Source: Candidatus Merdinaster equi (GTDB lineage Bacteria; Bacillota; Clostridia; Lachnospirales; Lachnospiraceae). Taken from it: a DNA stretch of 33,726 nucleotides. Location of the stretch: the NCBI GenBank assembly GCA_018064935.1, contig JAGHUF010000096.1, positions 1-33,726 of the forward strand, in the 5' to 3' direction. Under the pieces are notes generated by a model. The model made no database searches. It was not told where the DNA came from and saw nothing but the letters and a program-made list of their open reading frames with translations. A program made the translations under genes and the position numbers. Positions 1 to 33,726 of this stretch are shown piece after piece. How positions within the stretch are numbered: position 1 is the first letter of the stretch; each line of letters opens with the position of its first letter.

Positions 1-758
1 CGCTGGGAAGTGGGATATCTGTATCAATCAATAATGATGCTTCATTTATCATTGGTACAGACCTGAATTTTTATGAGCATCAGTCAACCTACAACCCAAA
101 CATGCCGCTTAGGTCACTGGTTTATCTGGTAGAAACTATAAAGCCACTTTTGGATACCAATGATTTATATGGACATAGAATAATTCGGATACCTACGCCT
201 TATTTCGTTGTGTTCTATAATGGAAATGAAAAACGTCCAGAATATGAACTACAGAAACTATCCGATGCATATTTGCATGAAGATAATGAAATACCACTCG
301 AACTTGTCTGTAAGGTGTATAATATCAATAAAGGGCAGAATGCTGAACTTATGGAAAAGAGTCACATTCTGTCTGGATATTCTGAATTGGTAGCCCAGGT
401 AAAGAAGAATGTTACTTCGGGCGTTGAGAAACCGATAGAGGAAGCAATCCAGTATTGTATTGAAAAACATATCCTGGAAGATTTCTTAAGGCGCAGAGGC
501 GATGAGGTAATAAAGAATATGACTATTGATATGACTTTTGAAAGGCGAGAGAAGTTTATTCGTGACGACAGTTATGCAGAAGGGTTGGAGCGTGGAATAG
601 AACAAGGGATAGAACAAGGAATAGAACAAGGAATAGAACAAGGTCAAATGACTACGTTGAAGAAACTCATTGAGCAGGGACTTCTTAGCTATGATGACGC
701 TGCTAGGATAAGTGGTAAAAATAAGGATGAATTAATGAAACAAATTGATGTTATTTAA
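1..758 (+). CDS. Rpn-like PD-(D/E)XK nuclease/putative transposase family protein, 5' end missing
   Basis: The reading frame is open from position 3, so the gene begins before the window; the ATG at 102 is an internal methionine. The visible 251 or so residues contain D-L-N-F-Y-E-H-Q just before residue NMPLRSLVY; the E-x-Q pair resembles the last catalytic residues of the Rpn/PD-(D/E)XK nuclease fold. Similar proteins, often annotated as Rpn recombination-promoting nuclease or putative transposase, are multicopy in Lachnospiraceae and typically end in charged glycine/glutamate/glutamine repeats. Here that tail is four G-I-E-Q units near the C-terminus, followed by a short helix-turn-helix-like end. 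No terminal inverted repeats or target duplications are visible, so I do not call an insertion sequence. Nuclease activity is inferred from family resemblance and the N-terminal catalytic part is not in view. Confidence 0.6.
   Translation, partial: LGSGISVSINNDASFIIGTDLNFYEHQSTYNPNMPLRSLVYLVETIKPLLDTNDLYGHRIIRIPTPYFVVFYNGNEKRPEYELQKLSDAYLHEDNEIPLELVCKVYNINKGQNAELMEKSHILSGYSELVAQVKKNVTSGVEKPIEEAIQYCIEKHILEDFLRRRGDEVIKNMTIDMTFERREKFIRDDSYAEGLERGIEQGIEQGIEQGIEQGQMTTLKKLIEQGLLSYDDAARISGKNKDELMKQIDVI
594..641 (+). repeat. In-frame 12-bp tandem repeat (G-I-E-Q x4)
   Basis: Four consecutive copies of ggaatagaacaa (the second has gggatagaacaa) encode G-I-E-Q four times inside the nuclease-like gene. 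Near-perfect identity at the DNA level suggests recent slippage or expansion, and changes in copy number would keep the frame. Confidence 0.85.
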
Positions 759-760
759 CG

Positions 761-781
761 ATGAAAACGTTGTGTTTTCAT
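761..781. other. Inverted repeat after the nuclease-like gene
   Basis: ATGAAAAC (761-768) and GTTTTCAT (774-781) form a perfect 8-bp stem with a 5-base loop just after the stop codon. No T-tract follows on the + strand, so it is at best a weak terminator or a 3'-end stabilising hairpin. Confidence 0.35.
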
Positions 782-828
782 GAATGTAGCAAGGTGATGA
801 AACTTGCTGTAAAAAAGTATGTAAAAGA

Positions 829-858
829 ATGAACTTTTTGCAGCAAAAGTGGTATAAT
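829..858 (+). promoter_or_regulatory. Probable promoter of the chemoreceptor gene (extended -10)
   Basis: TATAAT at 853-858 is preceded by T-G-G (850-852), giving an extended -10 element. ATGAAC at 829-834 with an 18-bp spacer is a fair -35. It lies about 86 bases upstream of the ATG. It looks like a vegetative sigma-A promoter rather than the flagellar sigma-28 type often used for chemotaxis genes. Confidence 0.55.
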
Positions 859-944
859 GTAATTCGGTTTTGTTGATAAGAAATATTGGTATTGCATTAG
901 ATAATTGAGAGAAAAGAATAAACGGAAAGGGGATGTTATAAATC

Positions 945-2996
945 ATGAATAATGCAAATCGTAAACCTAAACTTAGTATGAAGCTGACACTGATTCTGTT
1001 TGCGCTTCTTCCAATGCTAGTTTCTTCTGTGATTTTGAGCGTTGTGCTGATCAGTACAAGTTCAGCTGAACTTAAGGAAACTACCCACAATTCAATGGTA
1101 GCACTTATTGAAGAGGTTGGAACAGCCTTTGATAATTCGACTGTGAACAGCGAAACAACAATGAAGGGCTTTATTGAAGCTCCAATCGTAAGAGAGTTTC
1201 TTAAGAATCCTAACGATGCTACTCTTGCAGCAAAGGCACAGCAGTACACACTCAGTTTCTTCGGAACATTGAAAGGATGGGAAGGTATCTATATTGCTGA
1301 CTGGAATTCAAAAGTTCTTACTCATCCAGCTGGAGATGCCGTAATCGGAAGAGTAATGCGTGAGGGCGACGCTCTTGAAGGATTAAGAAATTCAATGCTC
1401 GCATCAGACGGTGTTTATAATGTGGGTATTATCACATCACCTGCATCAGGCAAACTTATCATGTCTATGTATGCACCAGTTTATGATGTGGATGGCAAGA
1501 CACCTCTCGGATATGTTGGAGCAGGTACTTTTGTAAATGACCTTGCAAGTGCAATTGCCAATTGCGAGGGACTTGGACTTAGTTCAGCATATATCTATTT
1601 TGTAGATTCACAGGGAACAATGTTATATCATCCGGATGAGAGCAAGATTGGTAACCCTGTTGAAAATGCAGCAGTTAAGGGACTTGTTGAGAAACTTGCT
1701 CAGGGACAGCACCCAGCACCCGAATGTGTAGAGTACAATTACAAGGGCGCAATGAAGTATGCAGCATATTATGTTGGAGCGGATGAGGCTTACATTGCGG
1801 TTCTTACAGCAGATGAAGTCGAGGCAATGTCTACAATCAATGTAGTAGTAATGGTTACAATTGCTATTTGTGCAGGATGTATTATTCTGTTCCTTATCAT
1901 TTCAATCCTCATTGCTATCACAGTTTCTAAACCACTTACAGTTGTATCTAAGGCGACAGAGCAGCTTAGTACAGGTGATGTTACAGCACAGTGTAATGCT
2001 CGTTCTGGAATAAAGGAGACCTGGGGAATTCTGAATGCATTCCAGGCACTGAAGGATGCTCTTTCTTCTTCAATGGGTAATGTTAAGGGATCAGCTGCGT
2101 CATTAAATACAGCGATTGTCAGTGTTGATGATATGACAGCAAAGAATGTTGAGTCAGTCACAATGATTAACCAGGCAATTGACGAAGTTGCAACAACTTC
2201 ACAGGCTGTTGCTGAGAGAGCACAGACTATGGCTGAAAAGGCAGCAGAACTTGGACTTAATATTGAGTCACTTAACGAAAATGTTGCAAGTCTTCATGAT
2301 GCATCACTCACAATTAAAGATGCGAATGATGAAGCTACTGATTGCATGAAGTCAGTATATGCTGGAGCAAATGAGTCAGTTGAAGCAATGAAGAATATTT
2401 CAGAAAAGATTTCTGAAACAAATACCGCAATTAATGGTATTGAGAGCGCTGTCAGAGCAATTGAAGAAATTGCAGCTCAGACTAATCTGTTATCACTTAA
2501 TGCTTCTATCGAGGCAGCACGTGCTGGTGAGGCAGGAAGAGGATTCGCAGTTGTAGCCGATGAAATCAGAAGCCTTGCAGATTCTTCTGCTCAGTCAGCA
2601 AAAGAGATTAAGCAGATTATTCAGGACGTTATTGATCTCTCTAATGGAACAGTTGAGATTTCTGACAGAGTATACGAAGTTATTATTAAAGAGCAGACTG
2701 ATATTGAGACTACACAGAACAAGTTCACAATTCTGTCTGAATCAGTTGAGTCTTCAATTGAAGAAATCGAGACAATTAAGCATATGTCTGTAAAGCTTGA
2801 TGCGATTAAGGATGAGCTTACAAATGCTACTTCTGATCTTGGTGCTATTTCTGAGGAACTTGGAGCTTCTGCAGAGGAAGTTGCAGCTTCTTGTCAGACA
2901 GTTACCGCTGCATGTACAGATACTCAGGCATCAACTGAAGAGATGCGTGCAATTAACGAGAATATGTCAACGGCAATCGACTTCTTTAAACTATAA
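945..2996 (+). CDS. Methyl-accepting chemotaxis protein
   Basis: 683-residue transmembrane chemoreceptor that senses an external ligand and signals to CheA/CheW in the cytoplasm. A first membrane segment lies at about residues 14-36, followed by an extracytoplasmic region of about 255 residues whose pattern ([31 protein letters not shown]) fits a double-Cache sensor. The second membrane segment is at about 297-326, then a HAMP linker and a long coiled-coil signalling domain. The highly conserved hairpin tip, containing [20 protein letters not shown], lies at about residues 507-546. The ATG at 945 has the ribosome site AAAGGGGATG shortly upstream. No C-terminal CheR-binding pentapeptide is seen. 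It stands alone between a promoter and a strong terminator, with no che genes nearby. The ligand cannot be told from sequence; Cache domains commonly bind amino acids or organic acids. Confidence 0.96.
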
Positions 2997-3001
2997 GAAG
3001 G

Positions 3002-3030
3002 TTGCTAATAAGCGTTAAAAAGAGTAAAAT
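3002..3030 (+). promoter_or_regulatory. Candidate hisS promoter overlapping the upstream terminator
   Basis: TTGCTA (3002-3007), a 17-bp spacer and TAAAAT (3025-3030) form a plausible sigma-A promoter. Its -10 box overlaps the 5' arm of the terminator hairpin (3026-3039), so a start near 3037 would give an RNA lacking most of that arm and unable to form the terminator. Confidence 0.45.
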
Positions 3031-3068
3031 CACTTCGTGTATATATATGCACGAAGTGATTTTTTTTG
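3026..3068 (+). terminator. Strong Rho-independent terminator after the chemoreceptor gene
   Basis: AAAATCACTTCGTG (3026-3039) pairs perfectly with CACGAAGTGATTTT (3050-3063) around a 10-base loop, with a run of eight or more T. It ends the chemoreceptor transcript 30 bases after the stop codon. Confidence 0.92.
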
Positions 3069-3101
3069 AACAATTATTATGAAAGAATAGAGAGAAATAG
3101 C

Positions 3102-4361
3102 ATGGCATTAAACAAGAAACCAGTGACCGGAATGAAGGACATACTTCCTTCTGAGATGCAGATTAGAAATTATGTAATGGGAGTTATCCGAGACACCTAT
3201 GGTAAGTTTGGATTTCAGTCAATAGAGACTCCTTGTGTAGAGAGTATCGAGAATCTGACAAGTAAGCAGGGCGGAGAGAATGAAAAGCTTATTTTCAAGA
3301 TTTTAAAAAGAGGCGAGAAACTCTCAATTGAAAATGCGAAGGAAGAGAATGATCTGGTGGATGGAGGTCTTCGTTATGACCTTACAGTGCCATTAGTAAG
3401 ATATTATTCAAATCATGCCAACGAGTTGCCTTCTCCTTTTAAAGCACTTCAGATGGGAAATGTTTGGAGAGCTGACAGACCTCAAAAGGGCAGATATCGC
3501 CAGTTCATGCAGTGTGATATAGATATTCTGGGAGAGCCAACTAACTTAGCAGAGATTGAACTGATTCTTGCAACAACTACAACTCTAGGCAAGCTTGGCT
3601 TTAAAGGTTTCCAGATTAGAATAAATGACAGACAGATTCTAAAGGCAATGGCTGCATACAGCGGATTTCCAGAAGAGGATTACGATCAGGTATTCATAAT
3701 TCTGGACAAGATGGATAAGATTGGCATGGATGGTGTCAAAGAAGATCTTGTTGCAAATGGTTTTGCTAAGGAAGCTGCAGAGAAGTATATGGATCTGTTT
3801 GCTGGTCTTGAAGCATCAGATGCACCTCTTGACTATCTTGCGGATCAGATGGGGGATTATCTGTCAGCTGAGGTAAAGGATAATCTGTCAGAAATTATGG
3901 CCGGAGTAAAGGCGACAAAATGTTCTGATTTTGAACTTGTATTTGATCCGACCCTTGTCAGAGGAATGAGTTATTATACAGGTACTATCTTTGAGATAGC
4001 AATGCCAGAACTTGGAATTAGCTGCGGTGGTGGCGGAAGATATGATAAGATGGTCGGACGCTTTACGGGAAATGATGTTCCTGCATGTGGATTTTCTATC
4101 GGATTTGAAAGAATTATACTAATTCTTTTAGAGAAAGGATTTAGTGTTCCTTCACCTAAAAAGGTGGCATATCTTCTTGAAAAGGGACTTCCACAGGATA
4201 GACTGTGCGATGCAATTAGTCAGGCACAAAAGGCTAGAGAAGACGGATTGCAGGTTCTTATAACCAGAATGAATAAGAATAAGAAGTTCCAGAAGGAACA
4301 ACTCACAGCTGAAGGCTATGAGGACTTTGTAGAGTTTTATAAGGAAGAACTTAAACATTAA
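3102..4361 (+). CDS. hisS: Histidine--tRNA ligase
   Basis: 419-residue class II aminoacyl-tRNA synthetase that charges tRNA-His in the cytoplasm. Motif 2 (GNVWRADRPQKGRYRQF) lies at about residues 119-136, the histidine-specific RGMSYYTG at about 287, and motif 3 with GGGGRYDKMVGRF and GFSIGFERI follows. I chose the ATG at 3102, preceded by GAGAGAAA, because an upstream TTG at 3066 lies in the terminator's T-tract. After the GFERI block only about 75 residues remain, ending in an NKNKKFQKEQL stretch; this is shorter than, and unlike, the usual HisRS anticodon-binding domain, though from memory it matches other Lachnospiraceae HisRS. aspS follows after about 50 bases, a pairing common in Firmicutes. 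No T-box leader is visible upstream although many Firmicute synthetase genes have one. Confidence 0.97.
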   Translation: MALNKKPVTGMKDILPSEMQIRNYVMGVIRDTYGKFGFQSIETPCVESIENLTSKQGGENEKLIFKILKRGEKLSIENAKEENDLVDGGLRYDLTVPLVRYYSNHANELPSPFKALQMGNVWRADRPQKGRYRQFMQCDIDILGEPTNLAEIELILATTTTLGKLGFKGFQIRINDRQILKAMAAYSGFPEEDYDQVFIILDKMDKIGMDGVKEDLVANGFAKEAAEKYMDLFAGLEASDAPLDYLADQMGDYLSAEVKDNLSEIMAGVKATKCSDFELVFDPTLVRGMSYYTGTIFEIAMPELGISCGGGGRYDKMVGRFTGNDVPACGFSIGFERIILILLEKGFSVPSPKKVAYLLEKGLPQDRLCDAISQAQKAREDGLQVLITRMNKNKKFQKEQLTAEGYEDFVEFYKEELKH

Positions 4362-4412
4362 TTAGTTCGGATGAAAAAATATTGACTTGAATATTTGGAA
4401 GGAGAAATAGAA

Positions 4413-6224
4413 ATGGCTGAGTCAATTCAGGGAATAAAGAGAACATGCAGATGTGCGGAGCTTACAACACAGAATGTTGGACAGACTGTAACAGTCATGG
4501 GCTGGGTTCAGAAGCAGAGAAATAAGGGCGGTATAGTATTTGTTGACCTTCGTGATCGCTCTGGTATCTTACAGATAATCTTTGAAGAGTCAGATTGTGG
4601 TAGCGAGGCGTTCGAAAAAGCTACCCGTATGCGTTCTGAGTTTGTTATTGCGGTTACAGGAAAAGTTGAGAATAGGTCTGGTGCAGAGAATGAGAACCTT
4701 GCAACAGGTAAGATTGAACTTCGTGCTGGAAGTGATGTTAGGATTCTTGCAGAGGCAGAGACACCTCCTTTCCCAGTAGAGAATGATTGTAAGACCAAAG
4801 AGGAGATTCGCCTTAAGTATAGATATCTCGACTTGAGAAGACCTGAACTTCAGCAGAAGATGTTCCTTAGAAGCAAGATTGCAGCTAAGATGCGTGCATT
4901 TATGGACAATGAAGGCTTTATTGAGGTTGAGACTCCTATTTTGTGCAAGTCAACACCTGAAGGCGCAAGAGATTATCTTGTTCCTAGCCGTGTTCATCAG
5001 GGACATTTTTATGCACTTCCACAGTCTCCTCAGCTCTTCAAGCAGTTGCTTATGTGTTCTGGATTTGACCGCTATTTCCAGATTGCTAGATGTTTTAGAG
5101 ATGAAGACCTTCGTGCAGACCGTCAGCCTGAATTTACTCAGGCAGATATGGAGCTTTCTTTTGTAGATGTTGAAGATGTACTCGATGTAAATGAAAGACT
5201 GATTCAGTATATATGTAAAGAAGCAATTGGACTTGATGTTCAGCTTCCGCTTCCAAGAATCAAGTGGCAGGAAGCAATGGACAGATATGGTTCAGATAAG
5301 CCAGATACCCGTTTTGGAATGGAACTTGTTGACGTTTCAGAAGTTGTGAAGGGATGTGGTTTTGGAGTATTTACCGGCGCCCTTGAGAATGGTGGTTCAG
5401 TAAGAGGTATCAATGTTAAGGGACAGGCTGCAATGCCAAGAAAGAAGATTGATGCTCTTGTAGATATGGCTAAGGGAAGTGGTGCAAAAGGACTAGCTTA
5501 CCTTGCAATAGAAGAAGACGGAAACGTTAAGTCTTCTTTTGCTAAATTCATGACTCAGGAACAGATTGATGAGCTTGTGAAAGCAATGGACGGTCAGAAG
5601 GGAGACCTTCTTCTGTTTGCTGCAGATAAGAATAAGATTGTATGGAATGTATTAGGTCAGCTCCGTCTTGAACTTGGACATCAGCTTGGGCTGATTGACG
5701 AGAACCAGTTTAATTTCCTTTGGGTTGTAGAGTTCCCTCTTTTAGAGTGGAGCGATGAGGAAAACCGCTTTATGGCTATGCACCACCCATTTACAATGCC
5801 TATGGATGAGGACTGGCAGTATATTGACTCTGATCCGGGAAGAGTTCGCGCAAAGGCATATGATATCGTGCTTAACGGCGTAGAGCTTGGAGGTGGTTCT
5901 GTAAGAATTCATCAGAATGATATCCAGGAGAAGATGTTCGAGGTGCTTGGATTTACTAAAGAGAAGGCATGGGATCAGTTCGGATTCTTATTGTCAGCAT
6001 TTAAGTATGGCGTTCCACCTCATGCTGGTCTTGCATATGGACTTGACCGCTTTGTTATGCTGTTGACTCATGCTGAGAGTATTCGTGAAGTAATTGCATT
6101 CCCTAAGGTTAAAGATGCTTCAGATATGATGAGTGAGGCACCTGGAACTGTTGATGAGAAGCAGCTTGAGGAACTTGGAATAGCTATTTCAATTCAGGAA
6201 AAAGAGGCTGAATCAGAGGAATAA
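4413..6224 (+). CDS. aspS: Aspartate--tRNA ligase
   Basis: 603-residue bacterial-type class IIb synthetase that attaches aspartate to tRNA-Asp. The N-terminal OB-fold anticodon domain (VMGWVQKQRNKGGIVFVDL) is followed by the catalytic core with motif 2 FRDEDLRADRQPEFTQAD at about residue 228. The bacterial GAD insertion domain lies at about 290-425, and motif 3 GLAYGLDRFVMLL is near the C-terminus. The ATG at 4413 follows GGAAGGAG with good spacing; a TTG at 4395 lies inside that ribosome site and is rejected. It is probably transcribed with hisS, since no terminator or clear promoter separates them. Whether it also charges tRNA-Asn cannot be told from the sequence. The redox module starts 49 bases after its stop. 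Confidence 0.97.
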   Translation: MAESIQGIKRTCRCAELTTQNVGQTVTVMGWVQKQRNKGGIVFVDLRDRSGILQIIFEESDCGSEAFEKATRMRSEFVIAVTGKVENRSGAENENLATGKIELRAGSDVRILAEAETPPFPVENDCKTKEEIRLKYRYLDLRRPELQQKMFLRSKIAAKMRAFMDNEGFIEVETPILCKSTPEGARDYLVPSRVHQGHFYALPQSPQLFKQLLMCSGFDRYFQIARCFRDEDLRADRQPEFTQADMELSFVDVEDVLDVNERLIQYICKEAIGLDVQLPLPRIKWQEAMDRYGSDKPDTRFGMELVDVSEVVKGCGFGVFTGALENGGSVRGINVKGQAAMPRKKIDALVDMAKGSGAKGLAYLAIEEDGNVKSSFAKFMTQEQIDELVKAMDGQKGDLLLFAADKNKIVWNVLGQLRLELGHQLGLIDENQFNFLWVVEFPLLEWSDEENRFMAMHHPFTMPMDEDWQYIDSDPGRVRAKAYDIVLNGVELGGGSVRIHQNDIQEKMFEVLGFTKEKAWDQFGFLLSAFKYGVPPHAGLAYGLDRFVMLLTHAESIREVIAFPKVKDASDMMSEAPGTVDEKQLEELGIAISIQEKEAESEE

Positions 6225-6273
6225 TCTGGTTTCGCAAATAAGCGCTGTGACCCAAAAGGACATGAGGATTGTT

Positions 6274-7338
6274 ATGAGAAAGAATAAAGTAATAAGTAGA
6301 ATTATTGTATCACTCGGTGTTTGTTCACTTGTAGCCATGACTGCGTGTGGTGTTACAAATGCTATTAATGGTGAGCCTCAGAAACTAAATAGCAGCAATG
6401 GTACGACTGAATCTGAAGCAGCAGAAGGAATGACCGAACCAGAAGTGACTCCTGAGGAGGAGAAAAAAGGCGAGATTCAGACCTATGATGTTCTCGGAGC
6501 AGGTGGAGATAATACTACATCAGGTGATAATACTGGGGATATTCCAGCAGAAGAGGCACCTGGAGTATATGTGCACGATTCGGATGTTAAGCCACTTGGA
6601 GGTGTGTCCCTGCTTGTCTGTGATGACAGTACCTGCGTTATTGTAGAAACAGATGCTAATGGATATGCAGATTTGACTGATTATTCGGGAACATATGAGG
6701 TGCATGTATATGATGTACCTGATGGTGTCGAGTATGATGCGGATTATGTATATTACTATAACCAGGGAGATGCAATGCACATAATGCTCAGGTACGAGAA
6801 TGATTCTCCAGCTTCTGGTAATAGTGAAGAAAGTGCAAGTAATGAAGGCAGTGATCGTGCATCAGAGATTTCTTTATCTTTTTCTGCAAAAGACAGAAAT
6901 GGCAAGACAGTAACTGATTCGATATTTGCTGATTACAAGTACACAATTATCAATAACTGGGAACCATGGTGTGGTCCATGTGTTGGCGAGATGCCTGATC
7001 TTGAGAAAATATACGAGAAGTATGAGCCTATGGGGATCAATATGATTGGCGTTTACTCCACTGAGCAGGATGTGGATAGTACAATAAGACAGACCGGAGT
7101 TACATATATGATGCTTAAGGAGAATTCTTCTTTTGAGAAGGTATTCAGCACGGGATATGTTCCAAATACAATTGTTGTAGATTCAAATGGCAATCTGATA
7201 TATCTCGATGGGCTGGCAACAGGAACCCTTGGTTTTGTAAACAATCCTACTGATTATGAAACAATGTTATATAATTGCATTGTAATTGGAAGCAAATCAT
7301 ATAAGGACTGGGATAATTTCTTATCGCAGCTTCTGTAA
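6274..7338 (+). CDS. Thioredoxin-fold (TlpA-like) surface lipoprotein with an N-terminal beta-sandwich domain
   Basis: 354-residue predicted lipoprotein. A basic N-terminus and hydrophobic stretch end in the lipobox M-T-A-C with lipidated Cys25; methionine at -3 is tolerated but not ideal. A low-complexity acidic linker leads to a domain at about residues 105-175 that looks like a Cna-B/transthyretin-type sandwich (GGVSLLVCDDSTCVIVETD) and carries the cysteine pair C116/C121. A second linker precedes a TlpA/AhpC-like thioredoxin domain with W-C-G-P-C (C233, C236). Such proteins reduce or exchange disulfides outside the membrane. I start at the ATG at 6274, which has GAGG six bases upstream; ATG 6262 and GTG 6247 are poorer. 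It begins the run tlpA-like, tlpA-like, CXXC peptide, Fe-S protein, which suggests a shared electron path. The natural substrate is unknown. Confidence 0.85.
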   Translation: MRKNKVISRIIVSLGVCSLVAMTACGVTNAINGEPQKLNSSNGTTESEAAEGMTEPEVTPEEEKKGEIQTYDVLGAGGDNTTSGDNTGDIPAEEAPGVYVHDSDVKPLGGVSLLVCDDSTCVIVETDANGYADLTDYSGTYEVHVYDVPDGVEYDADYVYYYNQGDAMHIMLRYENDSPASGNSEESASNEGSDRASEISLSFSAKDRNGKTVTDSIFADYKYTIINNWEPWCGPCVGEMPDLEKIYEKYEPMGINMIGVYSTEQDVDSTIRQTGVTYMMLKENSSFEKVFSTGYVPNTIVVDSNGNLIYLDGLATGTLGFVNNPTDYETMLYNCIVIGSKSYKDWDNFLSQLL

Positions 7339-7350
7339 ATTGGGTCATTG

Positions 7351-8061
7351 ATGGAAAGTAAAAATAACAAAAAACAAGATTTAATAATATTAGCCATAGG
7401 AATAATCCTGGTACTTTGTGCCGGGATTTTTCTGATATTTTGCGTAGTTAATGTTTCTGTAACTGAAAAATCCTCAGATATGGATGCCGTCAGTATGAAC
7501 GAAAAGGAATCATATGCAGATATTTCACCTACAGCTGCGGAGGAAGACAAATCAGGTGGATCAGGCGAAATAGCCGATTCTGGTCCTGACAGCGAAGCAA
7601 AAGCCCATGCAGATAATATCTTCGCAGGATTTAGGTGTGAGGATATGGATGGCACAATGCATTCTTCAGATGAATTTGCAGGAGCCAAGGTAACTCTCAT
7701 TAACATATGGTCGACATTCTGCGGACCGTGCGTTGAGGAAATGCCAGACCTCGATAAACTGTCCAAAGATTATTCAGACAAGGGTTTGCAGGTGTTTGGC
7801 GTCTGTGCGGATCTGTGGAGACGAGGCAAGAAGAGTGAGGATAAAGCTGATGAAGCTCGCACAATTCTGGAGGGGTGCCAGGTTACGTACCCTGTCTTGT
7901 TCCCAGATGAGCAGCTGCAGCAAAAACTCGACGACAATATTTTTACATACCCTACAACCTATCTTATTGATGAGAATGGAGAGGTATTAACAGTTATTCA
8001 GGGAAGTAAATCGCTTGAAAAATTTGAAGAGTTAATTAATTCGTTTGGAATTATATCATAG
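7351..8061 (+). CDS. Membrane-anchored TlpA-family thiol-disulfide oxidoreductase
   Basis: 236-residue protein with one N-terminal membrane segment (about residues 9-33) and no lipobox, then a polar linker and a TlpA-type thioredoxin domain. The active site is S-T-F-C-G-P-C with C124 and C127; Phe replaces the usual Trp before the first Cys. The family cis-proline region appears as FTYPTTYLID and the domain closes with an ENGEVLTVIQG hairpin. It lies 12 bases after the lipoprotein gene. The start is the ATG at 7351, which directly follows a TTG; the ribosome site is weak (GGGT), so coupling to the upstream gene is likely. It differs from its neighbour in anchor and in lacking the beta-sandwich domain, so the two may act in sequence or on different partners. 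Substrate unknown. Confidence 0.85.
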   Translation: MESKNNKKQDLIILAIGIILVLCAGIFLIFCVVNVSVTEKSSDMDAVSMNEKESYADISPTAAEEDKSGGSGEIADSGPDSEAKAHADNIFAGFRCEDMDGTMHSSDEFAGAKVTLINIWSTFCGPCVEEMPDLDKLSKDYSDKGLQVFGVCADLWRRGKKSEDKADEARTILEGCQVTYPVLFPDEQLQQKLDDNIFTYPTTYLIDENGEVLTVIQGSKSLEKFEELINSFGIIS

Positions 8062-8110
8062 GCCATAAAAGGTACATTGATATAACTGGAATATGCAAAA
8101 AGGAGCAAAG

Positions 8111-8257
8111 ATGAAACCTGTACTTAAAAAACTGGCGCCGTTTATATTGCTTGCTGTTTCACTAGTTTTTATTGGGGTTGGTCTTCTTAGAGGGGAGCAT
8201 CAGACCGTATTGGAAAAAGCAATCAACATATGCATGGAGTGTATAGGAATTGGATAA
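8111..8257 (+). CDS. CD1871A-family CXXC-motif membrane micro-protein
   Basis: 48-residue protein, easily missed because of its length. The ATG at 8111 has a strong AAAGGAG five bases upstream. A lysine-containing N-terminus is followed by one membrane segment (about residues 8-26), then R-G-E-H-Q-T-V-L-E-K-A-I-N-I-C-M-E-C-I-G-I-G to the stop. The C-terminal C41-x-x-C44 and the RGE-TVL-KAINIC-EC-IGIG pattern match, from memory, the Clostridial CD1871A family. With the short N-terminus inside, the CXXC would lie on the outer face beside the thioredoxin-like proteins (inference). Its 3' end overlaps the start of the Fe-S gene by 8 bases, pointing to translational coupling and joint function. 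No biochemical role for this family is known to me. Confidence 0.85.
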   Translation: MKPVLKKLAPFILLAVSLVFIGVGLLRGEHQTVLEKAINICMECIGIG

Positions 8258-9269
8258 AACCACCTGCGATATAACGAAAGAACAGAATACAAAAGAACAG
8301 AATACAAAAGAACAGAACACGAAAGAGCAAAATGCACACAAAAAAGGTGATACCAACAAAGAGGTAAACTGCCGGAAGGTGAAGAAAAAGAAGGGCATTA
8401 GGTTATGGATTCAGCTCTTATGGACAGCAATTACCAATGGCTATGTAATCGGTTTTGTTGAAGGAAAAATCTTTAAGGGATCTTCAAAGCAATTCTGTGT
8501 TCCGGGATTAAACTGCTATTCCTGCCCGGGAGCGACATTTTCGTGCCCGATAGGATCGCTTATGGCGACGCTGAATGCTAGGCAGTTTCATTTTGCTTTT
8601 TATATAGTAGGTTTTCTGATGTTCTTTGGAAGCCTATTCGGAAGATTTGTGTGCGGATCTTTATGCCCATTTGGCTTGGTACAGGATCTGCTATATAAAA
8701 TTCCATTTCCTTTTAAGCGGAAGAACATGCCAGGGCATAAGGCTCTAAAATGGCTAAAATATGTAGTTCTCGTTGTGGTTGTGTTTCTCATGGGAAGCCT
8801 TATCAGCGATGCAACGGGACTTGGGCAACCATGGTTCTGCGAGTATATTTGCCCATCTGGTACTTTGATAGCAGGAATTCCGCTTGTAGCCATGAATGAA
8901 GGGCTTCAGGCGGCAGCAGGATTTAGATTCGCTCTTAAACTTGCAATATTGATAGTCATATTGCTGCTGTCTGTTGTATACTACAGACCATTTTGTAAGT
9001 ATCTGTGCCCATTAGGTGCATTATATGGATTGTTCAACCCTGTGGCTTTTTACCGCTTTGAAGTCGACAAAGAAAAATGTGTAGGTTGCGGTGCTTGTCA
9101 GAAAGCCTGCAGGATGGACATTCCCGTATATCTTAAGCCTAATTCACTAGATTGTATCAGGTGCGGAGATTGTAAAAGAGCCTGTCCTAAGGGGGCGATT
9201 GGAAGAGCTAAGATATTGCCAATCAATTCGTCAAAAAGTTCTGCTGTAGAAAAGAAGAATAATCAGTAG
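8250..9269 (+). CDS. NapH-like polytopic membrane 4Fe-4S protein
   Basis: 339-residue membrane protein with several hydrophobic helices and many cysteines. Pairs lie at or near membrane edges: C83/C89/C92/C99, C135/C139 (VCGSLCPFG), C197/C201 (CEYICPSG) and C249/C253 (CKYLCPLG). A C-terminal two-cluster ferredoxin domain follows, with CxxCxxCxxxC at C277-C287 and C302-C312. The layout resembles NapH, CcoG/RdxA and YccM proteins that relay electrons across or along the membrane. The only plausible early start is TTG at 8250, overlapping the CXXC gene, with GGAG about 10 bases upstream; GTG at 8379 is an alternative that would drop the polar N-terminus. That N-terminus holds four K-E-Q-N-T units. 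As last gene of the redox cluster it is a candidate electron donor to the CXXC peptide and the TlpA-like proteins (inference). Confidence 0.88.
   Translation: MDKTTCDITKEQNTKEQNTKEQNTKEQNAHKKGDTNKEVNCRKVKKKKGIRLWIQLLWTAITNGYVIGFVEGKIFKGSSKQFCVPGLNCYSCPGATFSCPIGSLMATLNARQFHFAFYIVGFLMFFGSLFGRFVCGSLCPFGLVQDLLYKIPFPFKRKNMPGHKALKWLKYVVLVVVVFLMGSLISDATGLGQPWFCEYICPSGTLIAGIPLVAMNEGLQAAAGFRFALKLAILIVILLLSVVYYRPFCKYLCPLGALYGLFNPVAFYRFEVDKEKCVGCGACQKACRMDIPVYLKPNSLDCIRCGDCKRACPKGAIGRAKILPINSSKSSAVEKKNNQ
8277..8336 (+). repeat. In-frame 15-bp tandem repeat (K-E-Q-N-T x4)
   Basis: Four copies of aaagaacagaataca, the last two diverged, encode K-E-Q-N-T three times then K-E-Q-N-A in the cytoplasmic N-terminal tail of the Fe-S protein. 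The open frame this creates on the opposite strand is an artefact. Confidence 0.85.
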
Positions 9270-9298
9270 AATTATTAAGCTAAAACTAACAAATTGGC

Positions 9299-9327
9299 TT
9301 GCACATATTTGTACAATATGTTAAAGT
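9299..9327 (+). promoter_or_regulatory. Candidate promoter of the ACT-hom-ask unit
   Basis: TTGCAC (9299-9304), a 17-bp spacer and TAAAGT (9322-9327) preceded by T-G-T give an extended -10 promoter. A start near 9334 would leave a leader of about 89 bases. Confidence 0.4.
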
Positions 9328-9333
9328 GTTCAG

Positions 9334-9422
9334 TGTTGGCGAACAGTTGTCCGCGCGACACGTACAAAAAGCAGAAAATCCGTAGTGAGCGGACATAAGG
9401 TGCGAAAGGCAGTCAGTCTGGT
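9334..9422 (+). promoter_or_regulatory. Structured leader upstream of the ACT-domain gene
   Basis: TGTT/AACA (9334-9337, 9342-9345) closes a small hairpin, and GTCCGC (9349-9354) pairs perfectly with GCGGAC (9389-9394) around a 34-base loop. GC content is locally higher than in flanking DNA. No T-tract, T-box motif or known lysine, SAM or threonine control element was recognised. The nearest ribosome-site-like stretch, AAGG at 9406-9409, is unusually far (13 bases) from the ATG. Confidence 0.3.
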
Positions 9423-9869
9423 ATGGATAAACAGAGCGAATACTATGTAGTTAAAAAGCATGCGCTTCCGGAAGTTCTACTAAAAGTGGTTGAAGCCAAG
9501 AAGCTGATTGAATCAGGAAAGGTTTCTTCAGTACAAGAGGCATCGGAATTGCTTGATATTAGTAGGAGCTCATTTTATAAGTACAAGGATGATATTTTTC
9601 CGTTCCACGATTCAGCTGAAGGTACGACAATTACGTTGATCTTTCAGATGGATGATGAACCGGGTTTACTGTCGGAGGTGCTCAAATCTGTTGCAGGCTA
9701 TGGTGGGAATATTCTTACAATTCATCAGAGCATTCCGATTAGTGGCGTTGCAACATTGACATTAAGTATTCAAATTCTTGAGAGCACTGGTGATGTTTCA
9801 GCCATGGTCGAAGAAATAGAAAACCTTCGAGGCGTTCATTATGTGAAGATTGTTGGACGTGAAAGTTAA
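9423..9869 (+). CDS. ACT-domain protein, UPF0735/PheB family
   Basis: 148-residue cytoplasmic protein. The N-terminal half has the family pattern YYVVKKHALPEVLLKVVEAK and a helix-turn-helix-like segment (VQEASELLDISRSSFYKYKD). The C-terminal half (about residues 65-145) is an ACT domain, the amino-acid-binding fold that regulates enzymes of amino-acid synthesis. In Bacillus the homologue PheB lies beside a phenylalanine gene; here it sits 31 bases before homoserine dehydrogenase. A role as an amino-acid-responsive regulator of the aspartate pathway is therefore plausible but inferred. No upstream in-frame start exists before a TAA at 9396. The regulatory ligand and any DNA-binding ability are unproven. 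Confidence 0.88.
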   Translation: MDKQSEYYVVKKHALPEVLLKVVEAKKLIESGKVSSVQEASELLDISRSSFYKYKDDIFPFHDSAEGTTITLIFQMDDEPGLLSEVLKSVAGYGGNILTIHQSIPISGVATLTLSIQILESTGDVSAMVEEIENLRGVHYVKIVGRES

Positions 9870-9900
9870 GGAATTTATGTAGAAAAAGGAGTAACACAAA

Positions 9901-11097
9901 ATGATTAACGTAGCAGTTTTAGGATACGGAAATATTGGCGGAGGAGTTGTTGATGTAATTGAGACCAATCATGATCTTATTGCAGCCAGGTTAGGTGAAG
10001 ATATACGTGTAAAGTATGTTCTTGACCTTCGCGAGTTCCCAGGAGACAAGCATGAGGATATTCTTGTTCATGATTTTTCTATAATTGAAAATGATCCTGA
10101 AATTGATATTGTATGTGAAACAATGGGAGGAACAGGAGCAGCATATACATTCAGCAAGGCATGTCTTCTTGCAGGCAAAAATGTATGTACCTCAAATAAG
10201 GCCTGTGTAGCTGCATATGGTCCTGAACTTATTAGAATTGCAAAAGAGAAGAACGTTAACTATCTGTTTGAGGCAAGTGTTGGTGGAGGTATTCCAATTA
10301 TCAGACCACTCAATGAATGCCTTCAGCAGGAGAAGATAGAGTCTATCATCGGTATTGTAAATGGAACTACCAACTATATGCTTACCAAGATGGCCAAAGA
10401 GGGAGCATCTTATGAGGATGTATTGAAAGAGGCTCAGGACAAGGGATACGCAGAGAAGGATCCTACAGCAGATGTTGAAGGACATGATGCAGGACGTAAG
10501 ATTGCAATTCTTACTTCGCTGATGACAGGTAAGAACGTAGTATTCGAAGATTTATATTGCGAGGGAATATCTAAGATAACTGCAGAGGATTTCAAATACG
10601 CATCAAAAGTTGGAAGAAGCATTAAGTTGTTTGCAAGAAGCACAGATGTAAATGGTAAGGTTCTTGCTATGGTAGCTCCTTACATGATTGATAATAATCA
10701 TCCACTTTTTGCTGTTAACGATGTATTCAACGCGATTCTTGTTCATGGAAACTGCCTTGATGATGCAATGTTCTATGGACGCGGAGCTGGTAAGCTTCCA
10801 ACAGCAAGTGCGGTTGTAGCTGATGTGATTGAGATGGCAAGAAATCTTCATAATAATCTTCCTATTGCATGGTCTGATGAGAAGGCTGAGCTTGCGTCAC
10901 ATGAAGAAGCAGTCAGCAGATTCTTTGTAAGAGTTAAGCAGGGTAGCGATGTTTCTGCATTTGGCAGCTGTGAAACAATTGATGCAGGCATTTCTGGAGA
11001 GTGCGCAGTAATAACAGGCGCAATGAGTGAAAAGGAATACCTTGAGAAGGCTGCTAAAGTAAGTGGAATTATCAAGATGATCAGAGTTGAGGCATAA
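9901..11097 (+). CDS. hom: Homoserine dehydrogenase
   Basis: 398-residue cytoplasmic enzyme that reduces aspartate semialdehyde to homoserine with NAD(P)H, the branch point to threonine and methionine. The N-terminal nucleotide-binding fold shows GYGNIGGGVVDVIE at residues 7-20. The signature DKGYAEKDPTADVEGHDAGRK at about 179-199 carries the conserved catalytic aspartate and lysine. The last 65 or so residues resemble a short ACT-like regulatory domain. The ATG at 9901 has AAAGGAG at good spacing. It is followed by aspartate kinase, the first enzyme of the same pathway; thrB and thrC are not adjacent. Translation may be coupled to regulation through the upstream ACT protein, but this is inference. 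Confidence 0.97.
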   Translation: MINVAVLGYGNIGGGVVDVIETNHDLIAARLGEDIRVKYVLDLREFPGDKHEDILVHDFSIIENDPEIDIVCETMGGTGAAYTFSKACLLAGKNVCTSNKACVAAYGPELIRIAKEKNVNYLFEASVGGGIPIIRPLNECLQQEKIESIIGIVNGTTNYMLTKMAKEGASYEDVLKEAQDKGYAEKDPTADVEGHDAGRKIAILTSLMTGKNVVFEDLYCEGISKITAEDFKYASKVGRSIKLFARSTDVNGKVLAMVAPYMIDNNHPLFAVNDVFNAILVHGNCLDDAMFYGRGAGKLPTASAVVADVIEMARNLHNNLPIAWSDEKAELASHEEAVSRFFVRVKQGSDVSAFGSCETIDAGISGECAVITGAMSEKEYLEKAAKVSGIIKMIRVEA

Positions 11098-11164
11098 AAT
11101 AAGCGAATTATAGCGATTATTAATATAGAGTGATTACGTGAAAAAGTGAGGAGAAAAAGGAAAA

Positions 11165-12484
11165 ATGATTAAGGTTGTAAAATTTGGTGGAAGCTCACTT
11201 GCCAGTGCAGCACAGTTTGAAAAGGTTGGAAGTATTATTAAAAGTGATGAGAACCGTAAATATGTGGTTCCATCTGCTCCAGGAAAGCGTTTTTCAGAAG
11301 ATACAAAGGTTACAGATATGTTATATGCCTGCTATAAGGCAGCTTCTGAAGGAAAGCCATATTCAGACGTTCTTGCCAGCATCAAGGAGAGATATCAGGA
11401 AATTATAGATGGCCTTAAATTAGACATCTCACTCGAGGAAGATTTTAATACAATCAAGAAGAATTTTGAGAACAAAGCCGGATCTGATTATGCAGCCAGC
11501 AGAGGCGAATTCTTAAACGGTAAGCTTATGGCATGCTACCTTGGATATGAGTTCATTGATTCTGCAGAAGTTATCATTTTTGATGAGGAGGGTAATTTCC
11601 TCGCTGAGGAGACAAATGAAGTTCTAGGAAAACGCCTCAAGGATATTGAGAGAGCCGTTATTCCCGGTTTTTATGGTGCGAAGAAGGATGGAACAGTTAA
11701 GACTTTCTCAAGAGGCGGTTCGGATGTTACCGGCTCAATTGTAGCTAGAGCATCAAAAGCTGATGTATACGAGAACTGGACAGATGTATCAGGATTCCTG
11801 ATTACTGATCCTAGAATTATAGATAATCCTGTTGGAATTGATACCATTACTTACAGAGAGCTTCGTGAGTTGTCATATATGGGTGCAACTGTTCTTCATG
11901 AGGACGCTATTTTCCCTGTTCGTAAGGCAGGAATCCCAGTTAACATTCGTAATACAAATAAGCCAGATGATCAGGGAACTTGGATTGTTGAAAGTACATG
12001 CCAGAAGCCTAAGTACGTTATCACTGGTATTGCAGGTAAGAAGGGCTTCTGCTCTATAAATATTGAGAAGGACATGATGAATGCAGAGATTGGATTCGGA
12101 AGAAAAGTCCTTGAAGTGTTTGAAGAGAATGGCATTTCATTCGAGCATATGCCATCTGGTATTGATACACTTACTGTATACGTTCACCAGAGCGAGTTTA
12201 TGGAAAAAGAGCAGAAGGTGCTTGCAGGAATTCATAAACTGACAGCTCCTGACACTATTGAAATGGAAGCTGATCTTGCACTAATTGCAGTAGTTGGACG
12301 TGGAATGAAGGCTACAAGAGGAACGGCAGGACGTATTTTCTCTGCACTTGCTCATGCAAACGTGAATGTTAAGATGATTGATCAGGGATCATCTGAGCTT
12401 AATATCATCATCGGTGTTAAGAATGAGGACTTTGATACTGCAATCAAAGCAATTTACAATATCTTCGTTTTATCACAGCTGTAA
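11165..12484 (+). CDS. Aspartate kinase
   Basis: 439-residue monofunctional aspartokinase that phosphorylates aspartate in the first step to lysine, threonine and methionine. The N-terminal kinase motif KFGGSSLASAAQFEKV starts at residue 6 and the KTFSRGGSDVTGSIVA substrate/ATP motif is at about 178. Two ACT domains make up the C-terminal third, with VVGRGMKATRGTAGRIFSAL and NVKMIDQGSSELNIII, so feedback inhibition by lysine and/or threonine is expected. The ATG at 11165 has GAGGAGAAAAAGG upstream. It lies 67 bases after hom and is probably in the same transcript. The paralogue type (LysC- or ThrA-like sensitivity) cannot be set from sequence, so no symbol is given. Confidence 0.96.
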   Translation: MIKVVKFGGSSLASAAQFEKVGSIIKSDENRKYVVPSAPGKRFSEDTKVTDMLYACYKAASEGKPYSDVLASIKERYQEIIDGLKLDISLEEDFNTIKKNFENKAGSDYAASRGEFLNGKLMACYLGYEFIDSAEVIIFDEEGNFLAEETNEVLGKRLKDIERAVIPGFYGAKKDGTVKTFSRGGSDVTGSIVARASKADVYENWTDVSGFLITDPRIIDNPVGIDTITYRELRELSYMGATVLHEDAIFPVRKAGIPVNIRNTNKPDDQGTWIVESTCQKPKYVITGIAGKKGFCSINIEKDMMNAEIGFGRKVLEVFEENGISFEHMPSGIDTLTVYVHQSEFMEKEQKVLAGIHKLTAPDTIEMEADLALIAVVGRGMKATRGTAGRIFSALAHANVNVKMIDQGSSELNIIIGVKNEDFDTAIKAIYNIFVLSQL

Positions 12485-12508
12485 AAAACAGCCAGAAAGA
12501 GGTGCGTA

Positions 12509-13747
12509 ATGGAAAGAGTTATGAAGAATATGGCATGCAAGCTTGTGGCAGTATTTGTCGCAGTTGCATGTGTGATAACCAGTATAAATCTTACAGAGAT
12601 TAAGAGTGAGGCTGCTGGAGAGGTTAAGAAAATAACTACCATGGAATGTTCAGTGTGGTCTAAACCTTCTACCAAGCCGGAATACAGAGTTAAGAAGATT
12701 CCAGCAGGATATACCGTATCGGTTTATCCCACTCCTGTGAAGAGCAAGGATGGAGATGGCAAGACGTTCTACAAAACTACAAAGGGCTGTTATATCCTCT
12801 GTAAATGTTTTGATGGAACAGGAGCAGGAAATGTTCCTACTGGTGGTAATGTGGTAAAAGAAACCTACAAGACACCATACAGTACAGCTAATGTGACCTT
12901 GGTGCCTGGCACGGCGTACGGAAAGAGTGCGAAATACTTCTTTGCAGATTATAAGGGCGTGCCTTCATATGTGGCTATTACTTTTTATGTCAATTCAAAG
13001 GGCGGTACTGCCAAGCTTAAATATGAGAGAAATCCTATAGTTCTTCCTGCCGGTATGCCAATTTATGTATGGGGATATACCACTGACGGATATTATATCT
13101 GCGGAAAGAACCCAAGGCTCATTGGAATGGAATATTGTGATGATGAGTTTGCGCTGGTTGCAATGGGACAGCTCACAGAGAGTGTTCCCGCAAAACTGGC
13201 TGATCCAAACAACTTTGTAAATAAGAATTCTAAAAAGGATCCAAACACTGAATCATATGGCCAGTACACATTTGCATATGATTTCACCCCTGCTAAGTAT
13301 TACTGTAGTTATCTTCAGCAGGCCGGCTACAACGCATATATGATTGGCGGACAGAAGTATGCTGGTGGTGGAGAACAGTTCTGGGCAACTGATGTTAAGA
13401 AGCTGTCTAATTCACAGCCTTCTGGAGAGTATGTATTCATGAAATATGACGGACTTGGATATGATGGCACCCTGAACAGACTGAAGGTGTGTCTCGATGA
13501 AAGTCTGGTGATGGAACCTGATGCAGAGAGCGTAGTTCTGACTGTTCCAATCAATGAATTTACACCAGCTCAGTTCAAGAGCCTCAGAAAAGAAGTTTAT
13601 AATTATGCCGTATCAAAATATGGTAACAGAGTGAAAATTGGTGCAGACCGTCTATGGGGAATTGAGTGGTATAGCAGCCCTGATACTTCACAGTATTCAT
13701 ATAGAGAGGGAGTATATTATCACTTTTCAATTGGCCTTCAGAAATAA
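12509..13747 (+). CDS. Secreted protein of unknown function
   Basis: 412 residues. The ATG at 12509 has AAAGAGGTG upstream; M5 and M8 are alternative starts. A signal peptide is clear: basic start, hydrophobic core at about residues 9-28 and a possible cleavage near S-E-A-A (33-36). No lipobox, cell-wall sorting motif or later membrane helix is seen, so it is probably released or loosely wall-bound. Residues 45-100 (MECSVWSKPSTKPEYRVKKI and on) resemble a small SH3-like beta domain. The rest is rich in Tyr, Gly and Lys, with aromatic-rich segments (VYYHFSIGLQK at the end) suggesting beta structure. I recognise no catalytic motif. It sits between aspartate kinase and a lipid/polysaccharide flippase, 18 bases before the latter, which hints at the cell envelope but proves nothing. 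Confidence 0.8.
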   Translation: MERVMKNMACKLVAVFVAVACVITSINLTEIKSEAAGEVKKITTMECSVWSKPSTKPEYRVKKIPAGYTVSVYPTPVKSKDGDGKTFYKTTKGCYILCKCFDGTGAGNVPTGGNVVKETYKTPYSTANVTLVPGTAYGKSAKYFFADYKGVPSYVAITFYVNSKGGTAKLKYERNPIVLPAGMPIYVWGYTTDGYYICGKNPRLIGMEYCDDEFALVAMGQLTESVPAKLADPNNFVNKNSKKDPNTESYGQYTFAYDFTPAKYYCSYLQQAGYNAYMIGGQKYAGGGEQFWATDVKKLSNSQPSGEYVFMKYDGLGYDGTLNRLKVCLDESLVMEPDAESVVLTVPINEFTPAQFKSLRKEVYNYAVSKYGNRVKIGADRLWGIEWYSSPDTSQYSYREGVYYHFSIGLQK

Positions 13748-13765
13748 GTACGCTGCCACGAAAAA

Positions 13766-15487
13766 ATGAGTAAAGAAACACAGACAAACATTGTTAAACA
13801 GGCTGGTGTTCTGGCAGCTGCCGGAATATTGGTAAAAATAATAGGCATTCTGTACAGAAGTCCTTTGACAGGGCTTATAGGTGATGAAGGAAATGGCTAT
13901 TACAGCTCGGCCTATAACATATACATCATTATTCTGATGTTGTCATCCTATAACATTCCTGCGGCAGTTTCCAAGCTGATTGCTGAAAAGCTTGCCCTTA
14001 AGGAATATAGGAATGCTCACCGTGTATTTCTCGTATCGCTTGTATATGTAATGGTCATGGGTGTTATTGCTGCATTTGTTCTCTACATGGGAGCAGAGTT
14101 GTTTGTAGGACATAATGCGGCGAGCGTTCTGAGGGTGTTTGCTCCAACTATAATTATATTTGGACCACTTGGAGCTCTTAGAGGATATTTCCAGGCACAT
14201 CATACGATGACGCCTACATCCATATCACAAATATTTGAGCAAGTGTTTAATGCCGGGATATCTATCCTTGCTGCATTTATTTTCACTGGAGCTGTTGGTG
14301 GAATGACCAAAGCTGCAAGAGAGAGTACATTTGCTGGAGATGCAGGCCTTCTGTCAACTGCATCTGCATTTGTTCTGGGGGAATCGGCAGCCAGAACCAC
14401 AGATACCCAGAGGGCTGTATCGGGTGCTGCAGGATCTGCACTTGGAACGGGAGCCGGAGTTTTGGTGGCTGCTATTTTCATGGGGTATATGTACTACAGG
14501 AGAAGAAAGCAGTTCAGAACGGAGATTGCACTTGATAAGCAGTCAGTTGTTCTTCCATATAAGGCCATTCTCAAGCAGATGATCCTGATGGTTACACCAA
14601 TTCTTTTGTCCAATTTTATTTACAATTTCTGCAATACCCTAAATCAGAGTATTTATTTCGGTATATTGCGCGGTGTCAAAGGAATATCAGAAGCGGAAGC
14701 TTCAACCATGTTCGGAATATATGCGGGCAAGGCGTCGATTATCGTAAATGTTCCAATTGCAATTGCTGCAGCTATGAGTTCGGTTATGATTCCGGCGGTT
14801 TCTGCGGCATATGCTCATAAGAATATGGAGGAGATAAAAGAGAAGATTTCAACAGCGATAAGAGTCACAATGCTTGTTGCAATTCCATCAGCTGTAGGTC
14901 TGTTTGCTCTGGCAAAACCAGTGACACAGCTCCTGTTTCCGCAGAAGGTATCTCTGGATGCTGCATCAAGCCTTCTTATGGGGCTGGCAATTACAGTAGT
15001 GTTCTTCAGTATTTCAACCATTACCAATGCAGTATTGCAGGGAATGGGTAAGGTAAATAAGCCGGTAGTTAATTCGGCTATATCATTAGTAATACAGGCA
15101 GTGGTTTTGACGCTATTACTTCTGCTCACAAACTTTAATCTGTACGCGCTTGTAATTGCTTCTATTCTGTATTCAGCGCTGATGGTATATTTGAATTCAA
15201 AGGCCATATATAAAGAGACGGGATATAAGCAGGAGATTAGAAAGACGTTTGTTCTTCCATTTGTTGCGGCGGCAATAATGGGCGTAGTTGCTTTCTTTGT
15301 TTATTTCCTTGTGAACCTTCTTGTAAGGACCAATGTTATTGCATTTATTCTGGCTGTAGGAGTTGCCGTTATGGTGTACTTCGCTGTGCTGATTATGATT
15401 GGCGGAGCTACAGAGGCTGATTTGAAGAGATTCCCGAAGGGAGCGCTGATAATTAAGCTGGCTAAGAAAGTGAAAATATTGAAATAG
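13766..15487 (+). CDS. MOP-superfamily flippase (polysaccharide biosynthesis/SpoVB/MurJ-like)
   Basis: 573-residue integral membrane protein with roughly 14 predicted helices. The N-terminus (QAGVLAAAGILVKIIGILYR, then GNGYYSSAYNIY) is typical of the SpoVB/YtgP/MurJ-like branch of the MATE/MOP superfamily, which flips undecaprenyl-linked precursors across the cytoplasmic membrane. The exact substrate (lipid II, teichoic acid or capsular units) cannot be assigned. At about residues 178-225 there is an Ala/Ser/Thr-rich stretch between helices that looks longer than I expect for the family. The ribosome site before the ATG at 13766 is weak. It is the last gene of its unit and is followed at once by a bidirectional terminator. 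Confidence 0.9.
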   Translation: MSKETQTNIVKQAGVLAAAGILVKIIGILYRSPLTGLIGDEGNGYYSSAYNIYIIILMLSSYNIPAAVSKLIAEKLALKEYRNAHRVFLVSLVYVMVMGVIAAFVLYMGAELFVGHNAASVLRVFAPTIIIFGPLGALRGYFQAHHTMTPTSISQIFEQVFNAGISILAAFIFTGAVGGMTKAARESTFAGDAGLLSTASAFVLGESAARTTDTQRAVSGAAGSALGTGAGVLVAAIFMGYMYYRRRKQFRTEIALDKQSVVLPYKAILKQMILMVTPILLSNFIYNFCNTLNQSIYFGILRGVKGISEAEASTMFGIYAGKASIIVNVPIAIAAAMSSVMIPAVSAAYAHKNMEEIKEKISTAIRVTMLVAIPSAVGLFALAKPVTQLLFPQKVSLDAASSLLMGLAITVVFFSISTITNAVLQGMGKVNKPVVNSAISLVIQAVVLTLLLLLTNFNLYALVIASILYSALMVYLNSKAIYKETGYKQEIRKTFVLPFVAAAIMGVVAFFVYFLVNLLVRTNVIAFILAVGVAVMVYFAVLIMIGGATEADLKRFPKGALIIKLAKKVKILK

Positions 15488-15512
15488 AAAAATAATAAAA
15501 AAGTAGAGATAA

Positions 15513-15547
15513 AAAAGCGGCTCTGAGTACTACTCAGAGTCGCTTTT
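15513..15547. terminator. Bidirectional terminator between converging genes
   Basis: A 17-base arm (15513-15529) pairs with 15531-15547 with one G-T wobble and almost no loop. The + strand side has only four T; the - strand side has a run of six, so it looks stronger for the - strand gene. The stem contains that gene's stop codon (15530-15532). Confidence 0.85.
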
Positions 15548-16825
15548 AGTTGTATCAGATTCAGATGCAGGTACTTCGGGGAGGGTAAGAAGAACTCTCT
15601 CTATGCAGTTCTTTCTAACCTTCATTGCCTCAATAATTGTACCATCTTCAAGTGTTACCTTATCATGCTCTTCGGGGAGACGCTCAAGCTCATTGATCAG
15701 AAGGCCACCAATTGAATCAAAATCCTCACATGTGAGTTCTATATCCAGAGCATCATCAATGTCGGATAATTTCATGCTTCCTTCGATGCTGTACGAGTTG
15801 GCGGAAAGCTGTCTAATTCTTTCCTCTTCATCCTTGTCATATTCATCTCGAATCTCACCGACAATTTCTTCAAGTAAATCTTCGAAAGTAATCATTCCAG
15901 CAGTGATACCATATTCATCAAGGACGATGCTGAGAGCCTGTCCTTTTTCTCTCATCTCAGACATAAGATCAGCTGTGGATTTGGTTTCATATGTGTAATG
16001 AACATTTCTAAGTAGAGACCGAACAGTAAAATTCTGTGTGTTTTTTCGAAGAAGCAGGTCCTTAACATTGATGATACCGATTATGTGATCCTTATCATCA
16101 TTCTCATAAACAGGGAAACGAGTGTACATGGTTTCGCGGTACAGCCTCATCAGTTCCTGATAGGTCGCATCTGCCGAAATGCATGTCATATGATTTCTTG
16201 GAATCATAATATCCTTTGCGTCCGACTCATCTAAGTCAAACACATTCTCTATCATTTCCATTTCTTCTTCTTCAATTGCGCCATCTTCCTGCCCAACATC
16301 CATCATTGTACGTATGTCCTGCTCGGTTAACTGAGCGCGTTTCTTCTTGTCGATCCCGAACATTTTGAGAAACAGTCCTGAGAATACATCGATGATGAAA
16401 ATTATAGGAGTTAGCAGAATCATCAATAAATTGATTATCCCGGCAAGAGCAAGCGCCATCTTCTCGGCATTGGCCATGGCCATAGTCTTAGGAAGTATTT
16501 CACCGAAAATAAGAATTAGGAAAGTGAGAATACCTGTAGCAACTGAAATGTATATGCTACCAAACAAATCCATTGCAATGGTGGTTGTTAATGCCGAAGC
16601 AGCAAGATTTACAACATTGTTTCCAATGAGAATGGCACTTAGCATCTTGGTATAGTGCTCTAAGACGTGATTAAGCCGAATGGCTTTTTTGTTTCCCTCA
16701 TCCATTAGCGAACGGACTCTTATATGACTTACAGTGGTAAGAGCTGTCTCACTGGATGAGAAAAAAGCAGATAAAATTAATAGTAATAACAGTATAACCA
16801 GTTTAATTACGAGGTTAACGTCCAT
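15530..16825 (-). CDS. CNNM/CorC-type (hemolysin family) membrane protein with CBS domains
   Basis: 431 residues on the - strand. The N-terminal DUF21/CNNM transmembrane domain (about residues 1-190; SAFFSSSETALTTVSHIRVR, GNNVVNLAASALTT) is the fold now linked to magnesium or other divalent-cation export. A CBS-domain pair follows (about 200-325; MIPRNHMTCISADATYQELM), then a CorC/HlyC C-terminal domain (about 335-415; SIEGSMKLSDIDDALDIEL). CBS domains usually bind adenine nucleotides and set transport activity. The old hemolysin name is historical. The only good start is the ATG at 16825, with GAAAGGA about 15 bases upstream, further than usual. It is divergent from secDF and the two promoters share a -35 site. 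Confident in family; the ion is inferred. Confidence 0.93.
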   Translation of the reverse strand: MDVNLVIKLVILLLLLILSAFFSSSETALTTVSHIRVRSLMDEGNKKAIRLNHVLEHYTKMLSAILIGNNVVNLAASALTTTIAMDLFGSIYISVATGILTFLILIFGEILPKTMAMANAEKMALALAGIINLLMILLTPIIFIIDVFSGLFLKMFGIDKKKRAQLTEQDIRTMMDVGQEDGAIEEEEMEMIENVFDLDESDAKDIMIPRNHMTCISADATYQELMRLYRETMYTRFPVYENDDKDHIIGIINVKDLLLRKNTQNFTVRSLLRNVHYTYETKSTADLMSEMREKGQALSIVLDEYGITAGMITFEDLLEEIVGEIRDEYDKDEEERIRQLSANSYSIEGSMKLSDIDDALDIELTCEDFDSIGGLLINELERLPEEHDKVTLEDGTIIEAMKVRKNCIERVLLTLPEVPASESDTTKSDSE

Positions 16826-16885
16826 ATTTGTTTAGAAGTTTTCCTTTCGAGGATGAACGGGATAATGCCCCGAATCCTTGTATTT

Positions 16886-16915
16886 ACTGTACTACAAGCC
16901 GATTTTGCTTGTCAA
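16886..16915 (-). promoter_or_regulatory. Promoter of the CNNM/CorC gene
   Basis: Read on the - strand: TTGACA (16915-16910), an 18-bp spacer and TACAGT (16891-16886). The -35 is a perfect consensus and occupies the same bases as the secDF -35 on the other strand. Confidence 0.55.
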
Positions 16916-16938
16916 GATTAGGGGCACTGTGCTATACT
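16909..16938 (+). promoter_or_regulatory. Promoter of secDF
   Basis: TTGTCA (16909-16914), an 18-bp spacer and TATACT (16933-16938) with T-G-C just before it (extended -10). A start near 16945 excludes longer in-frame starts such as 16878 and supports the ATG at 16992. Confidence 0.6.
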
Positions 16939-16991
16939 TATTTGGCTTGCGAAATGTTATCAAACAGCAAGAAAAAGGAGATTTACAGGAA

Positions 16992-19238
16992 ATGAAAAAG
17001 AGTAACGGATTAATAGCACTTATCGTTACGATCCTTGCGACTGCAGGACTTGGTTTCCTTGCCTTTGTTGGTACAGGAAATGGCGGTTCTATCAATAATA
17101 TTAAGCAGGGTCTGGATTTGGCTGGTGGCGTTAGTATTACCTATGAGGTAAAGGGTGAGGCAGATCCTTCTATTGAGGATATGTCTGATACCGTTTATAA
17201 GCTGCAGCAGAGAGTAGAGCATTATTCAACGGAAGCTCAGGTTTATCAGGAAGGATCAAACAGAATCAGCATAGAGATTCCTGGTGAGTATGATGCAGAA
17301 GCAGTTCTGGCAGAGCTTGGAAAGCCTGGCTCATTGTATTTCATCATTGAGAAGGATGATGAAGGAAATGACAACTATGCCTATGGTTATTCCATGGATG
17401 AAGCTGGTAATCTTGTAAATGCAGATTATTATCTGAACAAAGATATCGAAACCTTGATGAATGAAGGTTCTATCATCCTGGTTGGTACAGATGTTAAGAG
17501 TGCAAATGCTGGTTCACAGACAGATTCGCTGACTGGCAATTCAAAATATGTTGTTCAGTTGTCACTTACACCTGAAGGAACAGAGAAATTTGCACAGGCT
17601 ACCAAAAAGGCACATGAGAATGGCTGGACCATCGGTATCTACTATGATGGTAAGTTTATAAGTGTTCCAAGAGTTGATGATGAGATTACAAGTGGAGATG
17701 CTATTATTTCCGGTAATTTTGAATATAGCGATGCAGAGAAGCTTGCTTCAAACATTCGTATCGGTGGACTTAAGCTTGTACTTGAAGAGCTTTCTTCGAA
17801 TGTAGTTGGAGCTCAGCTCGGAAGCAAGGCAATCAGCACAAGTATTCTTGCTGGTCTTATCGGACTTGCATGTATCATTTTATTTATGCTGATTGTATAT
17901 AGAATTCCTGGCGTGGCAGCGACCATTTCTCTGGTTGTATATACAGTACTTACAGTTCTTTTCCTTGATTTCTTTAAGATTACACTTACTCTGCCAGGTA
18001 TTGCAGGTATCATCCTGTCAATTGGTATGGCAGTAGATGCAAACGTTATTATCTTCTCACGTATCAGAGAAGAGCTTGCTACTGGAAAGACAGTTAAGAG
18101 TTCTATAGATAACGGTTTCAAAAAAGCACTTTCAGCAATTATCGATGGAAATGTTACAACTCTGATAGCTGCTATTGTACTTATGATTATGGGTTCAGGT
18201 TCAGTTAAGGGCTTTGCTCAGACCTTGACACTTGGTATTATCCTGTCAATGTTTACTGCACTTGTTATCTGCAGACTTGTCCTTAAGAGCTTGTTCGCAA
18301 TTGGCTGTACATCTGAGAAAATGTACGGTGTTGCAAAAGAGAAAAAGTCAATTAAGTTTATTAGCAAGAAGCCTGTTTTCTTCGTAATCTCACTTGCAGT
18401 TATTGTTTCAGGACTTGTATTCATGTTCGTCAAGGGACTCAACTTGAGCCTTGAATTTGCTGGTGGTACTTCATTCAATGTCACCTTCCCTCAGGAATAT
18501 TCACTCGAGGAGATTGATAATACAATCAAGCCTGCTGTAGCAGAGGTGATTGGAAGCAATAATATTCAGGCATCCAAGGTCAAGGATTCGTCAGCTGTTT
18601 CAATTAAGACTATTGGGCTGACACCTGAGAAGACAACAGAAGTAATTGAGATGTTACAGAATCAGTTCGGTGTAACTGAGGGAATTGAGCATCAGTTTAT
18701 ATCAGCAACTATCAGTAATGAAATGAGTCGTGATGCAATCGTAGCCGTAATTGTAGCAGCGATTCTCATGATGCTGTACATATGGCTTAGATTCCGTGAT
18801 CTTAGATTTGCTACAAGTTCAGTTCTTGCACTTGTGCATGACGTTCTTGTGGTACTTGCATTCTATGTATTCTCAAGAATTGCAATCGGATCAACTTTCA
18901 TTGCATGTATGCTTACAATCATCGGTTACTCAATCAATGCTACAATCGTAATCTTTGACCGTATCCGTGAGAATATGAAGATTATGGGTAAGAAGGCTGA
19001 TCTTGCTGAGGTGGCAAATAAGTCAATTACTCAGACACTTACAAGAAGTATCTATACTTCACTTACTACCTTCGTGTCAGTATTATTCCTTTACATCTTA
19101 GGTGTTCCAGCAATTCAGGATTTTGCTCTTCCACTTATTGTTGGTATCATCTGTGGTGGATATTCTTCAGTATGTATTGCAGGTGCGCTGTGGTATGTCA
19201 TGAAGAAGCATATCGGTGGCAAGAAGGCTGCGAAGTAA
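16992..19238 (+). CDS. secDF: Fused protein translocase subunit SecDF
   Basis: 748-residue fusion of SecD and SecF, as in Bacillus (about 737 residues). It uses the proton gradient to help pull proteins through SecYEG. The SecD half starts with a membrane helix, then the extracytoplasmic P1 region (IKQGLDLAGGVSITYEV) and a six-helix bundle with GMAVDANVIIFSRIREEL at about residue 345. The SecF half begins at about 455, with LEFAGGTSFNVTFP and the second signature GYSINATIVIFDRIREN at about 645. The conserved aspartate in the first signature belongs to the proton path. The start is the ATG at 16992, with AAGGAG about 11 bases upstream and downstream of the predicted transcription start. yajC is not adjacent. 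A terminator follows. Confidence 0.97.
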   Translation: MKKSNGLIALIVTILATAGLGFLAFVGTGNGGSINNIKQGLDLAGGVSITYEVKGEADPSIEDMSDTVYKLQQRVEHYSTEAQVYQEGSNRISIEIPGEYDAEAVLAELGKPGSLYFIIEKDDEGNDNYAYGYSMDEAGNLVNADYYLNKDIETLMNEGSIILVGTDVKSANAGSQTDSLTGNSKYVVQLSLTPEGTEKFAQATKKAHENGWTIGIYYDGKFISVPRVDDEITSGDAIISGNFEYSDAEKLASNIRIGGLKLVLEELSSNVVGAQLGSKAISTSILAGLIGLACIILFMLIVYRIPGVAATISLVVYTVLTVLFLDFFKITLTLPGIAGIILSIGMAVDANVIIFSRIREELATGKTVKSSIDNGFKKALSAIIDGNVTTLIAAIVLMIMGSGSVKGFAQTLTLGIILSMFTALVICRLVLKSLFAIGCTSEKMYGVAKEKKSIKFISKKPVFFVISLAVIVSGLVFMFVKGLNLSLEFAGGTSFNVTFPQEYSLEEIDNTIKPAVAEVIGSNNIQASKVKDSSAVSIKTIGLTPEKTTEVIEMLQNQFGVTEGIEHQFISATISNEMSRDAIVAVIVAAILMMLYIWLRFRDLRFATSSVLALVHDVLVVLAFYVFSRIAIGSTFIACMLTIIGYSINATIVIFDRIRENMKIMGKKADLAEVANKSITQTLTRSIYTSLTTFVSVLFLYILGVPAIQDFALPLIVGIICGGYSSVCIAGALWYVMKKHIGGKKAAK

Positions 19239-19262
19239 TTTGCTTTATCAATTATGAAGAAG

Positions 19263-19295
19263 ACACAGTGTGGGAAACTGCACTGTGTTTTTTTT
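19263..19295 (+). terminator. Rho-independent terminator after secDF
   Basis: ACACAGTG (19263-19270) pairs perfectly with CACTGTGT (19281-19288) around a 10-base loop, followed by a run of T through 19295. Confidence 0.9.
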
Positions 19296-19301
19296 ATCGC
19301 A

Positions 19302-19383
19302 GAGCCGACAATGGGAAGATGACAGTTAATGCTGTCCGCCGGCTCGCGAGACGAGTAGGACAGTAATGCTTCCTGCCTACGCG
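19302..19383. other. Structured intergenic element with an imperfect direct repeat
   Basis: GAGCCG (19302-19307) pairs with CGGCTC (19340-19345), enclosing the hairpin GACAG/CTGTC (19321-19325, 19332-19336). A second hairpin uses GTAGG/CCTAC (19355-19359, 19376-19380). The two hairpins share an imperfect direct repeat, GACAGTTAATGCTGTCC... at 19321-19348 against GACAGTAATGCTTCCT... at 19359-19383. It is more GC-rich than its surroundings and lies between the secDF terminator and the recJ promoter. No known RNA family was recognised. Confidence 0.3.
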
Positions 19384-19409
19384 ATTGGCACGCATACTAA
19401 AACAAAACA

Positions 19410-19418
19410 TGGTAGAAT
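19410..19418 (+). promoter_or_regulatory. Candidate recJ promoter (extended -10)
   Basis: T-G-G-TAGAAT forms an extended -10. No good -35 lies at 16-18 bp; TTGGCA at 19385-19390 is 22 bp away, which is too far. Confidence 0.35.
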
Positions 19419-19470
19419 ATGAGAGGCGAATGTAATTCTTCGCACAAGTCTTCTAGATATGAGGGTGAAA

Positions 19471-21231
19471 ATGGAAGAAAAGTGGTTCCTTACAACAAAA
19501 AAAGCAGATTTTAACGGTATAGGAAAGCGGTTTGGAATAGACCCGGTTGTCGCACGAATTATCAGAAACAGGGATATTGTATCTGAAGAGGATATAAGAC
19601 AATTTCTTGAGGGAGATTTATCGGACATCCCGGATAGTAAGCTGTTTGCAGATATGGACAAGGCCATAGATGTTTTTCAGTGTCATCGCGATGAGAAAAT
19701 ACGTATCATTGGAGACTATGATATAGATGGTGTGTGTTCGACGTACATATTGGTGCGTGGACTTAGAGAGTTAAGATGTCAAGTGGATGCTGCTATTCCA
19801 CATAGGATACAGGATGGATACGGGTTAAATGACAGGCTGATTGACGAGGCGCATGATGATGGCGTTTCCATGATTATCACCTGTGATAATGGCATTTCAG
19901 CCAAAGAGCAGATTGCCCACGCTAAAAAGCTTGGGATGACTGTTATTGTTACTGATCATCATGAAGTACCCTATGAGGAAAAGGAAGGAATTAAGAGTCA
20001 GCTTCTTCCTCCTGCGGATGCGGTTGTCGATCCAAAGAGGGATGATTGTCAGTATCCTAACAGTGGAATATGTGGCGGTTTTGTTGCATTTCATTTTATT
20101 AGAGCTCTTTATGAGAGACTTGAATATGACAATCAGGAGCTCATGGGAGAGTTTGCAGAAATCGCTGCCTTTGCGACTGTTGGTGATGTAATGCAGCTTA
20201 AAGGTGAGAACAGGATTCTAGTCAAGGAAGGGCTAAGCAGGATGAAACGATCTGCCAATCTTGGACTGAGGAGTCTTATCAAGGTCTGCGAGCTCAGTGG
20301 CAAGGATATTACTGCATATCACCTTGGATTTATTATTGGTCCATGCCTTAATGCAACTGGAAGACTTGATTCAGCGCAAAGAGCATTGGAACTGCTTATG
20401 TCTGACAGTGAAAATGAAGCTATGCATATTGCGATTGAGCTGAAAAGCATGAATGACTCAAGAAAGGATCTCACAGCCAAGGGAGTGGATGAGGCCATGA
20501 AGGCAATGGAGAACTGGGATTTGGATAGAAAGCCAGTAATCGTGTTATATCTGCCTTCCGTGCATGAGTCCTTGGCGGGAATAATTGCTGGAAGGGTTAG
20601 AGAAGTATATAATCATCCTACTTTTATCCTGACTGATGGAGAAGATGGAATAAAAGGATCAGGGCGTTCTGTAGAAGGGTATGATATGTTTGAGGAACTG
20701 ACCCAGGTGAAAGAGTATCTAACCAAATTTGGAGGACATACGCTTGCGGCAGGGCTCTCACTCGACAAGGCTAAGCTGGATGATTTTATCAATGCAATTA
20801 ATGAGAAATGCAATGTCGACAAAGAAGCATATATCAAAAAAGTGCATATAGATGTCAATATGCCACTATCTTATGTGACGGAGAGTCTTGTCAATCAGCT
20901 TGGAATTCTTGAACCATTTGGTATGGGTAATCCTAAACCGATATTTGCACAGAGCAATCTTAGCGTCACGGGAGTTTCGTGCATTGGCAACACTAATCGT
21001 GTGATGAAACTGAAGGTTCATGGTGAAGACGGAAGAGAGTTTGTGCTTACTCTTTTTTCGGGACATGAGGTTTTTGACGAGTATATAATTGCAAAATATT
21101 CAAAAGAGGAGCTAGAACAGCTCTATACTGGTAATGCGACTAATGTTGCTCTGTCGGTTTTGTACTATCCTGACATCAACGAATATAAGGGTAGAAGAAG
21201 CATTCAATTCGTTGTACAGGGGTATAAATAA
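19471..21231 (+). CDS. recJ: Single-stranded-DNA-specific exonuclease RecJ
   Basis: 586-residue DHH-superfamily 5'-3' exonuclease acting on single-stranded DNA in recombination and mismatch or base-excision repair. The metal-binding motifs are visible: G-D-Y-D-I-D-G at residues 81-87 (motif I) and T-D-H-H at 161-164 (DHH motif). Further on are GICGGFVAFHF, a DHHA1 region with GSGRSVEGYDMFEEL and FGGHTLAAGLSL, and a C-terminal OB-like part. I chose the ATG at 19471, preceded by GAGGGTG; the ATG at 19459 lacks a ribosome site and includes part of this one. It appears to be its own unit, after the secDF terminator. It is shorter than the longest Firmicute RecJ forms, with the core complete. Confidence 0.95.
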   Translation: MEEKWFLTTKKADFNGIGKRFGIDPVVARIIRNRDIVSEEDIRQFLEGDLSDIPDSKLFADMDKAIDVFQCHRDEKIRIIGDYDIDGVCSTYILVRGLRELRCQVDAAIPHRIQDGYGLNDRLIDEAHDDGVSMIITCDNGISAKEQIAHAKKLGMTVIVTDHHEVPYEEKEGIKSQLLPPADAVVDPKRDDCQYPNSGICGGFVAFHFIRALYERLEYDNQELMGEFAEIAAFATVGDVMQLKGENRILVKEGLSRMKRSANLGLRSLIKVCELSGKDITAYHLGFIIGPCLNATGRLDSAQRALELLMSDSENEAMHIAIELKSMNDSRKDLTAKGVDEAMKAMENWDLDRKPVIVLYLPSVHESLAGIIAGRVREVYNHPTFILTDGEDGIKGSGRSVEGYDMFEELTQVKEYLTKFGGHTLAAGLSLDKAKLDDFINAINEKCNVDKEAYIKKVHIDVNMPLSYVTESLVNQLGILEPFGMGNPKPIFAQSNLSVTGVSCIGNTNRVMKLKVHGEDGREFVLTLFSGHEVFDEYIIAKYSKEELEQLYTGNATNVALSVLYYPDINEYKGRRSIQFVVQGYK

Positions 21232-21250
21232 ACTCGGGTTGCATCGAGTT
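21231..21250. other. Inverted repeat at the end of recJ
   Basis: AACTCG (21231-21236) and CGAGTT (21245-21250) form a perfect 6-bp stem whose first base is the last base of the recJ stop codon. No T-tract follows, so it is not called a terminator. Confidence 0.3.
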
Positions 21251-21328
21251 GTGTGAAAGAGAACGTATGCGGTTTGCTACAAAATATGGTGTCTGAGTGC
21301 CTGTAAGGTGGAATGATAAGGCAAAATG

Positions 21329-21337
21329 TGGTAAAAT
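21329..21337 (+). promoter_or_regulatory. Candidate promoter of the GH13 gene (extended -10)
   Basis: T-G-G-TAAAAT about 48 bases before the ATG, inside G-T-G-G-T-A as in the chemoreceptor promoter. The -35 region (TGGAAT, 17 bp away) is poor. Confidence 0.35.
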
Positions 21338-21384
21338 TAAAAAGTGAATTTTAGCACAATAATACGAAAAAGGAAGATTAGAAA

Positions 21385-23151
21385 ATGGCTTGGTACGATG
21401 AGGCGATATTTTATCATATTTACCCGTTAGGAATGCTGGATGCTCCTAAGGAGAATTCCTATGGAGAACCTGTTCACAGACTCCGTGAATTAAAAAAATG
21501 GATTCCATATTATAAAGAGCTGGGAATAAATGCTATATATATTGGACCTTTGTTTGAATCGGTAGGTCATGGATATGAAACTACTGACTACAGAAAGCTT
21601 GATTCGAGACTTGGTGATAATGATGATCTTAAGCAGTTTGTTAAGGACTGCCATAAAGAAGGAATCCATGTGATATTTGATGGTGTATTTAATCATGTCG
21701 GAAGAGATTTCTTCGCCTTCAAGGATCTCAAGCAAAACAGAGAGAATTCAAGATATAAGGATTGGTTCCTGAATGTAAACTTCTGGAACAATAATGAATA
21801 TAATGATGGCTTCAGCTACGAGAACTGGGGAGGCTACAACCTTCTTGTTAAGCTCAATCAGAGAAATCCTGAAGTCAAGGATTATATAAGAGACGTTATC
21901 AAGTTCTGGGTAAGTGAATTCGATGTGGATGGAATTCGTCTTGATGCGGCTGATGTTCTTGATTTTGACTATATGAAGATGTTAAGACAGGTTGCAAACG
22001 AGGTTAAACCTGATTTCTGGCTCATGGGAGAAGTTATCCATGGAGATTACTCAAGATGGGTTAATGACGGAACTCTTCATGCGGTTACGAATTACACACT
22101 TCATAAGGCGCTTTTCTCTGGACATAATGATCATAACTATTTTGAAATTGCACATACAGTAAAGCGTCTGTATGAGATGGGTGGTAACAGACCAGATGGT
22201 CTTAGACTCTACAATTTCTCTGATAATCATGATGTGGAGCGAATTATCAATAAGATTAATAATAAAGCAGCCTACTATCCAGTACATATTCTCGTATATA
22301 CTTTGCCTGGAGTTCCATCTATCTATTATGGTTCTGAGTGCGGAATAGAGGGTAGAAAAGAAAAAGGCTCAGATGCATCGCTGAGGCCTGCACTTAATTT
22401 TGATAATTACAAAAATGCAGTGAAGGAGAATGACTATGCTTCCTTCATTTCGAGACTGTCTAAGATTAGAAAGGTATTGCCAGCACTTTCATATGGCGAT
22501 TACAGAGAATCAATGCTGACGAATAGGCAGTATGCATATACAAGAAACTGTGGCGATTCATGTGTCATTGTGACAGTCAATAATGATGACAATCAGGCTA
22601 CCATCAATGGAAGAGGAGCAAAGGACGGTAACTATGTTGGAGCACTTTCAGGCAATAAGCTCAGCGTATGTGGTGGCAATTATTCGGCCGAGGTTCCTGG
22701 AAACTATGGAGAGATATGGGTGCCTGAAAACGAGGCTGGTGCACTTATTGGAGATATTAAGGAAAAGCCTATTAAGAGTGCGAAGGTTGCAGCAACACCT
22801 GTTTCCATAGCACCTGTTTCCATAGCACCTGTTACCATAGAACCTGTTGCCAATAAGAGCGATACTGCAAAGAATCAGGATATAGTGCAGAAGCAGGATT
22901 CTCAGAAAACTCAGCAAACAACAAAGGGCGGTGCCGCTGCAAAATATAACCTTGATGTGAAATATTCTGCATATAATCCTGACGAGATTGCATCCAGAAA
23001 TGATTATGATGCTATGACAATTGAAGAACTGCAGGTTGCAATTCTTGAGAAGATGGCACACAACGGATCAGTTAATGATCAGATGATTAAGACAGTAATG
23101 GATAATGTATATCTGGATTCGCTTAAAAACTGGGTTAAGAGTTTTAGATAG
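21385..23151 (+). CDS. GH13 family alpha-glucan-active glycoside hydrolase with an unusual C-terminal extension
   Basis: 588-residue protein without a signal peptide, so cytoplasmic. The TIM-barrel has the GH13 conserved regions: DGVFNHVG, GIRLDAADVL with nucleophile D187, GEVIHGD with acid/base E216, and FSDNHDVERI with H282-D283. This suits hydrolysis of alpha-1,4-linked oligosaccharides such as imported maltodextrins; precise specificity (cyclomaltodextrinase, neopullulanase, maltogenic amylase) cannot be set. A beta domain ends near residue 455. It is followed by a Pro/Val/Ile-rich repeat linker, a Gln-rich stretch and a 65-residue helical end (MTIEELQVAILEKMAHNG...) that is not part of a normal amylase. 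The ATG at 21385 has AAAGGAAG upstream. priA follows after 15 bases. No transporter or regulator of maltodextrins is nearby. Confidence 0.9.
   Translation: MAWYDEAIFYHIYPLGMLDAPKENSYGEPVHRLRELKKWIPYYKELGINAIYIGPLFESVGHGYETTDYRKLDSRLGDNDDLKQFVKDCHKEGIHVIFDGVFNHVGRDFFAFKDLKQNRENSRYKDWFLNVNFWNNNEYNDGFSYENWGGYNLLVKLNQRNPEVKDYIRDVIKFWVSEFDVDGIRLDAADVLDFDYMKMLRQVANEVKPDFWLMGEVIHGDYSRWVNDGTLHAVTNYTLHKALFSGHNDHNYFEIAHTVKRLYEMGGNRPDGLRLYNFSDNHDVERIINKINNKAAYYPVHILVYTLPGVPSIYYGSECGIEGRKEKGSDASLRPALNFDNYKNAVKENDYASFISRLSKIRKVLPALSYGDYRESMLTNRQYAYTRNCGDSCVIVTVNNDDNQATINGRGAKDGNYVGALSGNKLSVCGGNYSAEVPGNYGEIWVPENEAGALIGDIKEKPIKSAKVAATPVSIAPVSIAPVTIEPVANKSDTAKNQDIVQKQDSQKTQQTTKGGAAAKYNLDVKYSAYNPDEIASRNDYDAMTIEELQVAILEKMAHNGSVNDQMIKTVMDNVYLDSLKNWVKSFR
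22796..22855 (+). repeat. In-frame 15-bp tandem repeat in the GH13 linker
   Basis: Units of cacctgtttccatag at 22796, 22811 and 22826 (the last with one change), then a diverged fourth at 22841, encode A-P-V-S-I style units in the linker between the catalytic part and the C-terminal extension. Confidence 0.85.
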
Positions 23152-23166
23152 AATAAATAGAATTAT

Positions 23167-25389
23167 ATGAAGCAATTTGCCGGTATCGTTGTAGATATCA
23201 CGCACGAAAGTGTCGACAGATTATTTGAATACAGAATTCCTGACAGCCTCCTTCCCGATATTAGGGAAGGAAGCTGTGTTTATGTACCCTTTGGTAAAGC
23301 CAACAAGCTGATCAAAGGGTATGTTATTTCTATATCAGATACTAGTGAATATCCGGCGGACAAGCTTAAAGAGATTCATTCGATTGTACCCAAGGCTTCG
23401 GGAATGGAAGTTGATACAATAGCTCTTGCAGCGTTTATTAAAAAGAGATATGGGTCGACGATGATTGCTGCGCTCAAAACTGTCATTCCGGTTAAACAGA
23501 AGGTTGCGGCAATAATCAAGAAGACCATCGTGAGGAAGTGCAGTGAGCAGGAGGCATATGATTATTCTGAGTTGTTTGACAACAAGCACCAGCCAGCAAA
23601 GGCAAGAATAATGCGGGAACTGGCAGAACATGAGAGCTTGCCATATGAGCTTGTAATTCAGAAGTTGCATGTCTCACCGCCATCCTTGAAGAGTCTAGAA
23701 TCCGCCGGGATAATTACTCTTTTATCTGACAGAACATATAGGCAGACGGTCAAGTCAAGAACTGAAGATGGAGGAAGAAAGCTCAGCCCCTCGCAGCATA
23801 GTATCGTTGATGAGGTTTCGAATTCTGTAATTGAGGGAAAGCCAGTCAATGCACTAATTCATGGCATTACAGGTGCTGGGAAAACAGAAGTATATCTTGG
23901 AATAACCAGGAAGCTTGTGGAAGCTGGAAAACAGGTAATAATGCTCATACCTGAAATAGCGCTTACATATCAGACAGTAATGCGCTTTTATTCAAGGTTT
24001 GGAGACAGGGTGTCTGTTGTCAATTCCAGAATGAGTCAGGGAGAAAGATTTGATCAGTATGAGAAAGCAAGACAGGGGCTTATCGATGTGATGATTGGCC
24101 CGAGGTCGGCACTGTTTACACCATTTAAGAATATTGGTGCAATTATTATTGATGAGGAACATGAGAGCAGCTATAAAAGTGAAAACATGCCAAGATACCA
24201 TGCGAGGGAGGTTGCTTTTGAAATCGCATCAAGGCATGGCGGATGCGTGGTGCTAGGTTCGGCAACCCCTTCTTTGGAATCGTATTATCTTGCTCAAAAA
24301 GGAAGCCTGAAATTATATAAGCTCAAAGAGAGACTGACTGGTGGAACTCTTCCTGAGGTGTCGATAGTGGACCTCAGAGAGGAGATGAAGAGCGGAAATA
24401 AATCTATCTTTTCAAATCTGCTTAAAGAAAAGATGATGGAGAAGCTTCTTGCTGGTGAGCAGATGATGCTATTCTTAAACAGGAGAGGTATTGCAGGATT
24501 TGTATCGTGCAGAGCGTGCGGACATGTTATCAAATGTGAGCACTGCGATGTTTCAATGTCACAGCATAGGAATGGACTTCTGATGTGTCATTATTGCGGC
24601 GCAACTAAGCCGATGGTGAATGTCTGTCCTGAATGTGGATCCAAATATATCGCTGGCTTCAAGGCTGGAACTCAGCAGGTTGAGGATGCAATTCATAAGC
24701 TGATTCCACAGGCGAGAGTTCTTCGAATGGATGCAGATACAACAAAAAACAAAGATAGCTATGACGAGATACTGTCCAGGTTTTCCGAAGGTGAAGCAGA
24801 CATCCTTGTCGGAACTCAGATGATAGTAAAAGGGCACGATTTTCCTAATGTCACGCTCGTTGGAATTCTGGCTGCGGATTTATCACTTAATGCATCGGAT
24901 TACAGGGCTGGAGAGAGAACCTTCGATCTGCTTACACAGGCAGCGGGGCGAGCCGGAAGAGGAGAGAAGAAAGGTGAAGTAATAATTCAGACTTATCAGC
25001 CTGAAAATTACGCGATTACCTATGCCGCCAAGCAGGACTATGAGGCATTTTATGATGAGGAAATAGCTTATAGAGAATTCATGCTATATCCGCCTGCAGC
25101 GCATCTGTTATGCGTCAGAATTCAAAGCAGTAATGATGAGGAAGCAAAGCGTATTGCTGAAAAATGCAGGGATATGATGAAATCGACTTGTGTTAGGGAT
25201 AAAATCATTTCCATTGGACCAAGCCCGGCAGGGATTTCCAAGGTGAAGGACGTATTTAGGTATGTCCTGTATTATAAATGTGTGGAATATGATAAACTGA
25301 TACAGATTAAGGATGTGCTCGAAAATGAAGAACACAGCTTCCCTAAGGGTGTTTTGATTGATTATGATTTTGATCCGTTAAACACTTGA
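23167..25389 (+). CDS. priA: Primosomal protein N' (replication restart helicase PriA)
   Basis: 740-residue superfamily 2 helicase that recognises stalled forks and reloads the replisome. The N-terminal DNA-binding region starts AGIVVDITHESVDRLFEYRI. The helicase core has Walker A GITGAGKTEVY at about residue 233, the DEEH box in IIDEEHESSYKSE and the GSATPSLESYY motif. The zinc-binding insertion CRACGHVIKCEHC...CHYCG...CPECGS provides eight cysteines for two zinc ions and lies at about 447-485. The C-terminal helicase half includes VGTQMIVKGHDFPNV and QAAGRAGRGEKKGEV. The ATG at 23167 has only a weak ribosome site; it is 15 bases after the glycosidase gene, so coupling is possible. It starts the conserved priA-def-fmt-rsmB order. 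Confidence 0.97.
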   Translation: MKQFAGIVVDITHESVDRLFEYRIPDSLLPDIREGSCVYVPFGKANKLIKGYVISISDTSEYPADKLKEIHSIVPKASGMEVDTIALAAFIKKRYGSTMIAALKTVIPVKQKVAAIIKKTIVRKCSEQEAYDYSELFDNKHQPAKARIMRELAEHESLPYELVIQKLHVSPPSLKSLESAGIITLLSDRTYRQTVKSRTEDGGRKLSPSQHSIVDEVSNSVIEGKPVNALIHGITGAGKTEVYLGITRKLVEAGKQVIMLIPEIALTYQTVMRFYSRFGDRVSVVNSRMSQGERFDQYEKARQGLIDVMIGPRSALFTPFKNIGAIIIDEEHESSYKSENMPRYHAREVAFEIASRHGGCVVLGSATPSLESYYLAQKGSLKLYKLKERLTGGTLPEVSIVDLREEMKSGNKSIFSNLLKEKMMEKLLAGEQMMLFLNRRGIAGFVSCRACGHVIKCEHCDVSMSQHRNGLLMCHYCGATKPMVNVCPECGSKYIAGFKAGTQQVEDAIHKLIPQARVLRMDADTTKNKDSYDEILSRFSEGEADILVGTQMIVKGHDFPNVTLVGILAADLSLNASDYRAGERTFDLLTQAAGRAGRGEKKGEVIIQTYQPENYAITYAAKQDYEAFYDEEIAYREFMLYPPAAHLLCVRIQSSNDEEAKRIAEKCRDMMKSTCVRDKIISIGPSPAGISKVKDVFRYVLYYKCVEYDKLIQIKDVLENEEHSFPKGVLIDYDFDPLNT

Positions 25390-25402
25390 ACTTAGGGAAG
25401 AA

Positions 25403-25417
25403 TATTTGCGGCAAATA
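25403..25417. promoter_or_regulatory. 15-bp palindrome upstream of def
   Basis: TATTTGC-G-GCAAATA is a perfect palindrome around one base, 34 bases before the def ATG. Its right half, GGCAAATAC, recurs in the palindrome upstream of fmt. It may be an operator; no -10/-35 pair is clear here. Confidence 0.35.
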
Positions 25418-25450
25418 CTACTACTATTAACAAAATGAGGGGATAAAGAA

Positions 25451-25933
25451 ATGGCACTTAGAAAAATCAGAGAGATTGGCGATGATGTATTAATGAAGGT
25501 TTGTAAGGAAGTCAAGGAGATGACTCCTAGAACCAAACTCCTGATAGAGGATATGTTTGATACTATGTATGAGGCTAATGGTGTTGGCCTTGCAGCACCA
25601 CAGGTTGGCGTACTTAAGAGAATAGTTGTAATTGATACAACAGGTGAAGATCCATATGTGTTTATCAATCCTAGAATTGTAGATAGAAGTGGTGAACAGA
25701 CAGGATATGAAGGCTGTCTGTCAGTGCCAGGAAAAACTGGAACCGTTACAAGACCTAATTACGTTAAGGTTGTTGCGCTTGATGAGAATATGAAGCCTTT
25801 TGAATTAGAAGCGACAGAACTTCTCGCCAGAGCAGTTTGCCATGAACTCGATCATCTTGATGGACATCTGTATACCGAGAAGGTTGAGGGTGAACTGAAA
25901 AATACTGAAGATGTATACGAGGATGAAGAGTAG
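25451..25933 (+). CDS. def: Peptide deformylase
   Basis: 160-residue metalloenzyme that removes the N-formyl group from new proteins. All three family motifs are present: GVGLAAPQVG at about residues 44-53, EGCLSVPG with metal ligand C89, and C-H-E-L-D-H with ligands H131 and H135 and catalytic E132. The acidic C-terminus (TEDVYEDEE) is common in Clostridial forms. The ATG at 25451 has GAGGGG upstream. It precedes fmt, which adds the formyl group the enzyme later removes. This is the standard Firmicute arrangement. Confidence 0.97.
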   Translation: MALRKIREIGDDVLMKVCKEVKEMTPRTKLLIEDMFDTMYEANGVGLAAPQVGVLKRIVVIDTTGEDPYVFINPRIVDRSGEQTGYEGCLSVPGKTGTVTRPNYVKVVALDENMKPFELEATELLARAVCHELDHLDGHLYTEKVEGELKNTEDVYEDEE

Positions 25934-25964
25934 TAGCTGGTTTTGACGATTCCCTGAGTAAGAA

Positions 25965-25992
25965 TTGGCAAATACCTAGTATTTGATATATA
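25965..25992 (+). promoter_or_regulatory. Candidate fmt promoter with a palindrome in the spacer
   Basis: TTGGCA (25965-25970), a 16-bp spacer and TATATA (25987-25992). The spacer carries CAAATAC-cta-GTATTTG (25969-25985), a perfect 7-base-arm palindrome placed where a repressor would block RNA polymerase. It is 22 bases or more before the fmt ATG. Confidence 0.35.
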
Positions 25993-26013
25993 AGAGAGGA
26001 TGGTTTACATCTG

Positions 26014-26943
26014 ATGAAGGTTATATATATGGGAACCCCGGATTTTGCCGTGGGAGCATTAGAGAAAATAATAGAAGCAGGCCATGAGGTTGTATGTGTT
26101 GTAACACAACCAGATAAGCCCAAAGGTAGAAGTGCTGAGCTTGTACCGCCTCCGGTTAAGGTGTGCGCCACTGAACATGGAATACCTGTTTTACAGCCAG
26201 TCAAGTTAAGATCGGGTGAATACTATGACCAGCTCAGAGCCTATGGCGCAGATGTTTTTGTTGTAGCTGCATTTGGACAGATTCTGACTAAGGAAGTGCT
26301 GGATATGCCAAAATATGGGTGTGTAAATATTCATGCCTCCCTTCTTCCAAAATATAGAGGAGCAGCACCTATTCAGTGGTCAATTCTTAATGGAGACGAG
26401 TATACTGGTGTTACCATTCAGCAGATGAATGAAGGTGTCGATACGGGAGATATCTTAAGTGTTGTAAAGGTTAAGATAGAGAGCGATGACACTGCCGATA
26501 CACTGTTTGATAAATTAGAGTCGGCCGGGGCCAAGCTGATAACGGAATGTCTAGATGGCCTTGAGAAGGGGACGATTGTTCCTGTTAAGCAGGATGAGAG
26601 TCAGGCGACTCACGTTGGCAAACTCTCTAAAGAGTATGGAAAAATGGATTTTGAGAAACCAGCGACCACACTGGAGCGAATGGTGCGAGGTCTTAATTCA
26701 TGGCCCAGTGCATATACATTCCTCGGTGGTAAACAGCTTAAGATATGGAAGGCAGAAGTTGTAGATGAAGCGGCCAACTGTGAGCCCGGCGCGGTGGCAC
26801 AGGTTGGCAAGGACTATTTTGATATTCAAACAGGGGAGGGTCTCCTTCGTGTGCTTGAGGTTCAGTTAGAGGGCAAGAAGCGTATGCCTGCTGGAGACTT
26901 CCTTCGTGGGGTTAAGCTTCAGATTAACGATTTGGTTAAATAA
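26014..26943 (+). CDS. fmt: Methionyl-tRNA formyltransferase
   Basis: 309-residue enzyme that formylates Met-tRNA(fMet) from 10-formyltetrahydrofolate to start translation. The N-terminal Rossmann-like domain begins MKVIYMGTPDFAVGALEKII. The catalytic motif N-I-H-A-S-L-L-P-K-Y-R-G-A-A-P places catalytic N105 and H107, and GVTIQQMNEGVDTGDI gives the conserved aspartate. The C-terminal OB-like tRNA-binding domain covers about residues 205-309. The ATG at 26014 follows AGAGGA with slightly long spacing. It is 12 bases before rsmB. Confidence 0.97.
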   Translation: MKVIYMGTPDFAVGALEKIIEAGHEVVCVVTQPDKPKGRSAELVPPPVKVCATEHGIPVLQPVKLRSGEYYDQLRAYGADVFVVAAFGQILTKEVLDMPKYGCVNIHASLLPKYRGAAPIQWSILNGDEYTGVTIQQMNEGVDTGDILSVVKVKIESDDTADTLFDKLESAGAKLITECLDGLEKGTIVPVKQDESQATHVGKLSKEYGKMDFEKPATTLERMVRGLNSWPSAYTFLGGKQLKIWKAEVVDEAANCEPGAVAQVGKDYFDIQTGEGLLRVLEVQLEGKKRMPAGDFLRGVKLQINDLVK

Positions 26944-26955
26944 TCAGGAGCTGCT

Positions 26956-28332
26956 ATGGGACAAAATGTAAATGAGAGAGAAATTGTATTAAATCTTCTC
27001 ATAGAGTTTGATAAAAATGAGAGGCATGCCAACGAACTGCTCAGTGGAGCGCTTGCGAAGGTAGATTATCTTCCGGCGAATGAAAAGGCATTTGTGAAGC
27101 GCCTGTTTGAAGGAGTTATTGAGAAACAGTATTATCTCGAGCATGTAATAAAGAGATACATAAAAACCCCCATTTCCAAGGTTAAGAAGGTTTTGAGGCT
27201 AATCCTGAGAATGGGGGTATATCAGCTTCTATTTATGGATTCTGTCCCGGATAATGCTGCATGTGATGAGGCTGTCAAACTGTGCAAAAAAGTAAATATG
27301 AAGCCTCAGAGTGGTTTTGTGAATGGCGTACTAAGAAACATTGCCAGAGCAGGAGATAAGCTAAAGGCTGAGAAATTCACAGACTTAGTTGAATACAACT
27401 CAGGAAAAGGATATACACAGGCACTGTCTATTTTCTATTCAGTTCCGCTGTGGCTTGTTCAAAAATTCGAAAAGGTATATGGCAGAGAGAAGACTCTGGG
27501 AATACTTGAGGGATATCAGGAGCAAAGACCAGTTACTGTGCGTTTTTGTGTGGCTGGTGATAAGCTTGGTGGATGGCTCGACAGTATCCGCAGCAAGGGA
27601 ATTCAGATTAAGCAGCATCCCTTTGTGCCATATGCATATGAAGTAAAGGGAACCTCCGGAATATCACAGCTTCCAGGATATGCGGAGGGCATGTTCTATG
27701 TTCAGGATGTAAGTTCCATGCTTGTCTGCGAACTTGCTGATATAGAACCTGGAATGAGAGTGATTGATGTATGTAGTGCGCCTGGAGGCAAAGGTCTGCA
27801 TGCGGCTTTCCTTGGAGCTAAAGTGTCTGCAAGAGATGTTAGCGAGGGGAAGGTTTCAATTATAAGGAAAAATGCAGACAGGTTGGGATATACGTCTGAT
27901 GATCAGATAAATATTTTTGTTCAGGATGCGCGGACGGTCCGGGAAGAGGACGTAGAAAGTGCAGATGTAGTCATCGCAGATGTTCCATGCAGCGGATATG
28001 GAATAGTTGGCAAGAAATGTGATATTAAATACGGTGTTTCTGAAGAGAAAGAAGATAGTCTCGTTGTATTGCAAAGGGAGATTATTGATGCTGTCTGCCA
28101 ATACGTAAAAAGAGGCGCGTTACTCATGTACAGTACCTGCACAATTAATTCAAGGGAAAATGAGCAGCAGCTTGAATATATTAAGTCAAAAGGTTTTGAA
28201 CTTGAGTCTATTGAGGATAGGTTGCCGGATGCGCTTAAAGGACAAACTGGGAACAAAGGCTATATTCAGCTGTTTCCTGGGATAAACCGATGCGATGGAT
28301 TCTTCATTGCAAGGTTGAGAAGAAATAGATGA
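26956..28332 (+). CDS. rsmB: 16S rRNA (cytosine-967-C5) methyltransferase
   Basis: 458-residue RNA methyltransferase using S-adenosylmethionine. Residues 1 to about 140 form a NusB-like RNA-binding domain. The C-terminal Rossmann fold has the cofactor motif VIDVCSAPGGKGLHAAFLGA, then VIADVPCSGYGIVGKKC with C345 and MYSTCTINSREN with C395; these are the two cysteines expected of m5C enzymes (C395 nucleophile, C345 for product release). The ATG at 26956 has CAGGAG upstream. It is part of the fmt-rsmB-rlmN run. A separate zinc-metallopeptidase gene often found between fmt and rsmB in Clostridia is absent here. Confidence 0.96.
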   Translation: MGQNVNEREIVLNLLIEFDKNERHANELLSGALAKVDYLPANEKAFVKRLFEGVIEKQYYLEHVIKRYIKTPISKVKKVLRLILRMGVYQLLFMDSVPDNAACDEAVKLCKKVNMKPQSGFVNGVLRNIARAGDKLKAEKFTDLVEYNSGKGYTQALSIFYSVPLWLVQKFEKVYGREKTLGILEGYQEQRPVTVRFCVAGDKLGGWLDSIRSKGIQIKQHPFVPYAYEVKGTSGISQLPGYAEGMFYVQDVSSMLVCELADIEPGMRVIDVCSAPGGKGLHAAFLGAKVSARDVSEGKVSIIRKNADRLGYTSDDQINIFVQDARTVREEDVESADVVIADVPCSGYGIVGKKCDIKYGVSEEKEDSLVVLQREIIDAVCQYVKRGALLMYSTCTINSRENEQQLEYIKSKGFELESIEDRLPDALKGQTGNKGYIQLFPGINRCDGFFIARLRRNR

Positions 28333-28361
28333 ACTGACTGCAATGCCGGTCATGAGTAGAT

Positions 28362-29516
28362 ATGCAGAACATAGATAATGATGTAAAAAATATTAATACA
28401 GCAAATGCTGATGAGACTAATGCGGACACAGCAGGTGCAGTGAATGAGGCTGCGACAGATATAGACAAAGCTGATATCCTGTCCATGAATATGGATGAGA
28501 TAAAGGAACTCATGAAGAGGCTGGGTGAACCGGCATTCAGAGCTGGGCAGATCTTCAGTTGGCTTCATGAGAAAAGGGTAAGCAGCTTTGAGGAGATGAG
28601 TAATCTGTCCAAAGCGCTTAGGGAGAAGCTTGCAGAATGTTGTGAGATAGCCACCTTGGTGCCACAGGAGGTCTTAACCTCTAAGATAGATGGAACCAAA
28701 AAGTTCCTGTTTGCGCTCTCTGATGGAAATATTATAGAGAGCGTATGGATGCAGTATAAGCACGGAAATAGTGTGTGCATATCATCTCAGGTTGGGTGTA
28801 AAATGGGTTGTAAGTTCTGTGCATCTACCCTAGATGGATGTGTGAGAAGCCTGAAGGCTTCTGAAATGCTGGGGCAGATATATCGGATTACTGACATTAC
28901 TGGGGAGAGAGTCTCCAATGTAGTAATTATGGGATCAGGAGAACCTCTTGATAATTATGATAATCTGATAAGATTTCTAGAATTAATAAGCGATGAAAAG
29001 GGACTGTGTATTTCACAGAGAAACATCACTGTATCGACCTGCGGAATCGTCCCTAAGATGCTTCAGCTTGCTGATTTAAAACCGCAGATAACACTCGCAT
29101 TGTCGCTTCATGCATCTAATCAGAAGAAGAGAGAAGAACTCATGCCAATTGCAAAAGCGTATGAGATTCATGAAGTCGTAGATGCCTGCAAATATTACTT
29201 TGATAAGACGGGAAGAAGAATTACATTTGAGTATTCTCTTGTAGGAGGAATAAATGATACAGATGATGATGCCAGGGAACTGACTCAGCTGATTCGGGGT
29301 ATCAATTGCCATGTTAACCTCATTCCTGTCAATCCGATCAAGGAGCGTGATTACGTTTCCTCAGAGGACAGAAGAGTACAGGCTTTTAAATTAAAACTTG
29401 AAAAAAATGGCGTTCATGTTACTATTAGAAGGGAAATGGGACGAGATATTTCGGGCGCTTGCGGACAGCTCCGCAGGAGCTACTTATCAGACGTTCCTAA
29501 GGAGGATAAGCCTTGA
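28362..29516 (+). CDS. rlmN: Dual-specificity 23S rRNA/tRNA adenine-C2 methyltransferase
   Basis: 384-residue radical-SAM enzyme that methylates A2503 of 23S rRNA and A37 of some tRNAs. The cluster motif is GCKMGCKFC with C146, C150 and C153. The mechanistic cysteines are C139 (VCISSQVG) and C367 (SGACGQLR), the latter methylated during catalysis. GSGEPLDNYDN and NITVSTCGIVPKM are conserved segments. Family similarity begins near residue 40; the first 43 or so residues are rich in Asn, Asp, Ala and Thr and are not typical. The ATG at 28362 has only a weak site (GAG). An ATG at 28485 would give a standard length but lacks a ribosome site, so I keep the longer form. Its stop overlaps the prpC start. 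Confidence 0.95.
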   Translation: MQNIDNDVKNINTANADETNADTAGAVNEAATDIDKADILSMNMDEIKELMKRLGEPAFRAGQIFSWLHEKRVSSFEEMSNLSKALREKLAECCEIATLVPQEVLTSKIDGTKKFLFALSDGNIIESVWMQYKHGNSVCISSQVGCKMGCKFCASTLDGCVRSLKASEMLGQIYRITDITGERVSNVVIMGSGEPLDNYDNLIRFLELISDEKGLCISQRNITVSTCGIVPKMLQLADLKPQITLALSLHASNQKKREELMPIAKAYEIHEVVDACKYYFDKTGRRITFEYSLVGGINDTDDDARELTQLIRGINCHVNLIPVNPIKERDYVSSEDRRVQAFKLKLEKNGVHVTIRREMGRDISGACGQLRRSYLSDVPKEDKP

Positions 29517-30244
29517 TTAAGACGTTTTCCATGACAGATGTGGGTAAAAAACGTGAAGTGAATCAGGACTATATCTATACATCAGAGATGCCAGTCGGAA
29601 ATCTCCCTAATCTGTTTCTTGTAGCAGATGGAATGGGCGGTCATAATGCAGGAGATTATGCCTCGCGTTATACTGCGGAGACGATGGTACAGGACATTGA
29701 AGAGAGTAAGGAAACAGATCCTAAGGTATTGCTGGATCGTGCAATTACTCGTGCGAATACCTTTGTATATGAGAAGGCACAGTCGCACAAATCAATGTAT
29801 GGCATGGGAACAACAGTTGTTGCGTGCGTTCTCCTTGAGGATGAACTGCTTGTGGCGAATGTTGGTGATTCCAGACTGTATGTGATCAATGAGGAGATTC
29901 GTCAGATTACGATTGATCACTCTCTGGTTGAGGAAATGGTCAGAATGGGTGGGCTTGACAGAAATCAGGCAAGAAACCATCCGGATAAAAACATTATTAC
30001 ACGTGCCGTCGGAGTGCGTGATACGGTTGAACCAGATTTCTTCCGTGTGGGACTGCTCCGGGATGACACGTTTTTGTTGTGCTCTGACGGATTATCAAAC
30101 ATGGTTGATGACGAAGAAATTCGTATGATAGTTCAGGGACCTGGGGATCTTGTAGAGAAGACTCAGCGCCTGATTGATAAAGCTAATGAGAATGGCGGAC
30201 TTGATAATATTTCGGTTGTGTTGATTCGCCCTTTTGATTCGTAG
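29513..30244 (+). CDS. prpC: PP2C-family serine/threonine phosphatase (Stp/PrpC)
   Basis: 243-residue metal-dependent phosphatase that reverses phosphorylation by the neighbouring PASTA kinase. PP2C motifs: KKREVNQD near the start, LVADGMGGHNAGDYAS, VGDSRLYVI, LCSDGLSNMVDDEE and GGLDNISVVLI, which together supply the metal-binding aspartates. The start is a TTG at 29513, supported by a perfect AAGGAGG seven bases upstream; the ATG at 29531 is too far from it. TTGA overlaps the rlmN stop by four bases, so the two are translationally coupled. prkC follows after 17 bases. Confidence 0.96.
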   Translation: MIKTFSMTDVGKKREVNQDYIYTSEMPVGNLPNLFLVADGMGGHNAGDYASRYTAETMVQDIEESKETDPKVLLDRAITRANTFVYEKAQSHKSMYGMGTTVVACVLLEDELLVANVGDSRLYVINEEIRQITIDHSLVEEMVRMGGLDRNQARNHPDKNIITRAVGVRDTVEPDFFRVGLLRDDTFLLCSDGLSNMVDDEEIRMIVQGPGDLVEKTQRLIDKANENGGLDNISVVLIRPFDS

Positions 30245-30261
30245 AAGTAAGGTAAAGGAAA

Positions 30262-32331
30262 ATGATAAAGATTGGTATGATGTTCTCCGACAGGTACGAA
30301 ATCTTAGAGAAGATTGGTACTGGAGGCATGTCCGATGTATATAAGGCAAAGGACCATAAACTAAATCGTGCAGTGGCAGTAAAAGTTCTCAAGCAGGAAT
30401 TCTCTGAGAATGCTAATTTTGTGACTAAATTTAGAACTGAGGCTCAGGCAGCAGCAGGACTTATGCATTCAAACATTGTAAATGTTTATGATGTAGGAGA
30501 AGAGGACGGCATCTATTACATTGTAATGGAGCTTGTCGAGGGAATGACCCTGAAGAAATATATTGAGAAGAAGTCACGCCTGTCTGTAAAAGAAGCAGTT
30601 AGTATCGCAATTCAGGTTTGTCTTGGAATTGAGGCAGCGCACAATAATCATATTATTCACAGAGATATTAAGCCTCAGAATATTATGATCAGTAAAGAAG
30701 GTCGAGTTAAGGTTACAGACTTTGGAATTGCTAAGGCAGCCACTTCTAATACTATCTCAAGCAATGTTATGGGATCTGTTCACTATACATCACCAGAGCA
30801 GGCGAGAGGCGGATATTCAGACGCAAAATCTGACATATATTCTCTTGGAATAAGCTTATTTGAGATGCTTACTGGTCGTGTGCCATTTAACGGCGACACC
30901 ACTGTTTCTATTGCAATTAAGCATATCCAGGATCCTATGCCATCTCCAAGAGAGTTTGCGCCAGAGGTTCCTGTGAGTGTTGAGATGATTGTAATGAAGT
31001 GTACTCAGAAGAGCCCTGATATGCGTTATCAGACAATGGGAGAGCTTATCGAAGATCTTAAGCAGTCGCTCATTAAGCCTGATGAGAATTTCGTTGTGAT
31101 AAACAGACCAGACGTTGATGGTGCAACAAGAATGTCTGACAAGGATGTGAACGAGGTTCGCTCGCAGACAGAGAGACTTCGCGTGGTATCGCATGAATAT
31201 AGTGGCAGCCAAAATGGTTATGCCCAAGACAATAATTATAAGGGTGAAGATGAGTACGTTTACACGGGACAGAAGAGTGCTTCAACCTACCAGCAGACAG
31301 GAAGAAATGCAGTTGCTGAAGGAAAGGGACAGCGCCAGCAGAATGTTAAACAGCAGACTACCTCAAGAGGAATGAGAGTTGCTCAGGTTGAGGAGAAGGA
31401 GGATAAGAATCCTGTTCTTGAGAAAATCACTACAGTTCTCATGATTGTAATTGCTGTGGTAATTGCCGTGGGAGCACTTATAGTGATTGCTAACTTTGTA
31501 TTCCCGGCAGGCGCTGGTAATAACGAAGGCGCCACTGACATTTCAGAGGCGGCACCAAACGTAAATAATGGTGAGGGCGGAGAGAATACTAACAAGCCGA
31601 CAAGTGGAACTGTTCAGGTTCCGGATGTATCGAATGATCATAGTCTGTCACAGGCCGAGGCAACGAAGAAACTCACTGATGTGGGACTTCGTGTTGAGGT
31701 TCAGAAATCTAAGTCTAATGAAGTTGAAAAGGGCAATGTTATATCTCAGACACCTGCAGCTGGTCAGGAAGTAAAGGTTGGAACAACTGTAACTCTTCTT
31801 ATATCAGATGGATCAGATATTGAAACGGTGGAAGTTCCCAAGATTCTTGGGGAGACAGCAGATTCAGCTCAGCTTGCACTTGAGGCTGTTGGTCTTGAAC
31901 TTGGAATAGTAGACGAGGGCTTTTCAGATGACTATGCACCCGGTCTTGTTTATTACCAGAGCTACTCAGAGGGAAGCTCTGTTGCAGTTGGTACTGTTGT
32001 AGATATCAAAGTGTCAACTGGATCAAAACCAAGGTCATATTCTTTTGCTACAACTGTCAATGCACCAAATGATCCAGAATATGCTGGTACAGAAGCAGTA
32101 GTAACTTTATACGGAAGTGATAATTCAATTTTATATAGAACAAATACGCCAGTATTCCCTGTGACAATTAATCTGACAGGGATTCAGAATATGTCTTCAG
32201 GCGCAGTTGTAATTAATTACACTGTCTCTGTAACTACAGAATCATACGATGAAGCAGGTAATCCAGTTCCTGTCACAACAACGGAACAGCGTGCGACCAC
32301 TCAGCCTGTTGTGTTTACGGAGGAACATTAG
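30262..32331 (+). CDS. prkC: PASTA-domain serine/threonine protein kinase (Stk1/PrkC)
   Basis: 689-residue membrane kinase that senses muropeptides or lipid II and regulates cell wall growth. The cytoplasmic kinase domain shows the glycine loop IGTGGMSDVYKAKD, catalytic K41 in VAVKVLK, H133-R-D135 in HRDIKPQN and D153-F-G. A Gln-rich juxtamembrane region (about 310-385) leads to one membrane helix at about 390-413. Outside are two PASTA domains (about 450-516 and 522-587), fewer than the three or four of many Firmicutes, then an extra domain of about 100 residues with immunoglobulin-like beta pattern. The ATG at 30262 follows AAGGTAAAGGAAA. Pairing with prpC and then rsgA is a conserved Firmicute order. 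Confidence 0.96.
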   Translation: MIKIGMMFSDRYEILEKIGTGGMSDVYKAKDHKLNRAVAVKVLKQEFSENANFVTKFRTEAQAAAGLMHSNIVNVYDVGEEDGIYYIVMELVEGMTLKKYIEKKSRLSVKEAVSIAIQVCLGIEAAHNNHIIHRDIKPQNIMISKEGRVKVTDFGIAKAATSNTISSNVMGSVHYTSPEQARGGYSDAKSDIYSLGISLFEMLTGRVPFNGDTTVSIAIKHIQDPMPSPREFAPEVPVSVEMIVMKCTQKSPDMRYQTMGELIEDLKQSLIKPDENFVVINRPDVDGATRMSDKDVNEVRSQTERLRVVSHEYSGSQNGYAQDNNYKGEDEYVYTGQKSASTYQQTGRNAVAEGKGQRQQNVKQQTTSRGMRVAQVEEKEDKNPVLEKITTVLMIVIAVVIAVGALIVIANFVFPAGAGNNEGATDISEAAPNVNNGEGGENTNKPTSGTVQVPDVSNDHSLSQAEATKKLTDVGLRVEVQKSKSNEVEKGNVISQTPAAGQEVKVGTTVTLLISDGSDIETVEVPKILGETADSAQLALEAVGLELGIVDEGFSDDYAPGLVYYQSYSEGSSVAVGTVVDIKVSTGSKPRSYSFATTVNAPNDPEYAGTEAVVTLYGSDNSILYRTNTPVFPVTINLTGIQNMSSGAVVINYTVSVTTESYDEAGNPVPVTTTEQRATTQPVVFTEEH

Positions 32332-32336
32332 TTTTC

Positions 32337-33215
32337 GTGGAAGGCAGGATAGTAAAGGGAATTGCCGGGTTCTATTATGTTAAGGCTATGGACGGCAATC
32401 TCTATGAATGTAAAGCCAGGGGTATATTTAGGAAAGACCAGACCAAGCCGATGGTAGGCGATTATGTGGATATCGAAATCGTTTCCATGGAGGATAGAAC
32501 AGGTAATGTCTGCAGATTAGGTGACAGGAAGAATGAACTTCTACGCCCCGCAGTTTCCAATGTGGATCAGGCATTAGTTATTTTTGCTGTTAAGAGTCCG
32601 GATCCCAATTATAACCTTCTGGACAGATTCCTGATTATGACTAATTCCCGAGAGGTTCCTGTAGTTATCTGTTTAAATAAGGCTGATCTTATTTCGGATC
32701 AGGACAGACAGGAAATTGCAGCAATCTACAAGGATTCAGGCTGCGATTTTCTTTTTACATCAACCAAAACTGGCGAGGGAATGGCATTGCTAAAAGAGAA
32801 GCTGTATGCCAAAACGACTACAGTTGCAGGACCGAGTGGCGTTGGAAAATCGTCCATTGTTAATTCCCTTCTGGGTGACTCATATATGGAAACAGGTATT
32901 CTCAGCGAGAAGATAGAACGCGGTAAGAATACAACGAGGCATGCTGAATTGGTCAGCATAGCAGAAGAAACATATATTATGGACACGCCAGGATTTACTT
33001 CGCTTGAACTGCGAGGAATAGAGAGAGAACAGCTCAGACTCTACTATCCAGAATTGGCTGAGTGCGAAGGAATGTGCAGGTTCGATGGATGTAGCCATAC
33101 ACATGAACCTGATTGCCTGGTTAAGAAATATGTGTCTGAAGGGAAAATTCATCCATTAAGATATGAAAATTACTGCCAGCTGTACGGTGAGCTCGGCAGA
33201 ATAAGAAGGTACTGA
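32337..33215 (+). CDS. rsgA: Small ribosomal subunit biogenesis GTPase RsgA
   Basis: 292-residue circularly permuted GTPase that helps late 30S assembly. Order of parts: OB-fold (IVKGIAGFYYVKAMDGNLYE...GIFRK), then G4 CLNKADLI, G1 GPSGVGKSSIVNSLLG and G3 DTPGFTSLEL, then a zinc-binding end C-x-x-x-C...C-x-H-x-H-x-x-x-C (CEGMCRFDGCSHTHEPDC). The start is a GTG at 32337, since the first residues align with other RsgA proteins and no better codon is in frame; GGAGG lies 13 bases upstream, inside the end of prkC. The gene starts 5 bases after prkC and ends 2 bases before rpe. Confidence 0.96.
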   Translation: MEGRIVKGIAGFYYVKAMDGNLYECKARGIFRKDQTKPMVGDYVDIEIVSMEDRTGNVCRLGDRKNELLRPAVSNVDQALVIFAVKSPDPNYNLLDRFLIMTNSREVPVVICLNKADLISDQDRQEIAAIYKDSGCDFLFTSTKTGEGMALLKEKLYAKTTTVAGPSGVGKSSIVNSLLGDSYMETGILSEKIERGKNTTRHAELVSIAEETYIMDTPGFTSLELRGIEREQLRLYYPELAECEGMCRFDGCSHTHEPDCLVKKYVSEGKIHPLRYENYCQLYGELGRIRRY

Positions 33216-33217
33216 TA

Positions 33218-33726
33218 ATGCGTAAATATGTTTTGTCTTCATCAATATTGGCCGCAGATTTTTCGAAGCTTGGACAGGAAGTATTGGAAACAGTTCAGGC
33301 GGGGGCGGAATACATTCATGTGGATATTATGGATGGACATTTTGTTCCTTCATTATCCCTCGGCTTTCCGGTAATGAAGAGTATCAGGCCGGTTACTGAT
33401 AAAGTGTTTGATGTTCATTTGATGATATCTAATCCGCAGGATTATATTGAGCAGTTTGCTAAGGACGGAGCGGATATTATTACTATTCATTTGGAGACTA
33501 CCAAGCAGCCTGAAGTACTCTTAAGCAGAATTAAGGAATTGGGTTGCAAGGCGGGACTTGCCATTAATCCTGAGACACCGGTTGATGCAATAAAGCCGTA
33601 TTTGTCAATTCCAGATATGGTTCTTGTTATGACTGTTCATCCAGGCTTTGGCGGTCAGAAATATATTGATGAGTGTACTGAAAAAGTAGTGGAAGTAAGA
33701 AAACTGTTGGATGAGGTGAATCCTGA
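33218..33726 (+). CDS. rpe: Ribulose-phosphate 3-epimerase, 3' end missing
   Basis: The first 169 residues are in the window and the frame runs through the end. The enzyme interconverts ribulose-5-phosphate and xylulose-5-phosphate in the pentose phosphate pathway. Family motifs: SSSILAADFSKL, YIHVDIMDGHFVPSLSLG with metal-binding histidine and aspartate, DVHLMI, and VLVMTVHPGFGGQKYI. The ATG at 33218 follows AGAAGGT and lies 2 bases after rsgA, the usual rsgA-rpe pairing. About 50 residues are expected beyond the window. Confidence 0.96.
   Translation, partial: MRKYVLSSSILAADFSKLGQEVLETVQAGAEYIHVDIMDGHFVPSLSLGFPVMKSIRPVTDKVFDVHLMISNPQDYIEQFAKDGADIITIHLETTKQPEVLLSRIKELGCKAGLAINPETPVDAIKPYLSIPDMVLVMTVHPGFGGQKYIDECTEKVVEVRKLLDEVNP

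Follow-up and report, generated by a model that had tools for sequence, protein, structure and literature searches.

The four genes at positions 6274–9269 of the window, by which we mean the whole analysed stretch of 33,726 nucleotides from Candidatus Merdinaster equi, probably encode a system that supplies reducing power across the membrane to extracytoplasmic thioredoxins and in which Fe-S clusters would replace the thiol relay of CcdA/DsbD. The core of this module, which is present in many gut anaerobes, consists of a small membrane peptide with a CXXC motif, a NapH-like Fe-S protein and at least one TlpA-like protein. In the window's family 77 of the 91 TlpA-bearing module genomes show no CcdA/DsbD, and the module is a testable candidate for the upkeep of TlpA in the reduced state there. 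It also suggests a candidate function for NCBIfam NF040920, a curated but unexplained family whose entry carries no function. Literature searches (CD1871A; TlpA with 4Fe-4S and CcdA; NapH-like proteins with TlpA) found no description of such a system and no paper naming the CD1871A CXXC family. In papers naming CD1871 the name stands for a gene of a conjugative transposon or for the permease of an ABC transporter.

All four genes lie on the forward strand, and the layout given in the first-pass annotation (tightly packed genes for a WCGPC and an FCGPC TlpA protein, a peptide ending in CMECIGIG and an Fe-S protein, the last two overlapping) can be read in the sequence throughout. The first gene (ATG at 6274, stop codon ending at 7338) encodes TlpA1, a TlpA/ResA-like protein of 354 aa and predicted lipoprotein with an N-terminal signal, a plausible lipobox (VAMTAC, C25), an extra N-terminal domain and a WCGPC active site at 6970–6981. 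It scores 47 bits against the Pfam family AhpC-TSA and 44 bits against Redoxin, and also matches the module TlpA profile. TlpA2, encoded at 7351–8061 (ATG at 7351, alternative start TTG at 7348; 236 aa), possesses a hydrophobic N-terminal membrane helix and an FCGPC active site at 7720–7731; it reaches 59.5 bits against Redoxin and is the best match of the module TlpA profile within its own genome (E 1.5e-57). Both proteins pass the Pfam cut-offs, and with their Redoxin/AhpC-TSA fold, CXXC motif and export signal or membrane anchor they belong to the TlpA/ResA-like class. They are thus predicted extracytoplasmic thioredoxins and, by family, putative disulfide reductases. The active sites of module TlpA partners are mostly CGPC, CNPC or CPPC. 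A promoter scan gave no better result than with shuffled sequences.

The third gene (8111–8257, ATG preceded by AGGAG) encodes a peptide of 48 aa, which is a clear member of the CD1871A family (68.7 bits against NF040920, cut-off 32, E 2.8e-19). It forms a single hydrophobic helix with the C-terminal end CMECIGIG, and its cysteines C41 and C44 are encoded at 8231–8242. Both cysteines and the following glycine are kept in all 154 distinct homologues, nearly all of which end exactly with CxECxGxG, so that the C-terminus is fixed four residues beyond the second cysteine. Because of the positive charges the N-terminus is predicted inside and the CXXC motif outside, on the TlpA side of the membrane, in agreement with the earlier proposal that the peptide serves the surface thioredoxins.

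The fourth gene starts with TTG at 8250, so that its first 8 nt also belong to the peptide gene, and ends with its stop codon at 9269. Its product, a polytopic Fe-S protein of 339 aa, matches the Pfam families Fer4_5 (67.8 bits, three stretches) and Fer4 (40.7 bits) past their cut-offs. Among 174 homologues 16 of the 18 cysteines are invariant, the two variable ones being C197, a serine in three divergent homologues, and C83, which is shifted in eight. This conservation, together with that in the 154 peptide homologues, argues against chance open reading frames. Two CX3CP motifs at the predicted cytoplasmic edge of the membrane, C135/C139 (8652–8666) and C249/C253 (8994–9008), were assigned by conservation and alignment with NapH and YccM, and a ferredoxin domain (9078–9185, Pfam Fer4), whose two 4Fe-4S motifs comprise C277/280/283/287 and C302/305/308/312, is predicted in the cytoplasm. 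Two further sets are predicted to be extracytoplasmic: C83, C89, C92 and C99 (CX5CX2CX6CP, 8496–8546), placed by invariance, alignment and topology, and C197/C201 (CX3CP, 8838–8852), placed by alignment and the invariance of C201. In the alignment, the four inner and the eight ferredoxin cysteines recur in E. coli NapH and YccM, but none of the six outer ones does, and these separate the Fe-S protein from both. The four membrane-edge sets described in the first-pass annotation are therefore present, but two of them are ordinary NapH inner motifs and only the six outer cysteines are new.

With Fer4_5, two inner CX3CP motifs and a C-terminal 4Fe-4S pair the protein belongs to the NapH-like superfamily (PF12801), and hhalign gives a probability of 98.8 for the homology of its membrane core to NapH. 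However, it stays below the cut-offs of the NapH/MauN models TIGR02163 (55.1 vs 213 bits) and PRK09477 (41.6 vs 234 bits), and beyond the two membrane-edge CX3CP sets of the NapH/YccM type it has six outer cysteines that vary little or not at all. The topology has weak points: loop 1, assigned to the outside, carries a net charge of +3.5, although positive charge is expected inside, and the hydrophobicity of the first helix is weak. AlphaFold models show low confidence for the outer loop. Outer-face scores are somewhat higher in models with the peptide than in those without it (101–120 and 181–220 in the protein of the window), which is a hint only because targets and alignments differ; in the fold alignment that included the peptide, it was present in just five same-frame read-through rows. 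Sequence and fold searches of the PDB gave matches to the ferredoxin domain only and hardly probed the membrane part, for which a new fold is therefore not claimed. A viral fold search with the Fe-S protein gave no match.

The pairing of peptide and Fe-S protein is obligate. In a survey of 250 genomes of the window's family, about one per genus, the peptide was found in 92, all of which also possess the Fe-S protein, adjoining in nearly all cases; in a 93rd genome, with Fe-S protein and without peptide, the Fe-S gene lies at a contig end. The peptide accompanies the Fe-S protein at all 80 named genome loci, which come from Clostridia, Treponema and other groups, and at all 81 family loci checked. 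Across the phylum, all 33 peptide genomes are among the 36 with the Fe-S protein, and the remaining three encode a divergent peptide with CLSCIG or CFSCIG. One Fe-S paralogue (L204) has no peptide nearby. A TlpA gene usually accompanies the pair, either upstream or downstream, so the linkage is conserved in relatives; two TlpA genes, as noted earlier, occur at the window locus, but one is typical elsewhere. In addition, natural fusions of the Fe-S protein, a membrane helix and a TlpA domain exist in two genomes, L109 (477 aa) and L193 (560 aa). According to neighbour clustering, the recurrent flanking families are mostly two-component regulators and ABC transporters; neither a conserved substrate gene nor a respiratory enzyme was found beside the module. 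The earlier suggestion that the system protects or matures surface proteins thus gains no support from the neighbourhood.

The distribution of TlpA follows the two possible electron supplies. Within the family TlpA occurs in 147 of 153 genomes with the module or CcdA/DsbD and in 3 of 97 with neither (odds ratio 768, p 4e-57), a rule to which frequent location of TlpA in the same operon and the common descent of the genomes contribute in part by themselves. Divided by supply, TlpA is present in 77 of 79 genomes with the Fe-S protein only, 56 of 60 with CcdA only and 14 of 14 with both. The phylum replicate gave 114 of 196 genomes with either supply against 2 of 53 with neither (p 2.7e-14), and Fe-S-only genomes also differ there from those with neither (p 2.8e-6). 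Furthermore, CcdA is rarer in genomes with the module than in those without it (14/92 against 60/158 in the family, odds ratio 0.29, p = 1.6e-4), also among high-quality genomes (odds ratio 0.36, p 0.004) and in the phylum (odds ratio 0.27, p 5e-4). Module and CcdA/DsbD are complementary across genomes. The CcdA independence postulated in the first-pass annotation holds for the 78 module genomes of the family without a PF02683 match, but not for the 14 that have both. Neither the four module proteins of the window nor its genome, which is 75 % complete, contain a match to PF02683. Taken as a whole, the earlier interpretation is partly supported.

We infer the cluster types, the order of electron transfer and the final substrate from the sequences. 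A low-potential donor in the cytoplasm, most likely reduced ferredoxin, would feed the two C-terminal 4Fe-4S clusters, from which electrons would pass to a putative inner membrane-edge centre held by the conserved C135, C139, C249 and C253. They would then cross the bilayer to a putative outer centre held by C89, C92, C99 and C201, with C83 and C197 predicted nearby. The CXXC peptide may dock there via its fixed CxECIGIG tail and either relay electrons as a dithiol or become part of the outer centre by contributing two ligands or a disulfide. TlpA, as its family, co-occurrence and fusion suggest, would be reduced and pass electrons on to surface substrates. The fuller proposal is a chemically new type of transmembrane disulfide reductase, which would make CcdA/DsbD dispensable in many anaerobes: Fe-S clusters would move electrons one by one through the bilayer, and the CXXC micropeptide and the six-cysteine outer site would turn them into dithiol reducing power for TlpA. 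It is held with slightly less than even confidence.

As a variant of the docking step, the peptide may be a structural subunit whose two cysteines complete an outer Fe-S cluster, with electrons passing directly to TlpA. The six outer and the two peptide cysteines together would provide the eight ligands of two 4Fe-4S clusters, the peptide ends four residues past its second cysteine as though buried in a pocket, and the Fe-S protein is essentially always accompanied by it. However, the cysteines of a CXXC motif are a classical redox pair as well, and eight strict ligands are not kept, because of the serine at C197 and the shifts of C83 noted above; we regard this variant as a serious but rather doubtful possibility. 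That the linkage is functionless, with unrelated housekeeping redox genes simply staying neighbours, fits with the variable gene order, TlpA lying on either side of the pair, but is extremely unlikely: constant membership despite variable order and flanks, the natural fusions and the CcdA complementarity favour function over mere linkage.

The direction of flow is not fixed by the anatomy and thioredoxin-fold proteins include oxidants, so that the module might instead oxidise outside thiols as a DsbB/VKOR-like oxidant and lead electrons into the cell. This is very unlikely, as its partners belong to a reductant family (TlpA/ResA), TlpA elsewhere accompanies the reductant supply CcdA/DsbD, and by established redox chemistry electrons would have to go uphill from a dithiol to ferredoxin. 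It is quite unlikely, too, that the module is a NapH-like system linked to respiration or flavins, in which TlpA is only a maturation factor. The homology of the membrane core to NapH speaks for it, as does the frequent work of NapH-like proteins for respiratory or FMN-binding partners (PMC8238504), but here it is the peptide and TlpA that recur as partners, and the flanks hold regulators and transporters.

The proposed reducing system would do the same job as CcdA/DsbD (PF02683), which conveys electrons from the cytoplasm to TlpA-like thioredoxins at the cell surface; an example is the pneumococcal CcdA-Etrx-MsrAB2 system, in which CcdA works with surface TlpA-like lipoproteins (PMC3914529). 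As in the Fe-S fusions, a TlpA domain sometimes shares one open frame with the CcdA/DsbD carrier. Yet the two are unrelated, CcdA/DsbD being a thiol relay from cytoplasmic thioredoxin and the module a combination of Fe-S protein and CXXC peptide. With NapH, NosR and RdhC (PceC) the Fe-S protein has in common the four-helix membrane core, two CX3CP motifs and the nature of a membrane electron carrier (PMC8238504; PMC5928378). Flavinylated NapH-like systems contain an FMN-binding domain, either fused to the Fe-S protein or encoded next to it (PMC8238504), whereas a Pfam scan of the four window proteins found none. NapH specifically also has the two C-terminal 4Fe-4S motifs, but NapH-like proteins work with NapG, NosZ or a reductive dehalogenase and the module protein with the CXXC peptide and TlpA. 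In methylamine dehydrogenase maturation a NapH-like protein, MauN, and a thioredoxin-like protein, MauD, are encoded in one gene cluster; there MauD has MauE as its membrane partner, and MauN/MauD are linked to one enzyme. We know of no CXXC peptide in such clusters. Ferredoxin:thioredoxin reductase, whose 4Fe-4S cluster reduces a thioredoxin disulfide with ferredoxin electrons, is a precedent for the chemistry; it is soluble, does not cross a membrane and has no known sequence relation to the module. The module would also represent a NapH-type core re-tooled by the gain of outer cysteines and a micropeptide and, if this is true, to our knowledge the first known Fe-S route for the reduction of extracytoplasmic thioredoxins.

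Reading the window sequence bore out the four genes of the first-pass annotation in type and position: a TlpA-like lipoprotein with a WCGPC motif (TlpA1, 6274-7338), a membrane-anchored TlpA-like protein with FCGPC (7351-8061), a 48-aa peptide with the C-terminal sequence CMECIGIG (8111-8257) and a NapH-like Fe-S protein (8250-9269), whose gene overlaps that of the peptide by 8 nt. The thioredoxin-fold and ferredoxin parts are supported by Pfam and NCBIfam, and the peptide is a member of NF040920 (CD1871A family CXXC motif-containing protein; NCBIfam). The Fe-S protein passed Fer4_5 and missed the NapH/MauN cut-offs by far. As read from the sequences, an aspartyl-tRNA synthetase-like gene flanks the cluster on one side and an ACT-domain/homoserine dehydrogenase-like pair on the other. 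A 15-bp tandem repeat in the Fe-S gene (8277-8326, AAAGAACAGAATACA, 3.3 copies) encodes a KEQNT repeat in the N-terminus which is not seen in homologues; two more short tandem repeats, with units of 12 bp and 15 bp, lie at 594-643 and 22796-22852. An additional small domain of TlpA1 (6540-6800) contains the cysteine pair VCDDSTC.

Peptide and Fe-S protein are almost inseparable partners. Among 250 genomes of the same family, about one per genus, NF040920 matched 92, and a search built on 27 diverse, aligned homologues detected the Fe-S protein in 93, namely these 92 and one genome (G232) whose Fe-S gene meets a contig end, with the peptide side absent from the assembly. In a sample of 249 genomes of the phylum all 33 peptide genomes were within the 36 possessing the Fe-S protein; the remaining three encode divergent peptides, ending in CLSCIG or CFSCIG plus two residues, which the family model missed. 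A scan of named genomes gave 594 relatives, and the best 80 of the 594, spanning Lachnospiraceae, Oscillospiraceae, other Clostridia, Treponema and other Spirochaetia as well as one Selenomonadales genome and one Atopobiaceae MAG, contain the peptide in 80/80 and TlpA in 70/80 cases. Both genes were likewise present in 81/81 family loci inspected with flanks, the window and 80 others, with a TlpA-like gene at most 6 kb away in 71/81. TlpA may precede or follow the pair; since order is variable and membership constant, mere inheritance of gene order is argued against. One further Fe-S paralogue (L204:3730-4641 (-)), the second in its genome, keeps the outer cysteines and has no CXXC peptide nearby. 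In five loci (e.g. L066:6209-6628 (-)) the module contains or adjoins an Rrf2-like regulator gene, and 39 loci have histidine kinase or response-regulator-like genes in its vicinity.

In other bacteria surface TlpA-like thioredoxins obtain electrons from the unrelated membrane carrier CcdA/DsbD (PF02683), which matched 74/250 family genomes. It occurs in 14/92 genomes with the peptide versus 60/158 without (odds ratio 0.29, p 1.6e-4; 0.36, p 0.004 among genomes with completeness of 90% or more and contamination of 5% or less), and in the phylum in 16/36 genomes with the Fe-S protein versus 160/213 without (odds ratio 0.27, p 5e-4). TlpA homologues, searched with a module-derived alignment, were present in 77/79 family genomes with the module only, 56/60 with CcdA/DsbD only, 14/14 with both and just 3/97 with neither (either carrier: odds ratio 768, p 4e-57), figures which treat genomes as independent although ancestry is shared and the TlpA gene usually lies inside the module. 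The phylum sample is a weaker replicate (either carrier 114/196, neither 2/53; module-only versus neither p 2.8e-6). TlpA seldom occurs in a genome that lacks both membrane electron carriers, and it goes together with either of them. One of the three exceptions has a TlpA domain after a rhodanese-like stretch in a genome without CcdA and without the module (L202:4164-5228 (-)).

The Fe-S protein is homologous to E. coli NapH and YccM (hhalign probability 98.8 and 99.6), which served as yardsticks. Its eight ferredoxin cysteines and four inner cysteines (C135, C139, C249, C253) align with both, whereas all six outer cysteines are lacking there. Across 174 homologues 16 cysteines are invariant: the ferredoxin eight, all inner ones and the outer C89, C92, C99 and C201. 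Eight homologues have C83 at a shifted position, and three have Ser for C197. A divergent clade of three loci (L199-L201) is informative on which outer cysteines matter: in it FSKLCFVG replaces FCKYICPxG, turning C197 to Ser, and the peptide ends in CLSCIGIQ. Hydropathy indicates three strong helices and a weak first one. Net charges of +6 (loop 2-3), -0.3 (loop 3-4) and +3.3 (past helix 4) predict that the ferredoxin domain and inner motifs face the cytoplasm, and both extra cysteine sets the outside, although loop 1 (+3.5) is at odds with the charge rule. In NapH the first CX3CP motif is required to interact with NapF (PMC5928378), called a cytoplasmic protein in the reference list of that paper, which also fits the predicted inner placement.

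In 154 distinct peptide homologues both cysteines and the glycine two residues past the second are invariant, Glu precedes the second cysteine in 99%, Lys stands five before the first in 97%, and nearly all end in CxECxGxG. The net charge, +2.3 ahead of the helix and about 0 past it, predicts the CXXC end outside. A natural same-frame peptide-Fe-S pair (L131, TAG read through) was modelled with AlphaFold (mean pLDDT 80.6, pTM 0.78), the peptide forming two confident helices; the window Fe-S protein alone reached 80.2 and 0.76. In both models the outer cysteine loop is poor, which would be compatible with folding around clusters.

Two natural fusions join the Fe-S protein to TlpA. In L109 a 477-aa protein has the Fe-S protein followed by a Lys/Arg-rich stretch, one membrane helix and a TlpA domain, and L193 holds a second such fusion (560 aa, start missing); both may descend from one event. 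The charge-rich stretch ahead of the extra helix fits a ferredoxin domain on the cytoplasmic side and TlpA outside. In L109 the peptide makes up the C-terminal end of a longer protein, which has two additional hydrophobic segments. Also in L109, a domain with NFCDESSC lies C-terminal to a TlpA domain and resembles the extra one of TlpA1, and an Atopobiaceae MAG encodes an Fe-S protein with an extra C-terminal multi-helix membrane domain (L117:6058-7557).

The module is best read as an outward electron wire, in which electrons would pass from the ferredoxin domain via the inner Cys4 centre and the outer cysteine site to the peptide CXXC and on to TlpA, the peptide acting either as dithiol relay or as cluster-completing subunit. 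Computation supplies the conservation, the identity of the partners and where the extra cysteines are predicted to lie; which types of cluster are present, and the order, donor and direction of electron transfer, we infer from NapH-type proteins, TlpA/ResA biology and the swap with CcdA/DsbD.

The literature searched, which takes in few subscription journals, holds no description of the module, and an eLife survey of flavinylated systems reports NapH-like and DsbD systems with other partners, FMN-binding or DUF4266 (PMC8238504), the peptide/Fe-S/TlpA combination not being among them. There is a fair chance that the chemistry is a new category. The proposed job itself, transmembrane electron supply for extracytoplasmic thioredoxins, is of a known kind. 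What such a supply can serve is exemplified by pneumococcal CcdA-Etrx-MsrAB2 (PMC3914529), and in many CcdA genomes CcdA and TlpA matches share one open frame of 400-500 codons, following the same fusion logic as L109 and L193.
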